From an uncultured Erysipelotrichaceae bacterium (GTDB lineage Bacteria; Bacillota_I; Bacilli_A; RF39; UBA660): a stretch of 42,480 nucleotides of DNA. Below are positions 1 through 42,480 of this stretch, piece by piece. The DNA lies in NCBI GenBank assembly GCA_902780585.1, contig CACZGA010000006.1, positions 1 through 42,480 of the forward strand. Reading direction: 5' to 3'. Position 1 is the stretch's first letter, and every line of letters begins with the position of its first letter. The notes below the pieces were generated by a model. The model saw only the letters and a list, made by a program, of their open reading frames with translations, was not told the DNA's origin and made no database searches. The translations under genes and the position numbers were made by a program.

Positions 1-17
1 TGTCCTTTTTTTGCCAT
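1..17 (-). CDS. Start of a gene cut by the window edge
   Basis: An ATG on the minus strand at 17 opens a frame reading M-A-K-K-G before the window ends. An AAAGGAG Shine-Dalgarno lies about 8 nt upstream, which supports a real start. It would be the next gene downstream of the penicillin-binding protein, separated from it by a terminator. Five codons are too few to name a product. Confidence 0.6.
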
Positions 18-45
18 TTTATTATCTCCTTTATTTAATTTTATC

Positions 46-84
46 AAAAGAAAAAGTAAACACATCTTTTTTTGTGTCTACTTT
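46..84 (-). terminator. Rho-independent terminator after the penicillin-binding protein gene
   Basis: Read on the minus strand, AGTAGACACA pairs with TGTGTTTACT (10 bp, one G-U) around an A-rich loop and is followed by a T-rich run. It lies about 40 nt past the stop codon of the gene at 123-2870. Confidence 0.7.
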
Positions 85-122
85 TATCTTACAACTTCAA
101 ATTATTAATTCTTCTTTTTTTA

Positions 123-2870
123 TTATGGATTTACTTCTATTGTTGGTGGGTCTTCAGTTTGGTTACCATTACTATTATTGCCACCATTATCATTTGAATC
201 TGGGTCTTTATCTTTTTCCTTTTCTTTTTCTTTTTTCTTTTCTAAAGTAAAGGTTGCTGCCTCACTTTGAATATCATTGTAATTTTTATATGTTGCGATT
301 ATTTTGTAATTACCATAGACACTGCCATCTGGGGTGAATGAGTATGATGTTTTATCTGTCCAAGTAATTAATATATCATCTTTATATATGTTATAACCAA
401 ATTTACCATGAGATTCGTTTCCTAATTCACCTGGAGATACAGCTGACCATGAAAGATTTGCTTTACCATTAGATTCTGTGACAGTGAAGTTTCCTGGCGC
501 TCCTAGCTTATATTTAGACCAATCGTATTCTGTTGGTTCAGATCCTTTTTTGAAATATTCGTATACTGCTGCACCTCCTGGAACAGCTAGTCTAGGTGGG
601 TTGCTTCCTGGAGAAATCCCTATTTTTACAACACTTTCTGGTTGAACGAATGCTTCTCTATTACCTTCCATTGCTCCTGCATTAACTAAGGCGTTAAATA
701 AGTGGTCTTTTTGGATAGTAGCAGGGACGTTATGTAGTACATATCCTTGAGCAATTGATTCTTTAGTGAAACTATCATATCCATACCACATACCAATTGT
801 AGTTTTAGTAGAATATCCAATTACCCATGAGTCACGTACTGCATCCCATGGCATGTTATAAGTGTTCATAGTATTTTCATCAAAGTTTGTAGTACCTGTT
901 TTACAAGCGACGTTTTTAGGTGTTCCGCCTGATAGGGATACGTCTTGTAAGACACTTGATATCATAAAGGCTGTAGCATCGGACATTACTTGTTTTTTGT
1001 TTTCTTGGTGTTCTACTACTTCACCTGTTTGACGATATACAAATTTGCTTACTGAATATGGTTCATTATAGTATCCACCATTTGAGAAAGCTGAATAAGC
1101 GGCAGCCATTTCTAATGGGCTAACACCAGTGAAGGCCCCAATTGAATGAGCTTCATGTAGAGCAATAGTATCTGTTGTATCATTCTTGTTTTCTTTATTT
1201 ACACATTTATCGGTTGCTCTATCATATTTATATCCTGATGCACATAATTCAGGAGTTAATCCTAAACCAGTTACAAATTCTTTTATTTTACTATTTTCAA
1301 CATTTTGGAATGCTTTCAAGGCAGGTATATTACGTGATGTAGATAGTGCTCTTCTTAGAGTTACTTGTCCGTAGTAACCACCATCCCAGTTCTTTATTGA
1401 TCTACCATTTGAATAGGTATATGGACCATCTACAAATTGTTCATAGGTTGACCAGTTATTATATTCTATTCCTGGACCATAATCGAATAATGGTTTAGCG
1501 GTACTTCCTGGTTGACGTTTAATTTGAGTAGCATAGTTATATTGTTTTGCTTGCCCTTGACTTCTAGAGTTAATGTTTCGACCATTTCCTATTGCTAGAA
1601 TGGCACCTGTTTGAGATTCTAGTACAGCTACACCTGTTTGAACTCTATCATTAATCCAATTGTAGTTTTCTCCAGCTAATACTGAGTTAACAGCTAATTG
1701 TCTACCTTTATCTAATGTTGTATAAACTAACAATGGAGTTGTATATGGGTCAATACCATAATTGTTTAATAATTCTTCGGCAACTGTATCAATAAATCCT
1801 TGATATGGATTATCTGCAATTGTTCCGGCAGCAACTGTTAAGTCTTCTACGGGGATAGCATTAGCAATTTTTTCTTCTTCGGCTGTTATGTAACCAGCAC
1901 GTCTCATTAGATATAATACAGTTTTTCTTCTTTTAGCAGCATTTTCTGGGTTAGCAGTTGGTCTATAAAAGTTAGGAGATTTAAACATTCCCGCTAGAAT
2001 AGCTGCTTCACTTAAGTTTAATTCACTTACACTTTTACCAAAGTAAGCATTAGCTGCTTCTTCAACACCATAGATGTTTCCACCTAGGAAGTGGTTATTA
2101 ACATAATATTCAATAATTTGTTCTTTTGAGTAGTCTTTCTCTAATCTAAATACAGCAAGATAAATATCTTCAAATTTACGGATAATACCTTTCTTTCCAG
2201 AAGTTAATTTACCATACTTATCTGTAAAACTGTTTTTAACAACTTGCATAGATAGGGTAGAAGCTCCACCAGCTCCAGAGTTTCCTACTAATTGGCCAAT
2301 AGTAGCTTTTAAGAAACGAGGGGCATCTAAACCATTATGTTGGAAGAATCTTGAGTCTTCTGTAGCGATAATAGCATCTACTAGTACTTCTGGTAATTCA
2401 TCATAGGTAACTTTTTCTCTTTTTTCTGATCCTAATTTAGCAATTTCTGATCCATCACTAGCATATATTCTTGATATTTCTAGGGTGTTTAGTTTGTCTT
2501 TTTCATATTTAGGGTCTGCTTGCTTTTTGATATATATAATGAATGCACTAAAGGCTATTAAGCATAGAATACCTATTGTTAAGACAAAGATGAAAAGTAT
2601 ATTTAATATTTTTTTCCTCTTTTTACCTTTTCTTGTTACAATATAAACTATTCCTAATATTAATAGTATAGCTATACTAATTGCCAGAGTTATTAGTTTT
2701 CCAAATATTAGATAACAGCTTAGTATTGCGGCTAAGATACCTAATATTATGGCGAACTTAGTACTTAGGCTCTTTTTAGGTTGTACTCTTTTCTTTAATT
2801 TAGTATTACTAGATCTAGTATTATTACTTGTTTTTTCTTTTTTTCTTCTTTTTATTTCTTTTTTTTGCAT
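123..2870 (-). CDS. Class A penicillin-binding protein (bifunctional glycosyltransferase/transpeptidase)
   Basis: This 915-aa enzyme polymerises and cross-links peptidoglycan outside the membrane. The GT51 domain shows EDSRFFQHNG (catalytic Glu about 171) and the GGASTLSMQVVKN motif. The transpeptidase domain has SxxK (STAK, Ser456), SRN (512-514) and KTG (657-659), so both active sites look intact. A fibronectin-type-III-like domain follows at about 780-880, then a tail rich in K/E/D/N. Before the catalytic part there are three hydrophobic stretches (about 39-59, 60-78 and 90-115) within a very basic N terminus; class A PBPs usually have one. The ATG directly abuts the recU stop codon, so the two are co-transcribed, as in Bacillus ponA-recU. 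It could be called ponA or pbp1A. The gene ends in tandem TAA codons. Confidence 0.95.
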   Translation of the reverse strand: MQKKEIKRRKKEKTSNNTRSSNTKLKKRVQPKKSLSTKFAIILGILAAILSCYLIFGKLITLAISIAILLILGIVYIVTRKGKKRKKILNILFIFVLTIGILCLIAFSAFIIYIKKQADPKYEKDKLNTLEISRIYASDGSEIAKLGSEKREKVTYDELPEVLVDAIIATEDSRFFQHNGLDAPRFLKATIGQLVGNSGAGGASTLSMQVVKNSFTDKYGKLTSGKKGIIRKFEDIYLAVFRLEKDYSKEQIIEYYVNNHFLGGNIYGVEEAANAYFGKSVSELNLSEAAILAGMFKSPNFYRPTANPENAAKRRKTVLYLMRRAGYITAEEEKIANAIPVEDLTVAAGTIADNPYQGFIDTVAEELLNNYGIDPYTTPLLVYTTLDKGRQLAVNSVLAGENYNWINDRVQTGVAVLESQTGAILAIGNGRNINSRSQGQAKQYNYATQIKRQPGSTAKPLFDYGPGIEYNNWSTYEQFVDGPYTYSNGRSIKNWDGGYYGQVTLRRALSTSRNIPALKAFQNVENSKIKEFVTGLGLTPELCASGYKYDRATDKCVNKENKNDTTDTIALHEAHSIGAFTGVSPLEMAAAYSAFSNGGYYNEPYSVSKFVYRQTGEVVEHQENKKQVMSDATAFMISSVLQDVSLSGGTPKNVACKTGTTNFDENTMNTYNMPWDAVRDSWVIGYSTKTTIGMWYGYDSFTKESIAQGYVLHNVPATIQKDHLFNALVNAGAMEGNREAFVQPESVVKIGISPGSNPPRLAVPGGAAVYEYFKKGSEPTEYDWSKYKLGAPGNFTVTESNGKANLSWSAVSPGELGNESHGKFGYNIYKDDILITWTDKTSYSFTPDGSVYGNYKIIATYKNYNDIQSEAATFTLEKKKEKEKEKDKDPDSNDNGGNNSNGNQTEDPPTIEVNP

Positions 2871-3452
2871 TTATTTACCTCCAATTAGTTGGTCTACTAC
2901 TTTTAGATAGTCTATTCTAGGTTGATATTGGTCTTTCAATAAGTAGGCTTTTTCTTTAAAATAACTATGAGGAATTGATTTCCTATCTTCTTCTTTAATG
3001 AATTGTAAGAAGTCATTTGTTGTTAATAAGTATGTTTCATTTAGAACAGTAAATCTTACAATTAGAAAGGATATTCCTCCGTTTTTATTAATGTTTTCTA
3101 AGTGTTTTATTTGGTGTGGGTGAATATTACTTAGAGAAAAAGCAGTTTTACTTTTTGTTTCTTTAGCTTCAAAATCAATATATTTTCCTTTATAAAGTCC
3201 ATTATAATCAGTTGTTGATGGTATTGTGAAGAAAGCTTCTTTAATAACAGCTTTATCACGTGATGGATAATCGACTTTAGTGATTTTGATAGGTGTTGGT
3301 TTTTTATAAATAAAAGCTTTTTCTGTTTCTTGGTAATAAAGATTAGAGTCATTTAACTCTCCTTCTAAGGTCATACCTCTATTTTTATAGTCTATTTCCT
3401 TATTGTTATTGGTAGAAATACTTCCTTTTTTTATACCATTCGGGTAGTTCAT
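2871..3452 (-). CDS. recU: Holliday junction resolvase RecU
   Basis: This 193-aa RecU endonuclease resolves Holliday junctions and works with RuvAB and RecA. The PD-(D/E)xK-type core is visible as STTDYNG (metal-binding Asp), the strand DFEAKET (Glu and Lys), and a later IHPHQ helix typical of RecU. An N-terminal NRGM-like segment also matches the family, and the length is normal. It heads a two-gene transcript with the penicillin-binding protein, a pairing conserved in Bacilli. The ATG has an AGGTGATGAG ribosome site and a TATAAT box upstream. Confidence 0.95.
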   Translation of the reverse strand: MNYPNGIKKGSISTNNNKEIDYKNRGMTLEGELNDSNLYYQETEKAFIYKKPTPIKITKVDYPSRDKAVIKEAFFTIPSTTDYNGLYKGKYIDFEAKETKSKTAFSLSNIHPHQIKHLENINKNGGISFLIVRFTVLNETYLLTTNDFLQFIKEEDRKSIPHSYFKEKAYLLKDQYQPRIDYLKVVDQLIGGK

Positions 3453-3469
3453 CTCATCACCTATGATTC

Positions 3470-3475
3470 ATTATA
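3470..3475 (-). promoter_or_regulatory. -10 box for recU-pbp
   Basis: A perfect TATAAT on the minus strand lies about 18 nt before the recU ATG. No good -35 element is seen at the expected spacing (TGGAAA at best). It is divergent from the gpsB promoter in the same intergenic gap. Confidence 0.6.
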
Positions 3476-3543
3476 CTATAAAAATACTTATTTTTCCATA
3501 AATTTTTCTCTAAAAAGATTCAAAGATAAAGGGGGGTTAATAA

Positions 3544-3572
3544 TTGACAAATATCTTAAGAAATGACATAAT
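3544..3572 (+). promoter_or_regulatory. Sigma-A promoter for gpsB (and probably rnpB-rodZ-pgsA)
   Basis: TTGACA (3544-3549) and CATAAT (3567-3572) are separated by exactly 17 nt, 27 nt before the gpsB start. No other strong promoter is evident before rnpB, so this one probably also supplies the RNase P RNA. Confidence 0.85.
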
Positions 3573-3598
3573 ACTAGTGTAAGGGATTGGTGATATGG

Positions 3599-3961
3599 AT
3601 GTATCAGAATAAGATTAAATTTGTACCGCAAGATATTCTCGAGAAGAGATTTAAAATTGATACTCGGGGTTATCGTATGAAGGAAGTAGACCAATATCTT
3701 GACGATATTATTAGTGATTATGAACAGTTTTTTGAAATTATTAATAATTTAGAAAAAGAAAAAGCTGATTTACTAGGAGAAATCATGAAATTAAAACAAG
3801 ATTTACGTAATTGTAAATTAAATATGGAAGTTGCTTCTAGTACAAAAGGTAGTGGGGAAGTTACTAATGTTGATATTATGCGTAGACTTTCTCAACTTGA
3901 AAAAGCTGTTTATGGAATAATAAAACAGGATGAAGATGACGATGTAGGTGGAAACAATTAA
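3599..3961 (+). CDS. gpsB: Cell-division regulator GpsB (DivIVA family)
   Basis: This small cytoplasmic coiled-coil protein coordinates penicillin-binding proteins and septal or peripheral wall growth. The N-terminal DivIVA/GpsB membrane-binding domain (KIKFVPQDILEKRF, then RGYRMKEVDQYLD) is followed by a coiled coil to about residue 75, a short linker and a C-terminal helix (VDIMRRLSQLEKAVYG), which is the GpsB architecture; the length of 120 aa is also right. ATG 3599 is preferred over in-frame TTG/GTG codons at 3587-3590 because GGTGAT sits 4 nt before it. Its position next to recU-pbp and rnpB matches Bacillus. Confidence 0.93.
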   Translation: MYQNKIKFVPQDILEKRFKIDTRGYRMKEVDQYLDDIISDYEQFFEIINNLEKEKADLLGEIMKLKQDLRNCKLNMEVASSTKGSGEVTNVDIMRRLSQLEKAVYGIIKQDEDDDVGGNN

Positions 3962-3963
3962 TA

Positions 3964-4313
3964 TATAGACAAACGCTGGAGTTCTTGAGACTCTTGAGGA
4001 AAGTCCATGCTCACACAGGCTGAGATGCTTGTAGTGTTCGTGCCTAGGGAAAAAATAACCTAGGGTAGTTTAACTAACGGCGGTATTTTTCCTAAGTCTA
4101 TTGATATGGAAAAAACTATAAAGTGCCACAGTGACGATGCTTTTCGAAAGAAAAGAGTGAAACGTGGTAAACCCCGCGAGTGAGAAACCCAAAATTTGGT
4201 AGGGGAGTCTTAACAAAGGAATTGAACGGAGTTAAGGACTAATCATTGATTAGTAGATAAATGTTTGTCGCCCGTAAGGGTACAGAACATGGCTTATGTA
4301 TATTATTTGTTAA
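3964..4313 (+). ncRNA. rnpB: RNase P RNA, Bacillus type B
   Basis: This is the catalytic RNA of RNase P, which matures tRNA 5' ends. Universal core blocks are visible: GAGGAAAGTCCATGCTC at 3996-4012, the ACAGTGACGATG and GTGAAACGTGG segments, CCCCGCGAGTGAGAAACCC with its GGTAGGGGAGTC partner, and ACAGAACATGGCTTAT at 4282-4297. The ends are approximate. ACAAA at 3969-3973 can pair with TTTGT at 4306-4310 to close P1. The 5' end nearly touches the gpsB stop codon and the 3' end lies about 15 nt before the rodZ ATG, with no terminator in between. Confidence 0.95.
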
Positions 4314-4329
4314 TAAATTGAGGTGTCGT

Positions 4330-4824
4330 ATGAAAGAATTAGGTGAGTATTTAAAACGCACTAGAATTGGCAACGGTGTAAGTATTACAGAAGCTTGCGA
4401 AGATCTAGAACTTTCAACCTCTCAACTTGAAAATATTGAAAGTGGAAATGTTAGAGCGTTTAAAGATGTTTATGAATTAAAAGACTATATTAAGTTGTAT
4501 GCTAAATACTTGGGATTAGATTCAGATAAAGTAGTAGATGAATTTAATGGCTTTTTATTTCAGCATACATCTAGGATTTCTTTAGATGATATTGTTGCAG
4601 CACAAAAGAAAAAAGAAGCTGATGACAAAAAAGTTCATTCTCCTTATACAATTGAAGTAAAGGAAAAGAAATCTATATGGCCTGTTATAATAATTGTAGT
4701 TAGTGTGTTATTATTTATTACTTTATTATATTTCGTAGTTAGTAATATTAATAAGGCACCTAAAAGAGTAGATGAATTAAAGTCTATTAGTAGAGGAGAT
4801 TTAAATTATGAATTTACCAACTAA
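4330..4824 (+). CDS. rodZ: RodZ-like helix-turn-helix membrane protein
   Basis: This 164-aa cytoskeletal adaptor is expected to link MreB-type filaments to the cell-elongation machinery. It has an N-terminal Cro/CI-type HTH (MKELGEYLKRTRIG, residues 1-70), a charged cytoplasmic linker, one membrane helix (about 116-138) and a short extracellular tail. The large periplasmic domain of E. coli RodZ is absent, as in many Bacilli (YmfM). The start is ATG 4330 with AGGTG 4 nt upstream; the in-frame ATG at 4261 lies inside RNase P RNA and is rejected. The gene overlaps pgsA by 17 nt, the conserved rodZ-pgsA-recA order. Confidence 0.9.
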   Translation: MKELGEYLKRTRIGNGVSITEACEDLELSTSQLENIESGNVRAFKDVYELKDYIKLYAKYLGLDSDKVVDEFNGFLFQHTSRISLDDIVAAQKKKEADDKKVHSPYTIEVKEKKSIWPVIIIVVSVLLFITLLYFVVSNINKAPKRVDELKSISRGDLNYEFTN

Positions 4825-5395
4825 AATTACGGTTGCTAGATTAGGGTTAACCGTTATTATTATCTTATTATTATGTGTACCATTTTCAGCGTTTGGAATT
4901 CATTTTCCAAAATATGATATAGGTGGAGTTATTGTAGAATTACAATATTTAATATCTGGAGTATTCTTTATTATTGCTAGTGTAACAGATTTCTTAGACG
5001 GATATATTGCTCGTAAATATAATATGGTTACTGATACTGGTAAAATACTAGATGCTATTGCTGATAAAGTATTAGTAAGCCCAATTTTAATTCTTTTAGC
5101 AGCAAATGGATTTATTCCAGTTATTGTTCCAGTTATTTATGTTACTCGTGATATTGTTGTTGATGCTATTAAGATGCAAGCTGCTAGTAAAGGTAAAGTA
5201 GTAGGAGCAATTAAATCTGGTAAATATAAGACTGCTACTATGATGGTAGGAATTACTTTAGTATTCTTCTATAATATGCCTTTTGAATTTATAAATATTC
5301 GTGTCGATTTATTTTTACTATATTTAGCTTGTATTATGGCTATAGTAAGTGCAATTGAATATTATAAATTAAATAAAGATGTAATGTTTTCATAA
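4808..5395 (+). CDS. pgsA: CDP-diacylglycerol-glycerol-3-phosphate 3-phosphatidyltransferase
   Basis: This integral membrane enzyme makes phosphatidylglycerophosphate, the committed step to phosphatidylglycerol and cardiolipin. The CDP-alcohol phosphotransferase signature is intact: DFLDGYIARKYN, then TGKILDAIADK, giving the D-G-x2-A-R-x8-G-x3-D-x3-D pattern. Several hydrophobic helices span the 195 aa, a normal length. The start has GAGGAG upstream inside rodZ, so the two genes are translationally coupled. A terminator follows. Confidence 0.95.
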   Translation: MNLPTKITVARLGLTVIIILLLCVPFSAFGIHFPKYDIGGVIVELQYLISGVFFIIASVTDFLDGYIARKYNMVTDTGKILDAIADKVLVSPILILLAANGFIPVIVPVIYVTRDIVVDAIKMQAASKGKVVGAIKSGKYKTATMMVGITLVFFYNMPFEFINIRVDLFLLYLACIMAIVSAIEYYKLNKDVMFS

Positions 5396-5429
5396 ATTAA
5401 AAAATTATAATTGAAAAATTTTTATATTT

Positions 5430-5464
5430 AAAAATTCTCTTTTCTATAGGGAATTTTTTTATTT
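5430..5464 (+). terminator. Terminator after pgsA
   Basis: AAAAATTCTC pairs with GGGAATTTTT (one U-G) across a 9-nt loop and runs into a T tract. It separates pgsA from the recA promoter. Confidence 0.65.
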
Positions 5465-5491
5465 TTAAATATATATTTGTTCACTTTCAAT

Positions 5492-5505
5492 AAAACAATT
5501 GTTCG
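5492..5505 (+). promoter_or_regulatory. Candidate LexA (SOS) operator of recA
   Basis: AAAACAATTGTTCG matches the Gram-positive consensus CGAACN4GTTCG at all but the first two positions. It lies 8 nt upstream of the recA -35 element, where LexA binding would block transcription. LexA itself is not in the window. Confidence 0.6.
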
Positions 5506-5513
5506 AAAAAATG

Positions 5514-5542
5514 TTGCAAAAATAAAAAATGTATTATACAAT
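5514..5542 (+). promoter_or_regulatory. Sigma-A promoter of recA
   Basis: TTGCAA (5514-5519) and TACAAT (5537-5542) have a 17-nt spacer and lie 33 nt before the recA ATG. Confidence 0.7.
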
Positions 5543-5575
5543 GTTATTGTAAGTTATTTACGAGGAGGAAAACAC

Positions 5576-6610
5576 ATGGCTGTTAGTAAAGAAGTAAAAG
5601 ATAAAGATAAAATGTTAGAGCAAGTATTAAATGATATTGAAAAACAATTTGGTAAAGGCTCTATTATGAAGTTGGGGGATAATAAACATTTAAAAGTAGA
5701 TGTTGTTTCTAGTGGTGTTTTATCTCTTGATATTGCTTTAGGAGTTGGAGGATATCCTAAAGGTAGAATTATAGAAATATATGGTCCTGAGTCTAGTGGT
5801 AAGACGACATTTGCTTTACAGGCAATTGCTGAACATCAAAGACTTGGTGGAAGGGCAGCGTTTATTGATGCGGAACATGCTTTGGATCCTGTTTATGCTG
5901 AAAGATTGGGAGTTAATATTGATGAGTTATTATTATCACAACCTGACACTGGAGAACAAGCTTTAGAAATATGTGATGCTTTAGTTAGAAGTGAAGCTAT
6001 CAGTATTATTGTAATAGATTCAGTAGCAGCGCTTGTACCACAAGCTGAAATCGATGGTGAAATGGGAGATTCTCATGTGGGATTACAAGCTAGATTGATG
6101 TCACAAGCTTTACGTAAGTTGAATGGTACTATTAGTAAAACAAACACAACAGTTATTTTTATTAATCAATTACGTGAAAAAGTAGGAGTAATGTTTGGAA
6201 ATCCTGAAACTACTACTGGAGGAAGAGCATTAAAGTTCTATGCTAGTGTTCGTTTAGAGATTCGCCGTAGTGAACAATTGAAAATGGGTGATGGTGTTGT
6301 AGGTAATAAGACAACTGTAAAGGTTGTTAAGAATAAAGTGGCTCCACCATTTAAATCATGTGTTGTGGATATTATGTATGGTGAAGGGGTTTCACGTGAA
6401 GGTGAAGTAATTGATCTTGCAAGTGAAGCAAATATCCTAGAAAAAACTGGAGCTTGGTATTCTTATCAAGGAGAGAAACTTGGGCAGGGTAAAGAAAATG
6501 TTAAATTATTATTAAAAGATAATCCAGAATTATGCCAGGAGTTGGAAGAAAAAGTAAGAGCTTATTATGATATAAGTATTAATAAGAAAGATGAGAAAAA
6601 AGAAAAATAA
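5576..6610 (+). CDS. recA: Recombinase RecA
   Basis: This DNA-dependent ATPase forms strand-exchange filaments and stimulates LexA self-cleavage. The protein is 344 aa with Walker A GPESSGKT (70-77), IDAEHALDP, the L1 region GEMGDSHVG and the L2 region [17 protein letters not shown], all canonical. The start at ATG 5576 (MAVSKEV) has a strong GAGGAGG site 7 nt upstream; the in-frame ATG at 5477 would add 33 residues foreign to RecA and runs through the operator and promoter. The C terminus is the usual K/E-rich tail. It is a single-gene transcript. Confidence 0.98.
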
Positions 6611-6629
6611 ATTTTATTTTTCTTTTTTT
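6601..6629 (+). terminator. Terminator overlapping the recA stop codon
   Basis: AGAAAAATAAA (6601-6611) is the exact reverse complement of TTTATTTTTCT (6613-6623), followed by a T run. The hairpin includes the recA TAA. Confidence 0.6.
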
Positions 6630-6718
6630 ATTAGGATTCTTTTACGTAAATTTTTATTTGTTTGTATTTTTTTTTGCTTGTCATCTTATAAATTTGTTAA
6701 AATTAAAGTGGTGATATT

Positions 6719-7165
6719 ATGATATGTCCAAAGTGTCATACATCTATTAAAGATGACAATCGATTTTGTGTAAATTGTGGAGTGGCTATTGAATCTAATC
6801 CAAGTAATAGTCAAGATATGGATGTTTGTCCTAATTGTAATATGAATGTAAAAAAAGGTTCTGAGTATTGCCTTCATTGTGGAACAAAATTTGGAATAAT
6901 ACCTAAAAGTACTAAAGAAGAAGAGGCACAATATATTAAACCTATTTATAAGTCAAATAATCTAACTACTTTTATTGTCTGTTTATTAATAAATATTTTT
7001 GTTTCTCCTTTTTTATTATTTAAAATTTTTGATTGGGCTTTTGAAGGAGCTACTTCAGACTTTAGTTATTTTTATTACTTTCTTATATTTGCAAGTGCAG
7101 GATTTATTGTTATTGCTTTTTATACTTTAATTAGTAGTTTTTTCAAAATGGCTTTAAAAAAATAA
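6719..7165 (+). CDS. Double zinc-ribbon membrane protein
   Basis: This is a hypothetical 148-aa protein. Two treble-clef-like zinc ribbons lie at the N terminus: CPKC/CVNC (Cys 3, 6, 17, 20) and CPNC/CLHC (Cys 37, 40, 51, 54). A short linker and two membrane helices (about 82-105 and 117-140) follow. The zinc ribbons would face the cytoplasm. The start has GGTGAT 5 nt upstream. It is convergent with the gene at 7191-7598, which encodes a related zinc-ribbon-plus-membrane protein, and the two share a terminator. The function is unknown; such proteins are common in Firmicutes. Confidence 0.85.
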   Translation: MICPKCHTSIKDDNRFCVNCGVAIESNPSNSQDMDVCPNCNMNVKKGSEYCLHCGTKFGIIPKSTKEEEAQYIKPIYKSNNLTTFIVCLLINIFVSPFLLFKIFDWAFEGATSDFSYFYYFLIFASAGFIVIAFYTLISSFFKMALKK

Positions 7166-7194
7166 AAAAAAGAGATAATTATCTCTTTTTTTAA
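7164..7194. terminator. Bidirectional terminator between convergent zinc-ribbon genes
   Basis: An A-run, then AGAGATAATTATCTCT (a perfect palindrome), then a T-run: it works in both orientations and touches both stop codons. Confidence 0.85.
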
Positions 7195-7598
7195 CCACAA
7201 TCTTTGGGCATTGAAGATAAACAACTAGCACAGGCAATTAAAAATAGAATAAAGCATATTATTGAAAAAATCATAATACCAAATGCTACTGTTGATATGG
7301 CTTTGGTAACTGCATTTTTAGGAGCTTTTACTCTAGAATATATTAGTATTATTATTCCAAGTGGTATAGTTATCATTCCAATATTATTATTATCTAATAT
7401 ACTAGGACAAAAAAATAGGAATGCACCTATAAGTGCTGCTATAATTGCCTCTTTTTGAGATTTTTTTTCTTCTTCGCTTATTTCAACTTCAGATTCTGTT
7501 TGGTTGTTGGGTGTTTCTGGTAATATTACATTAGTACCACAATAACCACAAAATTTTGTGTTTTCTTCTACTTCTTTTCCACAATTTCTACAATACAT
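7191..7598 (-). CDS. Zinc-ribbon membrane protein
   Basis: This is a hypothetical 135-aa protein with one zinc ribbon (Cys 3, 6, 17, 20; MYCRNCGKEVEENTKFC), an acidic linker, and three hydrophobic stretches (about 50-68, 72-88 and 100-125), the last rich in Cys. The start is taken at ATG 7598, which has AAGGA upstream and puts the first Cys at residue 3, as in its convergent neighbour. The frame stays open 28 codons further upstream, but that part has no ribosome site and overlaps the rny promoter. Similar domain order suggests a distant paralogue of the gene at 6719. Function unknown. Confidence 0.8.
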   Translation of the reverse strand: MYCRNCGKEVEENTKFCGYCGTNVILPETPNNQTESEVEISEEEKKSQKEAIIAALIGAFLFFCPSILDNNNIGMITIPLGIIILIYSRVKAPKNAVTKAISTVAFGIMIFSIICFILFLIACASCLSSMPKDCG

Positions 7599-7659
7599 AT
7601 ATCTATTCCTTCTTAGTATTAGTATATCATAATGATTGGTTTTAGGGGGACTCTTTTTC

Positions 7660-7688
7660 TTGACAAGCATATCAATTGACACTAAAAT
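7660..7688 (+). promoter_or_regulatory. Sigma-A promoter of rny
   Basis: TTGACA (7660-7665) and TAAAAT (7683-7688) have a 17-nt spacer, about 44 nt before the rny ATG. Confidence 0.85.
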
Positions 7689-7731
7689 AGAAGTAGATTA
7701 GGAGATGTTCTAGTCTAGATGGAGGAATTAT

Positions 7732-9285
7732 ATGAATCATATAGGAATCTCCATTTTACTTGTTATTGTTGGTCTAATTATTGGACTAGGTATAGCATAT
7801 CTTATTAATTATCTACGTGATAAAGGTGTTTCTAAAAAAGCTGAGGATATGATAAATCAAGCTAAAAAAGAAATTGAAAAATTAAAAAGAGATGCTGCAA
7901 TTGAACAAAAGGAAGAAGCTCATAAAGCAAAAATGGATTTAGATAAGGAAATTCGTGAAAAGAAAGCTGAGCTTAAAGAAAGTGAAAATAGATTATTGCA
8001 GCGTGAAGCAAGTATTGATAAACGTGATGAGATGTATCAAAAACGTGAAACTGCACTTGATGATCGTGAAAATAAACTATCTGAAAAGCAAGAAGAAATT
8101 CAAAATGAAAAAAGTAAAGTGGAGGAAATAAAGAAAGAACAACTAGAATTACTTGAGAAAATATCTGGATTTAGTAAAGACAAAGCGAAAGAACTTGTAA
8201 TGAGTAAAGTTAAAGAAAGTATGTCTAAAGAAATTTCAGAGTATATTCGTGAGGCAGAAAACGAAGCAAAATTAGAGGCTGATAAGAAAGCTAGGGAGTT
8301 AATAGTTACTTCTATGCAAAAATATGCTGCTGATATTGCGAGTGATCAAACTGTTACTGTTGTGGATTTACCTAATGATGAAATGAAGGGTAGAATCATT
8401 GGTCGTGAAGGACGTAATATTCGTACTATTGAGGCCATTACAGGAGTGGATTTAATTATTGATGATACTCCAGAAGCAGTAGTCTTATCCAGCTTTGATC
8501 CGTTAAGAAGAGAGATTGCGAGAGTTACTTTGGAGAGCCTTATTAAAGATGGTAGAATTCATCCTACTCGTATTGAAGAGTTATATGATAAAACATGTAA
8601 AGACATGAAACAGAAAATTGTTCAATATGGACAAGATGCTACTTTTGAATTAGGACTTACTAAGTTTGATCCAGAGTTAATTGAAATAATTGGTAAATTA
8701 CATTTTAGAACCAGTTATGGTCAGAATGCATTGCAACATTCTATAGAAGTTGCTGAGTTGTCAGGTCTTTTAGCTGGTGAGTTAGGGGAAAATGTTACTT
8801 TAGCAAAACGTGCTGGTTTATTACATGATATTGGTAAAGCTATTGATCATGAAGTTGAAGGTAGCCATGTAAGTATTGGAGTAGATATTGCGAAGAAACA
8901 TCATGAAAATGAAGTTGTTATTAATGCTATTGCTTCTCATCATGGTGATACTCAAGCTACTAGTGTTATTTCTGTTATAGTTGCAATTGCGGATGCTTTA
9001 TCTGCTAGTAGACCTGGAGCTAGAAATGATTCACTAGAAAATTATATTAATCGTTTATCTCAATTAGAAGAAATTGGTAATGAGATAAAAGGTGTTGAAA
9101 AGACTTATGCTGTTCAAGCTGGTCGTGAGTTAAGAGTTGTGGTTAAACCTGAAGAGGTTGATGACTTAGAGGCTCATAGAATTGCTCGTGAGGTTAAAGA
9201 AAAGATTGAAGCTAATATGAAGTACCCAGGTACTATTAAAATAACTGTTGTTCGTGAAACAAGAGCAGTTGAAGAGGCAAAATAA
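7732..9285 (+). CDS. rny: Ribonuclease Y
   Basis: This membrane-anchored endoribonuclease starts bulk mRNA decay. An N-terminal membrane helix (about 5-27) is followed by a long charged coiled coil (to about 180), a KH domain ([15 protein letters not shown]) and an HD domain with [12 protein letters not shown] (His about 365, Asp about 366) and a later SHHGD. Length (517 aa) and architecture are standard. The start has GGAGG upstream. It commonly follows recA in Bacilli; here the two zinc-ribbon genes intervene. Confidence 0.97.
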
Positions 9286-9309
9286 GAGGATTATTCCTCT
9301 TTTTTTTTC
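9285..9309 (+). terminator. Terminator after rny
   Basis: AGAGGA/TCCTCT hairpin with a TTAT loop followed by nine T, starting at the last base of the stop codon. Confidence 0.85.
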
Positions 9310-9336
9310 GAATAATAATATAGGAGGTGTATATAT

Positions 9337-9681
9337 TTGAATAATAAAATATTACTTTTTTGGAAGATTGGTAAAAGAGTATATGAGGAACAAAATACTT
9401 GTGATAATCCTATTCAAAAGTATTCTGATTATTGTTCTTATTACTTTGGGAATAGTGTTTTATTCACAAGAGAGAATATTCATTTAATGAAGCGGTTTTA
9501 TATGAATTTTCCTATTTATTATAAGGAAATGAATAAAGTTAGTTGGGATCAGTATAGATTATTACTTATGATTAAAAACAAAAAAGAAAGATTGTTTTAT
9601 TATGCTCTTTCCTTGTTTTTTTCAGCTGATTATAGAGAATTGTCTGATTTTATAGATAATCAGTATTTTATTAGAATATAA
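9337..9681 (+). CDS. Orphan DUF1016 N-terminal domain (YhcG-like fragment)
   Basis: This 114-aa protein matches the N-terminal helical part of DUF1016/YhcG proteins: a WKIGKRVYEEQ helix, then FTRENIHLMKRFYMNFP, SWDQYRLLLMI, and ADYRELSDFID. In full-length members a PD-(D/E)xK nuclease domain follows; here the gene stops with TAA and nothing nuclease-like follows. The start is TTG 9337 with an excellent AGGAGGTG site 8 nt upstream, which suggests it is still translated. It may be a decayed remnant or a stand-alone domain with its own role. It sits between rny and the convergent RNase J gene. Confidence 0.7.
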   Translation: MNNKILLFWKIGKRVYEEQNTCDNPIQKYSDYCSYYFGNSVLFTRENIHLMKRFYMNFPIYYKEMNKVSWDQYRLLLMIKNKKERLFYYALSLFFSADYRELSDFIDNQYFIRI

Positions 9682-9717
9682 AAACTCCTTTTTTTAATTT
9701 TGGCAATATTTTCCATG

Positions 9718-9742
9718 AAAAAAAGCGATTTATTATCGCTTT
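9718..9742 (-). terminator. Terminator overlapping the end of the RNase J gene
   Basis: On the minus strand AAAGCGAT/ATCGCTTT forms a hairpin with an AATAA loop and a T tail; the last coding codons and the stop lie inside the stem. It may also serve the convergent gene at 9337-9681. Confidence 0.8.
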
Positions 9743-11409
9743 ATGTCCAATATAATTGGTAAAATAATTGGTTTTCTGCCGGTTAATGAATTAATGTATG
9801 GATAAAGTGTTTCAGTAATATCACTTTTCATAGTAGCAAAGTTTGCTTTTGGATTATCTAAGTCTGCTTGTACTATTTGTTCAGCTTTATTTTCTATCTT
9901 GTGTATTAGTTCTTCATTTTCATTGACTAAGATAAATCCTCTAGTTGTGATATTTGGCTTGATTAGTAATTCTCTTTTTTTCATATCTACATTGATAATA
10001 ACTACTAATATACCTTCATTTGCCATTATTTTACGATCTTTAATGACGGCACTACCAATTTCTCCAACTCTGTTACCATCTACATAAATGTCTGCCCCTG
10101 GTTTACTTTCTCCTCTGGTTATTACATGATTCTTTAAGCATAGTGTGTCACCATTTTTCATTATAAAGGTGTTTTCTTTTGGTATACCGCAGTTAATTCC
10201 AATATTTGCTTGTTTCTTTAACATACGATAATCGCCGTGAAAAGGCATTAAGTATTTTGGTCTTATTAGACGAATCATTAGTTTTATTTCTTCTTCATTT
10301 GCATGTCCGGAAGTATGTAAATCTTGAAGAATATTATTTGTATATACTTTTACACCTTTTAAACATAGTTTGTTTATTGTTTTAGTAATACTTAAAGCGT
10401 TTCCAGGTATGGCAGAAGATGAGAATATTACGACATCATCTGGCCTTAGTTTAATTTGTTTATGAGTACCATTTGATATTCTTGATAAGGCCGCTAAAGG
10501 TTCTCCTTGAGAGCCTGTACAAAGTATTGTTACTTCACCAGGTTTTAAATTATTTGCTTCTTCTGGCGTTATTAATATTTCTTTATGATCAATGTAACCA
10601 CCATTTAGGGAAATATTAATATTGTTTTCCATACTTCTTCCGAAGATACATATTTTTCTATTATGTTTATAGCATGTTTCAAAGATATGCTTTACTCTAT
10701 AAATATTAGAAGCAAATGTTGCGATGATTAATCTATTATTCTTCCATTGTTCAAACATTTCATTTAAGCTTTCATCAACAACTGATTCACTATTAGAAAA
10801 GCCTTCATTTAAGGCATTGGTAGAGTCTCCTATTAATAGGTCTACACCTTCTTCTCCTAATTTAGCCATTTTATATAAATCTGACATTGGTCCAATAGGA
10901 GTTAGGTCAAATTTATAGTCCCCTGTGCATATAATTCTTCCATCTGGAGTTGTAATACTAATACCATGAGAATCTGGTATAGAGTGAGTTAGTCTAAAAA
11001 ACTCTACTTCAATTTCTTGGAATTTTAATCTTGTTTTGTCTGTGTAGACAAACAAATTATCGTAGCGAATATTACGATCTTGTAGCTTTACGGCAATTAA
11101 TTCTTTGGCGTGATTAGGCGCATAAATTGCGGGAATATTAATACTTTGTAGTAAAAATGGTATTCCTCCTATATGATCTTCATGACCATGAGTAATTAAT
11201 AACGCTTTAATTTTATCTTCGTTTTCTTTTAAGAAAGTGAAATCTGGTAAAACGTAATCTACACCCATTAGTTCACTTCCTGGAAAACTCACACCGGCAT
11301 CAACAATAACAATCGAATCTTTATGCATTACACAATACATATTTTTTCCGACTTCACCCAAACCACCTAAAACGATTATTTTTGTGGCGTTTGGTTCTTC
11401 ATTTTTCAT
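9733..11409 (-). CDS. rnj: Ribonuclease J
   Basis: This 558-aa metallo-beta-lactamase/beta-CASP ribonuclease has endo- and 5'-exonuclease activity in RNA maturation and decay. The zinc site THGHEDHIGG is at about residue 73-82, with downstream metal ligands in RLTHSIPDSHG, CTGDYKFD and MPFHGDYR, and the beta-CASP fold lies in between. It pairs functionally with RNase Y in the same window. Whether it is J1 or J2 cannot be told from one copy, but the complete metal motifs fit the active J1 type. The start has AAGGAGATT upstream. Confidence 0.95.
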   Translation of the reverse strand: MKNEEPNATKIIVLGGLGEVGKNMYCVMHKDSIVIVDAGVSFPGSELMGVDYVLPDFTFLKENEDKIKALLITHGHEDHIGGIPFLLQSINIPAIYAPNHAKELIAVKLQDRNIRYDNLFVYTDKTRLKFQEIEVEFFRLTHSIPDSHGISITTPDGRIICTGDYKFDLTPIGPMSDLYKMAKLGEEGVDLLIGDSTNALNEGFSNSESVVDESLNEMFEQWKNNRLIIATFASNIYRVKHIFETCYKHNRKICIFGRSMENNINISLNGGYIDHKEILITPEEANNLKPGEVTILCTGSQGEPLAALSRISNGTHKQIKLRPDDVVIFSSSAIPGNALSITKTINKLCLKGVKVYTNNILQDLHTSGHANEEEIKLMIRLIRPKYLMPFHGDYRMLKKQANIGINCGIPKENTFIMKNGDTLCLKNHVITRGESKPGADIYVDGNRVGEIGSAVIKDRKIMANEGILVVIINVDMKKRELLIKPNITTRGFILVNENEELIHKIENKAEQIVQADLDNPKANFATMKSDITETLYPYINSLTGRKPIILPIILDIKR

Positions 11410-11446
11410 ATAATCTCCTTTCTTTTTTATAAGAACTAACTATGAA

Positions 11447-11475
11447 ATTATACTACATTTTTTTTGTTTTGTCTA
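11447..11475 (-). promoter_or_regulatory. Sigma-A promoter of the RNase J gene
   Basis: On the minus strand TAGACA (11475-11470) and TATAAT (11452-11447) have a 17-nt spacer, about 38 nt before the start codon. Confidence 0.8.
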
Positions 11476-11535
11476 TTAGTTGAGGCTTTTCCTAGTAAAA
11501 TTGTTTGTAAATGTTTTTTTTATTTAGTTTATATA

Positions 11536-11544
11536 TGATATAAT
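11536..11544 (+). promoter_or_regulatory. Extended -10 promoter of ftsY
   Basis: TGATATAAT carries a perfect -10 with the upstream TG. No -35 is seen at normal spacing, as is usual for extended -10 promoters. The ftsY ATG is 17 nt downstream. Confidence 0.6.
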
Positions 11545-11560
11545 TTAGATGGTGATGTAA

Positions 11561-12817
11561 ATGGGATTATTTAGTAAAATTAAAAATATGTTTAAGGGAT
11601 ATGATGAAGACGAAAATAATATTCCTGAAAAAGAAATAGAAGAAGTTGATTCAGAGAAGGAGGTTGAAGAAATTGAGCCTTCTGAAAAAACTGTAGAAGA
11701 AGAAGATAATCAAGATATATCTGAGGAAGAGTTAGAAGAAGATGAAGAATCTGATAATATCTCTGAAGAAGATATAGATGATGAGCAAAATGAAGAAGAT
11801 TCTGAACTAGAAGTAGTTGAGGAAGGACCTAAAAAGAAGAGTGGGCTATTTGGAATAGGCTCTAGGAAAGAAAAGAAGATTGAAGAAGAAAAGAAATCTG
11901 TTAAGGTATATGAAAAAGGCCTTTCTAGATCTAGAGAGGGATTTGTTTCTAAGTTAGCTAATCTTACAAATAAGTATAAAAAAATAACAGATGAATACTT
12001 TGATGAATTAGAAGAAATACTTATTATGGCTGATATTGGGGTTAATACAGTAATGGAATTTATGGATCGTTTAAGAGAAAGAGTTAAGAAAGAGAATATT
12101 ACTGATCCTTCTGTATTGAAAGAAATTATTGTTGATGAGTTATTCATTATATATGTTAATGATGAAGTGCTAAGTAATAAAATTCAATATAGAGAAGAAG
12201 GACCTACTATTGTATTATTTATTGGTGTTAATGGAGTTGGTAAAACTACAACAATTGCGAAGTTAGCTAATAAAATGATTGATGAAGGTAAAAAAGTGTT
12301 GATGGTAGGAGCTGATACTTTTAGAGCTGGAGCTGTTGAACAATTACGTGAATGGAGTGTCAAAGTAGGTGCTGGCTTTTATGGAAAAGAAGAAAGTGAT
12401 CCTGCTAGTGTGGTGTATGATGGAATAGAACTTGCGAAGAAAGAAGATTATGATGTTGTTTTAATCGATACAGCTGGAAGACTACAAAATAAAGTTAATT
12501 TAATGAAGGAACTTGAAAAGATTAATAAAGTAATTGATGGATTAGTAGATGGAGGAGCTAGTGAAACATTGTTGGTAATTGACGCTACTACTGGGCAAAA
12601 TGGAATTAGTCAAGCTAAAGCTTTTCAAGAGATTACTAATATTACAGGAATTGTTTTAACAAAACTTGATGGTACCGCTAAGGGAGGAATTGTTTTAGCA
12701 ATTAAAGAAAGTGTTGGTATTCCTGTTAAATATATTGGTTTAGGTGAGACAAAAGATGATTTACAAGTGTTTGATATAGAAAAATATATATATGGTTTAT
12801 TTAAGGATATGATGTAA
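11561..12817 (+). CDS. ftsY: Signal recognition particle receptor FtsY
   Basis: This GTPase docks SRP-ribosome complexes at the membrane. An amphipathic N-terminal segment (MGLFSKIKNMFKGYD) and a very acidic, Glu-rich region (to about residue 85) precede the NG domain: P-loop GVNGVGKTTT (about 222), ADTFRAGAVEQL, DTAGR (about 305) and TKLDGTAKGG. The acidic A-domain is longer than in many Gram-positives. Length is 418 aa. The gene abuts a small membrane gene and ylxM in one operon (TAA directly followed by ATG). Confidence 0.97.
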   Translation: MGLFSKIKNMFKGYDEDENNIPEKEIEEVDSEKEVEEIEPSEKTVEEEDNQDISEEELEEDEESDNISEEDIDDEQNEEDSELEVVEEGPKKKSGLFGIGSRKEKKIEEEKKSVKVYEKGLSRSREGFVSKLANLTNKYKKITDEYFDELEEILIMADIGVNTVMEFMDRLRERVKKENITDPSVLKEIIVDELFIIYVNDEVLSNKIQYREEGPTIVLFIGVNGVGKTTTIAKLANKMIDEGKKVLMVGADTFRAGAVEQLREWSVKVGAGFYGKEESDPASVVYDGIELAKKEDYDVVLIDTAGRLQNKVNLMKELEKINKVIDGLVDGGASETLLVIDATTGQNGISQAKAFQEITNITGIVLTKLDGTAKGGIVLAIKESVGIPVKYIGLGETKDDLQVFDIEKYIYGLFKDMM

Positions 12818-13078
12818 ATGAAAAAAATAAATGAACATAATTTATTAGGAATAAAATTACAATTTTTAGTTACTGTTGTTGTGGCAATTGTTGGAGTAAT
12901 AGCTATTTTTAAGAATAAGTTTTTCCCTTATTTTCAACTTGCTATGGGATTTGATTTATTCCTATTAGCTTATAATAATGCTAAAGTTTATCAGAAAAAT
13001 AAAATGACTCTTATATATGTTGTGTTTGGGGTTTTATTGATTTGTTCGGCTTTATTAGCGTTGTTAGGAGTGATTTAA
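12818..13078 (+). CDS. Small membrane protein in the ftsY-ylxM operon
   Basis: This 86-aa hypothetical protein has three hydrophobic stretches (about 13-31, 36-52 and 62-85) and a basic N terminus. It begins immediately after the ftsY stop codon and its own stop overlaps the ylxM ATG (TAATG), so it is translationally coupled to SRP genes. A role in membrane targeting is possible from context only. No motif recognised. Confidence 0.8.
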   Translation: MKKINEHNLLGIKLQFLVTVVVAIVGVIAIFKNKFFPYFQLAMGFDLFLLAYNNAKVYQKNKMTLIYVVFGVLLICSALLALLGVI

Positions 13079-13371
13079 TGGAAGATGTAGTTTACTATAA
13101 TGCTCTTTATGATTTATATGGTTCTTTATTAACTGAAAAACAAAGAGAGTATTTTGAAGATTATTATTTTCATAATTTGAGTTATGCGGAAATGGCTGAT
13201 AATTATGATGTAAGTAGAAATGCTATGTTTAAACAAGTACATATAGTAGTAGAAAAATTAAAAGAGTATGAAGAGGCTTTGCAATTGTTTAAAAAGAAAA
13301 AACTATTATTAGAACTTGCGGAAAAAGTGTCTGATAAAAAAGTAAAAGAAACTTTAGAAAACATCTTTTAG
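13078..13371 (+). CDS. ylxM: SRP-associated HTH protein YlxM
   Basis: This 97-aa UPF0122/YlxM protein has a sigma-70 region-4-like helix-turn-helix (LTEKQREYFEDYYFHNLSY, then AEMADNYDVSRNAMFKQV) and a C-terminal helical tail. Relatives modulate SRP in streptococci and Bacillus, where the order is ftsY-ylxM-ffh. The start is ATG 13078, with GGAG upstream and a 1-nt overlap with the previous stop; an earlier in-frame ATG at 13042 lies inside that gene. It ends in TAG and a terminator follows, so ffh is not in this operon. Confidence 0.92.
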   Translation: MEDVVYYNALYDLYGSLLTEKQREYFEDYYFHNLSYAEMADNYDVSRNAMFKQVHIVVEKLKEYEEALQLFKKKKLLLELAEKVSDKKVKETLENIF

Positions 13372-13382
13372 ATGTTTTTTTG
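13356..13382 (+). terminator. Terminator after ylxM
   Basis: AAACATCT/AGATGTTT hairpin followed by T run; the stop codon TAG lies in its loop/stem. Confidence 0.8.
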
Positions 13383-13399
13383 TTTTGTGCCTTTTTTTC

Positions 13400-13428
13400 T
13401 TGAAAAAGATAATTATTCTTAGTATAAT
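13400..13428 (+). promoter_or_regulatory. Sigma-A promoter of the HerA-like ATPase
   Basis: TTGAAA (13400-13405) and a perfect TATAAT (13423-13428) have a 17-nt spacer. Confidence 0.85.
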
Positions 13429-13466
13429 TTTTATTAGAATGGAAAAGTAGTAAAGAGGGGATTATC

Positions 13467-15977
13467 ATGTTTGATAGGATTATATATATAGGTGACGATT
13501 CTTGTAATGTTAAATTGAAAGATGATGCGCAAATTACAATGAATTTAATGAATCTTCATTTAGTTTTTGAGGATGATACTAAGAAAATATTGGCTGAAGT
13601 AGATGATTTAGATGGCAATATTTTAAAAGCTAGATTTTTAGGAGAAATAGTAGGGGATCGTTTAATTGGTGGTACTATACGTAAACCATCATTAAATGCT
13701 TCTATTAGAGTTATTGAAAATAATGAAATACCTCTTATTACTGGTTCAAATACTAAAGGTTTTATGGAATTAGGTGTTAGTCCTTTTTATGATGATTATC
13801 CTGTTTTCTTAGATGTTAATAGTTTCTTTAGTAACCACTTTGCTATATTTGGTAATACTGGTTCTGGTAAATCTTGTGGTACGACTCGTTTATTTCAAAA
13901 TATGTTTCATGATGAGAGATTAGATCCTTATAAAGCTAATATATTTATATTTGATTCTTCTGGTGAGTACTATAGTGCTTTTAGTAATTTAAGTCAGATT
14001 AATCCTAATTATAATTATCGTTATATTAGTACAAATGAAACTGATGGGTTAGGAGAAAAACTACGTTTACCTATTTATTTATTAAATAAAGATGATTTAG
14101 CTTTATTATTACAATGTACTTCTCATTCTCAATTACCTATTATTGAGAGAATGTTAAAATTAGCATTAGTGTTTAGTCAAAATGATATGGATGCGAATGC
14201 TTATAAAAACCATTTAATTGCGAAGGCAATTATGAATATTTTATATACAAATGAAACTGCACCTAATAAGAGAAATGAAATATTCTCTATATTAGCAAGT
14301 TGTTCTACTAAAGAGTTTAATATGGAAGCTCCAGTACAAGGCGTTGGTTATGTTCGTAAGTTCCGTGAATGTTTCTTGATTGATAATAGTGGAAACTTTA
14401 CGGAGAGTGTATTAATGAATGAATATTTAAATTCATTTATTAAAGAAGAGTATGATAATTATGAACCTCATGGGGGAGTATTCTATGATTTAAATACTTT
14501 AGAAAAAGCTTTGAACTTTACTTTAATTAGTGAAGGTTGGTTACGTAATGAACAGACTTATGGTGATTCTGTTACAATTCGTGTTCGTTTACATTCATTA
14601 ATAGTAGGGGATAATGCTAAATACTTTGATGTTAAAGATTATATGTCATTAGATGCATTTCTTTCTTCTTTATTAATATCTGGAGGGAAGAAATATCAAA
14701 TTGTTAATATTAATTTAAATGATATAGATGATGATTTTGCAAAGGTTTTAACAAAGATTTATTCACGTTTAATTTTTGATTTTTGTAAAGGTTTAAAAGA
14801 AAGAGCAAGTATTCCTTTCCATATTGTACTTGAAGAAGCTCATCGTTATATTCAAAGTGATCATGATAGATTCTTGTTTGGTTATAATATATTTGAAAGA
14901 ATTGCTAAAGAAGGTCGTAAGTATGGTGTAATACTTGGGCTTATTTCTCAGAGACCAGTTGAAATTAGTGATACTGTTATTTCTCAATGTACAAATTTCT
15001 TAATATTTAAAATTAATCACCCTATGGATGTTGATTATATTCGTAAGATGGTTCCGCATATTACAGATGAGATTATTGAGAAACAAAAATCTTTACAAGC
15101 TGGTACTTGTTTAGGTTTTGGTTTAGGATTTAAAATTCCTTTAATTATTAAAATGAAAATGCCAGATCCAGCACCTTTGTCTGGAAACTGTGATGTTGTT
15201 AATATATGGTGTGGTTCTACACAACCTGCTTCACAACCTGTTTCTGTTGAGACAGGTGTTAGCACAGAAGTATCTGCAGGTGCACCAGCTAGTCCGCTTC
15301 CTGATGTTCAACATGTAACACAAACTGCTCCTGTTGAGGCAAGTGTTAGTGCAGAAGTATCTGCAGGAGCGCCTGTTAGTCCACTTCCTGATGTTCAACC
15401 CGCAACACAACCTCAAGCAGTTGCACCTGCTCAACCACAACCTGTTGTTGCTGTACCTGCACCAGTAGAAGTGCCTGCCGCTCCTGTAGTAGAGGTTCCT
15501 CAAGTTCCACAGTCAGTTGTTCAAACTCCTGTGGCTCCTGCTCAAGTACAAATGCCAGTTGCAGTACCAACTGCTGTTGCTCAACCTATAGCTCAACCAC
15601 AACCTGTTGTTGAAGTGCCACAACAAACTGTTGTTGCTATTCCTACAGCACCAGCGGTTGTTCCTGAAGCTTCAGTTGCAGTACCACAACCTGTGGCGCC
15701 ACAACCTCAAGTTGCTGCGCCAGTAAGTGAGCCAGTAAGTGAAGTGCCTGAGAAGTTTGATGATTCATTTGTTGTAACAACCCCAGTTGATGAGGTTCCA
15801 GATAATTTGTCTAATGATATTAATGCAAATGTGCCTGTTCAAGAAATAGCACAAGTTAATATCAATGCACAAGGTATGACTCAGAATGATGTTGTTCCTA
15901 AAACAGATACCGGAGAACCTTTACTTGATTTAGTAGATGATGACGATGATGATGATAAATTTGATGGTGATTATTAA
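13467..15977 (+). CDS. HerA/FtsK-superfamily ATPase with long disordered C-terminal tail
   Basis: This 836-aa protein has an N-terminal beta-rich, HAS-barrel-like part (1-110), then a RecA-like motor domain with Walker A GNTGSGKS (129-136), a DSSGEYYSAF segment and Walker B HIVLEEAH (about 451-458), followed by a sensor-like GLISQRP. This is the DUF87/HerA arrangement of hexameric DNA-pumping ATPases. From about residue 580 the protein turns into an Ala/Pro/Val/Gln-rich, probably disordered tail with two 29-aa repeats, ending in a run of Asp. No NurA, Sir2 or other HerA partner gene is adjacent. It has its own promoter and terminator and separates ylxM from ffh. The start ATG has AGGGG upstream. 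The cellular role is not known. Confidence 0.85.
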   Translation: MFDRIIYIGDDSCNVKLKDDAQITMNLMNLHLVFEDDTKKILAEVDDLDGNILKARFLGEIVGDRLIGGTIRKPSLNASIRVIENNEIPLITGSNTKGFMELGVSPFYDDYPVFLDVNSFFSNHFAIFGNTGSGKSCGTTRLFQNMFHDERLDPYKANIFIFDSSGEYYSAFSNLSQINPNYNYRYISTNETDGLGEKLRLPIYLLNKDDLALLLQCTSHSQLPIIERMLKLALVFSQNDMDANAYKNHLIAKAIMNILYTNETAPNKRNEIFSILASCSTKEFNMEAPVQGVGYVRKFRECFLIDNSGNFTESVLMNEYLNSFIKEEYDNYEPHGGVFYDLNTLEKALNFTLISEGWLRNEQTYGDSVTIRVRLHSLIVGDNAKYFDVKDYMSLDAFLSSLLISGGKKYQIVNINLNDIDDDFAKVLTKIYSRLIFDFCKGLKERASIPFHIVLEEAHRYIQSDHDRFLFGYNIFERIAKEGRKYGVILGLISQRPVEISDTVISQCTNFLIFKINHPMDVDYIRKMVPHITDEIIEKQKSLQAGTCLGFGLGFKIPLIIKMKMPDPAPLSGNCDVVNIWCGSTQPASQPVSVETGVSTEVSAGAPASPLPDVQHVTQTAPVEASVSAEVSAGAPVSPLPDVQPATQPQAVAPAQPQPVVAVPAPVEVPAAPVVEVPQVPQSVVQTPVAPAQVQMPVAVPTAVAQPIAQPQPVVEVPQQTVVAIPTAPAVVPEASVAVPQPVAPQPQVAAPVSEPVSEVPEKFDDSFVVTTPVDEVPDNLSNDINANVPVQEIAQVNINAQGMTQNDVVPKTDTGEPLLDLVDDDDDDDKFDGDY
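15246..15419 (+). repeat. Two tandem 87-nt repeats in the HerA-like gene
   Basis: Units 15246-15332 and 15333-15419 encode 29-aa copies (each containing EVSAGAP and SPLPDVQ). They differ at scattered sites, many synonymous. They start the low-complexity tail. Confidence 0.85.
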
Positions 15978-15979
15978 AA

Positions 15980-16004
15980 AGTAGTGCTTTGCACTATTTT
16001 TTTT
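15980..16004 (+). terminator. Terminator after the HerA-like gene
   Basis: TAGTGC/GCACTA hairpin with a TTT loop, followed by T8. Confidence 0.85.
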
Positions 16005-16025
16005 CTTTAATATGGTTTATTTGTT

Positions 16026-16034
16026 TGCTATAAT
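16026..16034 (+). promoter_or_regulatory. Extended -10 promoter of ffh
   Basis: TGCTATAAT: perfect -10 with the TG extension, 18 nt before the ffh ATG; only a weak -35. Confidence 0.6.
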
Positions 16035-16052
16035 AGGACTTAGGTGATGATA

Positions 16053-17360
16053 ATGTTTGAAAGTTTAGGCGATAGATTACAAAATGCTATTCATAAAATA
16101 AAGGGATATGGAAAAATTACAGAAGATAATATCTCTGATATGATGAGAGAAATTAGGTTAGCTTTATTAGAGGCTGATGTTAACTATACAGTAGTAAAAG
16201 AATTTACAAATACCGTAAAAGAAAAAGCTTTAGGTGAAGAAGTTGTATCTAGTATTAATCCCGGTGATTTATTTGTTAAGATTGTTAAAGATGAATTAAC
16301 TGAATTGTTAGGAGGAGAAAGTGAACCTTTAAATTTAAAGGGAAATCCTGCTACTCTTATGTTGGTTGGTTTACAGGGTTCTGGTAAAACAACTACTATT
16401 GGTAAACTTGGTAATTATTTACGTAAGAAACATAGTAAGAAGCCATTACTTGTTGCTTGTGATGTTTATAGACCAGCTGCTATTGATCAATTAAAACAGC
16501 TTGGAAAACAATTAAATATAGAAGTATATGAAGAAGGGAAGAAAGACCCTGTTGAAATATCTAAGAATGCTATTAATTATGCTAAAGAAAACGGATATGA
16601 TTATGTATTAATAGATACTGCTGGTAGACTTCATATAGATGAAGAATTAATGGAAGAACTACAAAATATTCAAAGTACTATACAACCAGATGAAACTTTA
16701 CTTGTAATTGATTCTATGATGGGTCAAGATGCTATTAATGTTATTACTGGGTTTCATGATCAATTACCTTTAACAGGTGTTATTTTAACAAAACTTGATG
16801 GTGATACTAGAGGTGGAGTAGCTTTATCTGTACGTCATTTAACACATGTACCTATTAAGTTTATAGGTGTAAGTGAAAAATTAGATGGTTTAGATTCTTT
16901 TGATCCAGAACGTATGGCGGGAAGAATCTTAGGTATGGGAGATATAGTTTCTTTAGTTGAAAAGGCTACAGAATCTATTGATGAAAAAGAAGCAGAAAAG
17001 ACAGCTAAGAGAATGCAAGAGGGTAAGTTTGATTTAGAAGACTTTTTGTCTACAATGAAACAAATGAAAAAGCTTGGACCTTTAGAAAATTTATTGAAAT
17101 TAATTCCAGGAGCTAAGAAGATGGGTCTTACTAATGTAAAGATAGATCCTAAACAAATGGCTCATATTGAAGCAATTGTTTTATCTATGACACCTAAGGA
17201 GAGAAGACACCCTGAAATTATTAAGGCTAGTAGAAAAACTAGAATTGCTAAGGGTTCTGGGACTTCTGTTCAAGAAGTAAATCGCTTGTTGCAACAATTT
17301 GATGAAATGAAAAAGATGATGAAACAGTTTTCTAACGGAAATATGAAATTACCTTTTTAA
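16053..17360 (+). CDS. ffh: Signal recognition particle protein Ffh (SRP54)
   Basis: This GTPase subunit of SRP binds signal peptides and 4.5S/6S RNA and docks with FtsY. The NG domain has GLQGSGKTTTIGKL (about 105), DTAGRLHID and TKLDGDTRGG; the Met-rich M domain (from about 300) has MKQMKKLGPLENLLKLIPG and the RNA-binding helix GSGTSVQEVNRLLQQF. The start is ATG 16053, with AGGTGAT 4 nt upstream, rather than GTG/ATG codons at 16044-16047 that fall on the ribosome site. 435 aa, normal length. rpsP, usually next in Bacillus, is absent here. Confidence 0.97.
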   Translation: MFESLGDRLQNAIHKIKGYGKITEDNISDMMREIRLALLEADVNYTVVKEFTNTVKEKALGEEVVSSINPGDLFVKIVKDELTELLGGESEPLNLKGNPATLMLVGLQGSGKTTTIGKLGNYLRKKHSKKPLLVACDVYRPAAIDQLKQLGKQLNIEVYEEGKKDPVEISKNAINYAKENGYDYVLIDTAGRLHIDEELMEELQNIQSTIQPDETLLVIDSMMGQDAINVITGFHDQLPLTGVILTKLDGDTRGGVALSVRHLTHVPIKFIGVSEKLDGLDSFDPERMAGRILGMGDIVSLVEKATESIDEKEAEKTAKRMQEGKFDLEDFLSTMKQMKKLGPLENLLKLIPGAKKMGLTNVKIDPKQMAHIEAIVLSMTPKERRHPEIIKASRKTRIAKGSGTSVQEVNRLLQQFDEMKKMMKQFSNGNMKLPF

Positions 17361-17386
17361 AGATATCTTTGATATCTTTTTTTTTT
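17358..17386 (+). terminator. Terminator after ffh
   Basis: AAAGATATC/GATATCTTT hairpin with TTT loop followed by a T run; it overlaps the ffh stop codon. Confidence 0.85.
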
Positions 17387-17432
17387 ACAATTTTTGATTG
17401 TAAATATTTTATGTATACTTTTGTCAATTTAC

Positions 17433-17461
17433 TTGATATTTTACATATAGTCAGTTATTCT
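17433..17461 (+). promoter_or_regulatory. Probable promoter of rpoZ
   Basis: TTGATA (17433-17438) and TATTCT (17456-17461) with a 17-nt spacer, 22 nt before the GTG start. Confidence 0.55.
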
Positions 17462-17482
17462 AATAATAGGGAGTGTGATATT

Positions 17483-17689
17483 GTGATTTATCCATCAATA
17501 GACAAGCTGTTGAACATTGTTGATTCTAAGTATGAATTAGTTCATATAGCAGCTCGTAGAAGCAAGCAAATTGCTAAAGAAGGATATTTACAAATGCCTG
17601 AATCCGAGTACAAGAGCAAAAAGAATATAGGAAGGGCCCTTGAGGAGGTTGCAGAAGGCCTAATCGAGGTGAAAAAAAGAGATGAGTAA
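17483..17689 (+). CDS. rpoZ: RNA polymerase omega subunit
   Basis: This 68-aa omega subunit stabilises beta' in RNA polymerase. The family signature is clear: IDKLLNIVDSKYELVHIAARRSKQI followed, after a short gap, by NIGRALEEVAEGLIEV. The start is taken as GTG 17483 (M-I-Y-P-S), which has GGGAG upstream and gives the usual omega N terminus; the open frame back to 17369 crosses the ffh terminator and the promoter. In Bacillus rpoZ follows gmk; here gmk is not adjacent and rpoZ stands alone between ffh and recX. Confidence 0.93.
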   Translation: MIYPSIDKLLNIVDSKYELVHIAARRSKQIAKEGYLQMPESEYKSKKNIGRALEEVAEGLIEVKKRDE

Positions 17690-17700
17690 TCTCTTTTTTT
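17672..17700 (+). terminator. Terminator overlapping the rpoZ stop codon
   Basis: A7-GAGAT pairs with ATCTC-T7; the last rpoZ codons form the 5' arm. Confidence 0.85.
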
Positions 17701-17715
17701 GTTTATAAAAACGGG

Positions 17716-17744
17716 TTGACAATCAAACTAATGTATTATATATA
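17716..17744 (+). promoter_or_regulatory. Sigma-A promoter of recX
   Basis: Perfect TTGACA (17716-17721) and TATATA (17739-17744), 17-nt spacer, 20 nt before the recX ATG. Confidence 0.75.
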
Positions 17745-17763
17745 TGAGTTAGGGGATGATACT

Positions 17764-18507
17764 ATGAAGATAGTTAAATATAAAAAGAGTACTAAAGGAA
17801 GATATAAAGTAATTACAGATGATGGTAGAGAACTATTACTATATGAAGAGGTTATTTTAAAGTATGATCTATTAATTAAGAAAGAAATAGATGATAATGT
17901 ATTAGTGGAGATGGATCAGTATAATCAAGAATGGGATGTTTATTATACGGCTTTAAATATGATTCGTAATAGAATTAGAAGTTCTTATGAATTAAAGGAA
18001 CTGTTACTTAGAAAAGAATATCCAGAAGATCTTGTTTTAAAAGCTATTAGCAAATTAGAAGAACAGGGGTATCTTAATGATTTAGGGTATGCGAAAAGTT
18101 ATGTTGCTCATTATATTAATAGTAATAGAGGGCCTTTTAAAATAGCAAAAGAATTACGGGAAAAACATATTACGGAAGATAATATTTCTTTAGCTTTAAC
18201 TGCTTATTCAGATGAAGAGCAAGTTATAAAAATAAAAAAGGCTATAGAAAAGGGAATTAAAACTAATCATAGTAAGGGTGGAGTTGTATTAAAACAAAAA
18301 ATATATCAAGAATTAAAACTAGCTGGTTATGATATTTCTTTAATAAATCAGGTTATTAGTTCTTATTCATTTCCTGTTGATGAAAAGTTAGCTAGGAAAG
18401 AATATGATAAATTATATCGTAGTCTTAGTCGCAAATATAAGGGAGAAGAATTAGAAAGAAAAATACAGGAAAAATTATTTGCAAAGGGATTGAAGTATGA
18501 TAAATAG
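17764..18507 (+). CDS. recX: RecA regulator RecX
   Basis: This 247-aa cytoplasmic modulator binds RecA filaments and limits recombinase activity. RecX is built of three-helix repeats, seen here as YYTALNMIRNRIRSSYELKE, LEEQGYLNDLGYAKSYV and later KIYQELKLAGYDISLINQV and LYRSLSRKYKGEE. The N-terminal beta segment (KIVKYKKSTKGRYKVI) matches the longer Bacillus RecX type. The start is ATG 17764 with AGGGGATGAT upstream; the in-frame ATG at 17716 coincides with the -35 box. recX is 12 kb from recA. No LexA-like site is obvious at its promoter. Confidence 0.9.
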   Translation: MKIVKYKKSTKGRYKVITDDGRELLLYEEVILKYDLLIKKEIDDNVLVEMDQYNQEWDVYYTALNMIRNRIRSSYELKELLLRKEYPEDLVLKAISKLEEQGYLNDLGYAKSYVAHYINSNRGPFKIAKELREKHITEDNISLALTAYSDEEQVIKIKKAIEKGIKTNHSKGGVVLKQKIYQELKLAGYDISLINQVISSYSFPVDEKLARKEYDKLYRSLSRKYKGEELERKIQEKLFAKGLKYDK

Positions 18508-18519
18508 TTTTGTTATAAT
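18490..18519 (+). promoter_or_regulatory. Promoter of the gene at 18543
   Basis: TTGAAG (18490-18495), 18-nt spacer, TATAAT (18514-18519) with an upstream TGT extension. It overlaps the end of recX. Confidence 0.7.
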
Positions 18520-18542
18520 GAGTTAGAATAGGAGTTGAGTTT

Positions 18543-19556
18543 GTGAAGAAAAAGATAATTTATTTTATTATGTTGTTGTGTTTTTTTACTTTTAAGAATG
18601 TTTATGCTGAAGATATTGATATTACTGATATGGAATTAACTGATAAGTCTGCTACGGCAGTAGAAAAAACTCCCGCAACTTTTGAGGGATTAAATACTTA
18701 TTTTGATATCCAGTTTGCTAATGTTGATGATTATATTGAGTATACTGTAACGCTTAAGAATAATTCTGCTACTGATTATGTTATAGATGAAGGAAATCAG
18801 TTTGATAATGGTGGAAATGTTCGATATAGTTTTGAATTAGACGGTGATGATGATGTAATACTAGCAGGGGCAACAAGGACAGGACGTTTAGTAGTAGCCT
18901 ATATTAAAAAGGTAGATACTGATAGTTTTGTGGATGGGGTTTATACAACATCTAGTTCATTGCAATTGTTATTATCTAGTAATACTAAAGATGCTAATAT
19001 AACTAATCCTAAAACTTGTCGTAATCTTGCTATTTTAATGGTAGTTCTTATTGTTGCTGTAGTGGCAGTACTTACTTTGAAGAAGAAATCAAAGATATTA
19101 AGTTTATTGTTAGTAGCTTTATTAGCTTATCCTATATATGTAGTTTGTGCTTATGAAAAATTATATATTATGGTTAATCCAAAGATTGAAATTTTGGTTC
19201 CAATTAGAGAAATATGTGTGGCAGAGGAATATGATGAGGAAACAAATAAATTTGAAGAGATACAATATTTTGAGTATCAAGAGGGTATGACATGGGATAG
19301 TTATGCTAATAGTGAAGAATATTTTAATGAATGGTTCTTATGGTATGGTTTTGACCCAGGCCTTGGCGAAGATCGTAATTTCTTGGATTATCCAAATAAA
19401 TTTGTAGACACAGTTAAAGGTGGGCATGAAGAATTAGTGTTTGATGGGCATAATGATAAATATAATTCTAGTATTCCTTCTGGAAAAATAAGACCAAAAG
19501 AAGAAGGGTGCTACGTATATAATATTTATGTTGTAAGTGATGGGAATTCAGAATAA
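18543..19556 (+). CDS. Secreted/membrane protein with Ig-like ectodomain
   Basis: This 337-aa protein of unknown function starts at GTG with AGGAGTTGAG upstream. A signal peptide (1-22, ending VYA-ED) is followed by an acidic beta-rich ectodomain (to about 155). Two membrane helices (about 161-179 and 185-204) flank a short basic loop, so the acidic second half (205-337, with a CVAEEYDEE stretch and two further aromatic segments) also lies outside. The first ectodomain strand pattern, DYIEYTVTLKNNSATDYVID, resembles the post-cassette part of the surface protein at 39.9 kb (DYYEFNIDVVNAGT), suggesting a shared Ig-like fold. No enzyme motif was found. Confidence 0.8.
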   Translation: MKKKIIYFIMLLCFFTFKNVYAEDIDITDMELTDKSATAVEKTPATFEGLNTYFDIQFANVDDYIEYTVTLKNNSATDYVIDEGNQFDNGGNVRYSFELDGDDDVILAGATRTGRLVVAYIKKVDTDSFVDGVYTTSSSLQLLLSSNTKDANITNPKTCRNLAILMVVLIVAVVAVLTLKKKSKILSLLLVALLAYPIYVVCAYEKLYIMVNPKIEILVPIREICVAEEYDEETNKFEEIQYFEYQEGMTWDSYANSEEYFNEWFLWYGFDPGLGEDRNFLDYPNKFVDTVKGGHEELVFDGHNDKYNSSIPSGKIRPKEEGCYVYNIYVVSDGNSE

Positions 19557-19591
19557 TAAAAAATGGTTAATTTGGATTAACCATTTTTTTC
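19557..19591. terminator. Bidirectional terminator
   Basis: AATGGTTAA and TTAACCATT form a hairpin flanked by A and T runs, between convergent genes; it overlaps the last codons of the minus-strand gene. Confidence 0.85.
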
Positions 19592-21408
19592 TTTTTACTT
19601 GGATTTTTCGGATTATATGTTGGGTTATCTAGGCCATATAGTTGTTCAAATATGTCTTGATTAATTAAATTGATGGAGCTTTGTTGTCTTTCGTTTGGTC
19701 TAGTAGAATCAGCTATATCATTTATTGCTAGGTATACTTCTTGAGGAGCTGATAATATACCTGATTCTTTTAATGCTTGAACAGCTAATTTGTATGAGTG
19801 GTTTGTGTAACAATCTTTTTTAAATGAAACGGCACACAAAGGAGTTGTTTCCCCATATGGTTCATAATATTTGGTAATTGTTATACCTTCTTGGGTACTT
19901 CTAATACTAAGATTCTTTAAGTTGGGTTTATATCTTGATTTTAAATAAGCCTCTGCGAGATCTACTGTTATGGCAAAATCTTCAAGAGCTTTTTTATTAT
20001 TTCTATATTCAGTTTCACTTTCTTCGGCTGATTTTAGTTCTATTCCATGAGCTGATGGGGTGTTCAAATCTTTTATTGTTGGCATGCCTAACTCTTTTAA
20101 GGCGTTATTATAAATATGTGTGGCAGCCCCAAGAACGGCATTAGCTCTTGAAAAACTATGTGCATTATTGGTAATTTTATTAGGTTTGAAAGGTGTATTA
20201 AATTCCACTTCGTGAATTTCGGTATCTTTAGCAAGCTCTCCACCAAAGCGATACCTTATTATTATAGCATTTGGATTAGGATGGTATGGAATTTCGTATG
20301 TTACAAATAAAGTAAGTTGTCTACCAGTATCTTTACATTGTTCTGTACTTCCTTTGGCCATAGTTAATAGTTCTTTAGAATTAAGCTGTTTGGCAATGAT
20401 AATATCAAAATCCCCAAGTTTTGATTTTACTATTCCTTTGAAAAAGTTATTATCTTCTTCTTTCGTAACATTAATTCCTGTTGTAGCAGTATTCAATTCA
20501 GAACATCCAAAGATAGCATAGCATACCTTTAAATCTTTTTTCTTGGTTGGTAGTGGTATTTTTATAGGATTAGTGTAATTTGGTATTCTATAGAATTTTC
20601 TAGGTTTAGTGGGAACGTTTGAAAAAACTTCTAGGATTGAAGCAAGTAATTCTTGATATGATTTTCCACTAACCTTGTGTGTATATCCATGATAGGCGTC
20701 AGTTATATCTGATTGGAAACTGATGATTCCATCGCTCGAGTTATCTACTTCTAAGGTTGCTACTATCGTATTCTGGTCACGAGCCTGTCTTCTTATCTTT
20801 TCATCTAAGGGATAAGCTCTATAAAAAGCATCTGTATTTGGTCTTTCATTTTGATTACCTAAAATAATTATATGGTGTTGGGTAAGATACCATGGGTATT
20901 TTTCAAAAAAATTATTTGCTCTTGAATATGATTTTAGCCAATTTATGTTTCTAAAACCGTATTCTAAAAGAACTTTGTAATCTTCCTCTCTATCTGAGAT
21001 TAATAATATATTTGCTTGATTAAGAGCTTTTATTGTACCTGCTTTTAGTAGTTCTTCTTGGTATGTTTTATATTTTTCTTTATTGAAAGATTGAAAGAAA
21101 TTATTAACTCTATTTCCAGCTAAAGTTTGAAAGTATTCTCTTATTGTTTGTTCTTTTCCATCGACATTGATTATGGAGTTTAGGGAGTAGTCTTTTTTAA
21201 ATTTCCAACAGCCATTACCATAATCATATTCAATATATTTACCAGGAGTGTATAAGGTTATATATTCATATGAGCCAGTTAATTGGGCATTGGTCTCTTT
21301 TTGAAAGTATTCTACTAAACTCCAAAAACCAATATTATTTATAGGTGTGGGTATTGTAGTAAATAAGCCGGGGATAAGTTGATGTATAGGTACAGTTTCT
21401 TTGTTCAT
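19567..21408 (-). CDS. Hypothetical 613-aa protein, no recognised family
   Basis: I do not recognise this protein. It has no signal peptide or membrane segment and is well expressed-looking, with its own perfect promoter and AAAGGAAGTG site. Residues about 125-180 look like a receiver-type Rossmann unit: a strand ANILLISD followed by REEDYKVLLEYGFRNINW, then HHIIILGNQNERPN. The rest is mixed alpha/beta with a C-terminal basic KKKK segment. Neighbours (secreted protein, PrsA) give no firm hint. It could be a metabolic or sensory protein specific to this lineage. Confidence 0.75.
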   Translation of the reverse strand: MNKETVPIHQLIPGLFTTIPTPINNIGFWSLVEYFQKETNAQLTGSYEYITLYTPGKYIEYDYGNGCWKFKKDYSLNSIINVDGKEQTIREYFQTLAGNRVNNFFQSFNKEKYKTYQEELLKAGTIKALNQANILLISDREEDYKVLLEYGFRNINWLKSYSRANNFFEKYPWYLTQHHIIILGNQNERPNTDAFYRAYPLDEKIRRQARDQNTIVATLEVDNSSDGIISFQSDITDAYHGYTHKVSGKSYQELLASILEVFSNVPTKPRKFYRIPNYTNPIKIPLPTKKKDLKVCYAIFGCSELNTATTGINVTKEEDNNFFKGIVKSKLGDFDIIIAKQLNSKELLTMAKGSTEQCKDTGRQLTLFVTYEIPYHPNPNAIIIRYRFGGELAKDTEIHEVEFNTPFKPNKITNNAHSFSRANAVLGAATHIYNNALKELGMPTIKDLNTPSAHGIELKSAEESETEYRNNKKALEDFAITVDLAEAYLKSRYKPNLKNLSIRSTQEGITITKYYEPYGETTPLCAVSFKKDCYTNHSYKLAVQALKESGILSAPQEVYLAINDIADSTRPNERQQSSINLINQDIFEQLYGLDNPTYNPKNPSKKKKMVNPN

Positions 21409-21431
21409 TTTTTCACTTCCTTTAGTTGATT

Positions 21432-21460
21432 ATTATAATATATTTAATATTATGTTTCAA
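21432..21460 (-). promoter_or_regulatory. Sigma-A promoter of the 613-aa gene
   Basis: On the minus strand TTGAAA (21460-21455), 17-nt spacer, TATAAT (21437-21432); start codon 23 nt further. Confidence 0.85.
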
Positions 21461-21488
21461 ATAAAAAGTTCATATAAGTATGAACTTT
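21461..21488 (-). terminator. Terminator after the PrsA-like gene
   Basis: On the minus strand AAAGTTCATA pairs with TATGAACTTT around a 4-nt loop and runs into TTTAT, just past the stop codon. Confidence 0.8.
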
Positions 21489-21497
21489 AATTATTGA

Positions 21498-22496
21498 TTA
21501 TTGATTATTTTTAGCATTTTCAATTAGGTTATTCATGTAATCGTCATATGCTTTTTTTAAGACATCGTCATTCCATGATATTTTATTCTTTTCACGATAT
21601 CCTATTAATGCTTCATAATATATAGCACTATCGTTGTTTAATTTTTGATTAGCTAATTTTTCTTTGATGTCATCTTTCTTATCATCTAGACTTGGTTTTT
21701 CTTTTTCATCTGTTTTTAATATAATATGATAACCATATTCTGTTTTAATTGGTTCTTTAGTATATTCATCTTTCTTTAATTCTTTTAGTGCGTTACTAAA
21801 TTTTTCAGTCATTGTATCTAATTCAAAGTATCCTAAGTCTCCACCATTAGAAGCTGTTGCTTCATCTTTAGAATATTTTTTAGCAAGTGATTTAAATGAT
21901 TTGCCTTCTTCTAAACTTTTAATTACTTTTTTAGCTGTTTCTAGAGCTTTTTTATCAGCTTCTTCTTTTTCTTCTTCAGTAGCATCTTCTTTAGCATCTA
22001 CTGTTATTAAGATGTGGCTTGCTTTTACTTCACCATATACACTTTCTTCATAGTATTTTTTTATTTCATCATCTTTTAAATTATCTTTTAGATAATCTAC
22101 TACAGCTAGTTTTCTTTTATATTCTAGACTTAGTTTTTCTTTTAATTCATCTTCGCTTTCAACACCAAAATATTGTCTTAGCATTTGTTTATATGTATCT
22201 TCATTATCGCCTGCATATGATTTAATTTGGTCTATTTGATTTTTAATACTTTTTGTTTCTTCATCGTCTGTTTTATAAGTCTTTTCTAATAAACTTTTAT
22301 CAATCATATCTATTAGAACAGATATATTCTCTTTCTTTATTTTTTCATAATACTCTGTGGCAGTAAACTTATTTTTTGATACAGAGACTGCTACCTTAGA
22401 ACCATTCTTTACTTCTATTTCTTTTCCACAACCAGTTAATACTAGTGTGATTAGAAGTACGGATATTAATCCAATTATTTTATTATTTCTTTTCAT
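21498..22496 (-). CDS. prsA: PrsA-like lipoprotein, parvulin-type peptidyl-prolyl isomerase
   Basis: This 332-aa extracytoplasmic foldase helps secreted proteins and penicillin-binding proteins fold at the membrane-wall interface. A lipoprotein signal (KIIGLISVLLITLVLTGC, lipobox LTGC) anchors it. The middle holds a PpiC/parvulin domain: VKASHILITVD, then SKDEATASNGGDLGYFE and TEYGYHIILKTDE, with helical N and C parts. The start at ATG 22496 has GGGAGG upstream; a longer frame to 22529 lies in the promoter. The wealth of secreted proteins in this window fits a need for it. Confidence 0.92.
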   Translation of the reverse strand: MKRNNKIIGLISVLLITLVLTGCGKEIEVKNGSKVAVSVSKNKFTATEYYEKIKKENISVLIDMIDKSLLEKTYKTDDEETKSIKNQIDQIKSYAGDNEDTYKQMLRQYFGVESEDELKEKLSLEYKRKLAVVDYLKDNLKDDEIKKYYEESVYGEVKASHILITVDAKEDATEEEKEEADKKALETAKKVIKSLEEGKSFKSLAKKYSKDEATASNGGDLGYFELDTMTEKFSNALKELKKDEYTKEPIKTEYGYHIILKTDEKEKPSLDDKKDDIKEKLANQKLNNDSAIYYEALIGYREKNKISWNDDVLKKAYDDYMNNLIENAKNNQ

Positions 22497-22519
22497 ATTT
22501 TCCTCCCGTTTCAAATAAA

Positions 22520-22548
22520 ATAATAACAAAAAATCTCTTTTCTTGCAA
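22520..22548 (-). promoter_or_regulatory. Sigma-A promoter of the PrsA-like gene
   Basis: On the minus strand TTGCAA (22548-22543), 17-nt spacer, TATTAT (22525-22520). It starts 5 nt beyond the upstream gene's stop. Confidence 0.7.
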
Positions 22549-22552
22549 TAAA

Positions 22553-23302
22553 TTAGTTTTTATATACATATGTTATTTTGTTTGTTTTTAATAAGATTGA
22601 GTTATTATCATTTAATATATCATTTATTATTTCTATTTTTGAGGGATTGTTTATAAAGTCTGTTGTTAGATTATTTATTTCAATAGACTCAGTTATTTCA
22701 TTATCATTATTAATTATTATAGTAAAACTTTTAGGGGTTATATTACTATTGGTATATTTAGTAATACATTGTTCTATTTGTTTTTCTATTTCTACTGGAT
22801 CCCATTCTTTTATAAATAATTCTTCTTTTATAATATAAAATTTTAATTCTAATAAATTATCTTCATTTAGTATTCTTTCTCTAACAGCATCTGTGTATTG
22901 GTCTAGAGTAGTGGGTATTTCTACTGTTACTTTGGTATTTACTATACTTTTAATACTTTTTTCTAAATCTTTTTTTAGATTAGATAAGAAGCTTTTTCCT
23001 TCTATATAATCATTTTGATAAGAGTCTGTAATTCCTGTTTTGGTATAATATATAAAGAAGTATCTCTTATTATTTTCTTTAGAAGATACTTTCATGGTGT
23101 ACTTATTATTTTTATATGATACATCTCCTAATTTAAAGTCATCATTATTATATTTATCTTCAATATATGACGCTATTTTCTTAGTAGCTTTAGGTATTAG
23201 AATAGTGTCTTTTTTTTCAGACATGATTATTATAGTAAAAATAATTATTATAAAAAAGAAAAAGATATTTCGTGCGAAAAGTAATTTTTTTTGTTTTTTC
23301 AT
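22553..23302 (-). CDS. Membrane-anchored hypothetical protein
   Basis: This 249-aa protein has a basic start, one membrane helix (about 12-28, FFFFIIIIFTIIIM), and an extracytoplasmic Lys/Asn/Ile-rich body without Cys motifs beyond one Cys. Alternating hydrophobic strands suggest an alpha/beta fold with internally similar halves (KYNNDDFKLGDVSYKNNKY and ITPKSFTIIINNDNEITES). The start has AGGTGATAAA upstream and a TATAAT (23318-23313) before that. It precedes prsA by only 56 nt on the same strand. Function unknown. Confidence 0.8.
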   Translation of the reverse strand: MKKQKKLLFARNIFFFFIIIIFTIIIMSEKKDTILIPKATKKIASYIEDKYNNDDFKLGDVSYKNNKYTMKVSSKENNKRYFFIYYTKTGITDSYQNDYIEGKSFLSNLKKDLEKSIKSIVNTKVTVEIPTTLDQYTDAVRERILNEDNLLELKFYIIKEELFIKEWDPVEIEKQIEQCITKYTNSNITPKSFTIIINNDNEITESIEINNLTTDFINNPSKIEIINDILNDNNSILLKTNKITYVYKN

Positions 23303-23312
23303 TTTATCACCT

Positions 23313-23318
23313 ATTATA
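23313..23318 (-). promoter_or_regulatory. -10 box of the gene at 22553-23302
   Basis: Perfect TATAAT on the minus strand, 10 nt before the start codon's upstream flank; the -35 (TAAAAC) is weak. Confidence 0.5.
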
Positions 23319-23365
23319 TTGTATCTTATCTTATAGTTTTATGCAATTTGTTGTTGTTTTGTGGT

Positions 23366-23394
23366 TTGAATTGTGGTAGACTTAATTATAGATT
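23366..23394 (+). promoter_or_regulatory. Probable promoter of the gene at 23430
   Basis: TTGAAT (23366-23371), 17-nt spacer, TAGATT (23389-23394). Confidence 0.5.
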
Positions 23395-23429
23395 AGAATA
23401 GAATAAGAAGAATATTGGGTGGTGTGTTT

Positions 23430-24908
23430 ATGGCTTTAGAGTTAAAACCAGGAATAGTTAAGTATAACAATCGCGAGGATATTGTTTGTTATTATGGTGA
23501 GGTAAATGGAGTAACATATTATTTTCTTACTTCTCCTGAAAATAAGATATATCCTTATCAAAATAGAATCGCTACTACAGTATTAAAAGAAGCTGTTGAC
23601 CCAATGTTTGATGCTAGCAACATTGGATTGTTTGATGATGATGGCAATATTATTATACCGTTTGATAAACGTCAGATTAAGGCTATTGATGAGTCTTTAG
23701 CTTTAGTTGAGCCAGTTCAACCTACAACTCCTTGTGTTATTGATGCTATAAAGAATTTAAAAGGTAATCCTGAATCTACTGTATACACATTATCTAATAT
23801 AAGAGAGAAGATGAGGGATAGAATAGGATCTGGTAGTTTTTTATTCTATAATCTTTTTTCTGAAGCTGGTATTTATGATGTAAAAACAGGTAAAAATATT
23901 TTACCTGGATTATATAGTTTTATTGCTGTTGGTAATGATAACAATGATAGTGTTTATCTAGGAACAGCAGATGGTAGTATTGTTGAATTTTCTTTAAGTA
24001 AACGTGCTTTGGTTGAAGAAAATAATGGAGAAGAAGCACTTGATGTTAGTGCTGTTTCTGAAGAAGTTGCTCCAGAGGCTGAAAGTATAAATGAGGCTTT
24101 AAACTCAGCTGTTGAAAATATCGTGGAAGAACCACAAGAAAGTCAGCCTGTAGTTCCAGTGGTTGCTTCTGAAAGTGAAAAAACTATTGAGACTGAAGTT
24201 AAGGAACCTGAGACTCAAGTTGAAGAAGTTGCTGAAGTTAAGGAACCAGAAGCTCAAGCTGAAGAGGCTGTTGAGACTGAAGTTGAACCTCCTAAAGTTG
24301 ATTTTGTTGATACTACTGAAAGCGAAGAAGTGGTTAAACTTAATGTTAGTGAAGTTCCAGAGGAAGAGGTAGAAATTGATGAGAGTCAATTACCTACAGA
24401 AGAAGTTCCATCTTTAGAGAATTTTATGAAACAAGGTGGAGAACCTGCTGATAACACAATTGATCCTGGAGATGAAGAAGAGTTTGATTTAGGTGATGTT
24501 GCTGAGACTACATCTTTAGATTCTATGGTTGGTGGAGATGATCCAACTAACTTTGATGAAGATATTAAAGCTAATGATGCATTTGGTAAAGTATGGGCAG
24601 ATTCAATTGATTTAAATTCTCTAAGTGATGATGCATCTGATTCTGGGGAAGATGATATTTTAGGCTCTTCAGTAGAAAGAATAGAGAGATTTACTAAGGG
24701 ATTAATTGAAACTCATAAAAATGATGTACAAACAATTGCCAATTTATCTACTGAAAATTCTGAATTAAAGAAACGTTTAGCCCGTTTCGAAAAAGCATTA
24801 GAATTACAAGAAGCAAGATATAAACAGCAAGAAAGTCAAATAAAAAAGTATAGAGGATCTATAGAATCCTTTGCAACTGAATTAGAAAATGCAATGAGTG
24901 AAGATTAA
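23430..24908 (+). CDS. Cytoplasmic protein with acidic disordered middle and C-terminal coiled coil
   Basis: This 492-aa protein of unknown function has three parts. Residues 1-200 are a folded alpha/beta domain (YYGEVNGVTYYFLTSPENK; FDDDGNIIIPFDKRQIKAID). Residues about 205-430 are an acidic Glu/Val/Pro-rich stretch with short repeats of the type KEPETQVEEV. Residues 430-492 form a coiled coil (ETHKNDVQTIANLSTENSEL, then LARFEKALELQEARYKQQES). No signal peptide or membrane span. Start is ATG 23430 rather than TTG 23415, which falls in the GGGTGGTG ribosome site. The acidic part shares the string SEVPE with the tail of the HerA-like ATPase; this may be composition only. Confidence 0.75.
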   Translation: MALELKPGIVKYNNREDIVCYYGEVNGVTYYFLTSPENKIYPYQNRIATTVLKEAVDPMFDASNIGLFDDDGNIIIPFDKRQIKAIDESLALVEPVQPTTPCVIDAIKNLKGNPESTVYTLSNIREKMRDRIGSGSFLFYNLFSEAGIYDVKTGKNILPGLYSFIAVGNDNNDSVYLGTADGSIVEFSLSKRALVEENNGEEALDVSAVSEEVAPEAESINEALNSAVENIVEEPQESQPVVPVVASESEKTIETEVKEPETQVEEVAEVKEPEAQAEEAVETEVEPPKVDFVDTTESEEVVKLNVSEVPEEEVEIDESQLPTEEVPSLENFMKQGGEPADNTIDPGDEEEFDLGDVAETTSLDSMVGGDDPTNFDEDIKANDAFGKVWADSIDLNSLSDDASDSGEDDILGSSVERIERFTKGLIETHKNDVQTIANLSTENSELKKRLARFEKALELQEARYKQQESQIKKYRGSIESFATELENAMSED

Positions 24909-24937
24909 AATCAACTAATAATTAGTTGATTTTTTTG
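24906..24937 (+). terminator. Terminator before the suf operon
   Basis: AATCAACTAAT/ATTAGTTGATT hairpin followed by T7; the T run also carries the suf -35 element. Confidence 0.85.
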
Positions 24938-24963
24938 TCATTACTTTTATTTTGTGATAAAAT
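24935..24963 (+). promoter_or_regulatory. Promoter of the sufCDSUB operon
   Basis: TTGTCA (24935-24940), 17-nt spacer, TAAAAT (24958-24963) with a TGA extension. No IscR- or Fur-like site is evident. Confidence 0.75.
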
Positions 24964-24990
24964 AATAATGATTTAGAGATGAGGGATAAT

Positions 24991-25752
24991 ATGTTAGAAA
25001 TCAAGAATCTTACTTGTTCAATTATAGATAGTGATGTTCCTATTTTAGAGGATTTTTCTTTAAAAATTAATGAAGGTGAAACTCATGTTATTATGGGACC
25101 TAATGGTACTGGTAAAAGTACTTTATCAAAAGTTATTATGGGACATTATCAATATGAAGTTAATTCTGGGGATATTTGTATTGATTCGGAAAGCATTCTT
25201 CATTTAAGTGTTGATGAGAGGGCTAAAAAAGGTCTGTTTTTATGTATGCAAGATCCTACTGTTATTGAAGGAGTTAGTAATAGTGAGTTTTTAAGAACGG
25301 CTAGAGCGTCTCTTACTGGAGAAAAGGTTAATCTTTATACTTTTATTAAGGATATGGAACAAGGTATGAAAGATGTTTCTTTAGATAGTAGTATGTTACA
25401 TCGTTCTTTAAACCATGGATTTAGTGGTGGAGAAAAAAAGAAAAATGAAATATTACAGATGAAGTTTTTAAAACCTAAATATATTATTTTAGATGAATTA
25501 GATTCTGGATTAGATGTTGATAGTTTAAGAATAGTTTGTGATAATATTAATTCTTATATGAAAGAAAATAAAGAGGCTTCTTTATTAATAATTACTCATT
25601 ATACGCGTATATTAGAATACTTAAAACCAGATTTTGTTCATATATTAAAGGATGGCTCTATAAAGAAGAGCGGTGGAATGGAACTGGCTTTAGAAATAGA
25701 GAAAAGTGGATATAGTGATATCATTGAATCTGGGGGAGAAGCAGATGAGTAA
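24991..25752 (+). CDS. sufC: Fe-S assembly ATPase SufC
   Basis: This 253-aa ABC-type ATPase of the SufBCD scaffold complex has Walker A GPNGTGKSTL (about 36), the Q-loop CMQDPTVIEGV, the degenerate signature FSGGEKKKNEILQM and Walker B YIILDELDSGLDVD. The KKKNE after the signature is typical of SufC. Start is ATG 24991 with GAGGGAT upstream; the in-frame ATG at 24979 precedes the ribosome site. It is the first gene of sufC-D-S-U-B and overlaps sufD by 8 nt. Confidence 0.95.
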   Translation: MLEIKNLTCSIIDSDVPILEDFSLKINEGETHVIMGPNGTGKSTLSKVIMGHYQYEVNSGDICIDSESILHLSVDERAKKGLFLCMQDPTVIEGVSNSEFLRTARASLTGEKVNLYTFIKDMEQGMKDVSLDSSMLHRSLNHGFSGGEKKKNEILQMKFLKPKYIILDELDSGLDVDSLRIVCDNINSYMKENKEASLLIITHYTRILEYLKPDFVHILKDGSIKKSGGMELALEIEKSGYSDIIESGGEADE

Positions 25753-26323
25753 AGTATTATATGTAATGGATTATGATGATAAGACTCATTATACTTATAA
25801 TATTACTGAAGATACGGTTATATATCATTACTTAGTAGATAGTAGTAGTACTGTAGATATTAATATGGTTACTGAAGGAGTTACTTTATACTATTATTAC
25901 AATACTATTAATTATAAAAATAATAGTTTTTCTATTAAAGTAAATCATTTAAAAGATAATACTCATAGTGAGTTGTTTAATCATGGAGTTAATGTAGGAA
26001 AAAATAAATTAGATTTTTTTGTAGAAGGAATTGTTCCTAAAGAGAGTGAAAAGTGTATTTGTAATCAAGAAAATCAAATTATTAATATGGGTGATGGAAA
26101 AAGTACAATTTGTCCTAATTTATTAATTGATAATTATGATGTTGATAGTAATCATTCGGCTTATATTGGTAAGTTTAGTGAGGATAAATTGTTTTATTTG
26201 ATGAGTAGAGGAATATCTTTTGATGAGGCTAATAGGTTATTATTAAATGGTTTTTTAATTAATACTGATAGTATAGATCTTAATAAGATTGATTTGTTTA
26301 TTAAGGAGATAGAAAAAATATAG
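25745..26323 (+). CDS. sufD: Short SufD-like scaffold protein
   Basis: This 192-aa member of the SufB/SufD family is about half the usual length (near 430). It keeps the C-terminal core: SNHSAYIGKFSEDKLFYLMS followed by RGISFDEANRLLLNGF, with the His that is important in SufD. The large N-terminal and part of the beta-helix are missing. It follows sufC with an overlap and GGGGGAG upstream of ATG 25745. By position it should pair with SufB and SufC. The annotation as SufD rests on the C terminus and synteny. Confidence 0.85.
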   Translation: MSKVLYVMDYDDKTHYTYNITEDTVIYHYLVDSSSTVDINMVTEGVTLYYYYNTINYKNNSFSIKVNHLKDNTHSELFNHGVNVGKNKLDFFVEGIVPKESEKCICNQENQIINMGDGKSTICPNLLIDNYDVDSNHSAYIGKFSEDKLFYLMSRGISFDEANRLLLNGFLINTDSIDLNKIDLFIKEIEKI

Positions 26324-26334
26324 GAGGTGTTAAG

Positions 26335-27528
26335 ATGCATAGAGAGGATTTTCCAATGTTAGATGGAAATATTATTTATTTTGATAATGGTGCGACTACT
26401 TTAAAACCTAAAAGAGTAGTGGATGCAATGAATAGATATTATCTTGAACACACTTCTAATATTCATAGAGGGGATTATGATGCCGCTATTCAGTCTAATT
26501 TAGCATATGATGCTGTTAGAGATATTGTGGCTAGGTTTGTTAATTGTAAAAGTAAGGAAGTTATTTATACTAGTGGGGCAACTTATTCTATTAATTTAGT
26601 TGTTTTTGGGTATATGAGAAAACATTTACATAAAGGGGATGTTGTTTTACTAAATAAAGCTGAACATGCTTCTAATGTTCTTCCTTGGATAAAGTTACAA
26701 GAAGAGATTGGGATAGATATTCAGTATATTCCTTTAGATGAAAACTATGAGATTACTTTTGATAATTTAGTTAAGGTTGTTACAGATAAAACAAAGGTAA
26801 TTAGTTTAGCTCATGTTTCTAATGTTATTGGTGATGTTAGAGATGTAAAAAGAATTGGTAAGTATTGTAGAGAAAATAATATTATTTTCCATGTAGATGG
26901 GGCACAAAGTGTACCTCATATGAAAGTGGATTTTCAAGATAGTTGCATGGACTTTTTAAGTTTTTCTGGGCATAAGATGTTAGGACCTACGGGAGTAGGT
27001 ATTCTAGTGGGTAGAGAAGAACTATTAGAAGAAATGGAGCCTATTTGCTATGGTGGGGGAATGAATTCTTTCTTTGAAGAAGATTCTTCCTATGAATTAA
27101 AAAGTATTCCTGTTAGATTTGAAGCAGGTACTCCACCAATTGCTGAAGTAATTGGACTAGGTGAAGCAATTACTTATTTAGAAGAAATTGGGATGGATAA
27201 TATTCATAAACATGAAATGGATTTAAAAGACTATTTCCTTTCAAGAGTTAAGGAAATAGATAATGTTATACTTTATAATAATAATTCTGAGTCAGGGATT
27301 GTATCATTTAATTTAGAAGGTGTATTTGCTCAAGATACATCAGTATATTTAAATCATTATCATATTTGTGTAAGAGCAGGAAATCATTGCGCTAAACTTT
27401 TAAAAGATGATATGCCTGTTCAAAATACTGTACGTGTTAGTTTATATTTTTATAATACTAGGGAAGAGATAGATGTTTTAATTGAAGCATTAAAGAATAG
27501 TAAAGATTTATTTAATGTAATTATATAG
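26335..27528 (+). CDS. sufS: Cysteine desulfurase SufS
   Basis: This 397-aa PLP enzyme takes sulfur from cysteine for Fe-S assembly and passes it to SufU. Features are the N-terminal YFDNGATTLKP, the cofactor Lys in FSGHKMLGPTG (Lys214), HVDGAQSVPHM, and the persulfide Cys in RAGNHCAKLL (Cys352). Group II (SufS) type. AGGAGG precedes the ATG, 12 nt after sufD. Confidence 0.97.
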   Translation: MHREDFPMLDGNIIYFDNGATTLKPKRVVDAMNRYYLEHTSNIHRGDYDAAIQSNLAYDAVRDIVARFVNCKSKEVIYTSGATYSINLVVFGYMRKHLHKGDVVLLNKAEHASNVLPWIKLQEEIGIDIQYIPLDENYEITFDNLVKVVTDKTKVISLAHVSNVIGDVRDVKRIGKYCRENNIIFHVDGAQSVPHMKVDFQDSCMDFLSFSGHKMLGPTGVGILVGREELLEEMEPICYGGGMNSFFEEDSSYELKSIPVRFEAGTPPIAEVIGLGEAITYLEEIGMDNIHKHEMDLKDYFLSRVKEIDNVILYNNNSESGIVSFNLEGVFAQDTSVYLNHYHICVRAGNHCAKLLKDDMPVQNTVRVSLYFYNTREEIDVLIEALKNSKDLFNVII

Positions 27529-27536
27529 GAGTAGTT

Positions 27537-27959
27537 ATGGATAGTAATTTAAGAAGAGAAATTATATTGGATAATTATCAAGATCCTATGAATCGGGGAT
27601 TAGTAGAAGATGAAAGTTATTTAAAAGTAAATTCTCGTAGTGAAAGTTGTATTGATAATTTAGATTTTATGATGAAAATAGAAGATGGTATTATCAAAGA
27701 TATTCGTTTTGATGGTGAGGCCTGTGCAATTAGTACTTCAGCTACTTCTATTATGATTAGGAGTTTATTAGGGAAAAAAGTCGAGGACGCTAAAAAGATA
27801 TTGGAAGAATATCAACATATGTTACATGAAGAAGAGTATGATAGTGAATTACTGGGGGAATTAACTGTTTATGATGAGATTAGTAAACAACCTAATCGTT
27901 TGAATTGTGCACTTCTGCCAGGAGATGCTATTGATAAAATGTTGAAACAAATGAATTAG
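27537..27959 (+). CDS. sufU: Sulfur-transfer zinc protein SufU
   Basis: This 140-aa Zn-dependent SufU accepts sulfur from SufS. Zinc ligands are conserved: Cys38 and Asp40 (SCID), Cys63 (GEACAIS) and Cys124 (RLNCALLP). The usual CGD triplet reads C-I-D here. The insert that distinguishes SufU from IscU is present (about 75-115). 8 nt after sufS, with TAGGAG upstream. Confidence 0.95.
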   Translation: MDSNLRREIILDNYQDPMNRGLVEDESYLKVNSRSESCIDNLDFMMKIEDGIIKDIRFDGEACAISTSATSIMIRSLLGKKVEDAKKILEEYQHMLHEEEYDSELLGELTVYDEISKQPNRLNCALLPGDAIDKMLKQMN

Positions 27960-27974
27960 AGATGAGGTGAGGCT

Positions 27975-29288
27975 ATGGAAGTTGTTGGAATTAATGAAGA
28001 AAATGTAAAAAAAATATCTGACATTAAACAAGAAGAACAATGGATTAAAGATTATAGGGTTCAAAGTTACCAATACTTTGAAAGTCTTCCTATGCCTAGT
28101 TTTGGGCCTACTATTGATTTAGATTTTTCAAAGATTATATATTATAAAAATAATGATAAAGATAAAATGATTCAAAGTGATTGGAATAATGTATTAAAAC
28201 CAATTGTTGATGATTTAGATTCTGTTGGAGTTAGAGAAGCTGAAATACATATGGGTGGTATGGGAGTTCAATATGAAAGCGAAGTAATATATCATTCAAT
28301 GTTAAAAGAGATAGAAGAAAAGAAAGTTATTTTTACTTCAATTGAACAAGCTATGAAAGATTATCCAGAATTAGTTAAAAAGTATTTTGGTAAGATTGTT
28401 AGTAATCATGATAATAAGTTTGCAGCTTTGAATGGCGCAGTATTTTCAGGAGGCAGTTTTATATATGTACCACCTAATACTAAACTAGATCGCCCTTTAC
28501 AAAGTTATTTTAGAATTAATAGTCGTAATATGGGGCAATTTGAACGTACTTTAATTATTGTGGATGATAATAGTGATTTACATTATATCGAAGGTTGTAC
28601 GGCACCTACTTATAGTGAAAGTAGTTTACATGCGGCTGTGGTGGAAATTTATGTTGGTAAGAATAGTAAGTGTCGTTATTCTACAGTTCAGAATTGGGCT
28701 AATAATGTTTATAATTTAGTTACTAAGCGAGCTTTAGTTGATAAACATGGTACGATGGAATGGATAGATGGAAATATTGGTAGTTTAGTTACTATGAAAT
28801 ATCCATGTTGTATTTTAAAGGGAGATTATTCTAAAGGTACTTGCATTACTATTAGTGTGGCTGGTAATGGTCAGATACAAGATACGGGTGCTAGAATGAT
28901 TCATATGGGTAAACATACTAAAAGTAATATAGTTTCTAAAAGTATTGCTCGTAATGGTGGAAATGCTACGTACAGAGGGAAGGCTTTTATTAGTAAAAGT
29001 GCAACTAATAGTGAAGCTAGTGTTAAATGTGATACTTTAATACTAGATAGATTATCTAAGAGCGATACTATTCCTGTGAATTCTTGTTTTAATGTTACTA
29101 GTAATATTGAACATGAAGCAACTGTTTCTAAAATCAGTGAAGATAATTTGTTTTATATGATGAGTAGGGGTATTTCTAGGGAACGTGCTATGGATTTAAT
29201 TATTTTAGGATTTATAGAAAAATTTAGAGAAGAACTACCTATGGAGTATGCAGTTGAATTAAATCAATTAATAAAGAGAAATTTATAA
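27975..29288 (+). CDS. sufB: Fe-S scaffold protein SufB
   Basis: This 437-aa scaffold subunit assembles nascent Fe-S clusters with SufC and SufD. Signature parts are seen: MPSFGPTIDLDF, GAVFSGGSFIYVPPN, YSTVQNWANNVYNLVTKRA, NIGSLVTMKYP, and IEHEATVSKISEDNLFYMMS. The loop before EHEAT reads SDTIPVNSCFN; by eye the Glu that acts in the E. coli protein is replaced by Ser. AGGTGAGG precedes the ATG. Last gene of the operon, followed by a terminator. Confidence 0.97.
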   Translation: MEVVGINEENVKKISDIKQEEQWIKDYRVQSYQYFESLPMPSFGPTIDLDFSKIIYYKNNDKDKMIQSDWNNVLKPIVDDLDSVGVREAEIHMGGMGVQYESEVIYHSMLKEIEEKKVIFTSIEQAMKDYPELVKKYFGKIVSNHDNKFAALNGAVFSGGSFIYVPPNTKLDRPLQSYFRINSRNMGQFERTLIIVDDNSDLHYIEGCTAPTYSESSLHAAVVEIYVGKNSKCRYSTVQNWANNVYNLVTKRALVDKHGTMEWIDGNIGSLVTMKYPCCILKGDYSKGTCITISVAGNGQIQDTGARMIHMGKHTKSNIVSKSIARNGGNATYRGKAFISKSATNSEASVKCDTLILDRLSKSDTIPVNSCFNVTSNIEHEATVSKISEDNLFYMMSRGISRERAMDLIILGFIEKFREELPMEYAVELNQLIKRNL

Positions 29289-29308
29289 TATAGATTTAAA
29301 ATATAATT

Positions 29309-29344
29309 ATAAACTACTAAACTTTATTATTAGTAGTTTTTTTG
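29309..29344 (+). terminator. Terminator of the suf operon
   Basis: AAACTACTAA (29311-29320) pairs with TTAGTAGTTT (29330-29339), followed by T run. Confidence 0.85.
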
Positions 29345-29452
29345 TTGTAGTATTTTTATTTTCTTTTAGAGAAAAATTATATTCTATTTTATTTGATTGG
29401 GTAATTTAATTATTCTGTGATTTTTATTGTTAGTAATTATGCATTATAGTAT

Positions 29453-29467
29453 CCTCCTGAAAGGAGG
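29453..29467 (+). promoter_or_regulatory. Hairpin occluding the ssb Shine-Dalgarno
   Basis: CCTCC (29453-29457), loop TGAAA, GGAGG (29463-29467). The 3' arm is the core of the ssb ribosome site (AAGGAGGTGA), so the stem would hide it. Confidence 0.55.
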
Positions 29468-29473
29468 TGACTT

Positions 29474-29809
29474 ATGCTTAATCAAGTTGTTTTAGTTGGT
29501 AGATTAACTAGAGATATTTCGGTTAATAAAGGTGAACATGGTAAAGTTGCGACTATTCCTATTGCGGTACCAAGAAGTTTTAAAAATTCAGAGGGAACAT
29601 ATGATACAGATTTTATTGATTGTGTGGCCTTTGATCATGTCGCAGAAAATACTAGTGAATATTGTAGTAAAGGAGATATTGTAGGAGTAAAGGGAAGAAT
29701 ACAGACTATTGATGAAAAGCAAGAAGATGATACTATTAAGAAGAGAATAGATATTATTGCGGAAAAAATAACTTTTTTATCTAGTAAAAGACAAGAAGAA
29801 GCAGATTAA
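29474..29809 (+). CDS. ssb: Single-stranded DNA-binding protein (short form)
   Basis: This 111-aa OB-fold SSB has MLNQVVLVGRLTRD, a PIAVPRSFKNSEG strand and DFIDCVAFDHVAEN, then KGDIVGVKGRIQT, all diagnostic. It stops right after the OB fold, ending EEAD, and lacks the flexible linker and the DDDIPF-type tip that recruits partner proteins. The gene is not between rpsF and rpsR, so a second full-length SSB probably exists elsewhere. An unusually strong ribosome site lies 6 nt upstream within a hairpin. Confidence 0.93.
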   Translation: MLNQVVLVGRLTRDISVNKGEHGKVATIPIAVPRSFKNSEGTYDTDFIDCVAFDHVAENTSEYCSKGDIVGVKGRIQTIDEKQEDDTIKKRIDIIAEKITFLSSKRQEEAD

Positions 29810-29821
29810 TCTGCTTTTTTT
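29799..29821 (+). terminator. Terminator overlapping the ssb stop codon
   Basis: AGCAGATTAATCTGCT palindrome (29800-29815) followed by T run; the TAA lies in the stem. Confidence 0.85.
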
Positions 29822-29859
29822 GTTTATTATATGCTATACTTTTTATAGTAGGTGATTAT

Positions 29860-30264
29860 ATGAATGTTGTGGTTAGAGATTATGAAGATAAAGATTTAGA
29901 GGATGTTAATAAAATAGTTAAAGAATCATTTTCTTATGAAAAAGGAAATATTCAAGGAGATATGTATCATGAAATTGTTGGGTGTATAGATAATAAGGTA
30001 GTTGGTTATTTACTATTAATTAGAATGTATAATCCTATTGCTAAGTATAGTTATTATTTATTAGACCATGTATGTGTTTCTAGTGAGTATAGAGGATTGG
30101 GTGTTGGTGAAGCTTTAGTGAATTATGCTGAGAGGCTTGCTAAAGATGGTTCTGCTAAGTATATTCAACTTACTTGTAGTAGGTTTAGAGAAGATGCTCA
30201 TAAATTATATAAAAACTGTGGTTTTTATATTAAAGAGTCTGATATATTTAGAAAAAATTTATAG
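29860..30264 (+). CDS. GNAT-family N-acetyltransferase
   Basis: This 134-aa acetyl-CoA-dependent transferase shows the GNAT order: VRDYEDKDLEDVNKI at the N terminus, strand DHVCVSSEYRGLGVGEALVN (motif A, acetyl-CoA loop RGLGVG), and YIQLTCSRFREDAHKLYKNC followed by GF. The substrate is unknown. Start ATG has AGGTGATT upstream; an extended -10 (TGCTATACT) precedes it. It ends 12 nt before the phosphorylase gene, so the two are probably co-transcribed. Confidence 0.9.
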   Translation: MNVVVRDYEDKDLEDVNKIVKESFSYEKGNIQGDMYHEIVGCIDNKVVGYLLLIRMYNPIAKYSYYLLDHVCVSSEYRGLGVGEALVNYAERLAKDGSAKYIQLTCSRFREDAHKLYKNCGFYIKESDIFRKNL

Positions 30265-30276
30265 AAGGGAGTTAGT

Positions 30277-31506
30277 ATGATACTAGATATTATTAATAAG
30301 AAAAGATTGGGGAAGGAATTAACTTATAAAGAATTAGATACTATATTTAATGGTTATTTAAATGGAGATGTTTTAGATTACCAAATGGCTAGTTTATTAA
30401 TGGCTATATGTATTAATGGTATGAGTGATGAAGAAATATTTGCTTTAACTAAAATATTTATTGATAGTGGAGATATATTAGATTTTTCTTCAGTAGATGG
30501 TATTAAAGTAGATAAACATTCAACGGGGGGGATTGGAGATAAAACTACTTTGGTTATTGCGCCTATTGTAGCTTCTTTAGGAGTGCCAGTGATTAAAATG
30601 AGTGGAAGAGGACTTGGATATACGGGAGGAACAATTGATAAATTAGAGTCTATTCCTGGATATCGAGTTAATTTAAAGGATAAAGAGATAATTCATCAGG
30701 TTAAAGACATTGGTATTGTGATTACGGGACAAACTGCTTGTTTAGTACCTATGGATAAAGCTATTTATGCATTAAGAGATGTTACAGCAACTGTTTCTTC
30801 TATTCCTTTAATTGCTTCTAGTATAATGAGTAAAAAGATCGCTTCAGGTGCTGATAAGATATTAATTGATGTTAAAGTTGGTAAGGGAGCACTATTAAAA
30901 ACTAAAGAAGATGCTAAAAAGTTAAGTGAATTAATGGTTAAGATTGGTGAATTTTATCAAAAAGAAGTAAGAACAATTATAAGTGATATGAATACTCCTT
31001 TAGGTAGAGCTATTGGTAATGGTTTAGAAGTAAAAGAGGCTATTTCTGTTTTAAAAGGGGAAGAGAAGAGTAATCCTTTTGTAGATTTATGTTATGACTT
31101 AGCTAGTGAAATGGTAAGTATGGGTAAGAATATATCTAAAAAGGATGCTTATAATCAAGTCCTTCAAAGTATAAAAGATGGTAGTGCATATAATAAGTTC
31201 TTAGAATTAGTTTCTTATCAAAAGGGAGATATTAATGGTATTAAAATAAGTCAAAAGAAATTAGATATTTTAGCACCGTCTTCAGGAATTGTTAAAAGAA
31301 TAGATGCTTTAGAGATTGGAAAATTGTCTTTAGCTTTGGGAGCTGGAAAAGAAACTTTAAATGATAAGATTGATTACTCTGTAGGTGTCTATTTACATAA
31401 ACTTGTCGGTGATAAAGTAAAAGAGGGTGATGTTTTAGCTACTCTTTATATGGGAAATAAAAAAGTTGATGTTAATTATGACAAAATATTTACAATTGAT
31501 ATGTAA
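30277..31506 (+). CDS. pdp: Pyrimidine-nucleoside phosphorylase
   Basis: This 409-aa enzyme splits thymidine, uridine or deoxyuridine with phosphate to base and pentose-1-phosphate. The family signature SGRGLGYTGGTIDKLESIPG is intact, as are the phosphate loop KHSTGGIGDKTT and DVTATVSSIPLIASSIMSKK (broken by no gaps). The C-terminal domain is a little shorter than the usual 430-440 aa. It could be named deoA; the Firmicutes pyrimidine type (pdp) is more likely. No other nucleoside genes flank it. Confidence 0.93.
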   Translation: MILDIINKKRLGKELTYKELDTIFNGYLNGDVLDYQMASLLMAICINGMSDEEIFALTKIFIDSGDILDFSSVDGIKVDKHSTGGIGDKTTLVIAPIVASLGVPVIKMSGRGLGYTGGTIDKLESIPGYRVNLKDKEIIHQVKDIGIVITGQTACLVPMDKAIYALRDVTATVSSIPLIASSIMSKKIASGADKILIDVKVGKGALLKTKEDAKKLSELMVKIGEFYQKEVRTIISDMNTPLGRAIGNGLEVKEAISVLKGEEKSNPFVDLCYDLASEMVSMGKNISKKDAYNQVLQSIKDGSAYNKFLELVSYQKGDINGIKISQKKLDILAPSSGIVKRIDALEIGKLSLALGAGKETLNDKIDYSVGVYLHKLVGDKVKEGDVLATLYMGNKKVDVNYDKIFTIDM

Positions 31507-31532
31507 TATTAAATTTTGTTTATAAAAAATGT

Positions 31533-31559
31533 TTGAATTTAAGAATTTTATGTTATAAT
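31533..31559 (+). promoter_or_regulatory. Promoter of the surface adhesin-sortase genes
   Basis: TTGAAT (31533-31538), 15-nt spacer, perfect TATAAT (31554-31559) with a TGT extension that compensates for the short spacer. Confidence 0.65.
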
Positions 31560-31583
31560 ACATTTAAAGGTAAGGTGAAAAAT

Positions 31584-32780
31584 ATGGAAAAAATTTATAT
31601 GGAGGGAAATCACAGGCAAACTAAGAAAAAACGTGGCTTAGATGCGTCAGTGGTTTTGTCTTTTGTTGTTGCTATCTTTGCAGTATGTTCGCTTGCATTG
31701 TATGGTGTTGCAAGTAATCAAAATACTGGAGTTAGTTATGCTGCTCCTACAGGAGATAGTATAGTTTTTAGTTTGGATGAGAGTGAATCGGTAACAGTGT
31801 CTGAATCGGCAGATCCTAGTAATAATTGGAGAATTACTGTTTTTTATTCAGAACCTGATTTTACGAATCCAATTTTTTGTATAGAAGCTAATGACGATGT
31901 TGTTTCTACAAAGAATGGAACTGACTATTATAAAGGAGAAGCAATTGATGATTATGGATTATTGTATATCTTAAATAATAGTTATGTTAATGGAAAATCT
32001 ATTTATGATTCTGCTAATCCAAATAAATATGTAGAGTCTTGGGCAACTCAAGTTGCAATATGGTTATACTTATATGAAGCAGATCCTTCAAGTGTACATT
32101 ATTTAAAACCTGAGTATGTTGAGGGTTATAAGACAATGGATCGTATTGATTATTGTAGTGATATTACTGATCCAACTTCTTGTGAGTATGCAGCTATTCC
32201 TGGTATTGGAAATAAAATAGATGAATTAGTAGCTGCAGCTAAAAATGCTAGTAATGCAAAGAAATTAGATGTAAATATTTCTAGTGATAAGATAGTTAAA
32301 ACTAAAGATGGAAAGTATTATCAATCTGATAAAATTTCAGTAGTAGGTAATCCTTCAAGCAGTTTAAAGAACTTTACAGTTGCTTTAAGTGGTGTTGATG
32401 GAGCTATTGCAGTAGATTCAAATGGTAATAAGTTAACAGGTGAAGTTGCTCCTGGAACAGATTTCTATGTTATTGTTCCTGTTGATAAAGTAACAGAAAA
32501 AGTTTCAAAAGTTAAAGTAAGTGTTACTGGTACATTTGATTCTTTAGCAGGAAATGTATACTCTACTACAGAAGTTTCTGCTGGTGGAAAACCATACCAA
32601 AAAGTAGTGTCTGTTACTGGAACAACAGTTAATGAAAATAAAGGAATTGAAGTAGAATTTGTTGGTGCTCCTGATACTGGTATGAATACAGCTCAAACCA
32701 TTTACTTTATAGGATTAATAATCTTGTTGTGTGGTGTTGGTATTGTATATGCAAACGCAAAACCAGTTGAAAGTAAATAA
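31584..32780 (+). CDS. Cell-wall-anchored thioester-domain (TQXA) adhesin
   Basis: This 398-aa surface protein has an N-terminal membrane/signal segment (about 22-43), then a thioester domain: Cys99 in PIFCIEAN and the TQxA motif WATQVAIW (Gln156), the pair that forms the internal Cys-Gln thioester in Gram-positive adhesins and can bind host amines covalently. One or two Ig-like domains follow (about 225-355). The C terminus carries APDTG, a hydrophobic helix (YFIGLIILLCGVGIVYA) and a short tail, a sortase-type sorting signal with A in place of L. Start ATG 31584 with AGGTGA upstream. The next gene is a sortase-like protein, overlapping it. Confidence 0.85.
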   Translation: MEKIYMEGNHRQTKKKRGLDASVVLSFVVAIFAVCSLALYGVASNQNTGVSYAAPTGDSIVFSLDESESVTVSESADPSNNWRITVFYSEPDFTNPIFCIEANDDVVSTKNGTDYYKGEAIDDYGLLYILNNSYVNGKSIYDSANPNKYVESWATQVAIWLYLYEADPSSVHYLKPEYVEGYKTMDRIDYCSDITDPTSCEYAAIPGIGNKIDELVAAAKNASNAKKLDVNISSDKIVKTKDGKYYQSDKISVVGNPSSSLKNFTVALSGVDGAIAVDSNGNKLTGEVAPGTDFYVIVPVDKVTEKVSKVKVSVTGTFDSLAGNVYSTTEVSAGGKPYQKVVSVTGTTVNENKGIEVEFVGAPDTGMNTAQTIYFIGLIILLCGVGIVYANAKPVESK

Positions 32781-33423
32781 TAAAATAAAAAAGAGCCATG
32801 TATTAGTTATTGGCTCTTTCCTTGTATTTGTAGGTGTATTTTCTCTTTTTTCTAATTATTTCTTAAAGATGCGAGATGAAGTTTTTTCAGATATGCGTAT
32901 TGCGATGATGGATACTGATGTAGTTGATAATCATGTTGAAGAACAGGTTGAAGATGCACCTGTGGCGGAGGCTGTTGTATCACAATCTACGTCAGGCGAA
33001 AATACTTCCTATGTAATTGATTATAGTAAATATTTGGGTGTATTAGAAATACCTAAGATAGGATTAAAGAGGGGCTTTTATAATGTCGGCTCAAAATATA
33101 ATAATATTAAATATAATGTTACAATGGTAGAAGGATCTACTTTACCAGATGTTCCTAATGGGAATCTAATTTTGATGGCTCATTCTGGAGATGCATATAT
33201 TTCATATTTTGCATATTTATATCGTCTTAATGTGGGTGATATGGTGTATGTTACTTATGCAGGGGTGAAGTATAATTTTCAAATTGTTAACATTTATGAA
33301 GTTGAAAAAAATGGTGCCGTTGTTATTAGAAGGAATCATAACAAAACTTCTCTTACTATGATTACTTGTACTAAAAATAATGATGCTACACAAACAGTTT
33401 ATATTTCTGAATTGATTAGTTAG
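32749..33423 (+). CDS. Sortase-like protein lacking the usual active-site arginine
   Basis: This protein has an N-terminal anchor (about 18-37), an acidic linker, then a sortase beta-barrel: LEIPKIGLKRGFY, LILMAHSG (His145) and LTMITCTKNND (Cys207). The Arg normally some nine residues after the Cys (as in TC...RL) is not there: the stretch reads DATQTVYI, with Thr216 in the expected place. It overlaps the end of the adhesin gene; ATG 32749 (224 aa) is chosen, but GTG 32731 or TTG 32767 are possible since no ribosome site stands out. It presumably anchors the upstream adhesin if active. Confidence 0.8.
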   Translation: MQTQNQLKVNNKIKKSHVLVIGSFLVFVGVFSLFSNYFLKMRDEVFSDMRIAMMDTDVVDNHVEEQVEDAPVAEAVVSQSTSGENTSYVIDYSKYLGVLEIPKIGLKRGFYNVGSKYNNIKYNVTMVEGSTLPDVPNGNLILMAHSGDAYISYFAYLYRLNVGDMVYVTYAGVKYNFQIVNIYEVEKNGAVVIRRNHNKTSLTMITCTKNNDATQTVYISELIS

Positions 33424-33436
33424 AGAAGGTGATATT

Positions 33437-34009
33437 ATGAATTTATCTATTGTAGAAAAGTTTGGAACGATATTTCATTATATCTTCTCTTCTTTTTTAT
33501 CTATAGAGATGTTCATATTAAGTCTTCTATTATTTTTAATACTAATTGCTAATTTAAAAAGAAATAGATTATTTGTTCAAATGATTGCGATTGGTATTTA
33601 TATTGGATTTATTATAGGTATATTAATTAGTTATACTACTTATGTATCTACTTGTATTGATTCTTTTGTAAAAGAAATTATGAATTATATTTATTTTCCA
33701 TCTACTATTGTTTATTTCTTTATAATGGCTTTTGTTACTGTAATGATATTATGGACTTTATTTAGTAAAAAGATGACATATTTTAAAAAAGTACTTAATT
33801 ATTCTTTTTTTAGTATTTTATATTTCTTTTTTATGTCATTTATTGCTTTAGCAGCTTATGATGGGGTAGATTTAGTAGATGTGGCGAAGTTATACCAAAA
33901 TAATACAATATTGTGCTTAGTACAAATTAGTAATTTTATATTATTGATTTGGTTATTAGTAACTGGTTTTTACTGGCTATATAAGTATTTTAAAAATAAA
34001 TATGATTAA
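33437..34009 (+). CDS. Polytopic membrane protein in the adhesin-sortase operon
   Basis: This 190-aa hydrophobic protein has about five membrane helices (near 22-40, 47-67, 85-108, 120-142 and 160-182). It begins 13 nt after the sortase-like gene with AAGGTGAT upstream, so it belongs to the same operon. No motif recognised; a role in export or anchoring of the adhesin is a contextual guess. Confidence 0.75.
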   Translation: MNLSIVEKFGTIFHYIFSSFLSIEMFILSLLLFLILIANLKRNRLFVQMIAIGIYIGFIIGILISYTTYVSTCIDSFVKEIMNYIYFPSTIVYFFIMAFVTVMILWTLFSKKMTYFKKVLNYSFFSILYFFFMSFIALAAYDGVDLVDVAKLYQNNTILCLVQISNFILLIWLLVTGFYWLYKYFKNKYD

Positions 34010-34040
34010 GATTTGAAAACTGTTTTCAAATCTTTTTTTT
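34008..34040 (+). terminator. Terminator of the adhesin-sortase operon
   Basis: AAGATTTGAAAAC pairs with GTTTTCAAATCTT, a 13-bp stem, followed by T run. Confidence 0.9.
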
Positions 34041-34051
34041 GGGTTTATAAT
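34023..34051 (+). promoter_or_regulatory. Probable promoter of the macroglobulin-like gene
   Basis: TTTTCA (34023-34028), 17-nt spacer, perfect TATAAT (34046-34051); it overlaps the 3' arm of the preceding terminator. Confidence 0.5.
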
Positions 34052-34073
34052 GTAGATAATAGGGAGAGTATAT

Positions 34074-37000
34074 ATGAAAAAGATAAAGGGTTATTTTGAT
34101 GCGTTTGTAAATAAAATTACTAAGAATGGGAAGATTTCAATTAATAAGAAGTATTTATTAATTGGATTAGGTATTATAGTTTTATGTTTGACTATATTTG
34201 GAGTAAAAAGTCTTTTTTCTAAAAAGATTGTTGGTATAAAAGAAGATTCGTTTTCTATTGTTAGTGTGGATAAAAAGTCTAGTGGAAAATACCTAGAGTT
34301 AGAGGATACTTTTTTTGTTAAAACTAAAAAGGGTTCTTTAGAAGAAGTAGGTAAACACTTATACTTAGAGCCTGCTGTTAGGTACAAGATAGTTCAAAAG
34401 AAGAAAAATGAATATGAAGTAAAAGTACAGGATGTTCCAAGTGATACAATTGTTAATGCTAAATATGTTGATCAAGATGTGATTGAAGATCAATGGGCAT
34501 TTCAATCTACTAAGGATTTTAAGGTAAATTCAATATTTCCAATTGATGGTTCTAAGGGTATAAATGTTAATACAACTATTGAAATTCTATTATCTTATCC
34601 TGATGTTAAGGATATTAAAGATCATGTTGAAATATCTCCGGCTGTAGAGGGTGAGTTTGTTAGTAATGGTAGACTTTGGATATTTAAACCTTCTGCACCA
34701 TTACAAGCAAATACTATTTATACTGTTACTGTTAAAGATACTTTAACAAGAGAGGGTGAACATTTAAAAGAATCTTATAAATCTACTTTTTCTACTTATG
34801 ATGTAAAAACCACTTCAACAGGCGAGACAAAATACTATAGTAGTATTACTGTTGATGATATTTCTACTTATAGACCGGGAGATCCTATTTCTATTAGGGT
34901 TTCAAATAATAGTAATAAAGAAAAGAAAATAGCAAGAGTAGAGTTATTAAAAGTACAAAGTGCTGGTGATTTTAAGAAATATTTAGAGAAAAGTACTGAT
35001 GTTAATACTACTTCTTTAGGAGATTTTGCTTTTAAGGAAGTATCAGAAAATTTATATACATTAAATGATTCTTTACCGGTTGGTTATTATTTAAGTAATG
35101 TCTATGAAGATAATGGAGATTTATTATTTACATTTCCAATACAAGTTCATGAATTATCAGCTTATTTAATATCTACACAATCTGATATTTTAGTTTGGGT
35201 TGCTAAAGGTAATTCTTTTTTAGAGGGAGTTCCTGTTAAATATTTAGATAAAACTGCTAAAACTGATAAAGAAGGAATTGCAAAGATTACTAATTATAAT
35301 ACCTTAGAGGATAAAATACAATATGTAACAATTGGTGATGGAGATCCTATTTTTGTAGGGGTTAAAAACATTAATCGTACAGAGTATCCTAATGGGTATA
35401 TTTATACAGATAGACCTTTATATCAAAATACAGATGAAATTCAAATATGGGGATATATTCCTTTAAGTCATTTTCAAGAGTTTACAGTTTCTCCAAAAGA
35501 TTTTGTTTTGTCAGTAGGTGACGAGACTGTTCCTGTAGAAATAAATAAAGATGGGACATTTATTACTAAATATCCATTACGTAATTATAAAGATGGGTCT
35601 TTATGGATTAATCTTCAATATCAAAATAAAGAAATTGCGAGTAGAGTTGTTGATGTATATTTATATGAAAAAGAAATGTATAACTTTACAGTTGAGATGG
35701 ATAAAAACTACGTAAAAGCAGGGGATAAACATCACTTTACTGTTACTGTTGATCATATTAGTGGAGTAAGAGTACCTAATAAAGAAATAACCGCAACAGT
35801 TGGGGGAAAGGTATATACAGCTACTACAGATGAAAATGGTGTTGCGTCATTTGATATTGATACAGAATTTAAAAGTGAACTTACTAGTAGTTATCATGTG
35901 GATTATATAAAAATAACTAGTTCTTTATCAGAATATGCTTCGAAAGGTATTACTTATAATCTATATGTAATAGATCGTTATGTTTATTTACATGATTATA
36001 ATTATGCTGCTAAAAAGAAAAAAGTTTCAGGAAATGTAAATTATATTAAGGAATTAGGTAAAGGGCATATTGATAATATTGATGAATTAAAGGGAGATAA
36101 TTATCAAGGTGTTATTGATGTTTCTATTGAAGAAACTACTGGTACTAGAGAACTTGTTGGTCAAAAATATAATTCGTTTACTAAGCAAAATGAACCTAAT
36201 TATAAATGGAATTATTCTACTTCAACTGTTTATAATGGTAATGTTAATGTAGAAAATGGTAAGTTTCAAATGGATATACCTTATGAATTAAAACAGTCAT
36301 CTGATGATAAGACTTATAGTTACAATATTATCTTTAAAATGAAAGACTTAAATGGTAATGATTATCAATATAGAGGATATATATATAGAAATAATCAAGA
36401 TACTCATCAAAATGGTTATGCATCATCTTATGGTATGTCTGACTATGATATGTATGCTTATTATCTTGATTATGAACAAAAAAAGAAATCAGTTTCTGAT
36501 AAGACTTATTTAAATTTATATCATTATACTGGTGTACATGAAGTAGAAAATAATCCATTATTAATTGTTAAATATAAGAATAAAATATTAAAACAAAAGA
36601 TTTACCAAAATAAGCAAGATTTAGAAACATCATTTAGTAAAGATGAAGTCCCTGGTGATGATTTTACAGCGGCATATTTTAAGAATGGAGTATTTTATCG
36701 TATGCCTTCTAACTATCAGGATTATCAAGAAGAGGATTCTAAGTTAGATGTAAGTATTAAACCTAGTAAGAAGGCTTATAATCCTGGTGATAAAGTAACA
36801 TGTGAGATTTCAGTTAGTAAGAATGGTAAAGGGATTCCTTCTAAGATAAATATTAGTGTAGTTGATGAAGGTGTTTTTAAAACTGCTAATGATAATACTA
36901 ATATTTTAGGAAAAATCTATCAAGATAAATATTATTATGAGTATACTTATTCTACTTATAGAGATTATTCTTTATATTCTGCTGGAGGTGGAATGGGTGG

Positions 37001-38672
37001 TACTTCTGGTGGTGCTAGAGCTAATTTTGGAGATACAATATTCTTTGATATGGTAGAGACAGATAAAAATGGTAATGCTAAAGTTACATTTACTTTAAAT
37101 GATTCTATTACTTCTTTTAGAATTACTGTTCATGCTGCTAATGATGATGCAGATGTGGGAGTTAATTATACTAATATTGAGTCATCTCTTCCTATTTCTG
37201 TTTCTACTGTAAAGCCTAGAGGATTAAAAATAGATGATGATGTTGTATTAAATGCAACAGGTATTGGAAGTACTAAAGAAGATATTGTTTATGATTTTGA
37301 AATTGAGGGAATAGATAAAAAGATTTCTAAAACGGGTATTATTGGAAGAACAACTTATGTTAATTTTGGAAAACTTCCAGCTGGTAATTATAAAGCGACA
37401 ATTAGAGCTAAAGCTGGAAAAGAAACTGACGCAATGGAATTTAATTTTATGGTTGGTAATACTCAAACTGAAATAGCTGTTAAAAATACAGGACTTATTT
37501 CTAAGATTAAAAAGATTAAGCCAACTAAAAATCCAATTTATTTAGAGTTGTATAGAACTTCTTTTAAAGAGTATGATGAATTCTTAGAGATTATTAAAAA
37601 GACTAATGAAGAAAGAATGGATACTAAGTTCTCTTATAAGAAAGCTATGGAATTTGAGAATAAATATGTTGAAGAAAAGAATAATACTGATATTGGGGAT
37701 ATTTCTTCATTTAAGGGAGAAACTGGATGGAAGTATTTAAATGGTGAAGAGGTTTCATATACTTTAACAGCTATATTAGCTTATTATGATGAGGCTTATC
37801 GTTTTGATAAATCAATTTACTATAATATTATTAATAATTCTAATAAGAGTTTAGATGAGAGACTAGATGCTTATATGGTATTAGCTGCTATGAAAGAACC
37901 TATTTTAGATGATTTAAAAAATATTAATAGTGGTATGAATGATAAGATTGCATTAGCTTATTTATTCTTAGGTGATTATCGTGTTATAAAGAACTATAAT
38001 TTCTCTGATCCTGGATTGGCTGCTTTTGCGGCAACTTTCTTACATAAAGATAAAGCTGCGGATAGAATTAATTATTTACACGAAACAGATGTTGAAAATA
38101 GATATTTATACTTTGCTATTGTGTCATATTTTGAAAATAATAAAGTAGATTTAGAGAGTACTGAAGACGTAGTGGTTACTTATGGTAAAAAGAAGGAAAA
38201 ACTTACTATTACATCTTTAGGTAAAAAGAAATTATCTATTTATCAAGATGATTTGAGTTCTTTAAAAATAGATTCTAAAGCTAAGGATATATATGTAGAT
38301 TATTATTATGAAGGTAATATTTCAGAAATAGATGATAATAATAAAATAGAAGATATTACTATGTCATTAAGTTCTGATAATGTTACTTTGGGAGATACAG
38401 TAACTTTAAAAGTTGATTTCCATAACCATAATAATAGATATTGGTTATATTTACCTAATGGGTTAAGATTATCAAATGAGAAAAAGAATAATACTTTTGT
38501 TTTTGCTAATAGAATAGATCATATTATGATTGGTAAACCTCATGATGTAAGTGAGATAGAAATACCTTTATATGCATCATCTCCTGGTACTTATGTAATT
38601 GAACCTATTATTGCGAAAAAAGATGATCAATATTTGATGTCTAATTCATTGACAATTACTATTAATGAATAA
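34074..38672 (+). CDS. Macroglobulin-like (MG2/A2M) surface protein without thioester
   Basis: This 1532-aa membrane-anchored extracellular protein has a single N-terminal helix (about 27-47), Ig-like domains (about 150-245, with FPIDGSKGINVNTTIEILLS), an MG2-type repeat with YTDRPLYQNTDEIQIWGYI (about 443), further MG domains, the bait-adjacent strand SVVDEGVF (about 929), an A2M-type domain (FFDMVETDKNGNAKVTF, about 991; SSLPISVSTVKPRGLKIDD) and a helical toroid-like region (about 1200-1380) where the thioester domain would sit. The hallmark CGEQ/CxEQ is absent; the protein has almost no Cys. Start has AGGGAG upstream. Bacterial A2M proteins trap proteases; this one may be structural or adhesive instead. 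Confidence 0.85.
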   Translation: MKKIKGYFDAFVNKITKNGKISINKKYLLIGLGIIVLCLTIFGVKSLFSKKIVGIKEDSFSIVSVDKKSSGKYLELEDTFFVKTKKGSLEEVGKHLYLEPAVRYKIVQKKKNEYEVKVQDVPSDTIVNAKYVDQDVIEDQWAFQSTKDFKVNSIFPIDGSKGINVNTTIEILLSYPDVKDIKDHVEISPAVEGEFVSNGRLWIFKPSAPLQANTIYTVTVKDTLTREGEHLKESYKSTFSTYDVKTTSTGETKYYSSITVDDISTYRPGDPISIRVSNNSNKEKKIARVELLKVQSAGDFKKYLEKSTDVNTTSLGDFAFKEVSENLYTLNDSLPVGYYLSNVYEDNGDLLFTFPIQVHELSAYLISTQSDILVWVAKGNSFLEGVPVKYLDKTAKTDKEGIAKITNYNTLEDKIQYVTIGDGDPIFVGVKNINRTEYPNGYIYTDRPLYQNTDEIQIWGYIPLSHFQEFTVSPKDFVLSVGDETVPVEINKDGTFITKYPLRNYKDGSLWINLQYQNKEIASRVVDVYLYEKEMYNFTVEMDKNYVKAGDKHHFTVTVDHISGVRVPNKEITATVGGKVYTATTDENGVASFDIDTEFKSELTSSYHVDYIKITSSLSEYASKGITYNLYVIDRYVYLHDYNYAAKKKKVSGNVNYIKELGKGHIDNIDELKGDNYQGVIDVSIEETTGTRELVGQKYNSFTKQNEPNYKWNYSTSTVYNGNVNVENGKFQMDIPYELKQSSDDKTYSYNIIFKMKDLNGNDYQYRGYIYRNNQDTHQNGYASSYGMSDYDMYAYYLDYEQKKKSVSDKTYLNLYHYTGVHEVENNPLLIVKYKNKILKQKIYQNKQDLETSFSKDEVPGDDFTAAYFKNGVFYRMPSNYQDYQEEDSKLDVSIKPSKKAYNPGDKVTCEISVSKNGKGIPSKINISVVDEGVFKTANDNTNILGKIYQDKYYYEYTYSTYRDYSLYSAGGGMGGTSGGARANFGDTIFFDMVETDKNGNAKVTFTLNDSITSFRITVHAANDDADVGVNYTNIESSLPISVSTVKPRGLKIDDDVVLNATGIGSTKEDIVYDFEIEGIDKKISKTGIIGRTTYVNFGKLPAGNYKATIRAKAGKETDAMEFNFMVGNTQTEIAVKNTGLISKIKKIKPTKNPIYLELYRTSFKEYDEFLEIIKKTNEERMDTKFSYKKAMEFENKYVEEKNNTDIGDISSFKGETGWKYLNGEEVSYTLTAILAYYDEAYRFDKSIYYNIINNSNKSLDERLDAYMVLAAMKEPILDDLKNINSGMNDKIALAYLFLGDYRVIKNYNFSDPGLAAFAATFLHKDKAADRINYLHETDVENRYLYFAIVSYFENNKVDLESTEDVVVTYGKKKEKLTITSLGKKKLSIYQDDLSSLKIDSKAKDIYVDYYYEGNISEIDDNNKIEDITMSLSSDNVTLGDTVTLKVDFHNHNNRYWLYLPNGLRLSNEKKNNTFVFANRIDHIMIGKPHDVSEIEIPLYASSPGTYVIEPIIAKKDDQYLMSNSLTITINE

Positions 38673-38700
38673 AAAAACTTCACAATTGTGAAGTTTTTCT
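38671..38700. terminator. Bidirectional terminator
   Basis: AAAAACTTCAC/GTGAAGTTTTT with an AATT loop, between convergent genes; A and T runs on both sides. Confidence 0.9.
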
Positions 38701-38701
38701 T

Positions 38702-39616
38702 TTACCAATCTTTTATAATAGTGGCGTAATATTCTTCAAATGATATATTGTTCTCTTTTATGTAGGTGGCGATTTCTTTACCTACATAACGATAGTGCCA
38801 TGATTCATATTCGTAGCCCGTTTCTTTTTCTTTATCTTTAGGAAATCTTAATATAAATCCATATTCATGAGCATGATTGCTCATCCAAGTAAATTCTTTT
38901 GTTTTTTCAAAACTTGTGTAATTTGTTTGGCCATTATATACATCTACGGCTAAGCCTGTTTGGTGTTCTGAGTGGCCTGGTCTTCCAGAATATGTATCAG
39001 CTTTTTCCTCGCCGTCTTGTTTTTTATAGCGGTTATATAAATCTACTTGGTATTCATAACTTCTATAGGTTGACATGGCAATTATACTTAGTTTTTCTTT
39101 TTTGGCTGCTTTTGCCATTTCTTCAAAGGCTTCTTTAGCTTCTTTTACCATACGCATATCACTAAGGGCGTAGGTTGTACTTATTTTTTCTAAGTTTTCT
39201 GGAATATAATCTTCATCTAAATAATAGTATTTATTTACTAGTATTTTGTTTGTGTTTTTGTTTTTAGCAGGTATTTTATAATCGTAATGGGGATTATCTA
39301 ATTGCATGTTAACATTTTTTATTATTTGTATTATATCCATGTCAGGGTTATTATCTTTATATTTTTGATATCTTTCTAAATAGTCATTATTAAAATAATC
39401 TATTTGTTTTTTTACTTTATCTAAGTCAGTTACGGGCTCTTCTTTTTTCTTTTTTTCTTTTGTTTCAATATTATTTTTTTTCTTTTTCGGTGTTTTTAAA
39501 GCATTAACTACAAGGTTAGTTGCTTTTATAAGTGAAAATACTAGAAGAAATATAATTACTAAGAAAATTATAAAATTCTTTTTTTTGATTTTTAATTTAA
39601 CTTTTCTTTTGGTCAT
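38702..39616 (-). CDS. D-alanyl-D-alanine carboxypeptidase (VanY family)
   Basis: This 304-aa Zn metallopeptidase trims the terminal D-Ala from peptidoglycan stem peptides. A basic N terminus and one membrane helix (about 13-35) precede a Lys/Glu-rich linker and the VanY/M15 domain: STYRSYEYQVDLYNRY, the metal motif SGRPGHSEHQTGLAVDV (His and Asp ligands) and ESWHYRYVG (catalytic Glu and third ligand His). All catalytic residues are present. Start ATG 39616 has AGGTGA 5 nt upstream; the GTG three codons earlier falls on that site. No van resistance genes are nearby, so a wall-remodelling role is likely. Confidence 0.92.
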   Translation of the reverse strand: MTKRKVKLKIKKKNFIIFLVIIFLLVFSLIKATNLVVNALKTPKKKKNNIETKEKKKKEEPVTDLDKVKKQIDYFNNDYLERYQKYKDNNPDMDIIQIIKNVNMQLDNPHYDYKIPAKNKNTNKILVNKYYYLDEDYIPENLEKISTTYALSDMRMVKEAKEAFEEMAKAAKKEKLSIIAMSTYRSYEYQVDLYNRYKKQDGEEKADTYSGRPGHSEHQTGLAVDVYNGQTNYTSFEKTKEFTWMSNHAHEYGFILRFPKDKEKETGYEYESWHYRYVGKEIATYIKENNISFEEYYATIIKDW

Positions 39617-39628
39617 ATTTTTCACCTA

Positions 39629-39634
39629 AGTATA
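39629..39634 (-). promoter_or_regulatory. Extended -10 of the VanY-type gene
   Basis: On the minus strand TGATATACT: TATACT with upstream TG, 12 nt before the start codon region; no clear -35. Confidence 0.5.
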
Positions 39635-39661
39635 TCATAGCATTTTTTTAATAAAAATGCC

Positions 39662-39689
39662 TTACAAATTCTTTTTTTTATTATATAAT
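39662..39689 (+). promoter_or_regulatory. Promoter of the first tandem surface-protein gene
   Basis: TTACAA (39662-39667), 16-nt spacer, perfect TATAAT (39684-39689), 27 nt before the ATG. Confidence 0.7.
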
Positions 39690-39698
39690 AATAATAGA

Positions 39699-39911
39699 AG
39701 AATAGGAGGTATTAGTATGTGGTGGAGACGCTTTAAAAGAAAACAACGGTTTCGTCGTAAAAAGCAGATTACATATTTACTTCTATTGGCCTTAATGTTT
39801 AGTATGAGTCTTGGATATGCAGTATTAAATACTTCTTTAAATATTAGTGGAATATCTTCTTTAGCTAATGCTAAGTGGGATATACATTTTGATAATATAG
39901 TTGTAAAAGAG
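39699..39911 (+). repeat. N-terminal cassette, copy 1
   Basis: 213 nt, from the ribosome site (AATAGGAGGTATTAG) through codon 65, repeated at 42268-42480 with 8 substitutions, all synonymous and all before 39813. The copies are 2569 nt apart. Confidence 0.95.
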
Positions 39912-42201
39912 AACTGTAGCTTTTTCGGTGACTTTAGAAAATCCTGGAGATTATTATGAATTTAACATTGATGTAGTGAATGCTGGAACTATTAATGCCA
40001 TGATAGATGAAGTATCAATAAGCCCTGTATTAACAGATACTCAACAAAAATATTTAGATTACATAGTTACATATGAAGATGGAGTCTCTTTAGCAGAAAA
40101 TCAAAGATTGAATGCTGGGACTAGTGAAACTTTAAGAATAGCATTTATTTATAAAGAAGGAGATCCTGATGATTATCCAGATGAAGATGAGGATATTCCG
40201 ATTGAAGTATCTATTACTTATGTACAAGAGGATGAGGATGCAGAAGATGTAAATCACCCACCAAAATTATATAATATTTTAAAAGATGCGGCTGAAGAGG
40301 GAACGTATGCCAAAGAGTATACAGGTTCACATAAAGATTCTTTTACGCAAAATCCTAGTAATAAAATATATCATTGGTATGCAGATGATGATGAAGAGGG
40401 AACAGCAATACTTGATAAAAACAATGTAATATTTGCAAATCATTGTTGGCAAATGATTAGGACTACAGATACTGGTGGAGTAAAAATGATCTATAATGGA
40501 GAGGCTGAGGATGGAAAATGTCTTGATACTCGTGGTACACATGTAGGATATGTAACTAAAATGAGCCAATATTTAGCATCTAATTATTGGTATGGAACTG
40601 ATTATACTTATGATAGTACTACTAAAAAATTTAAAATTAGTGGTACAACAGAACAAGCAACATGGAATGAAACAACAGGACCAGGACTAATTGGGAAATA
40701 TACTTGTAAGCTAACAAGTGTAGATGGTACATGTTCCACCTTATATTTAGTAGAGTCATATTACAATGCATCGAATGCTAATGTATTATATCTTAATTCT
40801 AATTCACATTATTCGCAATTTGGAACTTTACAATTTAATTTAGGGTCTAATTCACCGTCTTATGTTGGATATATGTATAATGCAGTTTATCCATATGTTT
40901 ATCGTACAAGTAATACTGAGGCTATTTATGATACTTTTTCTCTATCTACATCTTACTGGTATGCAGACTCCGTTACATGGGGAAGTCCTGTTGCTAATCG
41001 TTATAACTTAAATAATCCATACCAAGTAAGTTCGACAGCAGATTATTCAAGTTTAGCTGGAAAATATACTTTTAGAAATGAAGGGGAAACATTTACGAAT
41101 AATGGTGTGTATTATATTGCCGGAGTAAACAATACAAATACAATGTTTTATATTTGGTTAAGTGATTATGGATATCATACCTTGTCCGATTTTAATGACA
41201 TTTATACTTATGGAGATAGTTACACGGATAATGGAGATGGTACCTATACAATCAACAACCCAACCACAATAGAAAGAAAGAATTGGTATACAAGTTATGG
41301 AAATGTAAGTGCTGGCAAATATGTATGCAAGAATGCAATAAATAATACATGTGGCGATCTAAGGTATATAATTTCAACAACAAATAAGGTCATGGTATAT
41401 ATTAAGGTAGCAGATAATTTTAAATATGCAAAAGGATTCACTTGGGATGGAAGTAAATATGTATTAGATAATGATACATCTGTTACTTTTTGGAACTTCA
41501 GTGATAAAACAAATTTAACAAGTTTAAATAATGCACATTATACTTGTTGGAATACTACAGGAGAATGTACAACTCTAACTTATATTTATTACTTTAGCGG
41601 ATTATGGCCATACTATATATTTTTAAAAAATGGTAAAAGTGTGGAAGATGCCATAAATGAAATGCTTTATAACGATGATGTAAATACAATAAGTTCCACA
41701 GTGAAAATAGGAATAGATGCTTGGTACAAAAAGTACTTATTAAAAGATTATGATGATTATATTGAAGATATAATATATTGTAACGACAGAAGACAAAAAA
41801 ATGTAGATACAAATGGGTGGAATCCAAACGGAGGAATCCTTTCCCAACGAATGGAATTTTATGGAGAAAGTGATTTAAGTTGTCAAAATGATACAGATAA
41901 ATTTAGTGTAAGTAATAATAAGGCAAAGTTAACTTATAAAGTTGGTTTAATGGCTTACCCAGAGATGAATCTTTCAAACAATGCAAATGCTCGAAAAACG
42001 GGGCAATGGTATTTGCTTGCTTCACCTAACAATTTTGATACTTACAGCGTTGGTGAGTGGAGCGTGAACGCGAGCGGTAACATGAATAGTCATGAGGGCT
42101 ACGCGGACGGCGTACGTCCGGCTATTTCCCTAAAACCAGGAACAACATATTCAACTGGTGATGGTTCTATGGAGAATCCATATATAGTTTCTACTAATTA
42201 A
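39717..42201 (+). pseudogene. Tandem surface-protein gene, copy 1, frameshifted after the N-terminal cassette
   Basis: ATG 39717 opens a frame with a basic start, a signal/membrane segment (YLLLLALMFSMSLGYAVL) and the cassette end WDIHFDNIVVKE; it stops at TGA 39957. The rest of the protein (to TAA 42201) continues in the +1 frame, open from 39907, with no ribosome site of its own before GTG 39928. The second frame resumes a beta pattern (TVAFSVTLENPGDYYEF), so one gene has been broken at about 39911-39930 by one extra base or a longer deletion. The distal part has an acidic linker, a CWQMIRTTDTGGVKMIYNG domain, four Cys-bearing repeats, and a C-terminal domain ending GVRPAISLKPG, resembling DUF6273-like modules. 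It could be a sequencing error, a true pseudogene, or an off-phase gene. Confidence 0.75.
40590..41640 (+). repeat. Four imperfect protein repeats in the surface gene
   Basis: The second frame encodes four related modules of roughly 70-110 aa. Their cores read GKYTCKLTSVDGTCSTLYLV, GKYTFRNEGETFTNNGVYYI, GKYVCKNAINNTCGDLRYI and AHYTCWNTTGECTTLTYIY, each followed by a Y-rich strand pair. Three keep two Cys 8-10 residues apart; the second has lost both. Limits are approximate. Confidence 0.7.
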
Positions 42202-42205
42202 ATTA

Positions 42206-42228
42206 AGGCAGCTTGGCTGCTTTTTTTG
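42206..42228 (+). terminator. Terminator after the first surface gene
   Basis: GCAGC/GCTGC hairpin with a TTG loop followed by T7; separates the tandem genes. Confidence 0.85.
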
Positions 42229-42257
42229 TTTACTTATTCTATTTTTAATTTTATAAT
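42229..42257 (+). promoter_or_regulatory. Promoter of the second tandem surface-protein gene
   Basis: TTTACT (42229-42234), 17-nt spacer, perfect TATAAT (42252-42257). Unrelated in sequence to the copy 1 promoter outside the boxes, so each copy can be transcribed independently. Confidence 0.65.
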
Positions 42258-42267
42258 GTTATTAGAT

Positions 42268-42480
42268 AGAATAGGAGGTATTAGTATGTGGTGGCGCCGC
42301 TTTAAAAGGAAACAACGTTTTCGTCGTAAAAAGCAAATTACATATTTACTTCTATTAGCTTTAATGTTTAGTATGAGTCTGGGATATGCAGTATTAAATA
42401 CTTCTTTAAATATTAGTGGAATATCTTCTTTAGCTAATGCTAAGTGGGATATACATTTTGATAATATAGTTGTAAAAGAG
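42268..42480 (+). repeat. N-terminal cassette, copy 2
   Basis: Second copy of the 213-nt cassette (see 39699-39911). The last 99 nt are identical in both copies. Identity runs to the window edge, so the true end is not visible. Confidence 0.95.
42286..42480 (+). CDS. Tandem surface-protein gene, copy 2 (3' end outside window)
   Basis: The first 65 codons are in the window and encode exactly the same residues as copy 1: a basic start (MWWRRFKRKQRFRRKKQ), a membrane/signal segment ending SLGYAVL, and NISGISSLANAKWDIHFDNI. AGGAGG precedes the ATG by 8 nt. The window stops on the codon just before the point where copy 1 loses its frame, so whether copy 2 is intact is unknown. The LGYAVL-type signal is reminiscent of SipW/TasA-like exported proteins; that is inference. 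Confidence 0.9.
   Translation, partial: MWWRRFKRKQRFRRKKQITYLLLLALMFSMSLGYAVLNTSLNISGISSLANAKWDIHFDNIVVKE

Follow-up and report, generated by a model that had tools for sequence, protein, structure and literature searches.

DUF6273 has been described as a C-type lectin fold that, in phage proteins, bears the variable repeats (VRs) of diversity-generating retroelements (DGRs) (PMC10743442, PMC11792537), and the same domain name has been given to a part of the IgA peptidase of Thomasclavelia ramosa (PMC12402451). On the chromosome of Treponema denticola, a DGR is credited with up to eight targets, as cited in PMC10743442. DGR-mutated DUF6273 proteins are already known; what is new here is the setting, in which secreted lectins of uncultured rumen Bacilli are encoded in tandem and the template is found in relatives.

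We analyzed a window (the whole stretch of 42,480 nt, contig C6 of its assembly) near the right end of which two closely similar leader segments occur in tandem. Very probably, each is the 5' end of a gene in a tandem array encoding secreted surface lectins that a DGR diversifies (Table 1). In each gene, a conserved leader and N-terminal domain would precede a body whose last part is a domain of C-type lectin fold (DUF6273-like). A VR would encode the tip of this domain and would be, or recently have been, rewritten: an error-prone reverse transcriptase (RT) would copy an RNA template repeat (TR), randomising the template adenines, and the cDNA would replace the VR. Purifying selection for the export signal and the N-terminal domain would hold the leader constant, while the array itself would have grown by tandem duplication. 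Display of these lectin-like proteins on the surface, and their binding of ligands, are presumed in this scheme.

Table 1. Features of the array and its left flank (positions in the window)
Feature	Position	Strand	Basis or remark
1532-aa surface-type protein (presumably alpha-2-macroglobulin-like), conserved left neighbour of the array	34074..38672	+	ORF; same order in G015 L151
D-Ala-D-Ala carboxypeptidase-like gene (presumably VanY-type), immediate left neighbour of the array	38702..39625	-	ORF; 78% identical homolog beside the single G015 family gene
Copy 1 promoter-like site, CTTACA-17-TATAAT	39661..39689	+	consensus match only
Leader segment of copy 1, with ribosome site, start codon (39717) and 65 aa (basic and hydrophobic leader, start of N-terminal domain)	39699..39911	+
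Junction with 44 nt missing (L005:527-570 in the C46 paralog) and frame break; probably a repeat misjoin	39911..39912	+
Copy 1 body (open frame 39928-42201)	39912..42201	+	C46 homolog runs leader and body in one frame
Predicted C-type-lectin-fold domain, first half (motif NVIFANHCWQMIRTTDTGG)	40372..40560	+	predicted model residues 44-652 against 9qa6, Z 13.5; boundaries approximate
Insert of Cys-containing beta modules in the lectin-fold domain; shorter in compact homologs	40560..41680	+	alignments, models; boundaries approximate
Predicted lectin-fold domain, second half, ending GVRPAISLKPG	41680..42198	+	boundaries approximate
VR homolog of copy 1, encoding LLASP-variable hairpin-GVRPA	42012..42129	+	GC 0.51 against 0.31 in the body; matches congener TR, E 3.2e-6
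Terminator-like hairpin 3' of copy 1	42205..42223	+	same spacer between the two C46 copies
Copy 2 promoter-like site, TTTACT-17-TATAAT	42229..42257	+	unchanged 5' of the C46 copy
Copy 2 leader segment, truncated by the contig end; 3' end probably L005:1-246 on C46	42268..42480	+

A recount confirms that, as a sequence-only reading had noticed, the two leader segments differ at 8 of 213 nt, always silently (codons 4 (twice), 8, 11, 17, 24, 25 and 32), and that their final 99 nt are the same. The strong selection on the leader that this reading proposed is well founded: a random single change in these codons has a 20-26% chance of being silent, which places eight out of eight at p ~2e-6 to 2e-5. 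Because this is so far from chance, we conclude that purifying selection acts on the leader and on the beginning of the N-terminal domain. The copies are not just these two, since a search of the whole genome for the 213-nt segment, as the reading had advised, returned one further full copy on contig C46 (C46:314-526, 96% identity). Relative to copy 1 it carries six silent coding changes, two of which fall within the 3' part common to copies 1 and 2, and three further changes 5' of the start codon; the 65 residues encoded do not differ among the three copies. In ten more genomes, too few leaders were found for a useful comparison. As for the view that each copy has its own promoter, a promoter-like site (10/12) does lie at the proper distance in each, but the region has no more sites of this kind than chance gives (19 found, 20.0 expected).

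What ends at position 42480 is contig C6, not a cassette. The identity of the last 99 nt had been taken as a sign of recent gene conversion. This pair is the longest exact repeat among the stretches of this genome (G000) that we compared, and the two paralogs of another genome, G015 (RUG12568), likewise share exact repeats of 99 nt at most. Because the contig ends at this very point and G015 shows the same maximum, we rejected gene conversion as the cause. By default, the maximum k of IDBA_ud is 100, which gives neighbouring contigs an overlap of 99. Single samples were assembled by IDBA_ud at defaults, along with MEGAHIT co-assemblies, in the study that produced G015 (PMC6785717), although the assembler of the window's genome may differ. 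The simplest reading of the 99-nt ceiling is that the assembler cuts or misjoins longer identical stretches. The reading frame of copy 1 also breaks exactly at the end of its leader segment, where 44 nt found in C46 are absent; similar breaks between leader and body occur in the third copy of an array on contig C9 and in both G015 paralogs. The loss in copy 1 is probably an assembler misjoin; less probably, the frameshift and the branch point are genuine, in which case copy 1 would be a pseudogene. As a caution, identity runs that stop at contig ends of MAGs built from short reads should not be taken as gene conversion.

The genomic setting of the array can be compared with that of G015, where a single contig (locus L151) carries, in this order, a sortase gene, genes that we take to be A2M-like (alpha-2-macroglobulin-like) and VanY-like, one family gene, and then what are presumably an SGNH-like hydrolase gene, a VanW-like gene and serS. 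The end of C6 has the left neighbours of G015 type followed by the two leaders; C46 begins with the tail of a family gene, continues with a complete copy of 898 aa, and then has the right neighbours of G015 type. As the flanking genes match one G015 contig, C46 is placed after C6, and by this synteny the locus consists of three tandem copies, the second split by the gap, where G015 has one. Also in the window, an LPXTG/TQXA-like surface protein gene is followed by a sortase (class C-like) gene at 31533-33423.

More relatives are present in this genome on contigs C9 (three in tandem), C55 and C12. The C9 set (L045, G000:C9:44000-55676, minus strand) is a second three-gene tandem array of the family; its copies 2 and 3 have a different common leader (MRKFKKRRKKLYTRKIFLLNS) of which 96 nt are identical, and after this leader copy 3 is no longer in frame. 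Over the genus, 37 of 39 genomes match the N-terminal segment, with up to 79 matches, and 31 of 39 match the C-terminal domain, with up to 29. An expandable family of exported proteins with a strongly conserved N-terminus, as had been supposed, is thus upheld by the three copies here against one at the G015 locus and by dozens of relatives in the genus. Concerning export, a stand-alone paralog of the N-terminal domain (L047:4023-5822, G000:C27) adjoins a gene for a signal peptidase of SipW/archaeal type. We dropped TasA/camelysin as an identity for this domain, which has no such match in Pfam, NCBIfam or PDB profiles.

The sequence-only reading had further supposed one leader with variable bodies; a cassette boundary followed by unrelated bodies is not borne out. 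Past the leader, copy 1 and C46 are mostly 75-95% identical for several hundred nucleotides, apart from gaps, and then about 60% identical: the bodies are homologous. These data bear on recombination-driven antigenic variation, in which gene conversion between paralogs would shuffle a constant leader onto different bodies. Leader identity does exceed body identity between copy 1 and C46, the second array on C9 has its own common leader with 96 identical nucleotides, and across the genus homologous bodies stand behind different N-termini (the window-type leader, other leaders, a VWA protein), the body being the common module. Moreover, family genes in two MAGs from roe deer (L099 and L100) are nearly identical over 2.3 kb but differ from the VR onward, up to and past the gene end, a pattern that suggests 3' exchange in addition to VR mutation. 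Nevertheless, the sharp boundary at the cassette end is accounted for by a contig end and a probable repeat misjoin, C46 being unbroken there; identity declines toward the 3' end and does not drop to unrelated sequence; and the changes in the 3' hotspot of C46 and relatives fall at template adenines (see below), which gene conversion does not predict. We therefore hold recombination of this kind to be an improbable explanation, and return to a DGR acting on the 3' end of the genes.

The fold of the body was predicted by modelling. That of the window copy (pLDDT 82) aligns with the DUF6273 domain of the T. ramosa IgA peptidase (PDB 9qa6) at Z 13.5, with 3.3 A over 184 residues. A compact homolog gives Z 13.4 with 9qa6, followed by about 60 chains, nearly all of them C-type-lectin-like, at Z 5-7 (Lcl, 8q4e, at Z 7.0, and many others at Z 5-6.4). 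Foldseek with the full body alone returned no PDB match at E <= 0.001; matches came from a second look and from the compact homolog. With the PF19789 profile, the C46 protein scores 22.4 bits against a cut-off of 23.5, and the window copy has no match. We thus predict a C-type lectin fold of DUF6273-like type for the body domain.

In two congeners, G012 and G007, a DGR lies beside a member of the family. On contig C114 of G012 (locus L195), the target gene is followed by the TR, then by a 140-aa ORF at the Avd position (with no match in Pfam, NCBIfam or PHROG) and lastly by an RT of 508 aa bearing the motifs IGxxxSQ and YMDD. Between the L195 TR and its own VR, 18 of 38 adenines are changed and 0 of 75 other bases. 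The same locus is available from a second, near-identical strain (L106): the VR differs at 24 of 113 positions, the TR at 0 of 113, and the rest at 104 of 11382 (0.9%). This shows recent rewriting of the VR, in the relative and not in the window's genome, and L195 is a complete DGR, with target, TR and RT in one cassette and a VR that has varied between near-identical strains. RT homologs occur in 107 of the 291 genomes sampled from the taxonomic family. The L195 TR pattern and RT have no match in a collection of viral contigs, and a phage origin was rejected on this ground.

Several further observations concern these loci. The 11.6-kb contig of hRUG889 (G012; L195) shares 99.2% identity with one from RUG13444 (L106), and G119 (L271), a MAG filed under another genus, has the 508-aa RT in identical form; strains may be shared, the locus may have been transferred, or contigs may be misbinned. 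The C-terminal part of the RT (L195:5645-7168) matches MutS domain I. TR-like pairs with adenine-biased mismatches also lie close to other RTs, in G015, G032 and G020 (L200, L207 and L209); the templates there are unlike that of L195.

In many homologs, the end of the lectin-fold domain reads WLASP-variable-GVRPA. The C46 copy has here a GC-rich segment of 113 nt (L005:2777-2889) that matches the L195 TR; 20 of the 38 template adenines are changed, compared to 6 of 75 other bases (p 2.8e-7, a value that, like the other adenine-bias p-values, ignores the relatedness of the sequences). In the 17 AAC codons, the first, second and third positions are changed 9, 10 and 2 times. This is the reverse of what selection on amino acids leaves behind, because the free third bases are kept and the first two are changed. 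When thirteen VRs are pooled against the TR, adenines are changed at 265 of 494 positions and other bases at 65 of 975; the p-value of this pool is not independent evidence, because the sequences are related.

For the window VR, the comparison with the L195 TR gives 16 of 37 adenines changed and 18 of 73 other bases (p 0.05, marginal). Because the bias toward this available template is only marginal, another TR or later point mutation is needed to account for the window sequence. Its GAGTGG motif points to a variant TR; such a template with GAGTGG was not found in the genus. A GC content of this level is reached at three places in the window, the VR among them; the GC-rich, repetitive Pro/Val/Ala/Gln C-terminus of an 836-aa ATPase-like ORF (15319-15767) is as high in GC as the VR. 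Copy 1 was probably mutated as C46 was, its own VR being homologous and GC-rich, with an adenine bias that is not significant. Three other paralogs (the C46 head and two on C9) show little or mixed adenine bias, and the C12 copy shows none relative to the L195 TR.

The assembly comprises 1.75 Mb in 145 contigs, at 95% completeness and 6.5% contamination. Neither PF00078 nor the congener RT at E 1e-20 detected an RT in it, and no TR was found; for this reason we claim the family as DGR targets, and no complete DGR for this genome. We infer that a DGR acts or has acted in it, though the assembly has no RT; this DGR may lie outside the assembled sequence, may since have been lost, or may act once transferred in from another source. 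The missing RT and the unbiased C12 copy would also be expected if ordinary duplication and divergence had combined a conserved signal segment with exposed loops that evolve fast under selection, no dedicated machinery for mutation being involved, and purifying selection alone suffices for leader differences that are only silent. Such a process does not, however, keep third bases of AAC codons (2 of 17 changed in the C46 VR) while changing 9 and 10 of 17 at the first two positions, nor does it account for the rise in GC to 0.51-0.57 in VRs; we consider it slightly less probable still than shuffling by recombination.

Targeted rewriting by a DGR remains the reading that we favor. The exported, expandable family with a conserved leader has held from the sequence-only reading, whereas the place where variation arises, and probably the manner, have not: in C46 and relatives the adenine-specific signature lies in a 3' VR, and recombination at the leader is not supported as the main source. 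It is rather unlikely, but conceivable, that orphan targets are diversified or seeded by DGR cassettes that hop between species, the arrays persisting and expanding with no RT and being rewritten whenever a DGR arrives. The silent leader differences have thus led to a testable case of targeted hypermutation of surface lectins that are bacterial and not of phage; genomes of the genus contain many such genes, and a natural strain pair shows the TR fixed and the VR changed.

The closest described systems are the DUF6273 DGR targets of gut phages, including tentaclins (PMC10743442), and of Faecalibacterium prophages (PMC11792537), which have the same fold and a DGR-mutated VR in the C-terminal hairpin. 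Unlike these, the genes described here are chromosomal and form tandem and dispersed multigene families of secreted proteins in uncultured Bacilli, with large inserts in the domain, N-termini that are not those of phage proteins, and a TR pattern and RT that lack viral-contig matches. The closest solved fold, in the T. ramosa IgA peptidase (PMC12402451), is an N-terminal DUF6273 domain of a peptidase, whereas the domain is C-terminal here and carries a VR. As with the multi-target DGR of Treponema denticola, several target genes belong to one family and have their VR at the 3' end; in contrast to it, the genome that bears the targets has no detected RT or TR, and the matching template sits in congeners.
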